64,000 nucleotides of DNA from Streptomyces sp. Y2F8-2 (GTDB lineage: Bacteria > Actinomycetota > Actinomycetes > Streptomycetales > Streptomycetaceae): the NCBI RefSeq assembly GCF_014905555.1, contig NZ_BNGS01000003.1, positions 248,001-312,000 of the forward strand. Direction: 5' to 3'. Shown here one piece after another: positions 1 to 64,000 of the stretch (position 1 is the stretch's first letter; the number at the start of each line of letters is the position of its first letter). The translations under genes and the position numbers were made by a program. Below the pieces are notes generated by a model that saw nothing but the letters and a program-made list of their open reading frames with translations, did no database searches and was not told the DNA's origin.

Positions 1-25
1 GGCGTCGGACCGTAGGCTGCGGATC

Positions 26-1873
26 ATGTGCGGAATCGTGGGTTACGTGGGATCGCAGTCGGCACTCGACGTCGTGATGGCCGGGCTGAAGCGGCTGGAG
101 TACCGGGGCTACGACTCGGCGGGCGTCGCCGTGCTCGCGGACGGCGGGCTGGCCGCCGCGAAGAAGGCCGGGAAGCTGGTCAACCTGGAGAAGGAGCTGG
201 TCGACCGGCCGCTGCCGACCGGCACCACCGGTATCGGGCACACCCGGTGGGCCACCCACGGCGCGCCGAACGACCCCAACGCGCACCCGCACCTCGACAA
301 CGCGGGCCGTGTCGCCGTCGTCCACAACGGGATCATCGAGAACTTCGCGCTGCTGCGCGCCGAGCTGGAGGAACGGGGCCACACCCTCACCTCCGAGACG
401 GACACCGAGGTCGTCGCGCATCTGCTCGCCGAGGAGTTCTCCGCGACCGCGGACCTCGCGGAGTCGATGCGGCTGGTGTGCCGCCGCCTGGAGGGCGCGT
501 TCACCCTGGTCGCGGTGCACGCCGACGAGCCCGACGTGGTGGTGGGCGCGCGACGCAACTCGCCGCTGGTCGTGGGCGTCGGCGAGGGCGAGGCCTTCCT
601 CGCCTCGGACGTCGCCGCGTTCATCGCCCACACCCGGTCCGCGATCGAGCTGGGCCAGGACCAGGTGGTGGAACTGCGCCGCGACGGCGTCACGGTCACC
701 GGCTTCGACGGCCGGCCCGCCGACGTGCACTCGTACCACGTCGACTGGGACGCCTCGGCCGCCGAGAAGGGCGGCTACGACTACTTCATGCTCAAGGAGA
801 TCGCCGAGCAGCCCAAGGCGGTCGCCGACACGCTCCTCGGCCGTATCGACGCGGCTGGTTCGCTGCGCCTGGACGAGCTGCGCATCTCGCCCGCCGAACT
901 GCGCGAGGTCGACAAGGTGGTGATCGTGGCCTGCGGGACCGCCTTCCACGCCGGGCTGATCGCCAAGTACGCCATCGAGCACTGGACGCGGATCCCCTGC
1001 GAGGTCGAACTGGCCAGCGAGTTCCGTTACCGGGACCCCATCCTCGACCCGCGCACCCTGGTCATCGCCATCTCCCAGTCCGGCGAGACCATGGACACCC
1101 TGATGGCCCTGCGGCACGCCCGCGAGCAGGGCTCCAAGGTGCTGGCGATCTGCAACACCAACGGCTCGACGATTCCCAGGGAGTCGGACGCGGTCCTGTA
1201 CACGCACGCGGGGCCGGAAGTCGCGGTGGCCTCCACGAAGGCGTTCCTGACGCAGCTCGTCGCCTGCTACCTGGTGGCCCTGTATCTGGGCCAGGTGCGC
1301 GGCACCAAATGGGGCGACGAGATCCACGTCGTCATCCGCGATCTGTCGAAGATCTCCGACGAGGTCGAGCGGGTCCTGGAGACCATGGAGCCGGTACGCC
1401 GGCTGGCGCGTTCCCTCGCCGACAAGAACACGGTGCTGTTCCTCGGACGGCACGTCGGCTACCCGGTCGCCCTGGAAGGCGCCCTCAAGCTCAAGGAACT
1501 GGCGTACATGCACGCCGAGGGCTTCGCCGCGGGGGAGCTGAAGCACGGGCCGATCGCGCTGATCGAGCAGGACCTGCCGGTGGTCGTGGTGGTGCCCTCG
1601 CCGCGCGGACGCTCGGTCCTGCACGACAAGATCGTCTCCAACATCCAGGAGATCCGGGCGCGGGGTGCGCGCACGATCGTGATCGCGGAGGAGGGCGACG
1701 AGGCGGTCGTCCCGTACGCCGACCACCTGATCAGCATCCCGGCGACCCCTACCCTGCTCCAGCCGCTGGTCGCGACGGTGCCGTTGCAGGTCTTCGCGTG
1801 CGAGCTGGCGACCGCCCGGGGCAACGAGGTGGACCAGCCGCGGAACCTGGCGAAGTCCGTCACGGTGGAGTAG
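26..1873 (+). CDS. glmS: Glutamine--fructose-6-phosphate aminotransferase (isomerizing)
   Basis: Makes glucosamine-6-phosphate from fructose-6-phosphate and glutamine, the first committed step to UDP-GlcNAc for peptidoglycan; cytosolic. The protein is 615 residues, the usual length. It begins MCGIVGYVG, so the N-terminal nucleophile Cys2 of the class II glutamine amidotransferase domain is present; residues about 1-220 are that domain. Two SIS sugar-isomerase domains follow: the first includes the SQSGETMDT segment, and the protein ends in the conserved DQPRNLAKSVTVE tail. The start is fixed by Cys2. It converges on the next gene and shares a hairpin terminator with it. Very sure of the function. 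Confidence 0.98.
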   Translation: MCGIVGYVGSQSALDVVMAGLKRLEYRGYDSAGVAVLADGGLAAAKKAGKLVNLEKELVDRPLPTGTTGIGHTRWATHGAPNDPNAHPHLDNAGRVAVVHNGIIENFALLRAELEERGHTLTSETDTEVVAHLLAEEFSATADLAESMRLVCRRLEGAFTLVAVHADEPDVVVGARRNSPLVVGVGEGEAFLASDVAAFIAHTRSAIELGQDQVVELRRDGVTVTGFDGRPADVHSYHVDWDASAAEKGGYDYFMLKEIAEQPKAVADTLLGRIDAAGSLRLDELRISPAELREVDKVVIVACGTAFHAGLIAKYAIEHWTRIPCEVELASEFRYRDPILDPRTLVIAISQSGETMDTLMALRHAREQGSKVLAICNTNGSTIPRESDAVLYTHAGPEVAVASTKAFLTQLVACYLVALYLGQVRGTKWGDEIHVVIRDLSKISDEVERVLETMEPVRRLARSLADKNTVLFLGRHVGYPVALEGALKLKELAYMHAEGFAAGELKHGPIALIEQDLPVVVVVPSPRGRSVLHDKIVSNIQEIRARGARTIVIAEEGDEAVVPYADHLISIPATPTLLQPLVATVPLQVFACELATARGNEVDQPRNLAKSVTVE

Positions 1874-1886
1874 GGGGCGTCCGGCA

Positions 1887-1913
1887 CCCGGGCCCGGACG
1901 GCGCGGGCCCGGG
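1887..1913. terminator. Bidirectional hairpin between convergent genes
   Basis: CCCGGGCCC (1887-1895) and GGGCCCGGG (1905-1913) form a 9-bp all-GC stem with a 9-base loop, placed between the stop codons of glmS and the M16-like gene. There is no T-run, which is usual for Streptomyces terminators. Role inferred from position. Confidence 0.6.
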
Positions 1914-1924
1914 CGGCACGGGGG

Positions 1925-3724
1925 TCAGCCGCGGGGGAGCTTGGCGCGGCGGTACGCCCGGAGGGTGTAGCGGATCAGCACCGCGGCCGGCAGGACCGCT
2001 CGGGCCAGGATGCTCCACGCCGGGTGGGTCTCGTCGGACAGGCGGACGACGGCGAACAGGAGCCCCAGCCCGAACAGCACGTCCAGCGCCACCATGAGGA
2101 CCAGGCCGACGGGCCACCTCCGGAACGCCGCCTTCCTGCCGTCGCCGCCCTGCCCCGTCGGCACGGTGGTCTCCCGCTTCCGCGGCTGCGGGATCTGCTC
2201 CGGTTCACGGGCCGGCAGCGGGACGACCGCGGCGGTGGGGACGGCCGCGTCCAGCGCGGCGATACGCTCGGCCGTGACGCCCTCGAACAGGGTCGGCTCG
2301 ACGGCCACGCGGAAGCCGTCGAGGCCGGTCAGCACGCGGCTCCCGTCGGGGCGGGTGGTCATCGCGGCGCATGCGTCGTACCGCACGGTGACCGGGCCGC
2401 CCGGCAGCAGCAGGCTCACACCCTCGGCGCCGATGACCAACGTGACGCCGTCGTCCTCCAGCGACGGGTGCCGGGTACCGGTGAGCGCGGACGACGAGTA
2501 CTGCGGGGCCGGCGCGAAGCCCGCCCAGTCGGCTCCCCGGGTGGGCACCTGGAGCAGTCCGCCGTCCCATGCCTCACGGGCGACCTCGCGCAGGTCCGCG
2601 ACCGTGACCGCCCGCAACTCGGCCATGTGCTGCTCGGGGGAGAGGATGCGGTGGCCGAGCAGCAGACTGAGCGCGTACGACGGCAGCAGCGCGGCGCCGA
2701 GGCCGGGAGTGTCGTACCGCTTGAGCATCTTGCCGCGCGCGGAGTCCAGTTCGGCCTGCTCGATACGGCCGGCGCGGAGGCGGGCGAGCGTGTCGACGAA
2801 GCCGCCGACCACCGCGGCCTGCTTCTTGGGCAACGCGTCGGCGTACGCGGTGAGGGTGGCGAAGTCCGCGTCGCGCGGGCTGTAGTCGGCCTCCGCCGTG
2901 TACGAGTACCCGCCCTCGTGGCGCAGGTCCTGGAAGAGGGCGCGGCCCAGGACGTCGGCGAAGACGGCGGCCGAGGTGGAGCGGCGCAGTACGGAGTTGA
3001 AGACGACGTGGCCGTCGTCGCCGCGGATGTAGGCGGGCGTGACGGGCAGTGCGCTGGACGCGGCCGGTGCCGGGATGCGGTGGCCGGTGGGCAGGGTGAG
3101 GTCCAGGCCGTCCGGTACCCGGTCACCGGTGATCCACAGCACGGCGTTGTCCCGGGTGAAGCGGGTCCCGGCCCAGTCCCCTACCTGCTCGGCCGTCAGT
3201 CCCCAGGTGCCCAGTTCGTCGTAGCTGGACAGGCCGTAGCCCTGGGCGCCGTAACGCCACAGCGGCATCTGGGAGTTGACGCCGTTCGCCCGGCCCGCCG
3301 CCTCCGTGCGGAGGATCTCCTTCTCCGTCTCCAGACGCTCCAGCGGCAGGTCGCGCAGGGCCGCGCAGACGTCGTTGAGGTAGGCGACGACCTCGTGCTC
3401 GCCGCCGGTGACGTGGAAGAGGGTGTAGGTGTTGGCCGTGGCGCCGTTGTAGTGCCCGTCGGACATGCCCAGGCGGTGCAGCGCGAGGTGTTCGACGAGG
3501 TGGGTGACGCCGGACGTGGCCAGGGTCTCGTCGGCACGGCCCACGCGGAAGAAGAGGCCGGCGGTGATGTCGCCGGGACGCGGGGCGTGCAGGACGGGGA
3601 TGCCCTGGACGGTGGTGTGGGCGACCAGGCCGTCGAGAGCGGTGAGTTCGGTCAGGTCGGTGAGGCGGGGGAGGCCGGTGAGGTCCGCGGCCTCAGGTCT
3701 CATGGTCGCGTCGTGCGTGGTCAT
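1925..3724 (-). CDS. M16-family (insulinase-like) metallopeptidase with C-terminal membrane anchor
   Basis: A 599-residue protein. The N-terminal part carries the inverted zinc motif HLVEH (H75, E78, H79) with an acidic stretch near residues 134-141 that would supply the third ligand, the signature of M16 peptidases. A second half resembles the inactive M16 domain, and the C-terminus has two hydrophobic segments, so it is probably held at the membrane with the peptidase domain inside. M16 enzymes degrade or process peptides; the substrate here is unknown. The start is the ATG at 3724, just after the stop of the upstream gene at 3739, so the two are probably one transcript. The longer upstream extension of the frame overlaps that gene and is not used. 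Confidence 0.8.
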   Translation of the reverse strand: MTTHDATMRPEAADLTGLPRLTDLTELTALDGLVAHTTVQGIPVLHAPRPGDITAGLFFRVGRADETLATSGVTHLVEHLALHRLGMSDGHYNGATANTYTLFHVTGGEHEVVAYLNDVCAALRDLPLERLETEKEILRTEAAGRANGVNSQMPLWRYGAQGYGLSSYDELGTWGLTAEQVGDWAGTRFTRDNAVLWITGDRVPDGLDLTLPTGHRIPAPAASSALPVTPAYIRGDDGHVVFNSVLRRSTSAAVFADVLGRALFQDLRHEGGYSYTAEADYSPRDADFATLTAYADALPKKQAAVVGGFVDTLARLRAGRIEQAELDSARGKMLKRYDTPGLGAALLPSYALSLLLGHRILSPEQHMAELRAVTVADLREVAREAWDGGLLQVPTRGADWAGFAPAPQYSSSALTGTRHPSLEDDGVTLVIGAEGVSLLLPGGPVTVRYDACAAMTTRPDGSRVLTGLDGFRVAVEPTLFEGVTAERIAALDAAVPTAAVVPLPAREPEQIPQPRKRETTVPTGQGGDGRKAAFRRWPVGLVLMVALDVLFGLGLLFAVVRLSDETHPAWSILARAVLPAAVLIRYTLRAYRRAKLPRG

Positions 3725-3738
3725 CTTCCGTCTCCCCC

Positions 3739-4686
3739 TCAGAGCGTCGACAGCGCGGCCGTGCGGTACTTCGCGAACCGGCTCTTCCAGTCGGCCAGGT
3801 ACTGCCACGAGGACTTGGCGGCCGTGTTGCCCAGAGCGGCGAAGTGCGGGGCGGCGTCCTCCAGGTGGCCGCCGAGCGAGAAGGCCAGGGCGAAGGTGCT
3901 GTGCCCGGTGATCCAGTGCCAGCCGGGCCGGTAGTCCGTATGCAGCACGGACACCTGGGCCGCGTGACGGAGGTCGTCGCGGACGGGCAGGCCGCGCATG
4001 TAGGCCGTCGCCTCGCTCCCGTCCAGCTCCAGCCAGTGTTCGATGTGGGCCTCCGCCACCAGGATCCCGGCGTGTGAGCCGTCCGGCGCCGCGCTCGCGC
4101 ACTGCTGGGCGAAGCCGTGCGCGTCCTCCCAGGAACCGCCCCACTTCGGGCAGAGCTGTTGCAGCAACTGCGACTGGGCGCGGAAGTGGTGCGGATGATG
4201 GACCGACAGCCGGTCGTAGCGGCGCCGGGCCTCCGACTGCCCCAGCTCCAGCCCACGAGCCGTCAGCAGCCGGGCGGTCCAGGCGGGGGCGTACGAGGGC
4301 TGCTCCGCGCACACCTCGATGAGTATCTGCTCGGCCCTGCGCAGCCAGGCGTGGAACTGGTCGAACTGCTCCCGCGAGACGTGCTTGGCACGGGCGCCGC
4401 TGCGGATGTCCCAGCCGACGCGGATGTACCGCTCGGCGAGCAGCGTGGCCGGCAGCGGGTTGCCGGGCAGCGCCGCGGCGGCCTTCTCCAGGTACTCCTC
4501 GGTCCCGTCGACGTCCGCGAGGACGCCGACCGCGAAGGACACCTTGTCGACGGAGTCGAGCCCGGCGAAAAAGGCCTGCGTGGCCGCCCAGTCACCGGCA
4601 CGTGCGGCGGTGCGCAGCGGGGCGAGTTCGGGCAGCGCGTCGAACGGATCGGTCACCGGCTCCCACGTCGTGCCGGTACTGCTCAT
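3739..4686 (-). CDS. Uncharacterised DUF4034-like protein
   Basis: A 315-residue soluble protein without signal peptide. It is rich in Trp, Ala and helical repeats (for example the ARAGDWAATQAFF and KWGGSWEDAHGFAQQ segments) and looks like a TPR-type solenoid; the pattern resembles DUF4034 proteins, but I am not certain of the family. It lies 14 bases upstream of the M16-like peptidase gene on the same strand, so an adaptor or partner role for that membrane peptidase is a reasonable inference. No catalytic motif was seen. Confidence 0.7.
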   Translation of the reverse strand: MSSTGTTWEPVTDPFDALPELAPLRTAARAGDWAATQAFFAGLDSVDKVSFAVGVLADVDGTEEYLEKAAAALPGNPLPATLLAERYIRVGWDIRSGARAKHVSREQFDQFHAWLRRAEQILIEVCAEQPSYAPAWTARLLTARGLELGQSEARRRYDRLSVHHPHHFRAQSQLLQQLCPKWGGSWEDAHGFAQQCASAAPDGSHAGILVAEAHIEHWLELDGSEATAYMRGLPVRDDLRHAAQVSVLHTDYRPGWHWITGHSTFALAFSLGGHLEDAAPHFAALGNTAAKSSWQYLADWKSRFAKYRTAALSTL

Positions 4687-4838
4687 GCGTCCGCCCCCCT
4701 GGCGTTTTTCGGATGCACCTCGACTGCGCGGCGCGCCGACTGTTCCCCCCAGGGCGCGCGATCGAGCCTGCGCAGGCTAGCAGGGAGCCGTGTCCCGAGG
4801 GGACTCGGTTTTGAGGGCCTCGGCGAAGGCGGCGGATG

Positions 4839-4991
4839 CGGTGGAGCTCCTCGTCGTGGACCGGCATTGCCGCCGCTGTCGGACGCTTCGACACCGACAT
4901 CCGCGTCATCGGCCCACCACAACTGACCCGTGCGTTCGGCGAACTGGCCGCGCGCTACGCCGACGCGGGCGGCGGGGCATCCGAGACGTAG
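4839..4991 (+). pseudogene. Remnant C-terminus of a WYL-domain transcriptional regulator
   Basis: In the 383-base gap between two minus-strand genes, frame 4839-4991 reads ...GIAAAVGRFDTDIRVIG followed by PPQLTRAFGELAARYADAG and a stop. This is the typical end of a WYL-domain (YafY/DeoR-like) repressor. There is no start codon with a ribosome-binding site and the frame closes upstream at 4812, so only about 50 codons remain. The N-terminal HTH and most of the WYL domain are missing. Nothing else was recognised in the gap. Confidence 0.55.
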
Positions 4992-5069
4992 CCGGGGGTT
5001 CTCTCGTCCACGGCCCGAGCGGGACGGGGGAGGAGGCGGCCTCTCCAGGCTTCACCGGCCCAGTGTTTT

Positions 5070-5552
5070 TCAGGCTTCCGGCGTGGTGAGCCACGCGCTG
5101 ATGCGGGCCAGCGCGGAGGGGCCGGAGTCCGAGGCGACGTCCTGGACCAGATCGGCGATCGAGACCGCGCGCAGGGCTTCCCGCCAGGCCGTGTCCGCCG
5201 CGGTCATCGCGCGGGCGATCGGGCAGGGCGCGGTGCACGCCTCGGCCGGAGTGGCGAGCGGGCCGCGCCGGCGGATCTCCGTGCAGGTGAACGCCTGGCC
5301 GGGGCCGTCAACCGCCTGGACCACATCGAGCACCGTGATCGAGGCGGGTTCCCGGGTGAGTACATAGCCGCCCGACTTGCCCTGCACCGAGCGCACGAGC
5401 CCGGCCCGGGAGAGCGCCTGCAGCTGCTTGGCCAGATAGCTCGCCGAGACGTCGTGCAGCTCCGCCAGCCTGGTCGCGGGCACGGGCTCCTGGACCGACG
5501 TGAGCACGACGCAGCAGTGCAGGGCCCACTCGACTCCGCCGGACATCTTCAC
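5070..5552 (-). CDS. rsrR: Rrf2-family [2Fe-2S] redox regulator, RsrR type
   Basis: A 160-residue Rrf2 repressor. The N-terminus has the winged-helix DNA-binding domain (SASYLAKQLQALSRAGLV, then the GKSGGYVLTR wing). With the GTG start at 5552 the protein has Glu8 and His12, and Cys90, Cys106 and Cys110 further on. In S. venezuelae RsrR the cluster is known to be held by Glu, His and two Cys, so ligand positions agree. In that organism rsrR is divergent from a gene for an NAD(P)-binding NmrA-type protein; the same arrangement is present here. Probably represses itself and its neighbour through the inverted repeats at 5581-5624, with DNA binding switched by cluster reduction or oxidation. Confidence 0.85.
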   Translation of the reverse strand: MKMSGGVEWALHCCVVLTSVQEPVPATRLAELHDVSASYLAKQLQALSRAGLVRSVQGKSGGYVLTREPASITVLDVVQAVDGPGQAFTCTEIRRRGPLATPAEACTAPCPIARAMTAADTAWREALRAVSIADLVQDVASDSGPSALARISAWLTTPEA

Positions 5553-5574
5553 TCGCCCACTCTAATCAGACCGC

Positions 5575-5624
5575 TTGACTCGGACAAATTATGTCCGTGT
5601 ATAGTCCCGGACAGATCTTGTCCG
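5575..5624 (+). promoter_or_regulatory. Promoter of the NmrA-like gene with two RsrR-type operators
   Basis: TTGACT (5575-5580) and TATAGT (5600-5605) are a plausible -35/-10 pair with a 19-base spacer. Operator 1 is CGGACA (5581-5586), five bases, TGTCCG (5592-5597), lying exactly between the promoter hexamers. Operator 2 is CGGACA (5608-5613), GATCT, TGTCCG (5619-5624), over the expected transcription start. A lone CGGACA occurs at 5671. The placement is that of a repressor blocking polymerase. The binder is inferred to be the adjacent RsrR protein. Confidence 0.75.
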
Positions 5625-5698
5625 AGTTTGGCGCATGGCACGCCCAGGTATGGGTTCATATGCCATATTGCGGACATGTAGCCGACGAAAGGCGTGTC

Positions 5699-6427
5699 AT
5701 GAAGTTCGCAGTCATCGGGGGCACCGGGTTGATCGGGTCACAGGTCGTCAAGGACCTGAACGCCGCCGGGCACCAGGCGGTACCGCACTCGCAGTCCACC
5801 GGGGTCGACGTCATCAGCGGCCAGGGGCTGGACGCGGCGGTGGCGGGAGCCGACGTCGTCGTCAACCTGACGAACTCCCCGACCTTCGACGAGGCCTCCC
5901 CGGCGTTCTTCCAGATCTCGATGGACAACCTTCTGGCCGCGGCCCGCAAGGGCGGCGTCGGCCACTTCGTCATCCTCTCGATCGTCGGCGTGGACCAGGT
6001 GCCGGAGCTGGACTACTACCGGGCCAAGGTGCTCCAGGAGAACATCCTCGCGGCCGGGCCGATCCCCTACTCGATCGTCCGGGCGACGCAGTTCATGGAG
6101 TTCATGGACGCCGTCATGTCCTGGACCGCAGAAGGCGACACTGTGCGGCTGCCCGCCACGCCGATCCAGCCGATCGCCTCGAAGGACGTGGCCGCAGCGG
6201 TGGCGGAGGTGGCCGCGGGCGCCCCGCTGAACGGCATTCGCAACATCGCCGGACCCGAGATCTTCGACCTGGACGAGCTGGGCCGGATCACCCTGTCCCA
6301 CAAGGGTGACAGCCGCACCGTCGTCACCGACCCCACCGCCGGCATGTTCGCCGTCGTCAAGGGCGACGTCCTCACCGACAGGGACGCCCACCTCGCCCCC
6401 ACCCGCTACACCGACTGGCTCTCCTGA
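5699..6427 (+). CDS. NAD(P)-binding NmrA/SDR-type protein, RsrR target
   Basis: A 242-residue protein that starts MKFAVIGGTGLIGSQVV, the Rossmann nucleotide-binding loop (GxxGxxG) of atypical short-chain dehydrogenases. The later YYRAKVLQENIL segment holds the position of the YxxxK pair, and FMEFMDAVMSW follows as in NmrA/azoreductase-like members. The ATG at 5699 is preferred because it puts the nucleotide-binding strand at the N-terminus and has GAAAGG upstream; a longer frame from 5591 would start inside the operators. Probably an NAD(P)H sensor or quinone/flavin-type reductase controlled by the divergent Fe-S regulator; the substrate is not known. Confidence 0.8.
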   Translation: MKFAVIGGTGLIGSQVVKDLNAAGHQAVPHSQSTGVDVISGQGLDAAVAGADVVVNLTNSPTFDEASPAFFQISMDNLLAAARKGGVGHFVILSIVGVDQVPELDYYRAKVLQENILAAGPIPYSIVRATQFMEFMDAVMSWTAEGDTVRLPATPIQPIASKDVAAAVAEVAAGAPLNGIRNIAGPEIFDLDELGRITLSHKGDSRTVVTDPTAGMFAVVKGDVLTDRDAHLAPTRYTDWLS

Positions 6428-6514
6428 TCCCCCGCGGGACAACTCGGCGCCATTCGGCGACCATTCAGCGAGAACCAATGACGAGAACCAATGAGGGTGA
6501 AAAGAAAAAAGAAC

Positions 6515-6558
6515 GGCAGGTCCGGGCACCCCATTCGGTGTGAGTGCCCGAACCTGCC
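6515..6558 (-). terminator. Rho-independent terminator of the csbD-like gene
   Basis: Arms 6515-6529 and 6544-6558 pair over 15 positions with a single C/A mismatch. Read on the minus strand, the stem is followed by a T-rich run (complement of the A-rich 6500-6512 stretch). This is a classical intrinsic terminator for the minus-strand gene at 6570. Confidence 0.85.
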
Positions 6559-6569
6559 GAGAGCGGGGC

Positions 6570-6743
6570 TCAGTGCCGGAAGACGTCCTTGGTCTTCTCC
6601 TTGGCCTCGCGGGCGTCGCCGCGCGCCTGCTCCATTCGGCCCTCGGCCTCCATGCGCTCGTTGCCGACGGTGCGGCCGACGGACTCCTTGACCTTGCCCT
6701 TGGCCTGCTCAGTCTTGGCCTGCGCCTTCTGGTTCTCAGCCAT
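6570..6743 (-). CDS. CsbD-family stress-response protein
   Basis: A 57-residue, very hydrophilic and strongly helical protein (AQAKTEQAKGKVKESVGR and ARGDAREAKEKTKDVF) with no Cys or Trp. This is the CsbD-like pattern of small general-stress proteins; the biochemical role is unknown for the family. The ATG at 6743 is chosen because AGGGA sits about ten bases upstream; a GTG at 6752 would add three residues. It is a single-gene unit ending in a strong terminator. Confidence 0.85.
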   Translation of the reverse strand: MAENQKAQAKTEQAKGKVKESVGRTVGNERMEAEGRMEQARGDAREAKEKTKDVFRH

Positions 6744-6954
6744 GGGTGTCACATCCCTACGTCGTCACTGAGTTCGGTGACGTTCGGATTGCCCCCGTCG
6801 TAACGCCCAAACCTCGCAGTAATACGCTGTGCCGTGCACGAGGATTCACGGCGAACCAATCAGAATTCCACTGAAGGCCTCGAAGGAAACCCGAGTTCTT
6901 CGGTGCATGCCGAGCCGTCGGCGGGGAACTCGTTCGGCCGGAGGTTGATGAAAC

Positions 6955-7122
6955 ATGGTTCCCTTGCTTCTGGTTCTTCTTCTGGCCCTCGTCCTTTTCG
7001 GTGCGGGCTTCGCCTTGAAGGCGCTGTGGTGGCTTGCCGTCATCGTGCTGGCGGTGTGGCTGCTGGGCTTCGTCGTCCGCCCGGCGAGTGGCGGTCGACG
7101 GGGTCGCTGGTACCGCTGGTAG
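6955..7122 (+). CDS. Small hydrophobic membrane protein
   Basis: A 55-residue protein with a strong GGAGG ten bases before the ATG. It is almost entirely two hydrophobic helices (residues about 2-20 and 24-42) and ends in a basic, aromatic tail (GRRGRWYRW). Such short 'hydrophobic proteins' are conserved across Streptomyces; they have no known function. It diverges from the csbD-like gene and is closed by a perfect hairpin at 7141, so it is a free-standing gene. The two small genes may share stress control, but no sigma-B-type promoter was verified. Confidence 0.75.
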   Translation: MVPLLLVLLLALVLFGAGFALKALWWLAVIVLAVWLLGFVVRPASGGRRGRWYRW

Positions 7123-7140
7123 CGGCGCGCGTCGACGCGT

Positions 7141-7176
7141 CGCGTAGGGCCCCGGCCGTGTCCGGGGCCCTACGCG
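7141..7176 (+). terminator. Perfect 15-bp hairpin terminator
   Basis: CGCGTAGGGCCCCGG (7141-7155) pairs fully with 7162-7176 around a six-base loop, 18 bases after the stop of the small hydrophobic protein gene. The rest of the gap to 7431 shows no convincing gene. Confidence 0.75.
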
Positions 7177-7431
7177 TGTCCGCCGACGTGTGTCCGCCGA
7201 CGGGCCTGTCGTCCGCTCGGTCGTCACATACGAGTGGAAAGGGTGAAAAGGTGCGTACGTTCCTGCTGCGAGGGCATCCGTGGCCCGTCGGGCGCCGGTG
7301 CGCAACCGGAACCAGCGGCCTCCAACCCGGCGCCCGGCCCTCGGGCCCCGTCTGACGAAGGGTCGTCGTGCGAGGCCAGGCCCCTTCGTCGCATGGCCAA
7401 GGAGCGGTCGGGGCCGCATAGGGTGCCCCGC

Positions 7432-7803
7432 ATGAGCATCATCGGAGTCGGCATCGACGTGGCCGAGATCGATCGCTTCCGGGCCGCCCTGGAACGCACC
7501 CCCGGGCTGGCCGAACGGCTCTTCCTGGAGCGCGAGTTGCTGCTGCCTGGCGGTGAGCGGCGCGGGATCGCCTCGCTGGCCGCGCGGTTCGCGGCGAAGG
7601 AGGCGGTGGCCAAGGCGCTCGGCGCGCCGGGCGGGCTGCACTGGACCGACGCCGAGGTGTACGTCGAGGACAGCGGTCAGCCCCGGCTGCGCGTGTCGGG
7701 CACGGTCGCGGCCCGCGCGGCCGAACTCGGCGTGAAGTTCTGGCATGTGTCGCTCAGCCACGACGCGGGTGTCGCCTCGGCGGTGGTCGTCGCCGAGGGA
7801 TAG
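7432..7803 (+). CDS. acpS: Holo-[acyl-carrier-protein] synthase
   Basis: Transfers 4'-phosphopantetheine from CoA to acyl-carrier proteins of fatty-acid and polyketide synthesis; forms trimers in the cytosol. The 123-residue protein begins [16 protein letters not shown] with the conserved metal-binding Asp, and has the second signature [12 protein letters not shown] with the catalytic Glu, as well as WHVSLSHD near the end. The ATG at 7432 is chosen because the family N-terminus starts there. It is followed 85 bases later by the NAD(P)HX repair gene, the usual order in actinobacteria. Confidence 0.95.
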
Positions 7804-7888
7804 CGTGCGATCCCGGCCCTCGGGGCGGGGCCGGACAACTCCCGCGCCCTCCGTCATGGTGTGAGCGCGGTGGGGGAGACTCGGCCGT

Positions 7889-9322
7889 ATGCGTACTGCG
7901 TACAGCGTGGAGACGGTGAGGACGGCCGAGCGTGCGCTCATGGCCCGGCTTCCGGACGGGGCGCTCATGCAGCGCGCCGCCGCCGGACTGGCCGCGGCCT
8001 GCGCCCAGTTGCTGGGGCGGGTGTACGGCAGCCGGGTGGTGCTGCTGGTCGGCAGCGGGGACAACGGCGGCGACGCCCTGTACGCCGGGGCTCGGCTCGC
8101 CCGGCGCGGGGCCGGCGTGACGGCGGTACTGCTGTCGCCCGAGAGGACCCACCAGGGCGGGCTCGCGGCCCTTCGCAGGGCGGGCGGTACGGTGGCGGAC
8201 CCCTCTGACGCCGCCGAGGAGGCGGTCCGGGCCGCCGACCTCGTCGTCGACGGGATCGTCGGGATCGGCGGCAAGGGCGGGCTCCGGCCCGACGCCGCAC
8301 GGCTCGCCGCGCTCGCCGGCGCCTCGCGCGCGGTCGTCGTCGCCGTGGACCTGCCGAGCGGTGTCGAGGCCGACAGCGGACAGGTGCGGGGGGACGCCGT
8401 ACGGGCGGATCTCACCGTGACGTTCGGCACGCACAAGCCGGCGCTGCTCATCGATCCTGCGCGGGAGTACGCCGGTTCCGTACGGCTCGTCGACATCGGG
8501 CTCGAACTGCCCGAGCAGGCCGAGCTGGAGGCGTTGCAGCACGCGGACGTGGCCGCGCTGCTGCCGGTGCCGCCGGCCGAGAGCGACAAGTACCGGCGGG
8601 GCGTCGTCGGCATCGCCGCCGGGTCCGCGCGCTATCCCGGAGCGGCCGTGCTCGCGGTCTCGGGGGCGCTGCGCGGCGGGGCCGGGGCCGTGCGGTACGT
8701 GGGGCCCGCCGGGAGCGCGGTGATCGCCCGCTTCCCGGAGACGCTGATCTCCGACCGGGGGCCCGCCAGGGCCGGACGGGTGCAGGCCTGGGTGGTCGGT
8801 CCGGGCGCGGGCGACGACGCGGCGACCGTGGCCGAGGTGCTGGAGGCGGACGTACCCGTCCTCGTCGACGCGGACGGGCTCAGGCTGGCCGACCGGGACG
8901 CCGTACGCGCCCGTACGGCGCCGACGCTGATGACCCCGCACGCGGGCGAGGCCGCCGCACTGCTCGGCGTGGCGCGCGAGGAGGTCGAGGGCGCGCGGCT
9001 CGCGGCGGTACGGGAGCTGGCGTCCCGCTACCGGGCGACCGTCCTCCTCAAGGGCTCGACGACGCTGGTGGCGGACCCCGACGGCGGCCCGGTACGCGTG
9101 AACGCCACCGGCACCCCGTGGCTGGCGACCGCGGGCAGCGGAGACGTGCTGTCCGGCCTGGCGGGGTCGCTTCTCGCGGCCGGCCTCTCGGCCCGGGACG
9201 CGGCGAGCGTGGCGGCGTACCTGCACGGCCTGGCGGGCCGCTACGCCGCGGACGGCGCGCCGGCGGGGGCGCACGACGTGGCCGGCGCCATCCCCGAGGC
9301 GTGGCGGGACGTGCGGGGCTGA
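7889..9322 (+). CDS. nnrD: Bifunctional NAD(P)H-hydrate epimerase / ADP-dependent dehydratase
   Basis: Repairs damaged NADHX/NADPHX. The 477-residue protein has the YjeF_N epimerase domain at residues about 1-215 (signature GSGDNGGDALYAG) and the ribokinase-like dehydratase domain at about 220-477 (ATAGSGDVLSGLAGSLLAAG with the catalytic Asp). Fused two-domain forms are normal in bacteria. It starts at the ATG at 7889. Located between acpS and alr, all on the plus strand, so co-expression is likely although 209 bases with palindromes separate it from alr. Confidence 0.94.
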   Translation: MRTAYSVETVRTAERALMARLPDGALMQRAAAGLAAACAQLLGRVYGSRVVLLVGSGDNGGDALYAGARLARRGAGVTAVLLSPERTHQGGLAALRRAGGTVADPSDAAEEAVRAADLVVDGIVGIGGKGGLRPDAARLAALAGASRAVVVAVDLPSGVEADSGQVRGDAVRADLTVTFGTHKPALLIDPAREYAGSVRLVDIGLELPEQAELEALQHADVAALLPVPPAESDKYRRGVVGIAAGSARYPGAAVLAVSGALRGGAGAVRYVGPAGSAVIARFPETLISDRGPARAGRVQAWVVGPGAGDDAATVAEVLEADVPVLVDADGLRLADRDAVRARTAPTLMTPHAGEAAALLGVAREEVEGARLAAVRELASRYRATVLLKGSTTLVADPDGGPVRVNATGTPWLATAGSGDVLSGLAGSLLAAGLSARDAASVAAYLHGLAGRYAADGAPAGAHDVAGAIPEAWRDVRG

Positions 9323-9531
9323 GCGGGTGGGCCCCGATGGGCCCTGGGGAGCCCTGAATGGGCGTGGACGGCCCTGGCTGGGCGTGCACCGGCCCGAATG
9401 GCGTGCATGGGCCGGGCCTGGTCCGGACCAGGCCCGGACCAGGCCCGGTTGAGGGACACCGGCCGCCGGAACGCTACCCGCCGGTACCGTCGTCCCCGTG
9501 CCGTCCGGCCCCTCTGAGACACTGGGGCGCG
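9323..9531. repeat. Palindrome-rich spacer before alr
   Basis: The spacer contains many short variants of TGGGCGTG and GGGCCTGG. At 9414-9435 there is a perfect 22-base palindrome (half-site GGGCCTGGTCC), and its right half GGACCAGGCCC is then repeated directly at 9436-9446. It could act as a terminator, as a protein-binding site, or simply be drifted repeat DNA. No reading frame of its own is supported. Confidence 0.6.
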
Positions 9532-10695
9532 ATGGAACGAATCGAGACAGCACCCCTGCGCGCCCGCGCCGAGATCGATCTGGCGGCCCTGCGGGCGAAC
9601 GTGCGTGCCCTGCGCGCCCTCGCGCCCGGCTCGGCCCTGATGGCCGTCGTGAAGTCGGACGCGTACGGCCACGGGGCCGTTCCGTGCGCCCGCGCGGCCC
9701 TCGAAGCCGGCGCCGAGTGGCTCGGCACGGCCACGCCCGAGGAGGCCCTCGCGCTGCGCGAGGCAGGAGTGCCAGGCCGCGTCCTGTGCTGGCTATGGAC
9801 CCCCGGCGGTCCCTGGCAGCGTGCCGTCGAGGCCGACATCGACGTGTCCGTCAGCGGCCTGTGGGCCCTCGACGAGGTGCGCGAGGCGGCCGCCGCCGCG
9901 GGCGTGCCCGCCCGGGTCCACCTCAAGGCCGACACCGGCCTGGGCAGGAACGGCTGCCAGCCCGGCGACTGGCCGGAACTCGTCGCCGAGGCCCTGCGCG
10001 CCCAGGCCGACGGCCTGGTCACCGTCGTCGGCCTGTGGTCCCACTTCGCCTGCGCCGACGAACCCGGCCACCCCTCCGTCCAGGCCCAACTGGCCCGCTT
10101 CCGCGAGATGGTGGCGTACGCCGAGCAGCAGGGCGTGCGCCCCGAGGTGCGGCACATCGCCAACTCGCCCGCCACGCTGACCCTGCCCGAGGCCCACTTC
10201 GACCTCGTACGCACCGGAATCGCGATGTACGGCATCTCACCGAGCCCCGAACTCGGCACCCCCGCCGACCTCGGACTGCGCCCGGTGATGACCCTCAAGG
10301 CCTCGCTCGCCCTGGTCAAGCAGGTTCCCGGCGGCCACGGCGTCAGTTACGGCCATCTGTACACCACCCCCGGCGCCACCACCCTCGGCCTGGTCCCGGT
10401 CGGCTACGCGGACGGCATCCCACGCCACGCCTCCGGTACGGGACCGGTCCTGGTCGACGGCAAGCTGCGCACCGTCGCGGGCCGGATCGCCATGGACCAG
10501 TTCGTGGTGGACCTGGGCGGCGACGAGCCCCCGCCCGGCACCGAGGCGGTCCTCTTCGGCCCCGGCGACCGGGGCGAACCCACCGCCGAGGACTGGGCGC
10601 AGGCGGCCGGAACCATCGCTTACGAAATCGTGACCCGGATCGGAACCCGCGTCCCGCGCGTCTACGTAAAGGTGAACGCGGAACAAGATGGGTAA
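9532..10695 (+). CDS. alr: Alanine racemase
   Basis: PLP enzyme that makes D-alanine for peptidoglycan. The 387-residue protein has the PLP-lysine motif VVKSDAYGHG (Ser where most homologues have Ala), the PLP-phosphate binding region, and the second-subunit Tyr region GYADGIPRHAS. It lies in the alanine racemase TIM-barrel plus C-terminal beta domain layout. The ATG at 9532 gives MERIETAPLRARAEIDL, which matches the family start. Followed 68 bases later by an alpha/beta hydrolase and tsaE, a conserved actinobacterial order. Confidence 0.95.
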   Translation: MERIETAPLRARAEIDLAALRANVRALRALAPGSALMAVVKSDAYGHGAVPCARAALEAGAEWLGTATPEEALALREAGVPGRVLCWLWTPGGPWQRAVEADIDVSVSGLWALDEVREAAAAAGVPARVHLKADTGLGRNGCQPGDWPELVAEALRAQADGLVTVVGLWSHFACADEPGHPSVQAQLARFREMVAYAEQQGVRPEVRHIANSPATLTLPEAHFDLVRTGIAMYGISPSPELGTPADLGLRPVMTLKASLALVKQVPGGHGVSYGHLYTTPGATTLGLVPVGYADGIPRHASGTGPVLVDGKLRTVAGRIAMDQFVVDLGGDEPPPGTEAVLFGPGDRGEPTAEDWAQAAGTIAYEIVTRIGTRVPRVYVKVNAEQDG

Positions 10696-10763
10696 TCCAC
10701 ACGGGTGAGCCGGGGCAGACGTACGGCTGAACGAGCGGGGGCCCCGGCACGAAGGAGCGGGAC

Positions 10764-11996
10764 GTGAGCGAGAGCAGCGCGGAGACGGCGGGAGCCGTCG
10801 TGGGCGCGACCGCCGCTGCCGCCGGCAACTGGCGTCTCGCCGGTCTCGCCGGCGCCGCGATAGGCGTGGTCGCGGCGGGTGCCGCGGCCGGCGTCGCGAT
10901 CGAGCGGATGACGGTCGGCCGCGGTATGCGCAGGAAGGCCCGGCTGGCCCTCGACTCGGCGGGGCCGTACGGCACCCTCCGCGGCATCCCCGGCAAGGCG
11001 TACGCGGACGACGGCACCGAGCTGTACTACGAGGTCGACGACGTCGAGCGGGCGGAGAGGATCCCCGCACAGCGGCGCCGCCGGCTCTTCGGACGCAAGG
11101 CCCCGGCCCCGGTCACCGTCGTCTTCAGCCACGGCTACTGCCTCAACCAGGACTCCTGGCACTTCCAGCGGGCCGCGCTGCGCGGCGTCGTCCGTACCGT
11201 GCACTGGGACCAGCGCAGCCACGGCCGCTCCGGGCGGGGCATGGCGCAGGCCGACGGCACACCGGTCTCCATAGACCAGCTCGGACGCGACCTGAAGGCC
11301 GTGATCGACGCGGCCGTGCCCGAGGGGCCGATCGTGCTCGTCGGCCACTCCATGGGCGGCATGACGGTCATGGCCCTCGCCGACCAGTACCCGGAACTGA
11401 TCCGCGACCGGGTCGTCGGCGTCGCCCTCGTGGGTACGTCGTCCGGGCGGCTCGGTGAGGTCAACTTCGGACTGCCCGTCGCTGGCGTCAACGCGATACG
11501 CCGCATCCTGCCCGGAGTGCTGAGAGCGCTCGGGCAGCAGGCCGAGCTGGTGGAGAAGGGGCGCAGGGCCACCGCCGACCTGTTCGCGGGGATCATCAAG
11601 CGGTACTCGTTCGCGTCCCGGGACATCGATCCGGCCGTCGCCCGGTTCGCCGAGCGGATGATCGAGAGCACGCCGATCGACGTGGTCGCCGAGTTCTACC
11701 CGGCCTTCACCGACCACGACAAGACCGAGGCGCTCGCCCGATTCGCCGACCTCCCGGTGCTCGTCCTCGCCGGAGTGCAGGACCTCGTCACCCCCAGCGA
11801 GCACAGCGAGGCGATCGCCGACCTGCTGCCGGACGCCGAGCTCGTGCTCGTCCCGGACGCCGGGCACCTGGTGATGCTGGAGCACCCCGAGGTCGTCACC
11901 GACCGCCTCGCCGACCTCCTGATGCGCTCGGGAGCGGTCCCCGCAGGGGCTACCGTGGGGGGCTATGGAAGCACCAGCACCGCACAGCCCGGCTGA
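10764..11996 (+). CDS. Membrane-anchored alpha/beta hydrolase
   Basis: A 410-residue protein. Residues about 20-50 are hydrophobic (Ala/Gly-rich segment AGLAGAAIGVVAAGAAAGV) and could be a signal anchor. The hydrolase core follows: FSHGYCLNQDSW oxyanion region, nucleophile elbow GHSMGGMT (Ser), an acid in the VLAGVQDLVTP strand, and His in PDAGHLVMLEHP. The GTG start at 10764 has GAAGGAGCGGG upstream. The substrate is unknown; in actinobacteria this gene normally sits between alr and tsaE. It overlaps tsaE by 32 bases, so the two are translationally linked. Confidence 0.85.
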   Translation: MSESSAETAGAVVGATAAAAGNWRLAGLAGAAIGVVAAGAAAGVAIERMTVGRGMRRKARLALDSAGPYGTLRGIPGKAYADDGTELYYEVDDVERAERIPAQRRRRLFGRKAPAPVTVVFSHGYCLNQDSWHFQRAALRGVVRTVHWDQRSHGRSGRGMAQADGTPVSIDQLGRDLKAVIDAAVPEGPIVLVGHSMGGMTVMALADQYPELIRDRVVGVALVGTSSGRLGEVNFGLPVAGVNAIRRILPGVLRALGQQAELVEKGRRATADLFAGIIKRYSFASRDIDPAVARFAERMIESTPIDVVAEFYPAFTDHDKTEALARFADLPVLVLAGVQDLVTPSEHSEAIADLLPDAELVLVPDAGHLVMLEHPEVVTDRLADLLMRSGAVPAGATVGGYGSTSTAQPG

Positions 11997-12492
11997 GGCC
12001 CCCACGCCGGGCGTCACCGTCGAGCTCACCGTCACCTCCCCCGAACAGATGCAGGAACTGGGGCGCCGGCTGGCCAAGCTGCTGCGCGCCGGCGACCTCG
12101 TGCTGCTGAACGGCGAGCTGGGCGCGGGCAAGACCACGCTGACCCGCGGGCTCGGCGAGGGCCTGGGGGTACGGGGGGCGGTCACCTCGCCGACCTTCGT
12201 CATCGCCCGCGTGCACCCCTCGCTCGGGGACGGCCCGCCGCTGGTCCACGTGGACGCGTACCGGCTGGGCGGCGGCCTGGAGGAGATGGAGGACCTCGAC
12301 CTCGACGTCTCGCTGCCGGAGTCGGTGGTCGTCGTGGAGTGGGGCGAGGGCAAGGTCGAGGAGCTGACGGAGGACCGTCTGCACGTGACGATCCACCGGG
12401 CGGTGGGCGACACGACGGACGAGGTCCGGCATGTGACGCTCGCGGGGTTCGGGGAGCGCTGGGCGCAGGTGGATCTGGGAGCGCCCCTTTAG
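11965..12492 (+). CDS. tsaE: tRNA threonylcarbamoyladenosine biosynthesis ATPase TsaE
   Basis: Cytosolic ATPase that works with TsaB and TsaD to form t6A at position 37 of ANN-decoding tRNAs. In this 175-residue protein the Walker A motif GELGAGKTT is at residues about 50-58; SPTFVIARVH and the LVHVDAYRL and VVEWGEG segments are also family hallmarks. The ATG at 11965 lies inside the end of the hydrolase gene. tsaB and tsaD are found at 13591-15873, separated by a small gene and an opposite-strand gene. Confidence 0.95.
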   Translation: MEAPAPHSPAEAPTPGVTVELTVTSPEQMQELGRRLAKLLRAGDLVLLNGELGAGKTTLTRGLGEGLGVRGAVTSPTFVIARVHPSLGDGPPLVHVDAYRLGGGLEEMEDLDLDVSLPESVVVVEWGEGKVEELTEDRLHVTIHRAVGDTTDEVRHVTLAGFGERWAQVDLGAPL

Positions 12493-12642
12493 CAGTGCGG
12501 GATGCCTGCACCATGCGGGTAACGTCCCGACAAGGCGTCGGCAAGATATTGCGCCGCGGGCATCCGGCGTGGTCACATGGGCGGTAAGGACCGTGGTCAG
12601 GTCTGCCTAACCCTGTCGCCCCCGCGACACCAGGAGGCGTCC

Positions 12643-12825
12643 ATGCCGGCTTCAGAACGCGACGAGGCGCAGCCGCGCGTGGTGCCCGGACCGGGCGACG
12701 TGTCGATGAAGGATCTGCTCGCGTCGTGCGCCGCGGCCAAGGCGGTCTCGACCCCGCCGAGGGACCCGGCGCCCGACAAGCCCCAGCCGGCTCCCGTGAC
12801 CGAGGACCGGCGCAAGGCCGCGTAG
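12643..12825 (+). CDS. Small acidic/proline-rich hypothetical protein
   Basis: A 60-residue protein with a good AGGAGG site before the ATG at 12643. It has a central VSMKDLLASCAAAKAVS helix and a Pro/Asp/Lys-rich tail ending in RRKAA. No family is recognised beyond similarity in pattern to small conserved Streptomyces proteins. It lies between tsaE and a convergent gene and may be transcribed with tsaE (gap 150 bases). The 12826-12912 stretch after it contains only short repeats of CGATACGCGAT. Confidence 0.55.
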   Translation: MPASERDEAQPRVVPGPGDVSMKDLLASCAAAKAVSTPPRDPAPDKPQPAPVTEDRRKAA

Positions 12826-12912
12826 GGCGCGGCGTCCGCTACGTGCTGCCGCTACGTGATGGCGATACGCGATGCCGATACGCGATTGGTGCCCGCCACG
12901 GGACGGCGACCA

Positions 12913-13467
12913 CTACCTGACGACGACCACCTTCTGGTTGATCGTCGCGAACTCCCACATCGTCGTACCGTCCGCACGCGACTCGCGGATCCCGCCCAGC
13001 TTCTTGGACGCGTCCGGCTTCGGTGTCGAGCCGTCCACGGCCGCGCTGAAGCCGAACACCACGCCGTCGCTCACCGCGAACCGCACGATGTGCTCCACCT
13101 GCTTGCCGTCCGAACCGGTCCCGGCCGCGGTCCGGGACGTCACCGCGTACGTCCCAGGGGCGGGGTCCACCGACCCGGGCATCACGGTGAAGGTCCGTTC
13201 CACCTTGTTGTCCGTGTCGACCAGCCACACCCGGTCGTCGCCGAGCGAGTACACCACCCGCTCCCCGGTGCCGGAGTCCCCGGGCAGCGCCGCCGGGTTC
13301 GCCTTGTCCCGCGGGGCCTTGGGCGCGCCGGCCCCCGGCGACTTCTTCACCTGCGGCTTGCCCAGCGTGTCGGGCACGTGCGCCGACGCCTGGTAGGCGA
13401 GGAAACCGACCGCGGCGACGGCCGCCACGGTGAGCCCGGCCACGAATCCCGAGCTGCTCCTAGCCAC
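12913..13467 (-). CDS. Secreted or anchored L,D-transpeptidase-like protein lacking catalytic residues
   Basis: A 184-residue protein with a GTG start at 13467, a short basic N-terminus and a hydrophobic segment (residues about 8-28), followed by a Pro/Lys linker. The C-terminal part lines up by eye with the YkuD fold: RVWLVDTDNKVERTF, then PGTYAVTSR, GFSAAV and a GGIRESRADGTTMWEF block where active enzymes have SHGCIRMSNAD. The catalytic Cys and the preceding His are both absent. It may be a non-catalytic cell-wall binding relative; the alignment is visual and the family call needs a profile search. Diverges from tsaB. Confidence 0.55.
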   Translation of the reverse strand: MARSSSGFVAGLTVAAVAAVGFLAYQASAHVPDTLGKPQVKKSPGAGAPKAPRDKANPAALPGDSGTGERVVYSLGDDRVWLVDTDNKVERTFTVMPGSVDPAPGTYAVTSRTAAGTGSDGKQVEHIVRFAVSDGVVFGFSAAVDGSTPKPDASKKLGGIRESRADGTTMWEFATINQKVVVVR

Positions 13468-13590
13468 CCTTGCCCACCTCTCGACACCGTGCACGCGCTT
13501 GCGTCGCACACCTTTGCTGTGACGGTAGCAGCAGCCGCGATGCGGACCGGCCCGGCCGTGCGAGGGGCGCGGGCGCCGTACGCTGTTTGC

Positions 13591-14244
13591 GTGCTCTTGC
13601 TCGCTCTGGATACCGCCACCCCCGCCGTGACCGTCGCGCTGCACGACGGCACGTCCGTCGTCGCCTCGACGAGCCAGGTCGACGCCCGGCGGCACGGGGA
13701 ACTCCTGCTGCCCGCCGTCGACCGGATCCTCGCCGAGGCGGGCACCCGTCTCGACGCCGTCACCGGCGTCGTCGTCGGTGTGGGCCCCGGCCCGTACACC
13801 GGGCTGCGGGTCGGTCTGATGACCGCCGACACGTTCGGACTCGCGCTCGGTGTGCCCGTGTACGGCCTGTGCACCCTCGACGGCCTCGCGTACGCCTCCG
13901 ATCTGACCGTGCCCTTCGTGGTCGCCACGGACGCACGCCGCAAGGAGGTCTACTGGGCGCGCTACGACGATGCCCGCACCCGTGTCACCGAGCCCGCCGT
14001 CGACCGTCCCGCCGAGATCACCGAGAAGGTCGCGGGCCTGCCCGCCGTCGGCGCCGGCGCACTGCTGTACCCGGACACCTTCCCGCACGTCCACGAGCCC
14101 GAGCACGTCTCGGCGGCGGCCCTCGCCTCCCTGGCCGCCGAGAAGCTCGCCCGGGGCGAGGAACTGCCCGCGCCGCGTCCGCTGTACCTGCGCCGCCCCG
14201 ACGCACAGGTGCCCAAGAGCTACAAGGTGGTCACGCCGAAGTGA
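13591..14244 (+). CDS. tsaB: tRNA t6A complex protein TsaB
   Basis: ASKHA-fold partner of TsaD. The 217-residue protein opens with LLLALDTATPAVTVALHD and has VGVGPGPYTGLRVGLMTADTF, the typical TsaB signatures. The GTG at 13591 is chosen because it places the first beta strand at the N-terminus. Its stop overlaps the GTG of rimI in a GTGA, the first joint of a tight tsaB-rimI-tsaD-orf operon. Confidence 0.95.
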   Translation: MLLLALDTATPAVTVALHDGTSVVASTSQVDARRHGELLLPAVDRILAEAGTRLDAVTGVVVGVGPGPYTGLRVGLMTADTFGLALGVPVYGLCTLDGLAYASDLTVPFVVATDARRKEVYWARYDDARTRVTEPAVDRPAEITEKVAGLPAVGAGALLYPDTFPHVHEPEHVSAAALASLAAEKLARGEELPAPRPLYLRRPDAQVPKSYKVVTPK

Positions 14245-14783
14245 CCGAGCCCGTGACCCCGCCCGAGACGCCCCGGCTGCGCGAGATGCGCTGGTGGGAC
14301 ATCGACCCCGTGCTGGAGCTGGAGAAGGACCTCTTCCCGGAGGACGCCTGGTCGCGGGGCATGTTCTGGTCCGAGCTCGCGCACTCCCGGGGCCCGGAGG
14401 CCACCCGCCGCTACGTCGTGGCCGTCGAGGGCGAGCGCATCGTCGGCTATGCGGGGCTGACCGCCCAGGGTGAGCTCGCCGACATCCAGACCATCGCCGT
14501 GGCCCGCGACCGGTGGGGCACGGGGCTCGGCGGGCGGCTGCTGACCGAGCTGCTGCGCGCCGCGACCGCGTTCGAGTGCGCCGAGGTGATGCTCGAGTGC
14601 CGGGTCGACAACGTACGCGCGCAGAAGCTGTACGAGCGCTTCGGCTTCGAGGCCATCGGGTTCAGGCGCGGCTACTACCAGCCGGGGAACGTGGACGCCC
14701 TGGTGATGCGCCTGACCACCACGCCCGACGGCGACTTCGCCGCGGGCTCCCCATCAGTACGAGGAACCGAGATCAATGGCTGA
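14241..14783 (+). CDS. rimI: Ribosomal protein S18 alanine N-acetyltransferase RimI
   Basis: GNAT-family acetyltransferase of 180 residues. It has the acetyl-CoA loop [13 protein letters not shown] (pattern R-x-x-G-x-G/A) and the downstream [18 protein letters not shown] segment typical of RimI. The GTG start overlaps the tsaB stop (GTGA) and its own stop overlaps the tsaD start by eight bases, so translation is coupled through the operon. In S18-lacking contexts related enzymes act on other N-termini, so the exact protein substrate is inferred. Confidence 0.92.
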
Positions 14784-15873
14784 CCAACCCCTGGTCCTGG
14801 GGATCGAGACGTCCTGTGACGAGACCGGTGTAGGCATCGTCCACGGGACCACCCTCCTCGCGGACGCCGTAGCGTCCAGTGTCGACGAGCACGCGCGCTA
14901 CGGCGGGGTCGTCCCGGAGGTCGCGTCGCGCGCCCACCTGGAAGCGATGGTGCCGACCATCGAGCGCGCGCTGAAGGACGCGGGAGTCTCCGCGAAGGAC
15001 CTCGACGGCATCGCGGTCACCGCCGGGCCGGGCCTGGCCGGCGCCCTGCTGGTCGGCGTGTCCGCGGCGAAGGCGTACGCGTACGCGCTCGGCAAGCCGC
15101 TGTACGGCGTCAACCACCTGGCCTCGCATATCTGCGTGGACCAGCTCGAGCACGGCGCGCTGCCGGAGCCGACGATGGCGCTGCTGGTCAGCGGCGGCCA
15201 CTCGTCGCTGCTGCTCTCCACGGACATCACCTCGGACGTACGGCCGATGGGTTCGACGATCGACGACGCGGCAGGCGAGGCCTTCGACAAGATCGCGCGC
15301 GTGCTGAACCTCGGCTTCCCGGGCGGCCCGGTCATCGACCGGTACGCCAAGGAGGGCGACCCGGAGGCGATCGCGTTCCCGCGTGGTCTGACCGGCCCGC
15401 GCGACCCCGCGTACGACTTCTCCTTCTCCGGTCTGAAGACGGCCGTGGCCCGCTGGATCGAGGCCAGGCGCGCGGCGGGGGAGGAGGTGCCGGTCCGTGA
15501 TGTGGCGGCGTCCTTCCAGGAAGCGGTGGTGGACGTGCTGACCCGCAAGGCGGTGCGCGCCTGCAAGGACCAGGGCGTCGACCATCTGATGATCGGCGGC
15601 GGCGTGGCGGCGAACTCCCGCCTGCGCGTCCTGGCCCAGGAGCGGTGCGAGGCGGCCGGTATCCGCCTGCGCGTGCCCCGCCCCAAGCTCTGCACGGACA
15701 ACGGCGCGATGGTCGCCGCGCTGGGCGCGGAGATGGTCGCCCGGGGCCGTGCGTCGTCGTCCTGGGATCTGTCGGCGGACTCGTCGCTGCCGGTGACCGA
15801 CCCGCATGTGCCGGGCAACTCGCACGACCACGACCACGTGCACGAGGTGAGCAAGGAGAACCTCTACTCGTGA
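14776..15873 (+). CDS. tsaD: tRNA t6A transferase subunit TsaD
   Basis: Transfers the threonylcarbamoyl group to A37 of tRNA. The 365-residue protein starts with [17 protein letters not shown], contains the metal-binding NHLASH histidines, [12 protein letters not shown] and the late [10 protein letters not shown] motif. The C-terminus carries a His/Asp-rich tail (residues about 340-360: [10 protein letters not shown]) not needed for the fold. Overlaps rimI upstream and the small gene at 15870 downstream. Confidence 0.97.
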
Positions 15874-16127
15874 CGGTCGCGCTGATGTGGGAGGCCCGGG
15901 CGGTCGCCGGCCGGGGTGAGGACCTGCTGGCCTGGGCCCGCGCCCAGGAGCTGACGCCCCCGCCCCTGCGCCGTGAGACCTTCCGGGCACCGCAGGACCG
16001 CGTCCTCGTCATCACGTGGTGGGACGCGGAGTTCACCGCCGACCTCCCCGAACTGCCGGAGCCGGACGGCGAGTTGGTCACCCGGACGGTGCATCGGTGG
16101 CGGTTCGAGTCGGTGACGGCGGACTGA
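15870..16127 (+). CDS. Small conserved protein of the tsaD operon
   Basis: An 85-residue protein whose GTG start overlaps the tsaD stop (GTGA). It reads [26 protein letters not shown] and later [13 protein letters not shown], a beta-alpha-beta-beta pattern with many Trp residues that recalls the ferredoxin-like fold of antibiotic-biosynthesis-monooxygenase (ABM) proteins. No catalytic residues are assigned. Coupled translation suggests a function tied to the operon or simply to housekeeping expression. Confidence 0.7.
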
Positions 16128-16149
16128 CCGCCTCAACTCCCTTTCCCTG

Positions 16150-16183
16150 CCGAATCTTTCGGGTGGTGCGCCGAATCTTCCGG
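16150..16183 (+). promoter_or_regulatory. Paired LacI-type operators before the LacI gene
   Basis: Two direct copies 21 bases apart: GCCGAATCTTTCGGG and GCCGAATCTTCCGGG. The first holds the inverted repeat CCGAA-TCT-TTCGG (16150-16162); the second is CCGAA-TCT-TCCGG (16171-16183). They end 17 bases before the ATG of the LacI gene, a position suited to autorepression. A related perfect palindrome lies at 17291. Confidence 0.65.
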
Positions 16184-16199
16184 GCATACGATCCCGCCC

Positions 16200-17249
16200 A
16201 TGACTTCCGCGCAATCCGCCGGCACGAACGGAGGGCGGCGCTCCGCGCAGACCGCCACGCTCGCCGAGATAGCCCGTGAGGCCGGGGTGTCGGCGCCCAC
16301 GGTGTCCAAGGTGCTCAACGGCCGGGCCGACGTCGCCCCGGCGACCCGGGCCCGCGTCGAGGAACTGCTGCGTGCCTACGGCTACCGCCGGCGCCGGGCC
16401 GAAGCGAGCCGTGCGCCCCTGATCGACCTCGTCTTCCACGAGCTGGAGAGCGCCTGGGCGATGGAGGTCATCCGTGGGGTGGAGAACGCGGCGCGCGACG
16501 CGGGGCTGAGCGTGGTGCTGTCCGAGAGCGCGGGGCGGCTCACACCCGGCCGTACCTGGGCCGACCAGGTCGCCGCCCGCCGCCCGCACGGTGTGATCCT
16601 CGTGCTGTCCAGTCTCGACGCCTCCCAGCGTGCGCTGCTGACCAGCCGTTCCATCCCGTTCGTGGTCATGGACCCGGCGGGCGACCCGGGCGACGACGTG
16701 CCGTCCATCGGCGCCACCAACTGGCACGGCGGTCTGGCCGCGACCCGGCATCTGATCGAGCTGGGGCACACCCGGATCGGCGCGATCAGCGGGCCCGCGC
16801 GCATGATGTGCAGCCGCGCGCGGGTCGACGGCTACCGGGCGGCCCTGGAGACCGCCGGGCTGCCCGTGGATCCGGGCCTGGTCCGGACGGGGGACTTCCA
16901 TCACGAGGCGGGCTACCGGCTCGGCCGTGAACTGCTGTGCCGCCCGGACCGGCCGACGGCTCTCTTCGCCGGCAACGACCTCCAGGCGCTGGGGGTCTAC
17001 GAGGCGGCGCGCGAGCTGGGGTTGCGCATCCCGGAGGACCTCAGTGTGGTCGGGTTCGACGACCTGCCGGTGGCTCGCTGGGTGGGGCCGCCGTTGACGA
17101 CCGTACGGCAGCCGCTCATGGAGATGGCGGAGGCGGCGGCACGGCTGGTGCTGGACCTCGGCCGTGCGGAGGCGCCCACGGCGGCGACCCGCGTCGAGCT
17201 GGCGACCAGCCTGGTGGTGCGCAGCAGCACCGGGGCGCCGACCGCGTGA
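16200..17249 (+). CDS. LacI-family transcriptional regulator
   Basis: A 349-residue repressor. Residues about 19-65 are the LacI helix-turn-helix and hinge (TLAEIAREAGVSAPTVSKVLNG, then a YGYRRR hinge region). Residues about 75-349 form the periplasmic-binding-protein-like effector domain (DLVFHELESAWAMEVIRG; LFAGNDLQALGVYEAARE; SVVGFDDLPVA). The AGVSAPTVSKVLNGR recognition helix and the CGAAA/TTTCG-type boxes around the gene recall the xylose/xylan-utilisation repressors of Streptomyces, but no sugar genes are adjacent. Probable autorepression through the boxes at 16150-16183. Confidence 0.88.
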   Translation: MTSAQSAGTNGGRRSAQTATLAEIAREAGVSAPTVSKVLNGRADVAPATRARVEELLRAYGYRRRRAEASRAPLIDLVFHELESAWAMEVIRGVENAARDAGLSVVLSESAGRLTPGRTWADQVAARRPHGVILVLSSLDASQRALLTSRSIPFVVMDPAGDPGDDVPSIGATNWHGGLAATRHLIELGHTRIGAISGPARMMCSRARVDGYRAALETAGLPVDPGLVRTGDFHHEAGYRLGRELLCRPDRPTALFAGNDLQALGVYEAARELGLRIPEDLSVVGFDDLPVARWVGPPLTTVRQPLMEMAEAAARLVLDLGRAEAPTAATRVELATSLVVRSSTGAPTA

Positions 17250-17290
17250 CCGATAGGTCCCTGCCGACCGGCAGTTGACGTACCGGCCTC

Positions 17291-17301
17291 CGAAACTTTC
17301 G
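17291..17301. promoter_or_regulatory. CGAAACTTTCG palindrome between LacI and LCP genes
   Basis: An 11-base inverted repeat (CGAAA-C-TTTCG) 42 bases after the LacI stop and 98 bases before the LCP start. It is the form known for operators of xylan-type LacI repressors (CGAAANTTTCG) in Streptomyces. It may let the LacI protein control the LCP gene. Confidence 0.55.
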
Positions 17302-17398
17302 CGCTTTTCCGCAGTGCCGTCGGGCGCAGGCGGGGCGAGAAGGTGAGATTTTCCGAAGAATGACGCTCCGCTGTCTCTGCTCGCAATAATTCGGACTT

Positions 17399-18484
17399 AT
17401 GTTCCTCCGTGTGGCTTCGGTTGATGCACACGGGGGCGGGGACGGGGACGGGGATGGTGACGGGGGCGTGGGGAGACGCGGCGGCCGGCGGACACGGCTG
17501 ATCAGATTCGTCGGCGCGGTGATCGCGTGCGGCGTCGTCCTCACGACCGCCGGGGCGGCCTGGGCGTACTGGCATCTCAACCACAACATCAAGAGCGTCG
17601 ACATCGACGGCGCGCTGGGCAGCGACCGCCCGGCGCGCCCGACACCCTCGGTCTCCGCGTCCGCATCGCCCCTGCCGAGCGGCGCCCTGAACATCCTGGT
17701 CCTGGGCTCCGATTCGCGCAGCGGCAAGCAGAACGCCGCCCTCGGCGGGGGCGACATCTCGGGTGCCCGTTCGGACACGGCGATGGTGGTGCACATCGAC
17801 GCGGGCCGCACGAAGGCCACCGTGGTCAGCATCCCGCGCGACACCCTCGTCACCCGGCCGTCGTGCCCGCCGGCGTCGGGCGGCAGGACGGCGGTGGCGT
17901 ACGGGGTGATGTTCAACACCGCCTACGAGCTGGGCGGTCCCGTCTGTGCGGTCAAGACGGTCGAGTCGATCACACGGATCCGCATGGACCACTTTCTGGA
18001 GATCGACTTCTCGGGGTTCGCCAAGCTGGTGGACGCGCTCGGCGGCGTGACGGTGACGACGGACCAGGACATCGACGACGACAAGAGCCACCTGGACCTG
18101 AAGGCGGGCGCCCACCACCTGAACGGCACCCAGGCCCTGGCCCTGGCCCGCACCCGGTACGGCATAGGCGACGGCAGCGACCTCGGCCGCATAGCCCTCC
18201 AGCAGAAGCTGGTGAAGGCGCTGCTGGACCAGCTCGCCTCGACGGATCTGCTCACCGATCCCGCGAAGCTGTACCGGGTCGCCGACGCGACCACCGGCAG
18301 CCTGACCACGGACACGGGCCTGGACTCGCTGCCGGTGCTGACGCGTCTGGGCGAGAGCCTGAAGGGCCTGACGTCGAAGAACGTGACGACGGTGATGATG
18401 CCGGTGGTGCCCGCACCCTCGGACGCCAACCGGGTGGTGGCGAAGGAACCGGAGGCGAGCGAGCTGTGGGCGTCGCTGCGGTGA
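17399..18484 (+). CDS. LytR-CpsA-Psr (LCP) family cell-wall glycopolymer transferase
   Basis: Attaches teichoic-acid or other glycopolymers to peptidoglycan on the outer face of the membrane. The 361-residue protein has a Gly/Asp-rich cytosolic N-terminus (residues about 10-30), one transmembrane helix (about 37-56), a Ser/Pro linker, and the LCP domain starting at LNILVLGSDSR. The conserved Asp and Arg residues are visible in SDTAMVVHIDAGRTKATVVSIPRDTLV and the later ALALARTRYG(I)GDGSDLGRIALQQ segment. The ATG at 17399 is the first in the frame; no clear ribosome-binding site is seen. Confidence 0.9.
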   Translation: MFLRVASVDAHGGGDGDGDGDGGVGRRGGRRTRLIRFVGAVIACGVVLTTAGAAWAYWHLNHNIKSVDIDGALGSDRPARPTPSVSASASPLPSGALNILVLGSDSRSGKQNAALGGGDISGARSDTAMVVHIDAGRTKATVVSIPRDTLVTRPSCPPASGGRTAVAYGVMFNTAYELGGPVCAVKTVESITRIRMDHFLEIDFSGFAKLVDALGGVTVTTDQDIDDDKSHLDLKAGAHHLNGTQALALARTRYGIGDGSDLGRIALQQKLVKALLDQLASTDLLTDPAKLYRVADATTGSLTTDTGLDSLPVLTRLGESLKGLTSKNVTTVMMPVVPAPSDANRVVAKEPEASELWASLR

Positions 18485-18525
18485 GAACGGCCCGGAAAAA
18501 AATCATCGAAGAAAATCGCGGGACG

Positions 18526-18552
18526 TGTCGATCCCCGGCGCGGTCGTTCGAC
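18526..18552 (+). promoter_or_regulatory. Putative ECF42-type promoter before the DGPF gene
   Basis: TGTCGA at 18526-18531, a 17-base spacer, and CGAC at 18549-18552, about 53 bases before the ATG of the DGPF protein. As I recall, ECF42 sigma factors use a TGTCGA -35 and a CGA-type -10 ahead of their associated DGPF genes. The pair is consistent with autoregulation by the sigma factor at 18958. Confidence 0.5.
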
Positions 18553-18604
18553 GTAAGGGGTGTGAGGCCGGGAACAGCCCGGCCGCCGTACCCGAGGAGT
18601 CACC

Positions 18605-18961
18605 ATGCCGCGTTTCCTGTCGATCGTGCGCGTCGACGAGACCACCGCGCCCGCTGAGGGCCCCAGCCCCGAGCTGATGCAGCGCATGGGTGAGCTGATC
18701 GAGGAGATCACCAAGGCCGGGGTCATGCTCGACACCGCCGGGCTCACGCCGGCCGCCCAGGGCGCCCGGGTGCGCTGGGAGGGCGGGAAACTCTCCGTCA
18801 CGGACGGCCCGTTCACCGAGTCGAAGGAGGTCATCGGCGGCTACGCGCTCATGCAGTGCAAGGACAGGGCCGAGGCGATCGAGTGGGCCAAGCGGTTCGT
18901 GAAGGTGCACGAGGAGTACTGGACGATCACCTGTGAGGTCCGGGAGATCGCCGAGGCGTGA
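18605..18961 (+). CDS. YCII/DGPF-domain protein associated with the ECF sigma factor
   Basis: A 118-residue protein of the YCII-related (DGPF) family. The name-giving DGPFTESKEVIGGY motif is at residues about 59-72. GAGGAG precedes the ATG at 18605. Its stop codon overlaps the GTG of the sigma factor gene (GTGA). DGPF proteins are the usual neighbours of ECF42 sigma factors; the molecular function is not settled. Confidence 0.9.
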   Translation: MPRFLSIVRVDETTAPAEGPSPELMQRMGELIEEITKAGVMLDTAGLTPAAQGARVRWEGGKLSVTDGPFTESKEVIGGYALMQCKDRAEAIEWAKRFVKVHEEYWTITCEVREIAEA

Positions 18962-20277
18962 GGGCCGCTTTGCGTCCGCGCGCCGAGGGTGTTGCATGGT
19001 GGGCTGTGGAACAGCAGCCCGCCCCCGCCCCCGACGGCCCGGTCGGCGCCATCGAGACCGTCTTCCGGATGGAGTCCCCGCGCGTCATCGCCGGTGTCAC
19101 GCGGATCGTCCGGGACGTCGGGATCGCCGAGGAGCTGGCGCAGGACGCCCTGGTCGCCGCGTTGGAGCAGTGGCCGCGGGACGGCGTGCCCGACAACCCG
19201 GGCGCCTGGCTCATGGCCGCCGCCAGGCACCGCGCGATCGACCTCGTGCGCCGCCGGGAGAGGTACGCGCGCAAGCTGGAGGAGGTCGGGCGGGACCTCC
19301 AGGCGGCGCCGTACCACGTGGACGTGCCGTCCGACCCGGACGACATCGACGACGACCTGCTGCGGCTCGTGTTCACCGCCTGCCACCCGGTGTTGTCCGC
19401 CGAGTCCCGCATCGCGCTCACCCTGCGGCTGCTCGGCGGACTGACCACGGCCGAGATCGCACGCGCGTTCCTCGTGCCGGAGGCCACCGTCGCGCAGCGC
19501 ATCGTCCGCGCGAAACGGACACTCGCGACGAAGGGCGTCGCCTTCGAGGTGCCGTACGGCCCCGAGCGCGAGGCCCGGCTCGGGTCCGTGCTCGAGGTCA
19601 TCTACCTGGTCTTCAACGAGGGGTACGCGGCCACGGCCGGCGACGACCTGCTGCGCCCCGCCCTGTGCGAGGACGCCCTGCGGCTGGCCCGGGTGCTGGC
19701 CGAGCTGATGCCCAAGGAACCCGAGGTGCACGGGCTGGCCGCACTGCTGGAGTTCCAGGCCTCCCGAACCGCGGCCCGCACCGGGCCGGACGGCGGGCCC
19801 GTGCTGCTGAAGGACCAGAACCGGGCCCGCTGGAACCGCCTGCTCGTCGCCCGCGGCATCGCTGCCCTCGGCCGCGCCGACGCGGTCGCCGCAGGGGCCC
19901 CTGGCCCGTACGTCCTGCAGGCCGCGATCGCCGCCTGCCACGCGCTCGCGTACACGTACGAGGAGACGGACTGGGCACGGATCGCCACGCTGTACGGTCT
20001 GCTGGCCGACCGCTCCCCCTCACCGGTCGTCGAGCTGAACCGCGCGGTCGCCGTCTCGATGGCGGAGGGACCGGGCCCGGCCCTGGAGATCGTCGACCGG
20101 CTGGCCGCTGAACCGGCCCTGCGCGACTACCACTTGCTGCCGAGCGTCCGCGGAGACCTGCTGGCCCGGCTCGGACGCAGGGCCGAGGCTCGTGAGGAGT
20201 TCGTCCGGGCCGCCGCCCTCGCCCGCAACGAAAGGGAACGTGAGCTGCTCACGGCACGCGCGGAGGACTGTCGTTAG
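18958..20277 (+). CDS. ECF42-type RNA polymerase sigma factor with long C-terminal extension
   Basis: A protein of about 439 residues, twice the size of a normal ECF sigma factor. Region 2 includes VFRMESPRVIAGVTRIV, the AEELAQDALVAALEQWP core and HRAIDLVRRRERY; region 4 includes LTTAEIARAFLVPEATVAQRIVRAKRTL. The rest (residues about 200-439) is the TPR-rich C-terminal domain of ECF42 members, in place of a separate anti-sigma factor. The GTG at 18958 overlaps the DGPF stop; a second GTG at 19006 is an alternative start. The stop overlaps that of the convergent methyltransferase gene. Confidence 0.9.
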   Translation: MRAALRPRAEGVAWWAVEQQPAPAPDGPVGAIETVFRMESPRVIAGVTRIVRDVGIAEELAQDALVAALEQWPRDGVPDNPGAWLMAAARHRAIDLVRRRERYARKLEEVGRDLQAAPYHVDVPSDPDDIDDDLLRLVFTACHPVLSAESRIALTLRLLGGLTTAEIARAFLVPEATVAQRIVRAKRTLATKGVAFEVPYGPEREARLGSVLEVIYLVFNEGYAATAGDDLLRPALCEDALRLARVLAELMPKEPEVHGLAALLEFQASRTAARTGPDGGPVLLKDQNRARWNRLLVARGIAALGRADAVAAGAPGPYVLQAAIAACHALAYTYEETDWARIATLYGLLADRSPSPVVELNRAVAVSMAEGPGPALEIVDRLAAEPALRDYHLLPSVRGDLLARLGRRAEAREEFVRAAALARNERERELLTARAEDCR

Positions 20278-21446
20278 GCGGGGTGCCCGAGCAGCATCGT
20301 CGGCGCCCCGGCGACCCGGGTCAGGAACACGGTCACCGCGTTCGGGCCGTGCGGCTTGGGCAGGACCTTGCGGCGCAGTTCCTCCGGTTCGACGGCCGAG
20401 CCGCGCTTCTTCACGGTCAGGATCCCGACCTCCCGCTCCCGCAGCAGCGCCTTCAGCTTCTTCACGTTGAAGGGGAGCCGGTCGGTGATCTCGTACGCGG
20501 TGGCGTACGGGGAGCCGCGGCGCCCGTCGGCCGTCACATAGGCGATCGTCTCGTCGATCAGGCCGCCGTCCACGTCCTCGGCCACCTCCGCCACCAGGTG
20601 GGCGCGGATCACGGCGCCGTCGGGTTCGTAGAGGTAGCGGCCGAGCGGACGCACCGGCGGGTCGGGCAGGCCGCGACCGCGCAGCACGCGCGGTCCGGGC
20701 AGGAGCGTGGCCCGAACCTCGCCCGGCCGCGTGCCGAACCACAGCACCGCCTCCTTCACGTCCCCGCCGTCCGAGATCCACTCGGCCTCCGCCTCGCCGG
20801 GCACCATCTCGTGCGGGATGCCCGGCGCCACCTTCAGGGCGGCGTGCCGGGCCTTCAGGGCCGTGGCCACGGCCCAGGACAGCGGGGGCGAGTACGCCTC
20901 CGGATCGAAGATGCGGCCGCGCCCTCCTCGCCGCGCGGGATCGACGAAGACGGCGTCGTACGAGGAGACGTCCACCTCGGTGACGTCGGCCTCGCGGACC
21001 TCGATCAGGGAGGCGAGGCCCAGCGCGTCGGCGTTCGCGCGCGCCACGGCCGCCGTCAGCGGGTCGCGGTCCACGGCCAGGACGCGGATGCCGGCCCGGG
21101 CGAGCGCGATGGCGTCGCCGCCCACGCCGCAGCACAGGTCGGCGACGGATGTCACCCCGAGGGCCCGGAAACGCTCGGCGCGGTGGGTGGCGACCGTCGC
21201 CCGGGTGGACTGCTCGACGCCGTTCGGCGTGAAGAACATCCGCTGTGCGTCGCCCGCGCCGAACTTCGCCGCCGCCCGCTCCCGCAGCCGTGCCTGTGCG
21301 AGGGCCGCGGACACCAGCTCGGCCGGGTGCTCGCGGCGCAGCCGGGTGGCGACGGCCAGCTCCCGCGCCGGGTCGGTGCCGCGCACCTCGTCCAGGAGGG
21401 CGCGGCCCTCGGGGGTGAGCAGGGAGGCGAAGGAGAGGTCGTTCAC
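20274..21446 (-). CDS. SAM-dependent methyltransferase with C-terminal THUMP-like domain
   Basis: A 390-residue protein. The Rossmann SAM-binding part is near residues 90-190 (SVADLCCGVGGDAIALARAG, with an acidic residue in VLAVDRDPL, and DAVFVDPARR, which matches the catalytic D/N-PP-type loop position). The C-terminal domain (VKKLKALLREREVGILTVKKRG) is the THUMP-like module of this actinobacterial family. Probably an RNA or nucleic-acid methyltransferase; the target is unknown. The GTG at 21446 is the start. It overlaps the sigma gene by four bases (ttag). Confidence 0.82.
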   Translation of the reverse strand: MNDLSFASLLTPEGRALLDEVRGTDPARELAVATRLRREHPAELVSAALAQARLRERAAAKFGAGDAQRMFFTPNGVEQSTRATVATHRAERFRALGVTSVADLCCGVGGDAIALARAGIRVLAVDRDPLTAAVARANADALGLASLIEVREADVTEVDVSSYDAVFVDPARRGGRGRIFDPEAYSPPLSWAVATALKARHAALKVAPGIPHEMVPGEAEAEWISDGGDVKEAVLWFGTRPGEVRATLLPGPRVLRGRGLPDPPVRPLGRYLYEPDGAVIRAHLVAEVAEDVDGGLIDETIAYVTADGRRGSPYATAYEITDRLPFNVKKLKALLREREVGILTVKKRGSAVEPEELRRKVLPKPHGPNAVTVFLTRVAGAPTMLLGHPA

Positions 21447-21536
21447 CCGGTCATTGTCGGCCAGTCGGTGGATGGCGTGCGCCGGGTCGCGGTGTCGGCC
21501 CACCGTGGCGGACGGTGGCTGGAAGGATCCGGCACC

Positions 21537-21851
21537 ATGCGACTCGTAGGACAGGATGACAAAAAGTGCGCAAAGTGCACTGATGTGCGTGTGCCGCGCT
21601 TGACGGGTCCTGGGTCGACGGTCGCGGCCCGCACGAGCCTCGCCGTCCTGGCCGCCACCGCCCTCGCCGTCGGGTGCACCGGTGGCGAAGGGGTGCACGG
21701 CATGCACGGCGCGCACGGCCCGCAGGAGCCCTTCAAGCCTCCGGCGGCGCGGGCGGACCGGAACGGCAAGATGCCCGACCTGATCCGCAGGTTCCCCAAG
21801 AAGGTGACCGGCGAGGGGTACGCGGTGGCACGCCTGGAGGACTACCTGTGA
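21537..21851 (+). CDS. Small lipoprotein-like relic of a polysaccharide deacetylase
   Basis: A 104-residue protein with GGAAGGA before the ATG at 21537; a GTG at 21585 would give a cleaner signal peptide. Residues about 30-46 form a signal sequence ending in LAVGC, a lipobox. The mature part is short and His/Pro-rich and finishes in GYAVARLEDYL. The next gene, a lipoprotein deacetylase, ends in GFTVARLEDYL, and the DNA of the two ends (21824-21851 and 22633-22660) is nearly identical. The whole deacetylase catalytic domain is missing. Most simply a tandem duplicate reduced by internal deletion; it could also be a real small secreted protein. Confidence 0.55.
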   Translation: MRLVGQDDKKCAKCTDVRVPRLTGPGSTVAARTSLAVLAATALAVGCTGGEGVHGMHGAHGPQEPFKPPAARADRNGKMPDLIRRFPKKVTGEGYAVARLEDYL

Positions 21852-22660
21852 GGGCACGGCGGCTGCGCGCACTGCTGGCAGCGGTCCTGGCCGCCGCGGT
21901 CCTGGCCGGAGCGGCCGGCTGCGCCCAGTCGGTTGACCCCATCGAACGGCTGGGCAAGAAGGCGGCGCAGAGGGTGCGCAGGTCGTACGGCCCGCACGAG
22001 GGGGCGTACCGCCGCTGGGGGCTCGCCGCCCCGCTCGCGCCACCGCCCCGCCCGGCCCGCCCCCTGCCTCGCCACGTCGAACCGGAGGACGAAGGGCTGC
22101 CGGAGGTCCTCGACCGCGTCCCCACCCACGACAGGGTCGTCTTCCTCACCTACGACGAGGGCGCCGAGCGTGACCCCCGGTTCGTCGAGATGGTCCGGGA
22201 CCTGCGGCTGCCCGTCAGTGTGTTCCTCACGGACAGTGGCGACGGACCCGGGTACGCGCGCATCGGCCGGCTGCGGGCTGCGGGGGCGACCATCCAGAAC
22301 CACACCCTGGACCACGCCGGACTGCGCGGCCGTCCCTACGCGGAACAGCGCGCCCAGATCTGCGCCGGGCGGGACCGTCTGCGCTCCCGCCTGGTCCGGC
22401 GGCCTCTTCTGCTGCGCCCGCCCTACGGCAGGTACGACCGCACGACGCTGCGGGCCGCGGCGGACTGCGGCATCAAGGCCCTGATCCTGTGGCGCCCGGC
22501 GCACGCCTACGGAAGGTCCACGGCCCTCCATCCGGGCGACATCCTCCGCCCCCACGAACCGGGCCGCCCCCAGACCTCCCTGACCACGGAGACCACCCGG
22601 GTCCTGCGCCGCCTGCAGTCGAGGGGCTTCACGGTGGCCCGCTTGGAGGACTACCTCTGA
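21848..22660 (+). CDS. Lipoprotein polysaccharide deacetylase (NodB-fold)
   Basis: A 270-residue protein with signal peptide and lipobox (AGAAGC, Cys about 23). The NodB domain runs from about residue 95 (VVFLTYDEGAERDP): the usual TFDDG motif is TYDEG, with Glu in place of the second Asp. The metal histidines are in NHTLDH and the substrate groove in LRPPYGRYD. Likely removes acetyl groups from peptidoglycan or another glycan outside the membrane. Its GTG overlaps the stop of the small lipoprotein gene. Confidence 0.85.
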   Translation: MRARRLRALLAAVLAAAVLAGAAGCAQSVDPIERLGKKAAQRVRRSYGPHEGAYRRWGLAAPLAPPPRPARPLPRHVEPEDEGLPEVLDRVPTHDRVVFLTYDEGAERDPRFVEMVRDLRLPVSVFLTDSGDGPGYARIGRLRAAGATIQNHTLDHAGLRGRPYAEQRAQICAGRDRLRSRLVRRPLLLRPPYGRYDRTTLRAAADCGIKALILWRPAHAYGRSTALHPGDILRPHEPGRPQTSLTTETTRVLRRLQSRGFTVARLEDYL

Positions 22661-22766
22661 CGGGCCGACAGCGGGTCTGGGGCGGAGCCCCCAGGGCGGT
22701 CACCCCACCACCGGGTGAACACCGACCGCCGGGCAACCGAACTCACCACGGCGCGCGCGCCAGGCA

Positions 22767-22840
22767 TTGGCACTCCGCTTGACCGAGTGCTAATCGCGGT
22801 CATAGTCTCGGCTCTGGCACTCACCACCGGAGAGTGCCAA
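22767..22840 (+). promoter_or_regulatory. groES promoter region with two CIRCE operators
   Basis: CIRCE 1: TTGGCACTC (22767-22775), nine bases, GAGTGCTAA (22785-22793). CIRCE 2: CTGGCACTC (22814-22822), nine bases, GAGTGCCAA (22832-22840). A possible -35 TTGACC (22779-22784) and -10 CATAGT (22801-22806) lie within and between them. CIRCE is the operator of the heat-shock repressor HrcA. The stretch 22841-22939 is the untranslated leader; 22661-22766 shows nothing clear. Confidence 0.93.
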
Positions 22841-22939
22841 CAAAGCGACGGGCAGGTCCGGCACCCGCGACGACGGATCGACCTGGTCGCCACCTCAGAC
22901 AGTTAACCCCGTGAGATCTCCGAAGGGGGAGGTCGGATC

Positions 22940-23248
22940 GTGACGACCGCCAGCTCCAAGGTTGCCATCAAGCCGCTCGAGGACCGCATCGTGGTCCAGC
23001 CGCTGGACGCCGAGCAGACCACGGCCTCTGGCCTGGTCATTCCGGACACCGCCAAGGAGAAGCCCCAGGAGGGCGTCGTCCTGGCCGTGGGCCCGGGCCG
23101 CTTCGAGGACGGCAACCGCCTTCCGCTCGACGTCAAGGTCGGCGACGTCGTGCTCTACAGCAAGTACGGCGGCACCGAGGTGAAGTACAACAACGAGGAG
23201 TACCTCGTTCTCTCGGCCCGCGACGTGCTCGCGATCATCGAGAAGTAG
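22940..23248 (+). CDS. groES: Co-chaperonin GroES
   Basis: A 102-residue co-chaperonin that caps GroEL. It shows [32 protein letters not shown] (mobile loop region) and ends in [15 protein letters not shown]. The GTG at 22940 follows GGGGGAGG. First gene of the HrcA/CIRCE-controlled groES-groEL1 operon. Length and sequence are fully standard. Confidence 0.98.
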
Positions 23249-23276
23249 TTCACCTCGAAGCACTCCTTGCTTTGAG

Positions 23277-24993
<1,717 letters not shown>

Positions 24994-25012
24994 CGTACGT
25001 CCTGCGTCGCCG

Positions 25013-25044
25013 AAGGCCCGGCACCCCGAGGGGTGCCGGGCCTT
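25013..25044 (+). terminator. Perfect 15-bp hairpin after groEL1
   Basis: AAGGCCCGGCACCCC (25013-25027) pairs fully with 25030-25044, ending in CCTT. It serves groEL1 and possibly also the convergent gene that ends at 25059. Confidence 0.85.
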
Positions 25045-25058
25045 CCCGCTGCACCGCC

Positions 25059-25766
25059 CTACCGCTCCAGCTCGTCCAGCGCCCCCAGCTGCTCCATCAG
25101 CCCCAGCTGGTCGTGCTGCCACCAGGTCTCGGCGATCTTCGCGTCCGCACCGAAGCGGAAGAGGGTCATACCGGACATGCCGACTTTCCTGCCGGTGGAC
25201 GGGATGCCCAGGAACTCGCCCTTGTGCGTGGCGTCCCAGGTCCACCGCGCACACACCCGGTCGCCCTGCTCGATCAGGTCCTCGATCGTGAAGGTGAAGT
25301 CGAAGGCGTCCCGCCACATCCGGTACTCGCGCCGGATGGCGTCCAGGCCGATGGTGTCCTGCGGGTTGACGGGGTCGTGGCTGTGGCAGCCCTCCGCGAT
25401 CAGGTCGTTGAGCGGTGGCAGTTCGCCCGCAGTCGCCAGCGTGTCGAACAGGCGTCGCACCGCATCCGTGTACAACTGCTCGTCCCGCACCACCTCCAGA
25501 TCGACGAAGGTGGGCATCTCGTCACACAGGGCGACCATCTCGCGGAAGACCTGGTCGGTCTCCGGGAGGTTGGAGTTCCGCATCGCCTCCTCGTAGGAGG
25601 GGAACTCCACGATCTCGATGAAGTGCGAGGCGTCGGACCGGTCCCTGCCGATCACGTCGTGGGTCGCCGTCCGCCTGCCTCTGGTCTTCTCGACCCATCT
25701 GTCCATGATCCGGTTCATCTCGTCGAACCGGCTGGTCTTGCAGTCGATGAGCTGCACGAATGTCAT
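25059..25766 (-). CDS. Ester cyclase / SnoaL-like protein with N-terminal ABM-like domain
   Basis: A 235-residue protein with two small domains. Residues about 1-100 (MTFVQLIDCKTSRFDEM..., HFIEIVEFPSYEEAM) look like a dimeric ferredoxin-like (ABM-type) domain. Residues about 100-230 (DEQLYTDAVRRLFDT, HSHDPVN, YRMWRDAFDFTFTIEDLIEQGDRVCARWTW) match the SnoaL/NTF2-like ester cyclase fold. Substrate unknown; such proteins are common in Streptomyces outside biosynthetic clusters. Convergent with groEL1. Confidence 0.8.
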   Translation of the reverse strand: MTFVQLIDCKTSRFDEMNRIMDRWVEKTRGRRTATHDVIGRDRSDASHFIEIVEFPSYEEAMRNSNLPETDQVFREMVALCDEMPTFVDLEVVRDEQLYTDAVRRLFDTLATAGELPPLNDLIAEGCHSHDPVNPQDTIGLDAIRREYRMWRDAFDFTFTIEDLIEQGDRVCARWTWDATHKGEFLGIPSTGRKVGMSGMTLFRFGADAKIAETWWQHDQLGLMEQLGALDELER

Positions 25767-25841
25767 GACGCCGCCTCCGGCCCCCTGGGTCCTGACGCAG
25801 ATATGCCCTATTTTCCCACCCGAGGGGCGGCGTCACCCGTG

Positions 25842-26615
25842 CTACTGCGGCCCGTACTTGCGCCCCGTCCGCGAGCTGATCCCGCCCAGCAGCGCGCGCG
25901 GCGTCACCTTCACCATGCCCATCAGCACCTTGTACCGCGGGTCCGGGATCGACAGCGTCTTGCCGCGGGCCAGGTCGGCGAGCGCGGTGGCGACCAGCTT
26001 GTCCGCGTCCAGCCACATCCAGTTCGGGATGTTGTCCGTGCCCATCCCGGCCCGCTGGTGGAACTCGGTGCGGACGAAGCCCGGGCACAGCGCCATCAGC
26101 CGTACGCCCGACCCGGCCAGGTCCTTCGCCGCGCCCTGCGTGAACTGCACGACCCACGCCTTCGACGCCCCGTACGTGCCGCGCGGCACGAACGCCGCGA
26201 CCGAGGCCACGTTGACGACCCCGCCGCGACCGCGCTTCCGCATCGCCTCCGCCGCCGCGCTCGTCAGCCGTAGCACCGCCTCGCAGTGCACCTTGAGCAT
26301 CCGCAGCTCGTCGGCCATCGACACGTCGAGGTAACGGCCCTTGTTGCCGAAACCCGCGTTGTTCACGAGCAGGTCGACCGGGTTCTTCAGGTCGGACAGG
26401 CGGCCGGCCACCGCCTCGATCCCCTCGTCGGTCGCCAGGTCCGCCGTCAGCACCTCGGCCTCGATGCCGTGCCGGTCGTGCAGCTCGGTCGCCTGCTCCC
26501 GCAGCCGCTTGGTGTCACGCGCCACCAGGACGAGGTCATGGCCGTCGGCGGCCAGCCGCCGTGCGAACGCGGCACCGATGCCCGCGGTCGATCCCGTAAT
26601 CAGAGCCGTTGTCAT
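25842..26615 (-). CDS. Short-chain dehydrogenase/reductase
   Basis: A 257-residue classical-type SDR. The NAD(P) site TGSTAGIGAAFA is at residues about 7-18, the NNAG motif follows, and the catalytic tyrosine and lysine are in the TYGASKAW segment. Alternatives such as ketoacyl reductases are less likely because of the DltE-like C-terminal part (TPRALLGGIS). The ATG at 26615 is chosen for the N-terminal Rossmann strand; the frame extends upstream without family similarity. No pathway context. Confidence 0.88.
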   Translation of the reverse strand: MTTALITGSTAGIGAAFARRLAADGHDLVLVARDTKRLREQATELHDRHGIEAEVLTADLATDEGIEAVAGRLSDLKNPVDLLVNNAGFGNKGRYLDVSMADELRMLKVHCEAVLRLTSAAAEAMRKRGRGGVVNVASVAAFVPRGTYGASKAWVVQFTQGAAKDLAGSGVRLMALCPGFVRTEFHQRAGMGTDNIPNWMWLDADKLVATALADLARGKTLSIPDPRYKVLMGMVKVTPRALLGGISSRTGRKYGPQ

Positions 26616-26704
26616 GACCCAACGATAGTGACCCGGAGTCGGCGAGTCCGCCTGGCGGACCGGGCATTTCACCGGTCGCGCCGCCAACGTCGGTGCGCCT
26701 GGGA

Positions 26705-27379
26705 CTAGTTCCGTCCCGCGTACTTGCGCGCGTACTCCCGTGCCGCCGTCACGCTCTCCGGGTGCAGCGCGTCACCCGCCGCCAACAGGCGCGGGAGCAG
26801 GTGCCGTTCCGTGGTCACGGCCCGGAACTGGAGGGCGACCGTGACGTCGTGGTCGGGCCGGTGCACGACGGTGATGGGGTCGCCGGCCCGTATCTCACCC
26901 GGCTCGATCACGCGCAGATAGGCGCCCGGCGCGCCCTTGTGCGTGAACCGCTTCACCCAGCCGCGTTCGCCCAGGTGCTCCTGGAAGGTACGGCACGGAA
27001 TCCGCCCGCAGGTCACCTCCAGGACCAGCTCCGCGCCGATCCGCCAGCGCTCGCCGATCCGCGCGCCGGCCACGTCGAGACCCTCAGTGGTGAGGTTCTC
27101 GCCGAACGAGCCGCTCGGCAGCGACCGGCCCAGCTCACGCTCCCAGCCGTCGAGGTCCTCCCGGGCGAACGCGTACACCGCCTGGTCGTCACCGCCGTGG
27201 TGCCGCAGGTCGCACACCGCGTCCCCGGCCAGCCCGCTCGCGCCGGTCCCCTTCGGCCCGGGCGCGGTCACCCGCACGGGCCCGTCCACCGGCCGCTTGT
27301 CGATGCCGGTCAGACCCTCCGGCTGGTCGGTGTAGTCGACGGGCACGGGCCGGCCCACGTTCAGAGACAGAAGCTTCAT
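26705..27379 (-). CDS. MOSC-domain protein (YiiM type)
   Basis: A 224-residue protein. The MOSC beta-barrel core is indicated by LRHHGGDDQAVYAFAREDL, GSFGENLTTEGLDV and the conserved cysteine in CGRIPCRTFQEHL, which in this family handles sulfur or molybdenum cofactor. The C-terminal helical 3-alpha domain follows (LLPRLLAAGDALHPES). YiiM-type proteins reduce N-hydroxylated bases using the molybdenum cofactor; this is known for the E. coli member and inferred here. Divergent from the LysR gene with only 69 bases between starts. Confidence 0.87.
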   Translation of the reverse strand: MKLLSLNVGRPVPVDYTDQPEGLTGIDKRPVDGPVRVTAPGPKGTGASGLAGDAVCDLRHHGGDDQAVYAFAREDLDGWERELGRSLPSGSFGENLTTEGLDVAGARIGERWRIGAELVLEVTCGRIPCRTFQEHLGERGWVKRFTHKGAPGAYLRVIEPGEIRAGDPITVVHRPDHDVTVALQFRAVTTERHLLPRLLAAGDALHPESVTAAREYARKYAGRN

Positions 27380-27448
27380 GCCCGCACGGTAAGGGAGGTG
27401 CAGTCAAAGCGTCGACGCATTATTCGCAACCGTGCCCAAGGTTCGCTT

Positions 27449-28360
27449 ATGCTCACCGGCGTGATCGAGGCTCGACATCTCCGTGTGCTGCGCGCCGTCG
27501 CCGCCACCGGCTCCTTCTCTGCGGCGGGGCGCGAGCTGGGCTGCACCCAGCCCGCCGTCAGCCAGCAGATGAAGGCCCTGGAGGCGTCGGTCGGCACGCC
27601 GCTGCTGGTGCGCAGCGGCCGCGAGATGCGCCTGACGGAGGCGGGCGAGGCGCTGGTGCGGCACGCGGCGGGCATCCTGGCCGGGCTGACCGCCGCCGAG
27701 GAGGAGGTCGCCGCCATCGCGGGCCTGAGGGCCGGCCGCGTCCGTCTCGTCTCCTTCCCGAGCGGCAGCTCCACGCTGGTCCCGGCCGCGCTCGCCGCCC
27801 TGCGCGCCGCGCACCCGGGCACCCGGGTCTCCCTGGAGGAGGCCGAACCGCCCCAGTCCGTGGAGAAGCTGCGCGCCGGTGACTGCGACATCGCGCTGGC
27901 CTTCCGCTACGAGGGCGCGGAGGCGGGCGTCGAGGAGTGGGACGACCTGGTCGTACGGCCGCTGCTCACCGACCGGCTCGTCGGGCTCGTCCCCGAGGGG
28001 CACCGGCTGGCGCGCGCGGAGTCGGTCGCCATCGGCGAACTAGCGGGGGAACCGTGGATCGCGGGCTGCCCGCGCTGCCGGGGACAGCTCGTGCAGGTCT
28101 GCGCGAGTGCCGGATTCACCCCGCGCATCGACTTCGCGACGGACGACTACCCGGCGGTGGTCGGCCTGGTCGGCGCCGGCCTCGGCGTGGCGGTCCTGCC
28201 TCAGCTCGCGATCGAGTCCGTACGTCCGAGAGGGGTGCGCCCGGTCGCGCTGGAACCGGCGGTACGGCGGGAGATCGTCGCGCTCACGCTGCCGGACCTG
28301 GCCCAGGTGCCGGCGGTGGCGGCGACATTGGGGGAGCTGGCGCGCGCGGCCGTGCGGTGA
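27449..28360 (+). CDS. LysR-family transcriptional regulator
   Basis: A 303-residue regulator. Helix-turn-helix at residues about 8-65 (LRVLRAVAATGSFSAAGRELGCTQPAVSQQMKALE). The effector domain includes CPRCRGQLVQVC, a group of three cysteines (residues about 207-217) unusual in this position. Two starts are possible: ATG 27449 or GTG 27461; neither has a strong ribosome-binding site. It is divergent from the MOSC gene, the usual arrangement for a LysR protein and its target. The following gap to 28636 holds only short repeats. Confidence 0.87.
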   Translation: MLTGVIEARHLRVLRAVAATGSFSAAGRELGCTQPAVSQQMKALEASVGTPLLVRSGREMRLTEAGEALVRHAAGILAGLTAAEEEVAAIAGLRAGRVRLVSFPSGSSTLVPAALAALRAAHPGTRVSLEEAEPPQSVEKLRAGDCDIALAFRYEGAEAGVEEWDDLVVRPLLTDRLVGLVPEGHRLARAESVAIGELAGEPWIAGCPRCRGQLVQVCASAGFTPRIDFATDDYPAVVGLVGAGLGVAVLPQLAIESVRPRGVRPVALEPAVRREIVALTLPDLAQVPAVAATLGELARAAVR

Positions 28361-28636
28361 GGAAACCGTGGCGGAGACTCTCGCACCGGCGGCGGGTTCT
28401 CGGCGCGCTGCGGCGGGTTCTCGAAGAGCGGTGGGGCGGCCCTGAGGCGTGTACGGAACGGCCCCCGAGGTATCCCTTGATCCCCCTGAACGGCCCCCCG
28501 GCATCCCCCACAACGGCCCGACCCCGTGAAACGGCCCCCTCGCGGGCGGTGCCTGCCCCCTGAAACAGCCCCCTCTGGGCGGTAGAACGCCCCAAGCCGG
28601 GCACATGCGCGTGCCCGTGCGCGAAGAAACGTTCCT
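28361..28636. repeat. Spacer with short degenerate repeats
   Basis: Contains two copies of GGCGGGTTCTCG (near 28390 and 28411) and several variants of TGAAACGGCCCCCTC between 28450 and 28590. A GGGCAC/GTGCCC stem (28599-28604 and 28611-28616) may end the whiD transcript coming from the other side. No gene is recognised. Confidence 0.45.
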
Positions 28637-28975
28637 TCAGTTGTTCGAGGCGGCGTGGCCGCGGCCTCCACCGGTTGCCGAGGCCGGTACCAGCCGGTTC
28701 CGCGCCCGCCCCATGAGCTCTTCGCGCTCGTCCTCGGTCAGCCCTCCCCAGACCCCGTACGGCTCGCGCACCGCCAGGGCGTGGGCCGCGCACTCGGCGC
28801 GGACGGGGCACCTCATGCAGACCTCTTTGGCCGAGTTCTCGCGAGCGCTCCGGGCCGCCCCGCGTTCACCCTCCGGATGGAAGAAGAGCGAACTGTCGAC
28901 CCCACGGCAGGCCGCATGGAGCTGCCAGTCCCACAGATCCGCGTTCGGACCGGGAAGGCGGGAGAAATCTGCCAT
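28637..28975 (-). CDS. whiD: WhiB-like Fe-S regulator WhiD
   Basis: A 112-residue WhiB-like protein needed for sporulation in Streptomyces. It opens MADFSRLPGPNADLWDWQL, the WhiD N-terminus as I know it. Four cysteines (23, 53, 56, 62) bind the [4Fe-4S] cluster, and the GVWGG turn (74-78) precedes a basic C-terminal region. The ATG at 28975 has AAGGGG upstream. It sits back to back with bldM, as in other Streptomyces. The upstream region 28976-29200 is relatively AT-rich and should hold the whiD promoters, which I cannot assign. Confidence 0.95.
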   Translation of the reverse strand: MADFSRLPGPNADLWDWQLHAACRGVDSSLFFHPEGERGAARSARENSAKEVCMRCPVRAECAAHALAVREPYGVWGGLTEDEREELMGRARNRLVPASATGGGRGHAASNN

Positions 28976-29203
28976 TGCGTGTCCCCTTGATGCCGTTCTG
29001 GGCGGATATGTGTTCTCGACCGTACATCGACGATCTTATGAGATGAAAATATGACTCATTGCGAATCTAGCGCCAGACACCAGCTAACGGGAAGAAAAGC
29101 GGCTAAATGGGGCATAGGTTGTGATGAAAGTTGGGGGTTACGCTGCGCGTGTCTGCACCGTGTCCGTGCCCTCACGTACAGTGCCGAAGATGGCTTGCTG
29201 CAC

Positions 29204-29231
29204 CGTAACTCTTTCGAGTGACCATCGTTGA
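29204..29231 (+). promoter_or_regulatory. Sigma-BldN-type promoter of bldM
   Basis: CGTAAC (29204-29209), a 16-base spacer, and CGTTGA (29226-29231). This is the known consensus of promoters read by the ECF sigma factor BldN, of which bldM is the classic target. The leader to the ATG at 29355 is about 115 bases. Confidence 0.85.
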
Positions 29232-29354
29232 GAGTGCGGAGGCGGTTGAAACAACAAGCGCTCGGGCAGGCGTCCGAGGGCGTCGACCGCACAGGTGACG
29301 ATTCGTACCAGCCTGGAGGCTCAAGGTGACGCGCATCAGCTGCGGAGGGCGGTC

Positions 29355-29966
29355 ATGACATCCGTCCTCGTCTGCGACGACTCCCCGCTTGCCCGAGAGG
29401 CGCTCCGCCGCGCGGTGGCGACCGTGCCCGGTGTCGAGCGCGTGACGACGGCGGCCAACGGCGAGGAAGTCCTCCGCCGCTGGGGGGCCGACCGTTCGGA
29501 CCTGATTCTGATGGACGTACGCATGCCCGGACTGGGCGGCGTCGAGACCGTGCGGCGACTGTTGTCCGCCGACCCCGGTGCGCGCATCATCATGCTCACC
29601 GTCGCGGAGGACCTGGACGGGGTGGCGCTCGCGGTCGCCGCCGGCGCGCGCGGCTATCTGCACAAGGACGCCTCGCGTGCGGAGCTGCGCGCGACCGTCA
29701 CGCAGGCGCTCGCCGACCCGACCTGGCGGCTCGCGCCCAGGCGGCTGCGCTCGGCCGAGATGGGTGCCGCGCCCACGCTCACCGCACGGGAGATCCAGGT
29801 GCTGGAGGGCATGAGCCACGGCCGTTCCAACGCGGAGATCGGCCGCGAGCTGTTCCTCTCCGAGGACACCGTGAAGACGCACGCCCGGCGTCTGTTCAAG
29901 AAGCTCGGCGCGTCCGACCGCGCACACGCGGTGGCGCTCGGCTTCCGGTGGGGCCTGGTCCGCTAA
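29355..29966 (+). CDS. bldM: Response regulator BldM
   Basis: Orphan response regulator of aerial growth and sporulation. The 203-residue protein has a receiver domain (CDDSP acidic pocket near residue 8; LMDVRMPG with Asp54 at the phosphorylation site; Lys in the HKDASR loop) and a LuxR-type HTH ([35 protein letters not shown]). It can act as homodimer or with WhiI (known biology). ATG 29355 gives the known length. Controlled by the BldN promoter at 29204. Confidence 0.95.
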
Positions 29967-30169
29967 GTGGATCACCGCGGGGGTGCGCAGATCCCCGCCT
30001 GCCGCAGGGCGGGCGGGGCACGGCGACCTCAGGGAAGCTCCTCCCTGGAGCCGCCCGGCGAAGGGGCCCGCCGGATGCCCGCTGCTCGTTTCGTCGCGGA
30101 TGCCGCATCCTTGAGGGTGTGGAGTTCCTCGGGGACGAGTCGATCGAGCGGGAGGGGAGGGCGCAGGAG

Positions 30170-30835
30170 ATGAGTTCCGGCGCACCTGCTCATAACGCTT
30201 CGGTGCACAACTACGGACGCGGTGCCACGGACCGGACGACGCCGAGGCACCATGGACCGATGCGCGACGACGAGACAACGCTGATCGGTGCACTCGTCCA
30301 TCGCGCCGTCGACGGCGACGAGCAGGCGACCCACGATCTGCTCGCCCGCGTCCACCCTCTGGCGCTGCGCTACTGCCGCACGCGACTGTCCAGGCTGCCC
30401 GGCGACGCCCGGCACTTCGTCGAGGACCTGGCCCAGGAGGTCTGCGTCGCGGTCCTGCTCGCCCTGCCGCGCTACAAGGACACCGGGCGTCCCTTCGAGG
30501 CGTTCGTCTTCGCGATCGCCGCGCACAAGGTCGCGGACCTGCAGCGTGCGGCGATGCGTCACCCCGGCTCGACGGCGGTCCCCTCGGACGAGATGCCCGA
30601 ACGACCGGACGACTCCCTCGGCCCCGAGGAGCGTGCCCTGCTCAGCAGCGACGCCGAGTGGGCCAAGAAACTCCTCGCCAACCTCCCGGAGAACCAGCGC
30701 GAGCTGCTCCTGCTCCGCATCGCCGTGGGCTTGACGGCGGAAGAAACGGGTCAGATGTTGGGAATGTCACCGGGAGCGGTGAGGGTGGCCCAGCACAGGG
30801 CCTTGAGCCGCCTGCGGGCGCTCGCCGAGCAGTAA
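30170..30835 (+). CDS. shbA: ECF-type sigma factor, ShbA-like
   Basis: A sigma-70 family protein of 221 residues (or 191 from the ATG at 30260). Region 2 includes [37 protein letters not shown] and [14 protein letters not shown]; region 4 includes [46 protein letters not shown]. Position between bldM and guaB and the sequence fit ShbA, the sigma factor reported in S. griseus to drive transcription of the principal sigma gene hrdB; the name is from memory. No anti-sigma gene is adjacent. GGAGG precedes the ATG at 30170. Confidence 0.8.
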
Positions 30836-31023
30836 CGAGTTCCTGTCCGCCCTGACGGCGACCAGCCACGACGGCGCAGTTCCGGCGGTGCCGAACTCAG
30901 TTGCCCGTGGGGACGGAGGCCGTCGGGCCCGTGCATGAACAGGCAGCTCACCGACTCCGTAGGAACATACGAAGCCGAGCAGCACCCTCAACCGTGGAAT
31001 GAGAGCCCCATGCTTCCCGTTAG

Positions 31024-32571
<1,548 letters not shown>

Positions 32572-32709
32572 CGCACGCGCACGCGTGAAGCTCGCGGCGA
32601 GGGCGGTCCCGGACTCCGGGGCCGCCCTCGCCGTACCTGCGGAGGGCCGTCGTCGCAGCCGTCGGCGATACTGGAAGACGCTGAAACGCATCAGGGAAAG
32701 GCCACAGAC

Positions 32710-33834
32710 GTGACTGAGATCGAGATCGGGCGCGGCAAGCGCGGCCGCCGGGCGTACGCCTTCGACGACATCGCCGTCGTCCCCAGCCGCCGTACGCGGG
32801 ACCCGAAGGAGGTCTCGATCGCCTGGCAGATCGACGCCTACCGCTTCGAGCTGCCGTTCCTGGCCGCCCCCATGGACTCCGTCGTCTCCCCGGCCACCGC
32901 GATCCGCATCGGCGAGCTCGGCGGCCTCGGCGTGCTGAACCTCGAGGGCCTGTGGACGCGGTACGAGGACCCGCAGCCGCTGCTCGACGAGATCGCCGGG
33001 CTGCCGGCCGACACCGCGACCCGGCGCCTTCAGGAGATCTACGCGGCCCCCATCAAGGAGGAGCTGATCGGCGCGCGCATCAAGGAGGTGCGCGACTCGG
33101 GCGTGGTCACCGCGGCCGCTCTCTCCCCTCAGCGCACGGCGCAGTTCTCCAAGGCGGTCGTCGACGCGGGCGTGGACATCTTCGTCATCCGCGGCACCAC
33201 GGTGTCGGCGGAGCACGTCTCCGGCTCGCACGAGCCGCTGAACCTGAAGCAGTTCATCTACGAGCTCGACGTCCCCGTGATCGTCGGCGGCTGCGCCACG
33301 TACACCGCGGCCCTGCACCTGATGCGCACCGGCGCGGCGGGCGTCCTGGTCGGCTTCGGCGGCGGCGCCGCGCACACCACGCGCAACGTGCTCGGCATCC
33401 AGGTGCCCATGGCGACGGCGGTCGCGGACGTGGCGGCGGCCCGCCGCGACTACATGGACGAGTCCGGCGGCCGGTACGTGCACGTGATCGCGGACGGCGG
33501 CGTCGGCTGGTCCGGTGACCTGCCCAAGGCGATCGCCTGCGGTGCGGACGCGGTGATGATGGGTTCGCCGCTCGCGCGTGCGACCGACGCCCCGGGCAAG
33601 GGCCACCACTGGGGCATGGAGGCCGTGAACGAGGAGCTGCCGCGCGGCAAGAAGGTCGACCTCGGCACGGTCGGCACCATCGAGGAGGTCCTCACGGGCC
33701 CGTCGCACACGCCGGACGGCTCGATGAACTTCTTCGGCGCGCTGCGGCGGGCGATGGCCACGACCGGGTACAGCGAGCTGAAGGAGTTCCAGCGGGTCGA
33801 GGTGACGGTGGCGGACTCGCAGCACCGGCGGTAG
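32710..33834 (+). CDS. guaB3: GuaB3-family IMP dehydrogenase-related protein
   Basis: A 374-residue TIM-barrel protein of the IMPDH/GMPR family without CBS domains. Where active IMPDH has GSICTTR, this protein has GGAAHTTRNVLG, so the catalytic Cys is not at its usual place. Other family parts (PMDSVVSPATAIRIGELGGLGVLNLEG, NFFGALRRAMATTGY) are intact. GuaB3 copies are conserved across actinobacteria, downstream of guaB; their reaction is not settled, and a GMP reductase role has been reported for a cyanobacterial relative. GTG at 32710. Ends in a T-run terminator. Confidence 0.9.
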   Translation: MTEIEIGRGKRGRRAYAFDDIAVVPSRRTRDPKEVSIAWQIDAYRFELPFLAAPMDSVVSPATAIRIGELGGLGVLNLEGLWTRYEDPQPLLDEIAGLPADTATRRLQEIYAAPIKEELIGARIKEVRDSGVVTAAALSPQRTAQFSKAVVDAGVDIFVIRGTTVSAEHVSGSHEPLNLKQFIYELDVPVIVGGCATYTAALHLMRTGAAGVLVGFGGGAAHTTRNVLGIQVPMATAVADVAAARRDYMDESGGRYVHVIADGGVGWSGDLPKAIACGADAVMMGSPLARATDAPGKGHHWGMEAVNEELPRGKKVDLGTVGTIEEVLTGPSHTPDGSMNFFGALRRAMATTGYSELKEFQRVEVTVADSQHRR

Positions 33835-33851
33835 CCGTACGGCGTTCAGGG

Positions 33852-33886
33852 GCCCGGTTCACCCTTCGGGGCGGACCGGGCTTTTT
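33852..33886 (+). terminator. Rho-independent terminator after guaB3
   Basis: GCCCGGT (33852-33858) pairs with ACCGGGC (33875-33881), directly followed by TTTTT. The rest of the 302-base gap to 34136 contains two further stems (33987-34011 and 34039-34056) that could end the opposite-strand gene, and no reading frame of note. Confidence 0.85.
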
Positions 33887-34136
33887 CGTATGCGCTGTGC
33901 GTTTTCGCAGGTGGGGGCACGTGCGGTGGGACGGGGGCGCACGGTTGCCTTCGAGGCCGATACGCCGGGGGAGGGCTGTTCAGCGGCCACCCCCAAGAGA
34001 GCTAGGGGTGGACACTCCGATCACTTTTCAGGAGCCTGCCGCAGTGGCCGCTGCGGGCTCCACCTGTTCCGTACCGTAGCGGCGGAGCCGGCCGCGCCAC
34101 CAGCCCCAGAGTCTCAGCCACCCGCACGCGCCCCCT

Positions 34137-35345
34137 TCACAACCGGTGCGCCGCCCCCGTAGGCGTGGCCCCCCGCGTGTCCAGCAACAACTGCGCTTTC
34201 ACCGACAGCCCCTGAAGGTCGTACGTCCGGTGCTGTTGCAACAGAACCGTCAGGTCCGCCCCCGCCGCCGCCTCGTACAGGGAATCCGCGCGCGGGATCG
34301 GCCGGTCGAGGACGCTCCACCCGGGGACGTACGGGTCGTGGTAGCTGACGGACGCGCCCAGTTCCATCAGCCGTAGCGCGACCTCCTGAGCGGGGGAGCC
34401 GTGCAGGTCGGCGACGTCCGGCTTGTACGTCACGCCGAGCAGCAGGACGCGGGCGCCGCGGGCCGACTTGCCGTGCTCGTTCAGGAGGGTGGCGGCGCGC
34501 TGGACGACGTACTGGGGCATACGGCCGTTGACCTGCTGGGCCAGTTCGACCATCCGCAGGGTGCGCCCGGCCGTGCCCGACAGGTCCTGGGCCACGGAGT
34601 GGCCGCCCACGCCGGGGCCGGGGCGGAAGGCCTGGAAGCCGAACGGCTTGGACTCCGCGCAGCGGATGACGTCCCACAGGTCGACGCCGAGGTCGTGGCA
34701 GAGCACCGCCATCTCGTTGACCAGGGCGATGTTGACCTGCCGGTAGTTCGTCTCCAGCACCTGCACGGTCTCCGCCTCGCGGGGTCCGCGCGCCCGTACC
34801 ACCTTGTCGGTGAGGCGCCCGTAGAAGGTGGCGGCCGACTCGGTGCAGGCGGGGGTGAGACCGCCGATGACCTTGGGGGTGTTGGCGACGTGGAAGTCGC
34901 GGTTGCCGGGGTCGACGCGGCTCGGTGAGTACGCGAGGTGGAAGTCGCGTCCGGCGCGCAGCCCGGAGGTCTTTTCGAGGAGCGGGCGCAGGAAGCCCTC
35001 CGTGGTGCCCGGCGGCACCGGTGACTCCAGGATCACGGTGGTGTGCGGGCGCAGCCGCGCGGCGAGAGTGCGGGCGGCGGCCTCCACCTGGGTGAGGTCG
35101 AGCCCGCCGTCGGCGCCGCGCGGGGCGGGGGCGCAGATGACGGCGGTGCGGACGCGGCCGAGCTCGGCGGGGTTGGCGGTCGGGCGGAAGCCCCGCGCGA
35201 GCATCCGGCGCAGTTCGGCGGCGGTGAGGGAACCGGCCTCGGGGCCGGTCCGGTAGCCGAGCGTGGAGATGTCGGCGGCGACGGCGGCCTGGGCCAGGGG
35301 CAGGCCGAGATGACCGAGTCCGATGACGGCGAGATCTGCGGGCAT
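34137..35345 (-). CDS. UDP-glucose/GDP-mannose dehydrogenase-like protein with Cys-to-Ser change
   Basis: A 402-residue protein with the three-part layout of nucleotide-sugar dehydrogenases: N-terminal Rossmann domain (AVIGLGHLGLPLA), central domain (YRQVNIALVNEMAVL), and C-terminal domain (LGVTYKPDVADLHGSPA). The active-site block reads KPFGFQAFRPGPGVGGHSVAQDL: the catalytic Cys of GGHC is Ser250, and the upstream KLLEN region is VQVLETN. The four-electron oxidation to a uronic acid is therefore doubtful. The start is ATG 35345. It stands alone, divergent from glpD; no polysaccharide genes are next to it. Confidence 0.8.
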   Translation of the reverse strand: MPADLAVIGLGHLGLPLAQAAVAADISTLGYRTGPEAGSLTAAELRRMLARGFRPTANPAELGRVRTAVICAPAPRGADGGLDLTQVEAAARTLAARLRPHTTVILESPVPPGTTEGFLRPLLEKTSGLRAGRDFHLAYSPSRVDPGNRDFHVANTPKVIGGLTPACTESAATFYGRLTDKVVRARGPREAETVQVLETNYRQVNIALVNEMAVLCHDLGVDLWDVIRCAESKPFGFQAFRPGPGVGGHSVAQDLSGTAGRTLRMVELAQQVNGRMPQYVVQRAATLLNEHGKSARGARVLLLGVTYKPDVADLHGSPAQEVALRLMELGASVSYHDPYVPGWSVLDRPIPRADSLYEAAAGADLTVLLQQHRTYDLQGLSVKAQLLLDTRGATPTGAAHRL

Positions 35346-35608
35346 GGCGTGGGCCGTCCTTCCCAATAGCCGAGGTGGGAGAGGTGCGCAAGCGCTGTGG
35401 ACAGAACGAGCGAGCGCAATGTCAGACTAAGAGTAAATATGACCGATTTGCGGTATTGACTGGTGGCGTTTCCGTGAGTGTTGTCCACAGGCCGTGGGCG
35501 CGTGGTGGCCGAAGTCGGGCATCACGGTCAGACTTTGGGCATGGGGGAAAGGAGCAGGGCTTCGCCTGACTGACGGGTGCGGCCGGCGCGACCGAGCGGG
35601 AGGCAGCG

Positions 35609-37315
35609 GTGAGGACAGCGGCACTGGGGCCGGCGCAGCGCGCCGAGTCACTGGCGGGAATGGCCGAGCGCGAGCTGGACGTGCTGGTCGTGGGCGGCGG
35701 TGTGGTCGGTGCGGGCGTCGCGCTGGACTCCGTCACCCGTGGTCTGTGCACCGGCCTGGTCGAGGCACGTGACTGGGCGTCGGGCACCTCGAGCAGGTCC
35801 AGCAAGCTCATACACGGCGGCCTGCGCTATCTGGAGATGCTGGACTTCGCCCTCGTGCGCGAGGCGCTGAAGGAGCGCGGGCTGCTGCTGGAGCGCCTGG
35901 CGCCCCATCTCGTGAAGCCGGTGCCGTTCCTGTATCCGCTCCAGCACAAGGGCTGGGAGCGGCTGTACGCGGGCTCGGGCGTCGCCCTCTACGACGCCAT
36001 GTCGATGGCCCGCGGCCACGGCCGGGGCCTGCCGCTGCACCGTCACCTGAGCCGTCGTCACGCCCTGCGCGTGGCCCCTTGCTTGAAGAAGGACGCGCTG
36101 GTCGGGGCGTTGCAGTACTACGACGCGCAGATGGACGACGCCCGCTTCGTCGCGACGCTGGTGCGCACGGCCGCGTGGTACGGCGCGAAGGTCGCCAACC
36201 GCGCGCGGGTGACCGGCTTCCTGCGGGAGGGCGAGCGGGTCGTCGGCGCGAGGGTGCAGGACGTGGAGGCCGGCGGGGAGTACGAGATCCGCGCCCAGCA
36301 GGTCGTCAACGCGACGGGGGTGTGGACCGACGACACCCAGGCGATGGTGGGTGAGCGGGGCCAGTTCCACGTGCGGGCGTCCAAGGGCATCCATCTGGTG
36401 GTGCCGAAGGACCGGGTCAACTCCACGACGGGCCTGATCCTGCGGACCGAGAAGTCGGTCCTCTTCGTCATCCCCTGGGGCCGGCACTGGATCATCGGGA
36501 CGACCGACACCGACTGGAGCCTCGACAAGGCGCACCCGGCGGCCTCCAGCGCGGACATCGACTACCTGCTGGAGCACGTGAACTCCGTCCTGGCGGTACC
36601 GCTCACCCGCGACGACGTGGAGGGCGTGTACGCGGGCCTGCGGCCTCTGCTCGCCGGGGAGTCGGACGCGACCAGCAAGCTCTCCCGCGAGCACATCGTG
36701 GCGCACCCGGTACCCGGCCTGGTGGTCGTGGCGGGCGGCAAGTACACGACGTACCGGGTGATGGCCAAGGACGCCGTCGACGAGGCGGTGCACGCCCTGG
36801 ACCGGCGGGTCGCCGACTGCGTCACCGAGGACGTCCCGCTGCTGGGCGCCGAGGGCTACCGGGCGCTGTGGAACGCACGGGCCCGCACAGCGGCGCGCAC
36901 GGGGCTGCACGTCGTGCGGGTGGAACACCTGCTGAACCGCTACGGCTCGCTGGCGGAGGAAGTGCTCGACCTGATCGCCGACGACCCGTCACTGGGCGAA
37001 CCGCTGCAGGCGGCCGACGACTACCTGCGCGCGGAGGTCGTCTATGCGGCGTCGCACGAGGGAGCGCGCCACCTGGACGACGTGCTGACCCGGCGGACCC
37101 GCATCTCGATCGAGACGTTCGACCGCGGCGCGCGCAGCGCCCGGGAGGCGGCCGAACTGATGGCGCCGGTGCTCGGCTGGGACGGCGACCAGATCGAGCG
37201 CGAGGTGGAGCACTACGAGAAACGGGTCCAGGCGGAGAGGGAGTCCCAGCGGCAGCCCGACGACCTGACGGCTGACGCGGCGAGGCTGGGAGCGCCGGAC
37301 ATAGTCCCCTTGTAG
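35609..37315 (+). CDS. glpD: Glycerol-3-phosphate dehydrogenase (FAD)
   Basis: Peripheral membrane flavoprotein that oxidises sn-glycerol-3-phosphate to dihydroxyacetone phosphate and feeds quinones. The 568-residue protein has the FAD dinucleotide site LVVGGGVVGAGVALD, SSRSSKLIHGGLRYLE (glycerol-phosphate family motif), IPWGRHWIIGTTDTDW, GKYTTYRVMAKDAVD and the C-terminal DAO_C domain. The GTG at 35609 follows GGGAGG; MAERELDV at 35660 is an alternative. The divergent region 35346-35608 is locally AT-rich around 35425-35460, but no promoter could be fixed. Confidence 0.95.
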   Translation: MRTAALGPAQRAESLAGMAERELDVLVVGGGVVGAGVALDSVTRGLCTGLVEARDWASGTSSRSSKLIHGGLRYLEMLDFALVREALKERGLLLERLAPHLVKPVPFLYPLQHKGWERLYAGSGVALYDAMSMARGHGRGLPLHRHLSRRHALRVAPCLKKDALVGALQYYDAQMDDARFVATLVRTAAWYGAKVANRARVTGFLREGERVVGARVQDVEAGGEYEIRAQQVVNATGVWTDDTQAMVGERGQFHVRASKGIHLVVPKDRVNSTTGLILRTEKSVLFVIPWGRHWIIGTTDTDWSLDKAHPAASSADIDYLLEHVNSVLAVPLTRDDVEGVYAGLRPLLAGESDATSKLSREHIVAHPVPGLVVVAGGKYTTYRVMAKDAVDEAVHALDRRVADCVTEDVPLLGAEGYRALWNARARTAARTGLHVVRVEHLLNRYGSLAEEVLDLIADDPSLGEPLQAADDYLRAEVVYAASHEGARHLDDVLTRRTRISIETFDRGARSAREAAELMAPVLGWDGDQIEREVEHYEKRVQAERESQRQPDDLTADAARLGAPDIVPL

Positions 37316-37621
37316 ACAGGGCGAGGAAGGGCGAGGAAGGGTGCGGGCAGTGTGGGGGTGACACGTACGGCCTGAAGGCGCGTCACAGCACTGTGCGGGG
37401 ACGCCGGCGGGCAGGCCGTGGCGGTGCGGTGCGGCAGGGTGCGACATCGGCGCGATCCGGGTGCCCGGCGCACGCCCGGGCCGCCGCACCGCCCCGGTGC
37501 GCCGCCTCCGGGCGTCCTCCGACCGGGGGGAGCCGTCGAATCAGGGGCACCCTGGGCGTGGGGCGGTCCGCGCGTGGGGGACAATGGAGGCTCTGTCAGG
37601 GCGGGTTGCATGAGGGGACGC
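37316..37621. other. Intergenic region before the kinase array
   Basis: Just after glpD, GGGCGAGGAA is directly repeated (about 37319-37338). No terminator with T-run and no gene are seen. The part next to the kinase start (37560-37610) should hold the promoter of the array; no consensus is clear. Confidence 0.4.
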
Positions 37622-39664
37622 ATGTCGGAGGCGGAGCGGGCGGGGACAACCCGTCAGGACAAGAGCGAACGTCTCCTCGCCGGGCGGTACCGGCTGGGGG
37701 ACGTACTCGGCCGCGGCGGCATGGGCACGGTGTGGAGGGCCGAGGACGAGACCCTGGGGCGTACGGTCGCCGTCAAGGAGCTCAGGTTCCCGTCGAACAT
37801 CGACGAGGACGAGAAGCGCCGGCTCATCACGCGCACGCTGCGGGAGGCCAAGGCGATCGCCCGGATCCGCAACAACGGCGCGGTGACCGTCTACGACGTG
37901 GTCCACGAGGACGACCGGCCCTGGATCGTCATGGAGCTGATCGAGGGCAAATCGCTCGCCGAAGTCATCCGCGAGGACGGTCTGCTCGAACCGAAGCGCG
38001 CCGCCGAGGTCGGGCTCGCGATCCTCGACGTGCTGCGCGCCGCGCACCGTGAGGGCATCCTGCACCGCGACGTGAAGCCGTCGAACGTGCTGATCGACGA
38101 GGACGGCCGGGTCGTGCTCACCGACTTCGGCATCGCCCAGGTCGAGGGCGACCCGTCCATCACCTCCACCGGCATGCTCGTCGGCGCCCCCTCCTACATC
38201 TCGCCGGAGCGGGCCCGCGGGCACAAGCCCGGCCCGGCGGCGGACCTGTGGTCGCTCGGCGGACTGCTGTACGCGGCCGTCGAGGGCGTGCCGCCGTACG
38301 ACAAGGGGTCGGCCATCGCCACCCTGACCGCGGTGATGACCGAGCCGCTCGAGGAGCCGAAGAACGCCGGCCCGCTGAAGAACGTCATCTACGGCCTGCT
38401 CACCAAGGACCCGGGGCAGCGGCTCGACGACGCGGGCGCGCGGGCGATGCTCAACGAGGTCATCCACGCGCCCGATACGGAGGAGGAGGTGCCGGCGGAC
38501 GCGACGCGGGTCGTGGCGTTGCCGCCGGTGCCGGAGGAATCCAAGGAGAAGGAGAAGCGCGCGTCGGGCTCCGGGGCCAAGCGGGGCGAGGAGGCCGCGG
38601 ATCGGCTGCGCGGGGCCCTGCGGTCGGTGCGCAAGGCGGCTGCATCGGCGGGCGCGGCGACGGCCGGTGCCGCGACGGCCGCGCGGACCAAGGGGTCCGC
38701 CCCCGCCAAGGTGGCCGAGGGCGCGGTGGCCGAGCGTGTGGACGCTCCCGCGACCGGGGCCTCCGACGCCGGACGCGCGGGGTCCGCCTCGGCGGACGCA
38801 CGGTCACACACGGCTGCCGTCGGATCGAACTCCGGTCCGGCGAAGCCGAGTTCGGGGTGGCCCATCGTGCCGGACCCGGACCGGCCGCCACGGCCGGTGA
38901 CGCCGCCCCGGGCGCCGCTCACCGACGTGGTGCCCAAGCGGACACTGGTGATCGTCGCCGTAGTCGTGGTGCTCGCGGTGCTGGGGACCGTGCTCGCGCT
39001 CATCCCGTGGGGCGGGGACGGCGGCTCGCAGACCGGCTCGAAGGGCGCCACCAAGCCCGCCGTGACCACCGGCGGCGGCAAGGGCAGCGGTGGCAAGGGC
39101 GGTGGCGGGACCCCCTCGGGCAGTGGCAGCAACGGCACGACCACGACGGACGGATCGGACCAGCAGAACGCGTCGGACAGCACGCCCGCCGCGAGCGCCA
39201 GTGCGTTGGCCTCCGGCGCGGCGGGCGGCGGAGCCGCGGTGACGACGCACAAGGGCGGGCAGGGCTACTCGATCGGGCTGCCGGCCGGCTGGAAGTACGC
39301 GTCGTCGGACGACGCCGGCGACCGCTTCACCGGGCCGAACGGGCAGAAGCTGCTGGTCGCCTGGACGTCCACGCCCAAGGACGACCCGGTGGCGGACTGG
39401 AACAGCCAGGAGCGCTACATGGTGCGCCCCCAGTACCACCGGATCGCTATCGAGGAGGTGGACTACCGCGGCTGGAACACCGCCGACTGGGAGTTCACCT
39501 ACGTGGACTCGGGCACCACCTACCGGGTGATCGACCGCGGATTCGTCGTCAACTCGCACCTGGGGTACGGGCTGATGTACACGGCGAAGGCGGACGACTG
39601 GAACGGGGACCTGCGCAAGAACACCTGGAATACGCTGACCCAGACGTTCCGGCCGAAGTCGTGA
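37622..39664 (+). CDS. Membrane Ser/Thr protein kinase 1 of the array
   Basis: A 680-residue PknB-like kinase. Glycine loop RGGMGTVWRAED (about 31-42), catalytic Lys52, HRD with Asp150, DFG 168-170 and a SPERA segment: all needed residues are present. A long Ala/Thr-rich juxtamembrane region (290-440) leads to one transmembrane helix (about 441-462), a Gly/Ser/Thr linker, and an extracellular domain (about 540-680, TTHKGGQGYSIGLPAGWKYA ... WEFTYVDSGTTYRVIDRGF). The same outer domain recurs in the next genes. The ATG 37622 has GAGGGGA upstream. First of six consecutive kinase genes. Confidence 0.93.
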   Translation: MSEAERAGTTRQDKSERLLAGRYRLGDVLGRGGMGTVWRAEDETLGRTVAVKELRFPSNIDEDEKRRLITRTLREAKAIARIRNNGAVTVYDVVHEDDRPWIVMELIEGKSLAEVIREDGLLEPKRAAEVGLAILDVLRAAHREGILHRDVKPSNVLIDEDGRVVLTDFGIAQVEGDPSITSTGMLVGAPSYISPERARGHKPGPAADLWSLGGLLYAAVEGVPPYDKGSAIATLTAVMTEPLEEPKNAGPLKNVIYGLLTKDPGQRLDDAGARAMLNEVIHAPDTEEEVPADATRVVALPPVPEESKEKEKRASGSGAKRGEEAADRLRGALRSVRKAAASAGAATAGAATAARTKGSAPAKVAEGAVAERVDAPATGASDAGRAGSASADARSHTAAVGSNSGPAKPSSGWPIVPDPDRPPRPVTPPRAPLTDVVPKRTLVIVAVVVVLAVLGTVLALIPWGGDGGSQTGSKGATKPAVTTGGGKGSGGKGGGGTPSGSGSNGTTTTDGSDQQNASDSTPAASASALASGAAGGGAAVTTHKGGQGYSIGLPAGWKYASSDDAGDRFTGPNGQKLLVAWTSTPKDDPVADWNSQERYMVRPQYHRIAIEEVDYRGWNTADWEFTYVDSGTTYRVIDRGFVVNSHLGYGLMYTAKADDWNGDLRKNTWNTLTQTFRPKS

Positions 39665-39838
39665 CGTACCAAGCGTCCGTCTGACGTTCCGTCCGATCGT
39701 GTCGCGGGCAGATATGACATCCCCGGGTTGCGGGTTGCCTCCGGCACGTATCGTGAAGGACGGATCGCGAACCGTACGCATCCGGAACAGGACGCGGGGC
39801 GAACGGACTTGACCGACCGGGCGGCCGGGGGAGGCATC

Positions 39839-42313
39839 GTGGACGACTATGCGGGACGGGTACTCGCCGACCGCTACCGCCTGCCGCTGCCCCCCGCCGA
39901 CGAGTACGAGTTCGCCGAGACACGGGCCTTCGACACCTACAGCGGGCAGGAGGTGCTGATACGGCAGGTGCCGTTGCCCGAGGTCGTCGAGGCGGAGGTG
40001 CTCGACGCGGACGGGCTGCCCGCGGGGTTCGTGGCACGCGACGGCCGCGGCGGCCCCGGCGGTGGTCCGGGCCGGACGACGGCCACGCGCCGGCCCACCG
40101 ATCCGGCCGTGCGGCGCGCCGTCGAGGCCGCGCAGGCCGCCGCGCAGATACCCGACCACCCACGCCTCGACCAGGTCTTCGACGTGTTCGCAGAGGGCGG
40201 CTCGCTGTGGATCGTGAGCGAACTCGTGGCCGCGACCCCGCTCGCCGCGCTGCTCGCGGAGCAGCCGCTGACGCCGTACCGCGCGGCCGAGGTCGCCTCC
40301 GACGTCCTCATGGCGTTGCGCGTCCTGCACGCCCACGGCTGGGTGCATCGCAACATCACCGCCCGCACGGTGCTCGTCTGCGAGGACGGCCGCGTGATAC
40401 TGACCGGCCTGGCCGCCGGAGCGGCCGAGGAGGCGCTGTGCGGGTACGACCCGGTGCCGGCACGGGAGCCGGAGCCGGAGTCCGGTACGACGGACCGGGA
40501 CCCCACGGCCCCGGTGCCCGTCCCCCGGCCCGGTGGATCCGGCGGCGGCCCGTTCGGGCCCGGCGGGTCGCTGCGCGGTGTGGACGCCGATGCCGCGCGG
40601 CGGGCAGCGATCGAGGCGCGGGCGAACGGCGCCGCTCCGGGCGCGGGCCCGGCCGGTGCCGGTCTGCCCGCCGTGGCACCCCGCACGCTGGAGTCCGCGG
40701 AGGACGTACGCGCGGCACGGGCCGGGGCGATCGCGGCCTACCGCGCCGGAGCCCGGGCCGCGGCACGGGTGCAGGGGGAACAGCGCGGCACCCACACGGC
40801 GTTGCCCGCACCCCGCCCGGCCGAGACCGGCCCCGACACCCCGCCGCAGCCGCCGTCCGGCCAGGGCGGCGGCCCCGACACCCCGCCCCCGGGCCGGATC
40901 GCCGACCCGTACGGGACGAGCCGTACGGCGTCCTGGCACGGCGCCGTCCCCCGCCCCACGGCCCCCACCGCCGACGCCGCACCCGGGCCTCAGAGCAACG
41001 GCAGCGGCACGTACGACAAGGCCGCGCTCCCCCCTTCCGCCACCCCCTGGTCCCACCGCGGCCCCGCCACCCCCCTCGCCGCCGAGCGGGCGCGGCAGGC
41101 CCGGATGGCCGTGGTCGGGCCGGTCACCGAGCGGTGGGCGCCCGAACAGGCCGGGCCCGTGCACGAGAACTGGCAGCTGGCACCGCCGATCGGCCCCGCG
41201 ACCGATCTGTGGGCGCTGGGCGCGCTGCTGTTCCGGGCCGTCCAGGGGCACGCGCCCTACCCCGAAGAGAGCACCGCCGAGCTGGTGCAGCTCGTCTGCT
41301 CCGAGCCGCCCGCCTTCGCCGAGGAGTGCGGCCCGCTGCGTCCGGTCGTGGAGTCGTTGCTGCGCCAGGACCCGACCGAGCGGCCCGACTTCGAGGAGCT
41401 GCGCGGCTGGTTGCGCTCCCTCGTGCGGTCCGCACCCGAGCCGGAGGCGGGGGCGCACGTCATAGCGGCACCGCCCGTCGACCCCGCCCGGCTGCCGATC
41501 GTGCGACGCCGGGGCGAACTGGTCCGCAGGAGGCGCGCCGGGCTGCCCGCGACCACCCACGCCCGCCACAAACGGGCCAAGGACGGCCGTCCCCAGCCCC
41601 GCCGCCTCGGCCGCACCCTTCTTCTGCTGATCCTGCTCGCGCTGGCCGCGGCGATCGCGTACGCGATGGCGTTCATGCCGAAGGCCGGGACCAGCGGCGG
41701 CAGCGGCGCGGCGGGGGAGCGCACCGGCGCCGCCGGGGAGGCGAGTCCCGCCCCGCACCAGTCGGACACGGACGGCGCGGATCAGCCGCAGCAGGGCGGC
41801 TCCACCAGCCCCTCGAAACCGGCCGACTCACCGCAGACGCAGGTCACCGGCACCCACGTCGCCCAAGGGTTCACCCTGCGCAAGGACCCCGAAGGCTTCA
41901 GCGTCGCCGTGGCCGACGGCTGGGACCGGACGCCGAAGAATGCACAGGGTCAGGTCGTCTACTCCCAGGGCGACTTCCAGCTGATCGTCGTGCCCGGACG
42001 CGACACCACCGGCAGGTACGGCAGCGACCCGCTGAGGTACCAGCGGGAGTCGGAGCCCGAACTGCAGCCGTTCCGCGACTCGACCTGGGCCACCTCCAGC
42101 GGGATGCGGCGCATCGACGTCGGTGGACGAACCATGGCCGAGGGCCAGTTCACCTGGACGAACGGCAACGGGCAGGAGCTGTTCGTGCGCAACCTCGCCG
42201 TCCTCGTCGGCGGCCACTACCACGTGGTCCAAGTGCGCGGCCCCGACGCGGAACGCGACGAGGTCACCCGGCTGTTCGAACAGGCGGAGGCGACCTACAG
42301 GGTGACGAACTGA
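39839..42313 (+). CDS. Membrane pseudokinase 2 of the array
   Basis: An 824-residue protein from the GTG 39839 (GGGGGAGG upstream). It keeps the kinase layout but not the chemistry: no glycine-rich loop, Arg in place of the beta-3 Lys (LIRQV, about residue 42), VHRNITARTVLV where HRDxKxxN is expected (Asn172), and ILTGLA instead of DFG. A Gly/Arg-rich insertion follows beta 3 and a 200-residue Pro/Ala-rich stretch splits the C-lobe. One transmembrane helix (LLLLILLALAAAIAYAMAF) precedes an outer domain like that of kinase 1. Probably a scaffold or allosteric partner of its neighbours. Confidence 0.88.
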   Translation: MDDYAGRVLADRYRLPLPPADEYEFAETRAFDTYSGQEVLIRQVPLPEVVEAEVLDADGLPAGFVARDGRGGPGGGPGRTTATRRPTDPAVRRAVEAAQAAAQIPDHPRLDQVFDVFAEGGSLWIVSELVAATPLAALLAEQPLTPYRAAEVASDVLMALRVLHAHGWVHRNITARTVLVCEDGRVILTGLAAGAAEEALCGYDPVPAREPEPESGTTDRDPTAPVPVPRPGGSGGGPFGPGGSLRGVDADAARRAAIEARANGAAPGAGPAGAGLPAVAPRTLESAEDVRAARAGAIAAYRAGARAAARVQGEQRGTHTALPAPRPAETGPDTPPQPPSGQGGGPDTPPPGRIADPYGTSRTASWHGAVPRPTAPTADAAPGPQSNGSGTYDKAALPPSATPWSHRGPATPLAAERARQARMAVVGPVTERWAPEQAGPVHENWQLAPPIGPATDLWALGALLFRAVQGHAPYPEESTAELVQLVCSEPPAFAEECGPLRPVVESLLRQDPTERPDFEELRGWLRSLVRSAPEPEAGAHVIAAPPVDPARLPIVRRRGELVRRRRAGLPATTHARHKRAKDGRPQPRRLGRTLLLLILLALAAAIAYAMAFMPKAGTSGGSGAAGERTGAAGEASPAPHQSDTDGADQPQQGGSTSPSKPADSPQTQVTGTHVAQGFTLRKDPEGFSVAVADGWDRTPKNAQGQVVYSQGDFQLIVVPGRDTTGRYGSDPLRYQRESEPELQPFRDSTWATSSGMRRIDVGGRTMAEGQFTWTNGNGQELFVRNLAVLVGGHYHVVQVRGPDAERDEVTRLFEQAEATYRVTN

Positions 42314-42478
42314 CCGATCCCGGGCCCCACAGTGGTCCGATTGCGCTGAGTGTGCGGTGGTTCCGTCCCGTACGGGGAAGGGAGAACCGTCACAGTGCGG
42401 TCTCCGTTACGGCCCCGCCGGTTCCCTGCACGGGGACCGCTCTTTAATGTGACCTCGTCAAGAACATTGCGGGGAAAC

Positions 42479-44125
42479 GTGAATCAGATGCAGGGCCTGC
42501 TCCTCGCGGGCCGCTACCGGCTCGTCGACTCGATCGGCAGCGGCGGCATGGGCCGGGTGTGGCGCGCCCACGACGAGGTGCTGCACCGGGCGGTCGCCAT
42601 CAAGGAACTGACGGCCGCACTGTACGTCACGGAAAGTGACCGAGCCGTACTCCTCGCCCGTACCCACGCCGAGGCACGGGCCGCCGCGCGCATCAACCAC
42701 TCGGCCGTCGTCACGGTGCACGACGTCCTGGAGCACGACAACCGGCCGTGGATCGTCATGGAGCTCGTCGAGGGCGGCTCGCTGGCCGACGCGGTCAAGG
42801 AACGCGGCCGGGTCGAGCCCACCGAAGCCGCGCGGATCGGGCTGTGGGTGCTGCGCGCACTGCGCGCGGCACACTCCGCGGGCGTGCTGCACCGCGACGT
42901 GAAGCCCGGCAACGTCCTGCTCGCCGCCGACGGGCGGGTGCTGCTCACCGACTTCGGGATCGCGCAGGTCGAGGGCGACACCACCATCACCCGCACGGGA
43001 GAGATCGTCGGTTCGGTCGACTACCTCGCGCCCGAGCGCGTCCGCGGCCACGACCCGGGCCCGGCCTCCGACCTCTGGGCGCTCGGCGCCACGCTGTACA
43101 CGGCGGTGGAGGGCAGGTCGCCGTTCCGGCGGACCTCGCCGCTGACCACCATGCAGGCCGTCGTCGACGAGGAGCCGGAGGAGCCGCGGTTCGCGGGCGC
43201 CCTGGAACCGGTGATCTCGGGCCTGCTGCGCAAGGATCCAGGCGAGCGGCCCGACGCGTCGCGGCTGGAGCAGATGCTGGCCGAGGCGGTCGAGGGACGG
43301 CGGCCGAGGGCGGCACAGGAGTACGTGGCGACGCAGCACGTCGAGCTGAGCGGGTTCGGGGACACGACCGGGAACGTGCCGCACCCCCGGCAGGCGCGCG
43401 AGGCGGCGACGGCCCGCGGCACGGTGCCCCAGCCGGCCATGCCGCCCGCACCCCGGCCCCGCAAGCGGCACCGGGCCCGTACGGCCGCGCTCGTGCTCGC
43501 GCTGGCCGCGGTCGTCGGCGCGGGGGGCGCGGTGGCGTGGCAGAAGTGGGACGGGGGCGACCGGCAGGCCGGTGCGTCCGTCTCCTCCTCCGCTTCGCCG
43601 TCCCCGGTGCCCAGCGCCCAGGGAACGCAGGAGGCCGACGCGACGGGCGACCTTCCCGCCGGCTGGGTGCGCCACCGCGACCCCTACGGATTCAGCCTCG
43701 CCGTGCCCTCCAAGGACTGGAAGCGGAAGGTGTTCGACGAGGCCACCCACCAGGTCGACTACACCCCCGACGGCGGCGAGCACTTCATCCGCATCGCTGT
43801 CGACAGCTCACCCGACTTCGAAACCGCGTACGACCACCAGATCGATCTGGAGCAGCAGCTCCACCGGCTGGTCGACTACAAGCGTGTGGTCCTGCGGAAG
43901 AACATCTACCGCGACCGCCCGGGCTCCCTGTGGGAGTACACCTGGACCGCGCTGGCGAAGGACTCGACGACCGCCCCCGGGCCGCGCCACGCCGTCGAGG
44001 AGACGTACTTCTCCCGCGACGGCGTCGAGTACGCCATCTACATGTCCGGCCCGGAGGCGGACTGGACGACGACGCGGCAGCGGTTCCAGGCGGTGCTGCG
44101 GGGGTGGCGTCCGCCTACGGATTGA
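42479..44125 (+). CDS. Membrane Ser/Thr protein kinase 3 of the array
   Basis: A 548-residue kinase from GTG 42479 (GGGGA upstream). Complete catalytic set: SGGMGRVW loop, Lys42, HRDVKPGN (Asp140), DFG 158-160 and DYLAPERVRG. One transmembrane helix (TAALVLALAAVVGAGGAVAW) and an outer domain that starts DLPAGWVRHRDPYGFSLAVPSKDW and contains LWEYTWTA, clearly related to those of the other members. Known S. coelicolor relatives of this group affect sporulation and spore wall; here the role is inferred. Confidence 0.93.
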   Translation: MNQMQGLLLAGRYRLVDSIGSGGMGRVWRAHDEVLHRAVAIKELTAALYVTESDRAVLLARTHAEARAAARINHSAVVTVHDVLEHDNRPWIVMELVEGGSLADAVKERGRVEPTEAARIGLWVLRALRAAHSAGVLHRDVKPGNVLLAADGRVLLTDFGIAQVEGDTTITRTGEIVGSVDYLAPERVRGHDPGPASDLWALGATLYTAVEGRSPFRRTSPLTTMQAVVDEEPEEPRFAGALEPVISGLLRKDPGERPDASRLEQMLAEAVEGRRPRAAQEYVATQHVELSGFGDTTGNVPHPRQAREAATARGTVPQPAMPPAPRPRKRHRARTAALVLALAAVVGAGGAVAWQKWDGGDRQAGASVSSSASPSPVPSAQGTQEADATGDLPAGWVRHRDPYGFSLAVPSKDWKRKVFDEATHQVDYTPDGGEHFIRIAVDSSPDFETAYDHQIDLEQQLHRLVDYKRVVLRKNIYRDRPGSLWEYTWTALAKDSTTAPGPRHAVEETYFSRDGVEYAIYMSGPEADWTTTRQRFQAVLRGWRPPTD

Positions 44126-44244
44126 CGGGCGCCGGGCCCGGGCGGGCCGTCGTACGCGGCTCGTGAGCCCCGGTGGGTCGGTTGTCGGCCACCGTCGCGG
44201 CGTCGGTCCCGGAGGCCCTCCTCGGGTGCGGCATGATGGGGCGC

Positions 44245-45861
44245 ATGGGGACCGAGGGGGAGAACGGCTGGATCGTAGCGGGGCGTTACCGGCTTCAGGA
44301 GCGGATCGGCCGCGGCGGCATGGGCGTCGTCTGGCGGGCGTCCGACGAACTCCTCGACCGGCAGGTGGCCGTCAAGGAGCTTGTCCTCGACCTCTCCCTG
44401 TCCGCCGAGGAGGCCCGGCTGCACCGTGAGCGCACCCTGCGCGAGGCGCGTGCGGTGGCGCGGTTGCGGCACCCGCACATCATCGTCGTCCACGACGTCG
44501 TGGAGCACGACGAACGCCCGTACATCGTGATGGAGCTGATCGTCGGCGGCTCGCTCGCCCAGCGCATCGCCGCCCGCGGCCCGGTCGACGCCCGGGAGGC
44601 CGCCCGCATCGGCATCGCCCTGCTCGGCGCGCTGCGCCGCGCGCACGAGGCGGGCGTGCTGCACCGCGATCTGAAACCCGCGAACGTCCTGATGGAGGCG
44701 GGCACCGGCCGCGTCGTCCTCACCGACTTCGGCATCGCCCAGGTCACGGGTGCCACCACGCTCACCGAGACCGGCGCCTTCGTCGGGTCTCCCGAGTACA
44801 CCGCGCCCGAACGGATGTCCGGCGAACGGACCGGGCCCGAGTCCGACCTGTGGTCCCTCGGGGCCCTGCTGTGCACGGCTCTGAGCGGCGAGTCGCCGTT
44901 CCGCCGCGATTCGTTGGGCGGCATCCTGCACGCGGTGGTCGCGGGCGAGATCCGCCCGCCCGAGCAGGCCGGGCCGATCCTGCCCGTCATCCGGGGGCTG
45001 CTGGAACGCGATCCCGACCGGCGCCTGGACGCGGCGGAGGCGGAGCGGCTGCTGCGGGAGTTCCTGGAGACCGGGCGTACACCGGCGGCGTCCGTCGCGT
45101 ACACGCCGACGCAGCGGGACGTGCCTCGCAGCGCCCCGCCATCCCCGCAGGAGGCGCCCGTGGCGCAGGCCTCCGGCAGACAGTCCGTGCGGGGCGTGTT
45201 CGTGGCGGCAGCCCTGGTCGCGGCCATGGCGGGCGCGGGTGTCTCGGCGGCGGCGCTGCTGCTGCGCGACGGCGGCGACGGCGGGGGAGCGCCGGCGGGC
45301 CCGGGGCCGGCGCGCACGTCGGCGAGCCGGGGGACGACGCTCCCGTCCACCGCCGCGCCCGCCCCCACGGTGACGGTGACGCGTACGCCGGCCTCGGCGA
45401 CGTCGGAGGTCACCCGCAGGGCGCCCTCCGGGTACCGGCTGGTGCGGGATCCGAACGGTTTCTCGCTGGCCGTACCGGACGGGTTCACCCGCAGTCCCCA
45501 GGGCGAGCGGATCTTCTACATGTCGCCGGGAGGGACCTTCCGCCTCGGCGTCAAGGTGGCGGACCCCGCGGCGGGCGGCCCCCTCGCGGTGATGCGGCGC
45601 TCGGACGCCGAAGGGCCGTCCACCAACCCGGGCTACCACGACGGCCGGGTCACCGGGACCTCGCACCGCGGAAACCCGGCGGCGCTGTGGGAGTTCACCT
45701 GGGACGGCTTCACCGCGGCCGAGGGCCCGCGGCACACCTACGACCTGTGCTGGGACGAGAGCGGCCGGATGTACGACGTATGGGTGTCGGCGCCGGTCGG
45801 GAAGGTCCGGGAGGCGAAGGAGTACTTCGACGTGGCGGTGGACACGTTCGCTCCGGGGTGA
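44245..45861 (+). CDS. Membrane Ser/Thr protein kinase 4 of the array
   Basis: A 538-residue kinase from ATG 44245 (ATGs at 44233 and 44236 are alternatives). GRGGMGVVW loop, Lys44, HRDLKPAN (Asp142), DFG 161-163, SPEYTAPERMSG. A Pro/Gln-rich linker leads to a transmembrane helix (VFVAAALVAAMAGAGVSAAALLL) and the shared outer domain (YRLVRDPNGFSLAVPDGFTRS ... ALWEFTWDGFTA). Downstream of kinase 3 by about 120 bases on the same strand. Confidence 0.92.
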   Translation: MGTEGENGWIVAGRYRLQERIGRGGMGVVWRASDELLDRQVAVKELVLDLSLSAEEARLHRERTLREARAVARLRHPHIIVVHDVVEHDERPYIVMELIVGGSLAQRIAARGPVDAREAARIGIALLGALRRAHEAGVLHRDLKPANVLMEAGTGRVVLTDFGIAQVTGATTLTETGAFVGSPEYTAPERMSGERTGPESDLWSLGALLCTALSGESPFRRDSLGGILHAVVAGEIRPPEQAGPILPVIRGLLERDPDRRLDAAEAERLLREFLETGRTPAASVAYTPTQRDVPRSAPPSPQEAPVAQASGRQSVRGVFVAAALVAAMAGAGVSAAALLLRDGGDGGGAPAGPGPARTSASRGTTLPSTAAPAPTVTVTRTPASATSEVTRRAPSGYRLVRDPNGFSLAVPDGFTRSPQGERIFYMSPGGTFRLGVKVADPAAGGPLAVMRRSDAEGPSTNPGYHDGRVTGTSHRGNPAALWEFTWDGFTAAEGPRHTYDLCWDESGRMYDVWVSAPVGKVREAKEYFDVAVDTFAPG

Positions 45862-45949
45862 CCCCGTACGAAGCCCCCGCGTCACGGGTCTGTGACTGCA
45901 AGGGGACAAGGGTGGCTGAGGGGGCGGCCGACGCGATAAGCATGAGCGC

Positions 45950-47584
45950 ATGAGCGACCACGGGGGAGCACCTCAACAGGCGGGCGAACCGACGAGTTTC
46001 GGACTGCAACCGCCGCGGCCGGCCGTGCCGTACCCGGGAAACCCCTACGCCCGGCCGCAGTCGGAGACCCGTGCCGTCCCCACCCAGGCCGCCCCCGAGG
46101 CGCCGCGGGACCCGGGCGCCGGGCGGCTCGTCGCCGGACGCTACCGGCTGCTCGCCAAGCTCGGGCACGGCGGTATGGGCACGGTGTGGCGGGCCAAGGA
46201 CGAGACGGTGGACCGGGAGGTCGCCGTCAAGGAACCCAGGGTCCCCGACCACCTTCCCGAACGTGAACAGGCCAACGTCTACGAGCGGATGCGCCGTGAG
46301 GCACGGGCCGCCGCCCGCCTCGACCACCCAGCGGTCGTCGACGTGCACGACGTCGCCGTCGTGGACGGCAGGCCGTGGATCGTGATGGAGCTGGTGCGGG
46401 GCCGCTCCCTGGGCGATGCCCTCCAGGAGGGCACGCTCGGCGTGCGCGAGGCGGCACGGATCGGCCTGGAGGTGCTCGGCGCCCTGGAGGCCGCCCACGC
46501 GGCGGGCGTCCTGCACCGCGACGTGAAGCCCGACAACATCCTGCTCGGCCGGTACGACCGCGTGGTGCTCACCGACTTCGGCATCGCACAGATCGAGGGC
46601 GACACGAAGCTGACGGAGACGGGCGGCTTCGTCGGCTCCCCCGAGTACATCGCGCCGGAGCGGGTGCTGGGCCGGCGCCCGGGCCCCGAGTCCGACCTGT
46701 GGTCGCTGGGAGTGGTGCTGTACGCGGCGACGGAGGGTGTCTCGCCGTTCCGGCGCACCAACACGCCCGCCACCCTGCAGTCGGTCCTCAACTCCACACC
46801 GGCGCCCCCGGCCTCCGCCCGGGGCCCGCTCGCCGACGCCATCGGCGGCCTGCTGAACAAGGACCCGGCGCGCCGCCCGAACGCGGCCGAGGTGCGCCGG
46901 CTGCTTCAGGAGGCGGCGAGGGAACCGGCGCCCGTGCAGATCCTCGTGCCCGGTCGCAAGCGCGTCCGGCTGGGCCGGGGCACCCTGCTCGCGGCCGGGG
47001 CGGCCGTCGTCGCGGCCGCGGTGGCGGCGTACCTCGTGGTCGCGGACCCGTTCGCCGGCCCGCTGCCGGGCGGCTGGCGGCAACACCCGGAGAAGGCGCT
47101 GGGCGCCACACTCGCCGTGCCCGCCGACTACCAGCCGAGCCGGCCGAAGAAGGACGACACCGACAAGAACTGGGTGACGTACACCGACTGGAGCGGCAGC
47201 ATCTCGATCGGTCTGCACCTTGCGAGGAAGTCCCAGGACACCTCCCACCAGATCAAGGACTCGTCGGCAGCCGAGATGTACGCCGACAACGACGCCTTCA
47301 AGAACAGCGGCGCCTACCAGTTCGACATGCCCAAGGGCCCGAGGACGGCCCCGAACGACGGCATCACGTACCACGACAGGAAAGCCGCCGAGAACACCGT
47401 CGCCTACGCGACCGACGACACCCTGAATCCGCGCCCGCGCGAGCTGACGATCTTCTACTACAAGAACTCGCGGGGGGACATGTACAAACTGACGGTCGGT
47501 TACCCGGGAAAGGGCGACTTCACGGAACGCGGCCGCGAAGTGGCGCGGACGGCGATGGCGAACCTGGAGATCGACACGCTCTGA
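45950..47584 (+). CDS. Membrane Ser/Thr protein kinase 5 of the array
   Basis: A 544-residue kinase. Unlike its neighbours it has a 60-residue Pro/Gln-rich N-terminal extension before the kinase domain. Catalytic residues Lys94, Asp191 (HRDVKPDN) and DFG 209-211 are present, as is SPEYIAPERVLG. One transmembrane helix (TLLAAGAAVVAAAVAAYLVV, about 345-365) and a more divergent outer domain (PGGWRQHPEKALGATLAVPADY). ATG 45950. Confidence 0.92.
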   Translation: MSDHGGAPQQAGEPTSFGLQPPRPAVPYPGNPYARPQSETRAVPTQAAPEAPRDPGAGRLVAGRYRLLAKLGHGGMGTVWRAKDETVDREVAVKEPRVPDHLPEREQANVYERMRREARAAARLDHPAVVDVHDVAVVDGRPWIVMELVRGRSLGDALQEGTLGVREAARIGLEVLGALEAAHAAGVLHRDVKPDNILLGRYDRVVLTDFGIAQIEGDTKLTETGGFVGSPEYIAPERVLGRRPGPESDLWSLGVVLYAATEGVSPFRRTNTPATLQSVLNSTPAPPASARGPLADAIGGLLNKDPARRPNAAEVRRLLQEAAREPAPVQILVPGRKRVRLGRGTLLAAGAAVVAAAVAAYLVVADPFAGPLPGGWRQHPEKALGATLAVPADYQPSRPKKDDTDKNWVTYTDWSGSISIGLHLARKSQDTSHQIKDSSAAEMYADNDAFKNSGAYQFDMPKGPRTAPNDGITYHDRKAAENTVAYATDDTLNPRPRELTIFYYKNSRGDMYKLTVGYPGKGDFTERGREVARTAMANLEIDTL

Positions 47585-47672
47585 CCCCCATGTGCCTCGC
47601 CTCAGGACGGTATGCGTCCGACGACCGGGACCCGCTTCGACAACTCGTGACCCCGCACGGTACTCATGGGAC

Positions 47673-49404
47673 ATGCGTACTGACGCGGGACGTCTGATCG
47701 ACGGTCGCTACCGGCTGACCGAACGCCTCGGCTCCGGCGGCATGGGCACCGTGTGGCGTGCCGTGGACGAACTCATGGAGCGCGACGTCGCCGTCAAACA
47801 GCCCCATCTGCCCGGCGATCCGGAGGACGAGGCACACCGGCGCGCCGCCCACCGGCTCTACCGCGAGGCTCGAGCCGCGGCCCGCGTCGAGCATCCCGCG
47901 GCCGTGTCGATCCACGACGTGATCGTCGAGGACGGATGCCCCTGGATCGTCATGGAGTTGGTCCGAGGGGAGTCCCTTGCGGACGCGCTGCGCCGTGGGC
48001 CGCTGCCGGCCGAGGAGGCGGCGCGCATCGGGCTCGCCGTCGTCGGCGCACTGGACGCGGCGCACCGCGTCGGCATCGTGCACCGCGACGTGAAGCCGGC
48101 GAACGTCCTGCTGGGTCCGCGCGGCCGAGTGGTCCTCACCGACTTCGGCATCGCACACGCCCAGGACGAGGAATCCCTCACCGTCACCGGGGAGTTCGTC
48201 GGTTCGCTGGAGTTCATCGCGCCGGAACGGATGTCCGGCCGGTGCGCCGGTCCCGCCTCCGACCTGTGGTCGCTGGGCGTGCTGCTGTACGCCGCCGTCG
48301 AGGGATCGTCCCCCTTCCGCCGTACGACGGTGGAGTCCACGCTCGCCGCGATCCTCGCCACCGATCCTCCCGAACCCCGGCAGGCCGGGAGGCTCGGGCC
48401 GCTCATCGCACGGCTGCTGGTCAAGGAACCCGAGCGGCGGCCCGACGCGGAGGAGGTCGGTGCGGTGCTGGAGACGGTGGCCGGGGGGTGGCCGGTGCCG
48501 GGTGCGGAACGGGGGGAGTCGACGGGCGCTCAGGATGCCTCCGAACTGAGGGAGTTCGCCGACGACGGCGGGACGGTACGGTTCGGGGCCGCGGCCTGCC
48601 GAGGGCGACGGTCCCGGCGCCGTGGACGACGGCGGTCCCGACACGTCACCGGACACCGCGCCGCAGGCGGAGGCCGCCCCGCCGTCCGAGCGGGGGGCCG
48701 TCAAACCGTCCGAGCCGGCCGACGCCAAGCCGTCCGAGCCGGAGGCCCCCGCGCCGTCCGCCCCGGCGACCGTCGCCGTGGCGGTGCCGGTGGCGCAGCC
48801 GAAGCGCCCCGCCCTCCTCCGCCCGGCCCCCGTCGCCGCGCTCGGCGTTCTCCTCGTCGGCGGCACCTGGTTCGGCACCTCCTACTTCGACACCCCCGAG
48901 AGAGAGGGGAGCACCGAACACACCGCCACCTACAGCTCGGCCCCGGCCATCGCCTCCGCCGGCTCCTGGACCGCCCACCGGGAGGCGAAGCTCGACGCGG
49001 TCGTCTCCGTACCGTCGGACATCGCCCGGGGCGCCGCCACGGACCGCACGGTCACCTACGGCGACGACACCGTCCGGCTCCGCCTGACCCGGGAGACATC
49101 GGTTCCCACCCCCCTGAAGGCCTGGGCACGGCAGGCCACCGCCTCCTGGCCCGCCGACGACCCCGGCACCCTCTACACCCCCACGAGCTTCCACGGCGAG
49201 GACGCCATGCTCACCGACACCACCTACACGGTGGGGAAGAAGCGGTACCGCGTCCTGCAACTGCTGATCGCCACGACCGCCCGCGAGTACTACGTGCTGC
49301 GCGTGGACATGCCGAAGGGCACCCCGGACGAGAAGCGCGGCACCTCGCTGTTCAAGGGCGCCCGGGACCGCCTGAAAGTGGGCAAGGACATGATGGGGTC
49401 CTGA
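47673..49404 (+). pseudogene. Frameshifted membrane Ser/Thr protein kinase 6
   Basis: The kinase domain is intact from ATG 47673 (SGGMGTVW loop, Lys42, Asp139 in HRDVKPAN, DFG 157-159, LEFIAPERMSG). Near 48590 the frame turns into an Arg/Pro/His-rich run that never reaches a membrane helix and stops at 49415. The expected continuation lies in the +1 frame (about 48601-49404): acidic linker EGDGPGAVDDGGPD, Pro-rich spacer, transmembrane helix (PVAALGVLLVGGTWF) and an outer domain ending in RDRLKVGKDMMGS. One extra base (or two missing) between about 48560 and 48615 explains this; sequencing error is possible. If real, the product is a soluble kinase with an aberrant tail. Confidence 0.8.
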
Positions 49405-49519
49405 CGACGCCCTGATCAGCGCATTCGCTGCCAGCGGTCACTGGCACGGTGTGGACGCCCGGTGAAAGCGCGTTACCGACGGGTACCCAAACGCTCCGCC
49501 CCGGCATACCCTGCGCCTC

Positions 49520-51160
49520 ATGACGGACTCGCAGGCCCCGGAGAAGGCCACCGCACAGACCGGTACGGGCACGGCCGGCACGAACCCCCTCGCTCCCGCC
49601 CCCACGGGCGCCCGCACCGCCGTCGACGTGGTGACGCCCGAGCTGGTCGCCCAGCTCACCAAGGGCGTGGCCGGCTCGGGCCGCACCGCCAACCACACGC
49701 CGTTCACCGGCGAGAAGCTGGCCGACCTGCCCGAGTCCACCCCCGAGGACGTCGCCCTCGCCTTCGAACGGGCCCGCGCCGCCCAGGTCGCCTGGGCGGG
49801 GACCCCCGTACGGCAGCGCGCCGCGGTGCTCCTCCGCTTCCACGACCTGGTGCTGGAGCGGCAGGCCGAGGTCCTCGACCTGATCCAGCTGGAGACCGGA
49901 AAGGCCCGTCTGCACGCCCACGAGGAGGTGCAGGCCGTCGCCGTCGCGGCCCGGCACTACGGCCGCAAGGCGCCCTCGTACCTGAGGCCGAAGCGGCACA
50001 CCGGCGCCGTACCGACGCTGACCAAGGTCACCGAACTGCGCCACCCGCGCGGCGTGGTCGGCCAGATCGCCCCCTGGAACTACCCGCTGGAGCTGTCCGT
50101 CGGCGACGCGCTCCCCGCCTTCGCCGCGGGCAACGCCGTCGTGATGAAGCCCGACACGGAGACCTGCCTGACCGCGCTGTGGGCGCGCGACCTGCTGATC
50201 GAGGCCGGACTGCCCGCCGAGGTCTTCCAGGTCGTCATCGGCGACGGCCCGGTGGTCGGCCCGGAGGTCGTCAAGCACGCCGACTACGTCTCCTTCACCG
50301 GCTCCACCCGCACCGGCCGCGAGGTCGCCCAGGGCGCCGCCGCCCGGCTCGTCGGCGTCTCCCTCGAACTCGGCGGCAAGAACGCCATGCTGGTCCTCGA
50401 GGACGCGGACATCGAGAAGGCCGCCGAGGGCGCGGTGCGGGCCTGCTTCTCCTCCGCCGGGCAACTGTGCATCTCCATCGAGCGGTTGTACGTCCACGAG
50501 TCGATCGCGGACGCCTTCCTGGAGCGGTTCGTCGCCCGCACCAAGGCCCTGCGGCTCGGCACGTCCCTCGCCTACGGCGCCGACATGGGGTCGCTGGTCG
50601 GCGAGCGGCAGCTCGAGACCGTGACCCGGCACGTCGAGGAGGCCGTGGCCAAGGGGGCGAAGGTGCTGGCCGGCGGGGTGGCCCGCCCGGACGTCGGCCC
50701 GTACTTCTACGAGCCGACCATCCTCGACGGCGTCGAGGCCCCGATGGCGGTGTGCGCGGAGGAGACCTTCGGCCCGGTCGTGTCGATCTACCGCTTCAAG
50801 AGCGAGGACGAGGTGATCGAGCGCGCCAACGCCACGCCGTACGGCCTGAATTCGTCGGTCTGGACGAAGAACGGCCGGCGGGGGCGCGAGGTCGCGGCCC
50901 GGCTGCGCACGGGCACGGTCAACGTCAACGAGGGCTACGCGCCGGCGTACGGCAGCGTCCAGTCCCCGATGGGCGGCATGAAGGACTCCGGCCTCGGCCG
51001 CCGCCACGGCTCGGAGGGCATCCTCAAGTACACCGAGGCCCAGACGGTCGCCCAGCAGCGACTGCTGCCGATGGCCCCGTCGCTGGGGATGGACGACGAG
51101 AAGTACGCGGCGTTCATGAGCCGGAGCCTGAAGGTGATGAAGGCGCTCCGCCTCCGCTAG
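49520..51160 (+). CDS. Aldehyde dehydrogenase, probable succinate-semialdehyde dehydrogenase
   Basis: A 546-residue NAD(P)-dependent aldehyde dehydrogenase. The Asn of APWNYPLE, the Glu of LELGGKN and the catalytic Cys in SSAGQLCISIERLYV are visible; ETFGPVVSIYRF and the family C-terminus follow. By similarity to the succinate-semialdehyde dehydrogenase (GabD2-like) group it would oxidise succinic semialdehyde to succinate; other aldehydes are possible. ATG 49520. The GMC oxidoreductase starts 51 bases after its stop, so they are probably co-transcribed. Confidence 0.9.
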   Translation: MTDSQAPEKATAQTGTGTAGTNPLAPAPTGARTAVDVVTPELVAQLTKGVAGSGRTANHTPFTGEKLADLPESTPEDVALAFERARAAQVAWAGTPVRQRAAVLLRFHDLVLERQAEVLDLIQLETGKARLHAHEEVQAVAVAARHYGRKAPSYLRPKRHTGAVPTLTKVTELRHPRGVVGQIAPWNYPLELSVGDALPAFAAGNAVVMKPDTETCLTALWARDLLIEAGLPAEVFQVVIGDGPVVGPEVVKHADYVSFTGSTRTGREVAQGAAARLVGVSLELGGKNAMLVLEDADIEKAAEGAVRACFSSAGQLCISIERLYVHESIADAFLERFVARTKALRLGTSLAYGADMGSLVGERQLETVTRHVEEAVAKGAKVLAGGVARPDVGPYFYEPTILDGVEAPMAVCAEETFGPVVSIYRFKSEDEVIERANATPYGLNSSVWTKNGRRGREVAARLRTGTVNVNEGYAPAYGSVQSPMGGMKDSGLGRRHGSEGILKYTEAQTVAQQRLLPMAPSLGMDDEKYAAFMSRSLKVMKALRLR

Positions 51161-51211
51161 TTCCCCGCTGGTTCCCCCACAGGCAACCCCCGTTCTCGAC
51201 GAGGAGAGCAC

Positions 51212-53017
51212 GTGTCGCAGGAGAAGTCTGTCCAGACCCGGGACGATGACGGGTACGACTACGACGTCATCGTCGTGGGCTCGGGGTTCGGTGGATCCGT
51301 CTCCGCGCTCCGGCTGACCGAGAAGGGGTACCGCGTCGGTGTCCTGGAGGCGGGCCGCCGCTTCACCCGCGAGACGCTGCCGAAGAACTCCTGGGACCTG
51401 AAGAACTACCTCTGGGCGCCCGCCCTGGGCATGTACGGCATCCAGCGCATCCACCTGCTGGGCAACGTCATGGTCCTCGCGGGCGCCGGCGTCGGCGGCG
51501 GCTCCCTCAACTACGCCAACACCCTCTACGTGCCGCCGAAGGCCTTCTTCGACGACCCGCAGTGGCGGGGGATCACCGACTGGCAGGAGGAGCTGAACCC
51601 GTACTACGACCAGGCCCGGCGCATGCTCGGCGTACGGCTCAACCCGACCATGACCCCCTCCGACGTGCACCTCAAGGCGGCCGCCGAGCGGATGGGGGTC
51701 GGGGACACCTTCCACCTGGCACCGGTGGGCGTGTTCTTCGGTGACGGCGAGGACGCCGACGGAACGGTGAAGGCGCGGCCCGGCGAGGAGGCCCCGGACC
51801 CGTACTTCGGCGGCGCCGGCCCGGCCCGCCGGGCGTGCACCGAGTGCGGCGAGTGCATGACGGGCTGCCGGCACGGCGCGAAGAACACCCTCAACGAGAA
51901 CTACCTCCACCTCGCCGAGAAGGCGGGCGCGGTCGTGCACCCGATGACGACGGTCGTGTCGGTCACGGACGACTCCCAGGGCGGGTACGCCGTGGCGACC
52001 CTGCCGACGGACGACCGGCGCAAGGGCCGGGGGCGCGTCTTCAAGGCACGGAAGGTGGTGCTCGCGGCGGGCACGTACGGAACCCAGACCCTGCTGCACC
52101 GCATGAAGGCGAACGGCCAACTGCCGTACCTCTCCGACCGGCTGGGCGAGCTGACCCGCACCAACTCCGAGGCACTGGTGGGCGCGCAGACCGACAACCG
52201 GCGCTACCGCACCGCGCACGGTGCGCCGAAGGTCGACTTCACGCGGGGCGTGGCGATCACGTCCTCGATCCACCCGGACGAGAACACGCACATCGAGCCG
52301 GTCCGCTACGGCAAGGGCTCCAACGCGATGGGCGGCCTGTCGATCCTCCAGGTCCCCTACGCGGAAGGCCGCTCCCGCGCCCTGGCCTGGCTCACGAACG
52401 CGGCACGTCACCCGTGGCTGATGGTCCGCTCCCTGTCCAACCGGCGCTGGTCGGAGCGGACCATCATCGGCCTGGTGATGCAGTCGCTGGACAACTCCCT
52501 GACGACGTATCTGAAGCCGAACGGCGTCGGCAAGGGCCTGCTGACGGCCCGCCAGGGTCATGGTCGGCCCAACCCGAAGCAGATCAGGGCGGCCTCCGAG
52601 GCGGCGTCCGTGCTCGCCGCCGAGATCAACGGTTTCGCGGGCAGCAACGTCGGCGAACTGATGGGCACCCCGCTGACCGCCCATTTCCTCGGCGGCTGCC
52701 CGATCGGCGACTCCCGCGAGACCGGCGTCATCGACCCCTACCACCGGCTCTACGGCCACCCCGGCATCTCGGTGGTCGACGGCGCGGCGGTGTCGGCGAA
52801 CCTGGGCGTCAACCCCTCGCTGACGATCACCGCGCAGGCCGAGCGGGCCATGTCGTACTGGCCGAACAAGGGCGAGGCGGATCCGCGCCCGGCGCAGGGG
52901 GCGCGGTACGAACGGCTCAAGCCGGTGGAACCCCGTCACCCGGCGGTGCCGGCCGAGGCGTTCGGGGCGCTGCGGCTGCCGTTCCTCGGGATGCCGGCGG
53001 TGCCGCCGAAGCAGTAG
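51212..53017 (+). CDS. GMC-family FAD oxidoreductase (cholesterol-oxidase-like)
   Basis: A 601-residue flavoprotein. FAD site VIVVGSGFGGSVSALRLTEKG, then GAGVGGGSLNYANT. A cysteine cluster CTECGECMTGCRHGAKNTLNENYL (about 208-231) marks the GMC subgroup with a possible Fe-S or structural site. The C-terminal active-site region is VDGAAVSANLGVNPSLTITAQAER with the GMC Asn. Substrate unknown; annotated relatives are called cholesterol oxidase. GTG 51212 after GAGGAGAG. Likely works with the aldehyde dehydrogenase upstream: alcohol to aldehyde to acid. Confidence 0.88.
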   Translation: MSQEKSVQTRDDDGYDYDVIVVGSGFGGSVSALRLTEKGYRVGVLEAGRRFTRETLPKNSWDLKNYLWAPALGMYGIQRIHLLGNVMVLAGAGVGGGSLNYANTLYVPPKAFFDDPQWRGITDWQEELNPYYDQARRMLGVRLNPTMTPSDVHLKAAAERMGVGDTFHLAPVGVFFGDGEDADGTVKARPGEEAPDPYFGGAGPARRACTECGECMTGCRHGAKNTLNENYLHLAEKAGAVVHPMTTVVSVTDDSQGGYAVATLPTDDRRKGRGRVFKARKVVLAAGTYGTQTLLHRMKANGQLPYLSDRLGELTRTNSEALVGAQTDNRRYRTAHGAPKVDFTRGVAITSSIHPDENTHIEPVRYGKGSNAMGGLSILQVPYAEGRSRALAWLTNAARHPWLMVRSLSNRRWSERTIIGLVMQSLDNSLTTYLKPNGVGKGLLTARQGHGRPNPKQIRAASEAASVLAAEINGFAGSNVGELMGTPLTAHFLGGCPIGDSRETGVIDPYHRLYGHPGISVVDGAAVSANLGVNPSLTITAQAERAMSYWPNKGEADPRPAQGARYERLKPVEPRHPAVPAEAFGALRLPFLGMPAVPPKQ

Positions 53018-53032
53018 TGCCGGAGAAGTGAC

Positions 53033-53068
53033 GAAGGACCTGAGCCCCCCTCCGAGCCCAGGTCCTTC
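53033..53068 (+). terminator. Hairpin after the GMC gene
   Basis: GAAGGACCTG (53033-53042) pairs fully with CAGGTCCTTC (53059-53068), then CTCCTT. It separates the GMC gene from the convergent surface-protein gene that ends at 53119. Confidence 0.85.
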
Positions 53069-53118
53069 TCCTTCGTGCGAGGCGAACCGCTCACACGGTC
53101 CGCCCACGCCCACGACCG

Positions 53119-54102
53119 TTACGCGGCGGCGTGGCCCCCGGCCTTGCGGCGCCGCACCGCGAAGACCACGCCACCACCGGCGACGACGGCGACACCGCCG
53201 ACGAGCGCGATGGTCGGCAGCGCGGAGGAGGAACCGGTGGAGGCCAGGGTGCCGGTCACCTCAGGCGTGCTGCTGCCCGGCTTCGTGTTCGTGACCGGGG
53301 CCTTGCCGCCCTCCTGCGGCTTCGTACCGTCGGTGTCGGTGCCGGCTGCGACGATCTGGAACTTGTACGCGATCTCGCCGAGACCGATGCACTTCTCGGC
53401 GTTGTCGTCGTAGATCGTCGCGCCGAGTGAGAAGCCGGCGCCGACCGGGGCGGACGACGTGACGTTGATGCGCATCGGGATGTCGATCTCGTAGTCGGGC
53501 TTGAGTTCATCGGCGGTGCCGACGTAACCGACCGCGTAGCCGTCCTCGTTGAGGGTCTCCCACTTCTTGCTGTCCGGGTTCCAGGCCTGGAGCTGAACCT
53601 GCTTGCTCTTGAACAGGTCGTCGCCGTTCTTGTCGGCAGAGGCCCCGGCGAAGAAGCTGAGATTCTCAAGCGTCGAGTCCGAGTTGTTGGCCACGTTCAG
53701 TGAGAACTTGTGCCAACCGCTGCCCGCGGCGATCTTGCCCGGCAGTCCGCTGATGCTGACGTCGGCCTTGGAGTCCGTGCACTCGCCGACGGGCTCGGTG
53801 GGCTCGTCGCTCGGCGTGGAGGTGTTGCTCGGTGTGCCGGCCGGGGTGGACTGCGAGGCGGACGACGAGGCGGATGACGACGCGGAGGAGGACGCCGACT
53901 GGCTCGCGGACGCGGAGGCGCTGGAGGACGCCGACTGGCTCGCGGACGTGGACGCGCTGGCGGACGACGTGTCGGACGGGGAAACGGTGGCCGACGGGGA
54001 CGACGTGTTGTCCGACGCGAACGCGGCCGGCGCCGACAGCAGCGCGAGCGGGGCTATGGCAGCCGTCGCCGCCGCGGCGGCCAGGGCACGGCGAAGCTTC
54101 AT
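53119..54102 (-). CDS. Sortase-anchored surface protein with Ser-rich stalk
   Basis: A 327-residue exported protein. Signal peptide at residues 1-29 (LLSAPAAFA cleavage). Residues about 45-88 are a repeat of Ser/Ala/Gln (SASQSASSSA units). A globular domain follows (about 107-255) with two Cys (ECTDSK, AEKCIGL). The C-terminus is a sorting signal: LASTG (286-290), a hydrophobic helix and an RRRK tail, the class E type (LAxTG) of actinobacterial sortases. Similar to Streptomyces cell-wall proteins of unknown function. ATG 54102. Probably controlled through the inverted repeat at 54214. Confidence 0.85.
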   Translation of the reverse strand: MKLRRALAAAAATAAIAPLALLSAPAAFASDNTSSPSATVSPSDTSSASASTSASQSASSSASASASQSASSSASSSASSSASQSTPAGTPSNTSTPSDEPTEPVGECTDSKADVSISGLPGKIAAGSGWHKFSLNVANNSDSTLENLSFFAGASADKNGDDLFKSKQVQLQAWNPDSKKWETLNEDGYAVGYVGTADELKPDYEIDIPMRINVTSSAPVGAGFSLGATIYDDNAEKCIGLGEIAYKFQIVAAGTDTDGTKPQEGGKAPVTNTKPGSSTPEVTGTLASTGSSSALPTIALVGGVAVVAGGGVVFAVRRRKAGGHAAA

Positions 54103-54213
54103 GTAGACCTCGAAGAGTCCGGTGCGCCGCTACGACGCGACGCATCTTGGGGGGAGCCGCCGCGTGGCGGCGCGGGTGTGTCCCGTGATTCGCCAGGTGT
54201 GACCTGTGTGCGA

Positions 54214-54239
54214 TGTGAATGGTTGCGCTCCCATTCACA
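54214..54239. promoter_or_regulatory. Inverted repeat upstream of the surface-protein gene
   Basis: TGTGAATGG (54214-54222), eight bases, CCATTCACA (54231-54239): a perfect 9-base inverted repeat 112 bases before the start of the surface-protein gene. Its centre TGGTTGCGCTCCCA matches the CebR/LacI box TGGGAGCGCTCCCA at 12 of 14 bases. Looks like a repressor operator. Confidence 0.55.
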
Positions 54240-54303
54240 GAATTCTTATGTGCGCTGCGTCACACGGGACTTGACCCTCGGCAGAGCCGTGGGACGGCGA
54301 AAG

Positions 54304-54362
54304 GCCCCGCGGCGGGGGGACCCCGGCTCGGCGTGGCCGGGCTCGGGGAATCCGCGGGGCCC
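54304..54362. other. Long GC hairpin in intergenic region
   Basis: GGCCCCGCGG (54304-54313) pairs with CCGCGGGGCC (54353-54362), and the enclosed bases can pair further. It may be a terminator for transcripts from either side. The surrounding 54240-54510 contains no supported gene. Confidence 0.5.
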
Positions 54363-54514
54363 TTCTCCGTCGGCACCGACGTCAGGGCAGCGCCGGTGCC
54401 CGGGGAGCGGCGCCGGGGGGTTGCGCCGCTTGCCTGCGTGACCGCCGGTGGTGCGCTCCGGCGCGCGCGAGGAGCGCGCGTGGTGTCGACCATTGGCAGT
54501 CGGCGGGAGGAGCG

Positions 54515-54673
54515 ATGCTGTTGTCTGCCAGGGGCCGTGCGGGGGTGCCGTCGACTCTCTGTTCCCCGCATCGTGCTGGATGGGTCACGGCCTCCGCAAC
54601 CGTTTCGACCACCTCTGAACAGATTCCGCCGGTCGGCTCCGGGCGTCCCCGGAGCCGACCGTTTACTGGGTGA
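54515..54673 (+). CDS. Possible 52-residue small protein or leader
   Basis: An ATG at 54515 preceded by GGGAGGAGCG, one of the best ribosome-binding sites in the region. The frame encodes 52 residues (MLLSARGRAGVP ... RPFTG) without hydrophobic or family features. A perfect 13-bp hairpin (54631-54643 with 54648-54660) lies inside its 3' end. It may be a genuine small gene, a leader peptide, or chance. The rest of 54674-54908 holds nothing recognised. Confidence 0.3.
   Translation: MLLSARGRAGVPSTLCSPHRAGWVTASATVSTTSEQIPPVGSGRPRSRPFTG
54631..54660. terminator. Perfect 13-bp hairpin
   Basis: GGTCGGCTCCGGG (54631-54643), loop CGTC, and its full complement (54648-54660), followed on the plus strand by GTTTAC. 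A possible terminator, either for the small frame at 54515 or for the chorismate mutase transcript coming from the right. Confidence 0.5.
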
Positions 54674-54908
54674 CCGGGCTGCTGTCCCCTGCCGTCCGGT
54701 CACATCCCTGGAGCGAGGTCCCACGACGCACGGCACGATGCGTGCGTCTCATCGCTCCAGCGGAGCCACGCGTGGTTCTTTCGGGCCCGCCCCTGGCTGG
54801 CACGGACGCCCGGCTCAACGAAGTCGCCGCGGGCCCGGTCACGCGCCGTACGGGTGAGGGGGTATGCGTACGTACGTCCGCGGAACGCGGATCCGGCCGG
54901 GGCCGGCC

Positions 54909-55199
54909 TCAGATCCGGCCCCGGCACAGCTCCAGCAGGGTCATCGCGAGGGCCGTGCCGGGCTTGCCCAGCGCGTCCCGGTAGTGGCCGAGGACCTCCA
55001 TCTCACGGGAGAGGTTCACGCGCCGGCCGCCGGAGGCGATACGGGCCTCCTGGATGACGGCGGAGACGGCCATCCGTTCCTGGATGAGACCGATGATCCG
55101 GTCGTCGAGCGAGTCGATGCGTTCACGGGCGTCGCTGATCAGGTGCGCGGCGTCGTCGCTGCGGGCGCCGGTCTTCTCGGTGGCTGCGGTGGCGGTCAT
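54909..55199 (-). CDS. Chorismate mutase (AroQ class)
   Basis: Converts chorismate to prephenate, the branch to Phe and Tyr; cytosolic. The 96-residue protein is of the all-helical AroQ class: ARERIDSLDDRIIGLIQERMAVSAVIQEARIASGG (helix 1 with Arg and the Lys/Gln region), then a short loop and VNLSREMEVLGHYRDALG. GAGGAG precedes the ATG 55199. Its 5' region (55200-55423) contains a short Phe-rich peptide frame and a terminator-like stem. Divergent from guaA. Confidence 0.92.
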   Translation of the reverse strand: MTATAATEKTGARSDDAAHLISDARERIDSLDDRIIGLIQERMAVSAVIQEARIASGGRRVNLSREMEVLGHYRDALGKPGTALAMTLLELCRGRI

Positions 55200-55257
55200 G
55201 CGGGGCTCCTCGTGGACGGGTGCGCGGTGCCCCGGAGCGACAGGACCCGGGAAAACG

Positions 55258-55294
55258 CCAGGCGCCCCGGACCTTGTCGGCCCGGGGCGCCTGG
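55258..55294 (-). terminator. Attenuator-type hairpin before chorismate mutase
   Basis: A perfect 13-bp stem (arms 55258-55270 and 55282-55294, 11-base loop). On the minus strand it is followed by CGTTTTCC. It lies between the leader peptide frame and the start of chorismate mutase, the right position for a regulated terminator. Confidence 0.7.
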
Positions 55295-55313
55295 GAAGTC
55301 GCTTGTCAGTAGC

Positions 55314-55388
55314 TCAAGCAGCACGACCATGGCAGCCGGCGGGCCGGTTGCCATAGGTAAAGACGAAGATCGTCGCGCGCTTGAACAT
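55314..55388 (-). CDS. Phe/Tyr-rich leader peptide of chorismate mutase
   Basis: A 24-codon frame from ATG 55388 to TGA 55314. Phe is at positions 2, 8 and 10 and Tyr at 12, in a run that begins [12 protein letters not shown]. The codons after position 12 (55331-55352) form a 10-bp hairpin that could pair alternatively with the terminator. No ribosome-binding site precedes it; the promoter hexamers place transcription start at about the A of the ATG, so the message is probably leaderless. Function as an attenuator sensing Phe/Tyr-tRNA is inferred from codon content and position. Confidence 0.65.
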
Positions 55389-55394
55389 GGGGCC

Positions 55395-55423
55395 AGTATG
55401 CCGTGGGGGAGGGCGGCGTCCAA
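55395..55423 (-). promoter_or_regulatory. Promoter of the leader peptide/chorismate mutase transcript
   Basis: On the minus strand TTGGAC (55423-55418), 17 bases, CATACT (55400-55395), then six bases to the ATG of the leader frame. A vegetative-type promoter with ideal spacing. Confidence 0.7.
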
Positions 55424-55546
55424 AGCGGCCCGCATGGTGAGACGTGCTCCACAGGCGGCCGCCCTGGCAGCGGCGGGACGGCACCCACGGCCACCTCGGT
55501 AGAATCGGGTGGCACAAGGACCCGCCCAACCGCCGGAAGGCACCCC

Positions 55547-57129
<1,583 letters not shown>

Positions 57130-57136
57130 CCGCAGG

Positions 57137-57622
57137 TCACGTCCGTTTGAGAGTGCGCACCGGCTCTCCGGGCCTCCAGACCTGGACGACGAGGTACGTG
57201 TCGTCCTCGACGCAGGTCCTGACGACCTCCGTCAGCTCGGTGCGGAAGAGGTGGAACGGCTCCGGCGGTTCCACCTCTTTCACGTACGCGCCCTTGGTCC
57301 TGTCGTCCTCGACCTCCACGGCCCGCCCGCTGATCCGCACGTCACCGCCGCCCATCCCGGTGCCCGGTCCCGGGTTCGCCTGGAGCGCGAAGCGGGGGTC
57401 GCGGCGCAGGTCGAGTGCCTTGAGCGAGCCGGGCATCATGCCGAGCCAGAGCTCGCCGTCCAGGAAGCGGACCTCCAGACCGGTGGTGCGGGGCGAGCCG
57501 TCCCTGCGCAGCGTCGCCAGGACGTGGTGGGTGAAGGATCCGAAGCGTTCCTCGACGGTCCGGGCGAGGTCCGGTTCCGCTTCGGCGAAGGCGGCCCAGT
57601 TCATCGACATGCTCGTTGCCAT
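57137..57622 (-). CDS. Pyridoxamine 5'-phosphate oxidase-fold protein
   Basis: A 161-residue protein of the split-barrel PPOX/FMN- or F420-binding family. Typical parts: HHVLATLRRDGSPRTTGLEVRFLDGELWLGMMPGSLKALDLRRDPRFAL and DVRISGRAVEVED. Such proteins in actinobacteria bind F420 or FMN and reduce small substrates; the cofactor cannot be told from sequence alone. ATG 57622. Ten bases separate its stop from that of guaA. Confidence 0.82.
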   Translation of the reverse strand: MATSMSMNWAAFAEAEPDLARTVEERFGSFTHHVLATLRRDGSPRTTGLEVRFLDGELWLGMMPGSLKALDLRRDPRFALQANPGPGTGMGGGDVRISGRAVEVEDDRTKGAYVKEVEPPEPFHLFRTELTEVVRTCVEDDTYLVVQVWRPGEPVRTLKRT

Positions 57623-57659
57623 ACGGCGAGTCTGACGCCGATACCCGACATCTTCTGTC

Positions 57660-57905
57660 GGGTATCGGATCCGCGGTGGGAGAGGGGGTCGGATCCGCGG
57701 TGGGTTGGGGTGTCGGGTCCGCGGGGGTTGGGGTGTCGGGTCCGCGGGGGTTGGGGTGTCGGGTCCGCCGGTCTCGGGTGTCGGGCCTGCGGGCGTCGGG
57801 GTGTCGGGTCCGCCGGTCTCGGGTGTCGGGCCTGCGGGGGTCGGGTGTCTGGCCTGCGGGGGCTGGGTCTGCGGGGCTCGGGCCCGCAGGGCTCGGGTGC
57901 TGGAC
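57660..57905. repeat. G-rich tandem repeat of about 22-23 bases
   Basis: About ten imperfect copies of a unit like TGTCGGGTCCGCGGGGGTTGGGG; the copies at 57711-57733 and 57734-57756 are identical. Later copies alternate CCGCCGGTC and CCTGCGGG versions, giving a higher-order repeat of about 45 bases. The unit length is not a multiple of three, so it is unlikely to be coding. Runs of G on the plus strand could fold into quadruplexes. It lies between the PPOX gene and the aldolase-fold gene. Confidence 0.8.
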
Positions 57906-58033
57906 GCACCCGGCTCGGGTTCAAGCCGCCTCCCGGCACCACCTGCGCCGCATCTTTACCAATCAGCGCTGTCATCCTCGCCCGACCGGCGGTACCTTCC
58001 GGCCCGTTGACGAAGTCAAGTGCCGGAGGACCC

Positions 58034-58828
58034 ATGCACGGCCCCACTCCGCCCCCGCCCCTGCCCACCGACCAGCTGCGGTTCGCCATGCCGCCGATGC
58101 ACGAGTCGGTCGAGGACGAGCGACGGCACCGCAAGGAACGGCTCGCGGGCGCCCTGCGGATCTTCGGGCGGCTCGGATTCGAGGACGGGGTGTCCGGACA
58201 CATCACCGCACGCGACCCGGAGTTCACGGACTGCTTCTGGGTCAACCCCTTCGGAATGTCGTTCCGGCACGTCACCGTGAGCGACCTGGTGCTCGCCAAC
58301 CAGGACGGGCAGGTGATCGACGGCCGGTACCACGTGAACCAGGCCGCGTTCACCGTCCATGCCCAGGTCCACGCCGCTCGGCCCGATGTCGTCGCCGTCG
58401 CCCACTGCCACTCGGTGCACGGACGGGCCCTCGCCGCACTCGGCGATCTGCTGGACCCCATCACCCAGGAGTCCTGCGCCTTCTACGAGGACCACGCCGT
58501 GTACGAGGCCTACACCGGCGTCGCCGTCGACGCCGAGGAGGGCCGCCGGATCGCGACCGCGCTCGGCAGCCGCAAGGCTCTCGTCCTGCGCAACCACGGG
58601 CTGCTGACCGTGGGCGACTCGGTGGACGCGGCGGCCTGGTGGTTCCTGTCGATGGAACGCTCCTGCCAGGTGCAGCTGACCGCGAAGGCCGCGGGACGCC
58701 CCGTCCTGATCGACCACCGACAGGCGGTGGCCACCCGGGAGCAGCTCGGCGGCGACCTGGTGGCCTGGATCAACTACCAGCCGCTGTGGCAGGACATCAC
58801 CCGCAGCGAACCGGATCTGCTCGGCTGA
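58034..58828 (+). CDS. Class II aldolase/adducin-domain protein
   Basis: A 264-residue protein of the class II aldolase/adducin fold. The zinc-binding histidines are in VAHCHSVHGRALAAL and the third in the VLRNHGLLTVG segment; the SGHITARDPEF and NPFGMSFRHVTVSDLV parts are typical. Could be an L-fuculose-phosphate aldolase-like enzyme or a dehydratase; no sugar genes are adjacent. ATG 58034 with GGAGGA upstream. Confidence 0.88.
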   Translation: MHGPTPPPPLPTDQLRFAMPPMHESVEDERRHRKERLAGALRIFGRLGFEDGVSGHITARDPEFTDCFWVNPFGMSFRHVTVSDLVLANQDGQVIDGRYHVNQAAFTVHAQVHAARPDVVAVAHCHSVHGRALAALGDLLDPITQESCAFYEDHAVYEAYTGVAVDAEEGRRIATALGSRKALVLRNHGLLTVGDSVDAAAWWFLSMERSCQVQLTAKAAGRPVLIDHRQAVATREQLGGDLVAWINYQPLWQDITRSEPDLLG

Positions 58829-59204
58829 CCCGCCGACGCCGCAACGCCCAGAAGCCGCGCAGCACGACCGGCAGCGTGGCAGCGAAATCCTCGTCCGTTC
58901 CCGCAGCGGTGTCCGTACTCGCAGCCGGATCACCAGGGGTATTTTGGCGGCGGTCGGTCAGGGACCTGCCTATGGCGGCCGGTCAGGGACCTGCCGATGG
59001 CGGCCGGCGAGGTCAACCGGGGGTTCGCGCTTTCACCCGCCCTGACCGGACCTCACGGACGAGGGAGGCGTTCCGTACGGCACAATTCGCTGTCGTCACA
59101 CGGCAGTTGTACGGCGGGGCCGGGTGGCTCCGGTGAGCGTACGTCCGGCCCGATCGGCGGCCGGGCGCGGTGTGGTGTTCGGGCGCGGGAAGGCGGCAGC
59201 GGGC
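58829..59204. other. Intergenic region with a 25-base direct repeat
   Basis: 58956-58980 and 58981-59005 are two adjacent copies of a 25-base unit beginning GGTCAGGGACCTGCC, with one mismatch. Further on there is ordinary GC-rich DNA; the start of the next gene could lie at 59124, 59133 or 59205. No other gene is recognised. Confidence 0.6.
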
Positions 59205-60494
59205 GTGACGGTGCAGGAGGCGAGGCAGGGCGAACGGCGCGGGAGCGGCCCGCGTGCGCACGAGGGTGGCTGCATCTGTGGGGACTGCCCGCACGGCGCA
59301 CGCGAGGGACACCGGCGCGCGGTCGCCGAGTTCCTGGCGAAGCGGGAGGAGTTCGCGTCCGGGCGGGGGCTGCCCGCGGCGGTCGCGCACTCCGCGTCCG
59401 CGTCCCGTCAGTGGGTGTCCGACGAGCTGACCCAGTCCGCCGCGGTCGTCGCCGAGCGCGGTCGCGCGGACGCCGAGGCCTGGCTGGGCCGGCTGTGGCG
59501 ACGCACGGCGATCGCGGTGTGGGGTGCCGTCGGCGTCCTGCTGCCGGCACAGGCGCTCACCGCGATCGGCGCCGGGTGGACCGTGGCGCGCACGGCCGGG
59601 CTGGTCGCGGCGGTGCTGGTGGGAGCGGCGCTGACGGCCGCCGGGTATCTGCACCGGGCGCGCGGTGGGGTGTTCGCGCCCGTCATCGGGGAGGACAACC
59701 GGCTGTCGACCTCCCGTGCGGTGGCGGCGGGCTGGGTGTTGTTCGTCCTGTACGCGGTGCTGGTGCTGGTCGTCGAGCTGACGGCGGCCTCGGCCGAGGG
59801 CCGGCGCGACGAACTGATCGCCGGGCTCGGCCTCGCGCGCGGCACGGGTGTGGTGACCGTGGTCGCCGTGGTGTGCGGGATCGCGGTGCTGGTGCGGCGG
59901 GTGGTGGGGCTGCGGGTGCTCGGTCAGCGGCTGCAGAAGGTGCGCGCCGACCGGCCGCGGGCGGCGGACCTGCTCACGGACGACTCGGGGCGGGGCAGCT
60001 TCCCTGACACCCAGTACGTGATCGTCAGCGCCGTCGCCCTGGTCTTCGCGGTGGTACGGCTGGCCCGCCGCCCCGAGCAACTGCCCGACCTGCCGTGGGG
60101 ACTCGCGCTGCTGGTCCTGGTCTCGGCGGCCACCTACCTCGCCGGAAAGTACGCGGAAGGCGGACGTCCGGTGATCCTCTCGGTGGTCCGGGCGCGGGAG
60201 GCGGGGGACCTGGACGCGCCGATCCGCACGGGCGACGACATCGAGATCCGCGGCGCCGGTTTCGTACCGCCCGGCGCCCAGAACGCGGACCGGCTGTCCC
60301 GGATGGTGGTCCGGATCGGCGCCGTGCACGTCCATGTCCCGCTGGTTCCGGTCACCGGCGGCTTCAGCAACCCGACGGACACCCTGCTCACGGTGCCGGT
60401 GCCGGCGGATGTGGAACCGGGCAGGGTGGAGGTGCAGGTGGTGACGGCTGCCGGGGTGGAGACCAACCGGGTGGCCATCGACGTGACGGAGTGA
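59205..60494 (+). CDS. Polytopic membrane protein with C-terminal IPT-like domain
   Basis: A protein of about 429 residues (456 if it starts at GTG 59124). The N-terminus has CICGDCPHG (Cys-x-Cys-x2-Cys, a possible metal site) and a helical region. Several hydrophobic segments follow (IAVWGAVGVLLPAQALTAI, AGLVAAVLVGAALTAAGYL, GWVLFVLYAVLVLVVEL, GVVTVVAVVCGIAVLV, VIVSAVALVFAVV, WGLALLVLVSAATYLAG). The last 110 residues (DDIEIRGAGFVPPGAQN ... VEPGRVEVQVVTAAGVETN) look like an IPT/TIG immunoglobulin-like beta domain. Function unknown. Confidence 0.7.
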   Translation: MTVQEARQGERRGSGPRAHEGGCICGDCPHGAREGHRRAVAEFLAKREEFASGRGLPAAVAHSASASRQWVSDELTQSAAVVAERGRADAEAWLGRLWRRTAIAVWGAVGVLLPAQALTAIGAGWTVARTAGLVAAVLVGAALTAAGYLHRARGGVFAPVIGEDNRLSTSRAVAAGWVLFVLYAVLVLVVELTAASAEGRRDELIAGLGLARGTGVVTVVAVVCGIAVLVRRVVGLRVLGQRLQKVRADRPRAADLLTDDSGRGSFPDTQYVIVSAVALVFAVVRLARRPEQLPDLPWGLALLVLVSAATYLAGKYAEGGRPVILSVVRAREAGDLDAPIRTGDDIEIRGAGFVPPGAQNADRLSRMVVRIGAVHVHVPLVPVTGGFSNPTDTLLTVPVPADVEPGRVEVQVVTAAGVETNRVAIDVTE

Positions 60495-60748
60495 CCGGGC
60501 ACGGGCTGGGCGAGCAGGCTCCGGAGTCTCGTGACCGCCGGGTGCGGTGCCCCGTTCGGCCCAGCCGGGGTGCCTCCGGGTCCGCCCTGCCGATCGGCGG
60601 TGTCCTGCCGTCGGTCCGGGGCCGATGCGGAACTCCCGGGCCAAGGAGCCGGAAAAGTGTGTGCGCAATGGTTGAGCGGTTGCCCCCTTTCGTACGTATG
60701 GTCTGTTGAGGGCAAGGGTTGGCACGGCGGGCGAGAGGCGGCGGCACG

Positions 60749-61279
60749 ATGGTTCATGGCATTCGCACGGACTCCCACACCTCCTACGTCGACGAGGGCA
60801 GGACCTGGCGGGACACCGCCGTGCGGTACGCACTGCTTCCACTGCGCGTCTTCCTCGGCATCACCTTCATCTACGCGGGCCTGGACAAGCTCACCAACAG
60901 CGCTTTCATGCATGCCTCCGGCTCCGGGTCCATCGGCGAGCTGATGCACTCCGTGCGCGGCTCGTCGGCGATCCCGGCCCTGGTCGACCTGGCGTTGAAG
61001 CATCCCGTCGGATTCGGCTACGCCATCGCCTTCGGTGAACTCGCCGTCGGAATCGGCACGCTCGTCGGCCTGTTGGGGCGCCTCGCCGCGCTCGGTGGCG
61101 CGCTGATCTCGCTGAGCCTGTGGCTGACCGTCAGCTGGGCCTCGACTCCCTACTACTACGGCAACGACCTCGCCTATCTGATGGCCTGGATCCCCCTGGT
61201 CCTCGCCGGCACCCCGGTCCTGTCCCTCGACGCCGCCCTGCGGGCCCGACGACGGCAACGCGCGGGCGGCTACCGCTGA
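60749..61279 (+). CDS. DoxX-family membrane protein
   Basis: A 176-residue membrane protein with four predicted helices (YALLPLRVFLGITFIYAGLDKL, GYAIAFGELAVGIGTLVGLLG, LAALGGALISLSLWLTVS, LAYLMAWIPLVLAGTPVLSL). The order and the GLDKL and ASTPYYYGNDLAYL pieces fit the DoxX/thiosulfate:quinone-type family. Often linked to redox or sulfur stress; here the role is open. ATG 60749. Overlaps the convergent gene by ten bases. Confidence 0.85.
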   Translation: MVHGIRTDSHTSYVDEGRTWRDTAVRYALLPLRVFLGITFIYAGLDKLTNSAFMHASGSGSIGELMHSVRGSSAIPALVDLALKHPVGFGYAIAFGELAVGIGTLVGLLGRLAALGGALISLSLWLTVSWASTPYYYGNDLAYLMAWIPLVLAGTPVLSLDAALRARRRQRAGGYR

Positions 61280-61533
61280 GTCGGCGGCACCGCGGCCGCC
61301 CTCGCCCCCTCCGGTTCGGCCTGCCGGCCGGTGCGGGGCGCCCGGCGCTTGCGTATCGCGCGGGCCAGCAGGCCGGTCACGGCCGCGAGGCACAGGCCGC
61401 CGATCACGATCGGGATGATCGCGAACCAGGGTGTCTCCCACGCCCCGCCGGCATCACCGACGTAAGCGAGGCCCGCGCCGGCCAGGAAGGCCCCGGCCAC
61501 GAGCCGGCCCGGCTGGAACTCATGACGCGGCAC
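61270..61533 (-). CDS. Small two-helix membrane protein
   Basis: An 87-residue protein with two hydrophobic helices (LVAGAFLAGAGLAYVG and FAIIPIVIGGLCLAAVTGLLA) and a basic tail. ATG 61533 lies inside the end of the PspC gene (14-base overlap), so it is the second gene of that operon. Such proteins often accompany PspC-domain proteins in Streptomyces. Function unknown. Confidence 0.72.
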   Translation of the reverse strand: MPRHEFQPGRLVAGAFLAGAGLAYVGDAGGAWETPWFAIIPIVIGGLCLAAVTGLLARAIRKRRAPRTGRQAEPEGARAAAVPPTQR

Positions 61534-63166
61534 GGTCCACCTCCACCTGGCCCACGCCGACCTCGAGGTCGAGGCGGAGCGTGGCCGCCTTCTTCGTCCC
61601 CGCCGCGGGGGTGAGCGTCACCGTCCGGTGCTTGCCCGGCTTCACATCCACGTCCTTGCGGGTCTCCCCCGGCAACCGGATGTCGCCCACACCCGTGTCG
61701 ATGTTCAGCTCCACCGTCGCCTCCCTGGGAACCAGCACCTTCAACTGACCCACCCCCACCCGGGCCCGCGTCGTCACCGTCTGGTCCCCGGCGAGCCTGA
61801 GACGGCTGAGATCCAGAGTGCCGACGCCGGTGCCCAGGTCGTACTTCTCCCGCACGGCGGCCACCGAGGCCGGCGCCCAGGTGGCATGCCTCCACTGGGT
61901 GCCGATGTCCTTCGGCAGGGCCGCCGAGGCGGCGAGCAGGGCCGCCGTGAGCACCGCGAGGAAGACCGAGCCCGCCCCCGTACGCCCCAGGAACGAGCTG
62001 ACCGCGATGCCCACGCCGAACACCACCAGCGCGCACGCCAGGCCCGTCTGCAGACTCGTGCCGAGCGCCCGGTCGTCCCAGGTCAGCAGGGTGCCGAGGC
62101 CGCCCGCGAGCAGGGCGAGGAGAAACACCCAGCCGCCGATCCAGCGCGGCCCCCGAGGTCTGTGCCGCTGCTCGGTCCGTATGCGCTCGGCGTACGAGGA
62201 ACCGCGTGCGATGGCGACCGCCGCCGCGACGTCTCTGCCTGCGGTGTCGGTCGGGCCCCACAGATAGCCCGTGCCGCCCACGTGGGTGCCGTCCTTGACG
62301 ATGGGCTCGCGCCACCAGGAGGGGTAGGAGGCGGGGACCGGCGGTGCCGTGGCCTCCGGCGGGGCGTCGGCCACCGCCTGCGTGGTGAGCGGGTCGGCGT
62401 CGGGAGCGCCGCGCTGCCGCGACCAGTACGCCGCGCCGGCCAGGAGCAGGGACAGGACGGCGGCGAAGGTCAGCACGCTGCCGTTCCTGAGCATCGACAG
62501 GAAGATTCCGCAGCCCACCAGGGCGAAGAGCACCGCGGCCAGGGCCTGACCGTCGACGCGGCCCGTCAGCAGCTTGCGGATCTCGTTCTCCTCCTCGTCC
62601 TCGTAGGGCACGAGGAGCCAGACGAAGCCGTAGAAGATGAGGCCGAGGCCGCCCGCCGCCGAGAGCACCGCCAGCACGATCCGAAAGATCACCGGATCCA
62701 TGTCGCACTGCCGGGCCAGGCCCGAACAGACCCCCGCCAGCATCTTGTGCCGCCGCTCACGCCGGAACCGGCCGGGATCCTCGGCCACCGCCGCGTGGTC
62801 GGACGTGGCGGTTCCGCCGCGTCCGGGCGTGTCCTTCCCGGCCCCGGCCCGCTCGCGCGCCGCAGCACCCGTGCGGGCGCCCGGCTCCGGGGGTCCGCCC
62901 GCGTCCTGGTCCATGCCGGCGTCCTCGCCTCCGTTCTCGCGCACGGCCGCATCCTGCCGCACGTCCGCGCCCCCCTGCGCGCGCGGCTCCTCATCCGCAG
63001 CGGGCGCGGCAGGGCCGGACGCGGGCACGGCGTGCTGCGGGGCGGCGTCCGGCGCGCCGTCCCCCGGCGGCCGGCCACCCCGCTCCCCGCCGGGGCAGCG
63101 CCCCGCGGTGGAGGCGTGCCCCGCACCAGGGCCGTGCCCCGCTGCCGCGTGCTGCTGATCTGTCAT
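61520..63166 (-). CDS. PspC-domain membrane protein with LiaF-like C-terminus
   Basis: A 548-residue protein. Residues about 1-140 are a disordered Gly/Ala/Pro/His-rich segment. A PspC domain follows (FRRERRHKMLAGVCSGLARQCDMDPVIFRIVLAVLSAAGGLGLIFYGFVWLLVP), then more helices (LAAVLFALVGCGIFLSML; WVFLLALLAGGLGTLL; ALVVFGVGIAVSSFL) and a C-terminal beta-helix domain (VGVGQLKVLVPREATVELNIDTGVGDIRLPG) like that of LiaF envelope-stress proteins. Divergent from another PspC gene at 63346, a likely histidine kinase, so together they resemble a Lia-type sensing module. ATG 63166. Confidence 0.85.
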   Translation of the reverse strand: MTDQQHAAAGHGPGAGHASTAGRCPGGERGGRPPGDGAPDAAPQHAVPASGPAAPAADEEPRAQGGADVRQDAAVRENGGEDAGMDQDAGGPPEPGARTGAAARERAGAGKDTPGRGGTATSDHAAVAEDPGRFRRERRHKMLAGVCSGLARQCDMDPVIFRIVLAVLSAAGGLGLIFYGFVWLLVPYEDEEENEIRKLLTGRVDGQALAAVLFALVGCGIFLSMLRNGSVLTFAAVLSLLLAGAAYWSRQRGAPDADPLTTQAVADAPPEATAPPVPASYPSWWREPIVKDGTHVGGTGYLWGPTDTAGRDVAAAVAIARGSSYAERIRTEQRHRPRGPRWIGGWVFLLALLAGGLGTLLTWDDRALGTSLQTGLACALVVFGVGIAVSSFLGRTGAGSVFLAVLTAALLAASAALPKDIGTQWRHATWAPASVAAVREKYDLGTGVGTLDLSRLRLAGDQTVTTRARVGVGQLKVLVPREATVELNIDTGVGDIRLPGETRKDVDVKPGKHRTVTLTPAAGTKKAATLRLDLEVGVGQVEVDRAAS

Positions 63167-63345
63167 GCGTCCATGGTCGCCGCCGCGGGCGCCGGGCGGC
63201 AGTCGGGACGACCCTGGCCCAACCCTGAAATCTGCCCTGACGGGCTGCCGGGGGAAGTGTTCGATCACCCGTCATTCGAAGATCAGGGGTGTCTAAGGGG
63301 CCGACCCTGATGCCCGGCCGGTCCGGTCGTGTGACCATCGTTGGC

Positions 63346-64000
63346 ATGCCGGACGCCGCAACCCTGCCCCTCGCCGATCCGCGGCCGCCGCGCAAGCTCT
63401 ACCGCAGCAGCGACGGACGCTGGCTCGGGGGCGTGGCGCGGGGGCTCGCCGGGCATCTCGGGCTGCCCGTGATCTGGGTGCGCCTCGTCTTCGTCGGCCT
63501 GTTCCTGGCACACGGCTTCGGCGCGCTGCTGTACGCCGCGTTCTGGTTCTTCGTCCCGCTCGGGGTCGGCGGCGTCGACGACCGCCGCTCCCCGTCCCCG
63601 TCCCTCGTCGGCACCGAGACCTCACCCCACGGCCGCCGCAAACTGGTCGCCCGCAAGCCCGACCGGGGGCAGATCGTCGCTCTGCTCCTGATGGTCGTCG
63701 TCGCGCTGACCTTCGTGGGCAGCATGAAGCTCGACGGCGTCGCCAAGGTCTACCTCATACCGGCCGTGCTCGTCGCCGCGGGCGTCGCCCTGGTCTGGCG
63801 CCAGGCGGACAACGCGCGACGGGCCCGCTGGATGGAGGTCGGCAGCCGCCGTCGCACGCTCACCCTGCTGCGTGCCGCCGCCGGTGTCCTGCTGGTCACC
63901 GCGGGTGTCTCCGGCATGTTCGTGCTGCAGGGCTCCGCCGCCCACCTCGGCTCGGTCCTCCAGGCGGCGCTGGCGGTTCTCGTCGGCATCACGCTGCTCG
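63346..64000 (+). CDS. PspC-domain membrane protein, probable sensor histidine kinase (partial)
   Basis: The frame from ATG 63346 (or 63310) is open to the window end, at least 218 residues. It begins with a PspC domain (KLYRSSDGRWLGGVARGLAGHLGLPVIWVRLVFVGLFLAHGFGALLYAAFWFFVPLG), followed by two helices (IVALLLMVVVALTFVGS, VYLIPAVLVAAGVALVW) and two more near the edge. In Streptomyces this layout is the N-terminus of PspC-type histidine kinases; the kinase part would be outside the window, so the call is inferred. The intergenic 63167-63345 would hold both promoters. Confidence 0.72.
   Translation, partial: MPDAATLPLADPRPPRKLYRSSDGRWLGGVARGLAGHLGLPVIWVRLVFVGLFLAHGFGALLYAAFWFFVPLGVGGVDDRRSPSPSLVGTETSPHGRRKLVARKPDRGQIVALLLMVVVALTFVGSMKLDGVAKVYLIPAVLVAAGVALVWRQADNARRARWMEVGSRRRTLTLLRAAAGVLLVTAGVSGMFVLQGSAAHLGSVLQAALAVLVGITLL

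Follow-up and report, generated by a model that had tools for sequence, protein, structure and literature searches.

A candidate leaderless Phe/Tyr attenuator precedes the chorismate mutase gene aroQ of Streptomyces

The enzyme encoded by aroQ commits chorismate to phenylalanine and tyrosine rather than to tryptophan, and in Streptomyces sp. Y2F8-2 this gene is preceded by a short open frame and a terminator-like hairpin. Do these elements form a switch, placed ahead of the committing step, by which the supply of the two amino acids sets transcription of the gene? A first-pass annotation of the 64,000-nt stretch of DNA analysed here (contig NZ_BNGS01000003.1, positions 248,001 to 312,000; hereafter the window) had proposed Phe/Tyr attenuation with a leaderless peptide. 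From comparison of many loci we conclude that the element is very likely a real attenuator of the classical kind. The features to which we refer are as follows, all on the minus strand and in window coordinates:

55418–55423, minus: −35-like hexamer TTGGAC, read from the sequence
55395–55400, minus: −10 hexamer CATACT, 6 nt 5′ of the leader ATG
55314–55388, minus: predicted leaderless leader; ATG 55388–55386, 24 codons, TGA 55316–55314
55353–55361, minus: control codons TTT ACC TAT (Phe10-Thr11-Tyr12), conserved across loci
55365–55367, minus: control codon TTC (Phe8), two codons 5′ of the core; Phe in 140 and Tyr in 9 of 178 distinct chorismate-mutase leaders
55327–55356, minus: hairpin H1 (protector), at and 3′ of the Tyr codon
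55340–55346, minus: predicted antiterminator 5′ strand, CGGCCCG
55278–55284, minus: predicted antiterminator 3′ strand, CGGGCCG, within the terminator 5′ arm and loop
55301–55319, minus: stop-codon helix P3, GCTTG (55319–55315) with CAAGC (55305–55301)
55375–55386, minus: helix P0, 5′-end strand; its partner in the minimum-energy fold is 55324–55312
55312–55324, minus: pre-stop strand, common to P0 and P3
55258–55294, minus: predicted intrinsic terminator, 16-bp stem, then CG and TTTT (55255–55252)
54909–55199, minus: aroQ, chorismate mutase type II, 96 aa; SD GAGGAG 55211–55206; Pfam PF01817 (CM_2), E 5.4e-8

The layout is as the first-pass annotation had given it: TTGGAC, a 17-nt spacer, CATACT, 6 nt and the ATG all read at the places claimed, the 24-codon frame carries Phe at 2, 8 and 10 and Tyr at 12, and aroQ has its GAGGAG at 55211–55206 and its ATG at 55199. 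The promoter had also been called ideal, which overstates its quality; against the consensus TTGACA/TATAAT, the −35 hexamer agrees at 3/6 positions and the −10 hexamer at 4/6. Despite this imperfect match, relatives keep the −10 box and its spacing from the start codon: where a −10 was detected (202 loci), the gap measures 6 nt at 122 loci, 7 nt at 79 and 5 nt at one. A TTG-initial hexamer stands at a spacer of 17 in 45, 18 in 27 and 19 in 38 of the 155 Streptomyces loci with a detected −10, and in none of these 155 is there an SD-like motif 5′ of the leader start. Divergent from aroQ lies guaA (GMP synthase; 55403–57127, plus strand), whose open frame reaches back across the putative attenuator promoter.

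Of 150 genomes surveyed in the window's genus, 147 carry a chorismate mutase gene, and 80 named chorismate mutase records (79 titled Streptomyces, one Microtetraspora) were added; the 170 loci inspected comprise 90 from the genus survey (30 + 60) and the 80 named, with 57 further gene-bearing survey genomes outside the sample. A similar leader lies 5′ of the gene in 169 of these loci, the exception (L115) being cut by a contig edge. All 169 carry the core [F/G][T/S/I]YG, Phe-bearing in every case except L117; the core codons TTT ACC TAT are identical in 162, and the start is ATG in 156 and GTG in 13. The start had been picked in frame with the core in this survey, and the frame was tested separately by way of the promoter: the best −10 up to 75 nt 5′ of the core was taken, with extra weight for five −10 hexamers known from these loci, and then the first ATG or GTG 4–9 nt downstream. 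Among 229 loci of all groups the core was found in 221 (8 had none at that stage) and the start in 202 (19 had no detectable −10 plus start), and the two were in frame in 202/202. With duplicates removed, the start and an F-x-Y core were in frame in 184/184 distinct sequences with a detectable −10, even though the distance between them took eight values (18, 21, 24, 27, 30, 33, 42 and 51 nt). Together, the narrow range of gaps between −10 and start, the lack of an SD and this unbroken agreement in frame give the start context the look of a leaderless frame, and we treat it as a predicted leader.

The core Phe is present in 177 of the 178 distinct chorismate-mutase leaders, and a Tyr follows two codons later in 175 and immediately after the Phe in the other three. 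Phe2, which had been counted with the other Phe codons, is not conserved among relatives. Both core codons are rare in the window, TTT making up 2.1% of Phe codons (6/287) and TAT 5.0% of Tyr codons (15/300) in 32 ORFs picked by codon-position GC, yet they are nearly fixed in the leader core. The N-terminus of the leader is variable; beyond it, the peptide FTYG(T/N)(G/R)P.GCHGRAA is conserved in many Streptomyces, and at L065, L131, L144, L168, L228, L230 and L237 the frame shifts 3′ of the core while the RNA is kept alike. Bearing in mind both the near-fixed rare codons and these later frame changes, we suggest that the core is read as codons and that what follows it in the leader serves as RNA. 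The first-pass annotation had expected that the Phe/Tyr codons, both stems and the promoter-adjacent ATG would be kept in relatives while other positions vary; this is the pattern found, and it holds within Streptomyces, across further genera of the family and, before the same gene, in two more families. As in attenuators of the trpL/pheL type, a short leader ORF thus carries control codons for the end products of the pathway.

The RNA itself is strongly structured: a 184-nt stretch folds at −95.6 kcal/mol, whereas shuffles average −71.8 ± 4.2 (z −5.6; 0/200 as low). The terminator had been described as a perfect 13-bp stem with TTTT; the 13 perfect pairs and the TTTT are there, but the full stem is 16 bp (13, then a G-U, then two more) around a 5-nt loop. 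Likewise, the stem in the late codons exists as a hairpin (55356–55327, H1), but it has 8 + 4 bp in the minimum-energy fold and not the 10 bp given. Covariation of H1 and the terminator was scored in 59 of 60 sequences, aligned to the model and hence fitted to these helices: 98.7% of cells are paired and 8 pairs show double changes, with 0/500 shuffles as high and no slid register close. The interval between leader and gene therefore holds a conserved, covarying stem, as expected of an intrinsic terminator; its U-tract is short (mean 3.9 T in the 10 nt 3′ of the stem; 225 loci), a point against the reading.

The first-pass annotation had also proposed a competing fold. CGGCCCG (55346–55340) is indeed the exact complement of CGGGCCG (55284–55278). 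RNAalifold did not recover this antiterminator from 58 chorismate-mutase sequences running up to the terminator loop, and the pairing register shifts between groups, so we relied on a partner-swap test, in which the apex of H1 is duplexed with its own terminator apex or with that of another locus; the permutations leave relatedness in. In a balanced set of 49, cognate partners averaged −15.84 kcal/mol and swapped ones −14.80 ± 0.23 (0/5000); for all 101 distinct sequences the values were −16.23 and −15.63 ± 0.12 (0/5000). The competing fold thus passes at the level of the set. Taken one by one, the sequences are less striking: the mean is −13.8 for base-shuffled leaders and −15.8 for the real ones, and in this genome 26% of shuffles pair as well as the actual antiterminator strands. 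The pair reads CGGCCCG/CGGGCCG in Streptomyces, AACCCGG/CCGGGTT and GCTGGTCCGG/CCGGACCGGT in other genera, GAGTCCGG/CCGGGCTC 5′ of chorismate mutase in other families, and TACCGGCCC/GGGCCGGTA before DAHP synthase.

Two further helices share strands with these. P3 is an exact complement in 63 of 124 cognate cases, the mean under 500 permutations being 26.1 and the maximum 37; taken singly, the P3 stem is matched by 29% of shuffles on average in Streptomyces, and it is missing from the DAHP-synthase set (0/13 in one test, 0/12 in another). The mRNA 5′ end pairs better with its own pre-stop segment than with a swapped one (0/200 swaps as good for 124 chorismate-mutase loci, 2/200 for 36 non-Streptomyces loci, 0/200 for 12 DAHP-synthase loci). 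These results fit a model of two folds that share strands, a terminating one (P0, H1 and terminator) and an antiterminating one (antiterminator and P3).

How would a stalled ribosome choose between them? We computed antiterminator pairing as equilibrium sums on partial RNA, with the ribosome footprint assumed to end 13 nt from the codon's first base. In this genome, the RNA that a ribosome stalled at Phe would leave uncovered is predicted to form a nested antiterminator at −34.1 kcal/mol, in which GCUUG/CAAGC pairs across the stop codon; pairing was 0.64 for the Phe-stalled state, 0.00 for free RNA, 0.21 for the Tyr-stalled state and 0.58 with the ribosome at the stop codon. In the same order, the means were 0.63, 0.31, 0.40 and 0.50 for 111 Streptomyces, and 0.69, 0.26, 0.51 and 0.44 for 34 family sequences. 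The Phe-stalled value exceeds that of free RNA by 0.2 in 66 of the 111 Streptomyces, and that of the stop state by 0.2 in only 27. For 15 DAHP-synthase sequences (0.51, 0.57, 0.39 and 0.62), the free and stop states both lie above the Phe-stalled one, contrary to what the model predicts. Stalling accordingly favours the antiterminator over free RNA in Streptomyces, though little over the stop state, and does not do so in the DAHP-synthase set; equilibrium folding backs the proposed switch only in part.

We propose, with considerable confidence, that the element 5′ of aroQ responds to the levels of charged tRNA-Phe and tRNA-Tyr by ribosome-mediated attenuation of transcription. Transcription would start at or very near the ATG, and a ribosome would load straight onto the 5′ end. 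Were Phe- or Tyr-tRNA scarce, it would stall on TTT or TAT and mask the 5′ side of H1 and part of P0; the apex of H1 (CGGCCCG) could then pair with the top of the terminator 5′ arm (CGGGCCG) in the nested antiterminator that also holds P3, and RNA polymerase would read through into aroQ. With both tRNAs plentiful, the ribosome would reach the stop codon and break P3, H1 and P0 would re-form, the terminator would fold and aroQ expression would be low. The comparison argues for the frame, the control codons, the promoter distance, the terminator and the covariation of the competing helices, and from these we infer the start site, translation, termination and the direction of the response; the first-pass reading is upheld to the same extent, the conserved frame, codons, stems and promoter distance supporting it and the mechanism being our extrapolation. 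Since compounds of the Phe/Tyr pathway feed many natural products, such a switch would offer a handle for strain engineering.

A leader frame followed by a terminator would also be found in a sensor of translation in general, of the whiB7-leader type, where any slow ribosome, for instance one slowed by antibiotics, gives read-through and the Phe/Tyr codons are incidental; in the accessible part of one paper, uORF-controlled attenuation of whiB7 is described in another actinobacterium (PMC13236596). We consider this unlikely, as no part of the peptide is better conserved than its aromatic codons and these fit the pathway step encoded by the downstream gene, and a sensor of aromatic amino acids may itself also respond to general stalling. 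Retention of the peptide in many Streptomyces might instead suggest a nascent chain that arrests its own ribosome, but a variable N-terminus, post-core frame changes in several loci that retain the RNA, and the near-fixation of the exact codons TTT and TAT make this very unlikely.

One might also ask whether terminator and small frame are conserved without any amino-acid regulation of aroQ. Our support is drawn from sequence comparison, with folding in partial agreement, which is in keeping with that view; it would, however, leave both the covarying competing helices and the co-occurrence of element and gene (see below) without a role, and we give it a very slim chance. Direct binding of a ligand or a tRNA, by a riboswitch or T-box, would be compatible with a structured leader and a terminator, but the window has no Rfam match at a gathering threshold (the five found with E up to 10 all score below theirs) and the in-frame core would go unexplained; we judge its probability to be negligible. 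Ribosome-mediated attenuation by Phe and Tyr codons is the reading we retain.

How does this attenuator compare with known systems? The aroR-aroF attenuator of Corynebacterium glutamicum was reportedly described by Neshat in 2014. So far as the accessible parts of two papers go (PMC11802643, PMC4046766), its aroF leader peptide contains Phe-Tyr-Phe and transcription rises under Phe limitation; the two systems, likened by description only, have in common an actinobacterial aromatic leader peptide 5′ of an aromatic-pathway gene, but in C. glutamicum this gene is DAHP synthase rather than chorismate mutase, and Tyr availability is reportedly without effect. The C. glutamicum position, 5′ of a DAHP synthase gene aroF, is not that of the present element, whose DAHP-synthase relatives occur in other families. 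The first-pass annotation knew of no leader for chorismate mutase. We found none for this gene either in what could be searched, but the available part of PMC11802643 provides a precedent for the activity in Escherichia coli pheL-pheA, where a Phe leader peptide precedes an attenuated gene with chorismate mutase activity; by description, that gene is a CM-PDT fusion in a proteobacterium, whereas here a 96-aa AroQ is preceded by a leader with a leaderless start and a conserved Tyr codon. The first-pass annotation had set the leaderless peptide apart from the usual Phe/Tyr architecture. Its leaderless look is borne out, but such peptides are already described in Streptomyces lividans TK24, where the portion of PMC8079986 at hand gives eight leader peptides or attenuators (leuL, trpL, thrL and others), most of them leaderless. 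These share with the present element genus, hairpins and amino-acid genes; none of the eight, in the accessible part of that transcriptome paper, serves Phe, Tyr or chorismate mutase.

The accessible part of a comparative survey from 2005 has Actinobacteria without conserved RNA regulatory structures before phenylalanine or tyrosine operons (PMC1262725); despite this, a candidate RNA switch stands in nearly every Streptomyces locus inspected here. Chorismate goes unmentioned in the accessible portions of PMC4833913, PMC2965389 and PMC13236596, that of PMC12125101 holds nothing relevant, and a search under SCO4784 gave no papers. No prior report of the aroQ element was found in the searchable literature, most subscription papers lying outside its scope, and within what could be searched an attenuator is unreported for the chorismate mutase gene.

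We followed the distribution of the element with a model (R1) built from 41 sequences. At E ≤ 0.01, R1 matches 129 of 150 family genomes; the window's genus, with 38 genomes listed, contributes 37 of these. Its weak matches in genus g14 probably arise by chance, and this genome has one strong match. Of 15 genomes with no match (10) or a weak one (5), 14 are without such a chorismate mutase at E ≤ 0.001 and the other has only a 28% relative; by these matches, the predicted element and the chorismate mutase gene go together. Across the class, R1 matches 57 of 296 genomes at E ≤ 1e-4, among them 27 of the window's genus. Twenty of the 30 non-genus genomes were inspected, the other ten all having E values of 1.5e-5 or weaker. 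In four, from families f31 and f37, the match lies 5′ of chorismate mutase, with leaders such as VSDRRSYFYYGTGSPAAVGRA and MTRSAYFYGTGFFYEKSPAAVDAV; in the other 16 it lies 5′ of DAHP synthase, the frame being printed in 12 and represented in four by another frame of like sequence. Fragments at L290 and L296 match PF18152 (the ferredoxin-like domain of DAHP synthase), the synthase domain falling under the cut-off in short fragments. Leaders of the type MQ..FWRFYGYRP follow TATAGT in 15 of these 16 loci; at L290 we read RNRFFSYG in a GTG frame by eye, and no −10 was found.

A second model (R2), built from those 15 loci, finds more DAHP-synthase leaders in family f17: MRTAWSFWYGDGP, MRTAFWFWYGDGP, MRTAFLFWYGDGP, MRNLVYFFRYDRP (without Trp), VRNALRWGFYGQP and MRDARWSFFYDRP. 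Of 17 R2 places inspected, weaker matches being left out, 13 are aromatic leaders of family f17 (the synthase frame is printed for seven), L347 is a thrS leader, and at L343, L344 and L345 an aromatic leader was not seen. R2 also matches the Streptomyces chorismate-mutase elements (best E 8e-11), and the two leader groups have short GC-rich parts in common. Before chorismate mutase the leader residues are Phe and Tyr, and before DAHP synthase mostly Phe, Trp and Tyr: of the 15 DAHP-synthase leaders tabulated, 14 contain Trp, whereas only 25 of the 178 chorismate-mutase leaders do, 20 of them exclusively 3′ of the core. Leader content would thus follow the products of the step controlled, and the DAHP-synthase leaders provide a clean test case for codon content against pathway position. 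We lean, with reserve, towards a single family of leaderless aromatic attenuators across Actinomycetes, moved or arisen in parallel at chorismate mutase (Phe/Tyr codons) and DAHP synthase (Phe/Trp/Tyr codons), in which leaderless initiation is part of the mechanism and the mRNA 5′ end a strand of the switch.

Leaderless frames with abundant Phe, Tyr and, for the most part, Trp, of several sequence types and most ending in LR, precede DAHP synthase with a ferredoxin-like domain at many family f17 loci (L278, L279, L281–L289, L291, L292, L295, L296, L304–L324, L333–L342, L346, L348 and L349). In this genome, no leaderless Phe/Tyr leader was found in the 420 nt upstream of class II DAHP synthase (the best of the matches) or in the 330 nt upstream of prephenate dehydratase. 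Upstream of the same class II DAHP synthase (L299), we noted by eye a divergent trpL-like frame on the opposite strand with three consecutive Trp codons. At L347, also in this genome (G000:C4:715200-716400; hit 123–235, plus strand), a leader frame MKRAAMTTTPESVPAR with a hairpin was seen by eye before a threonyl-tRNA synthetase-like frame, and it resembles S. lividans thrL as given in the accessible part of PMC8079986.
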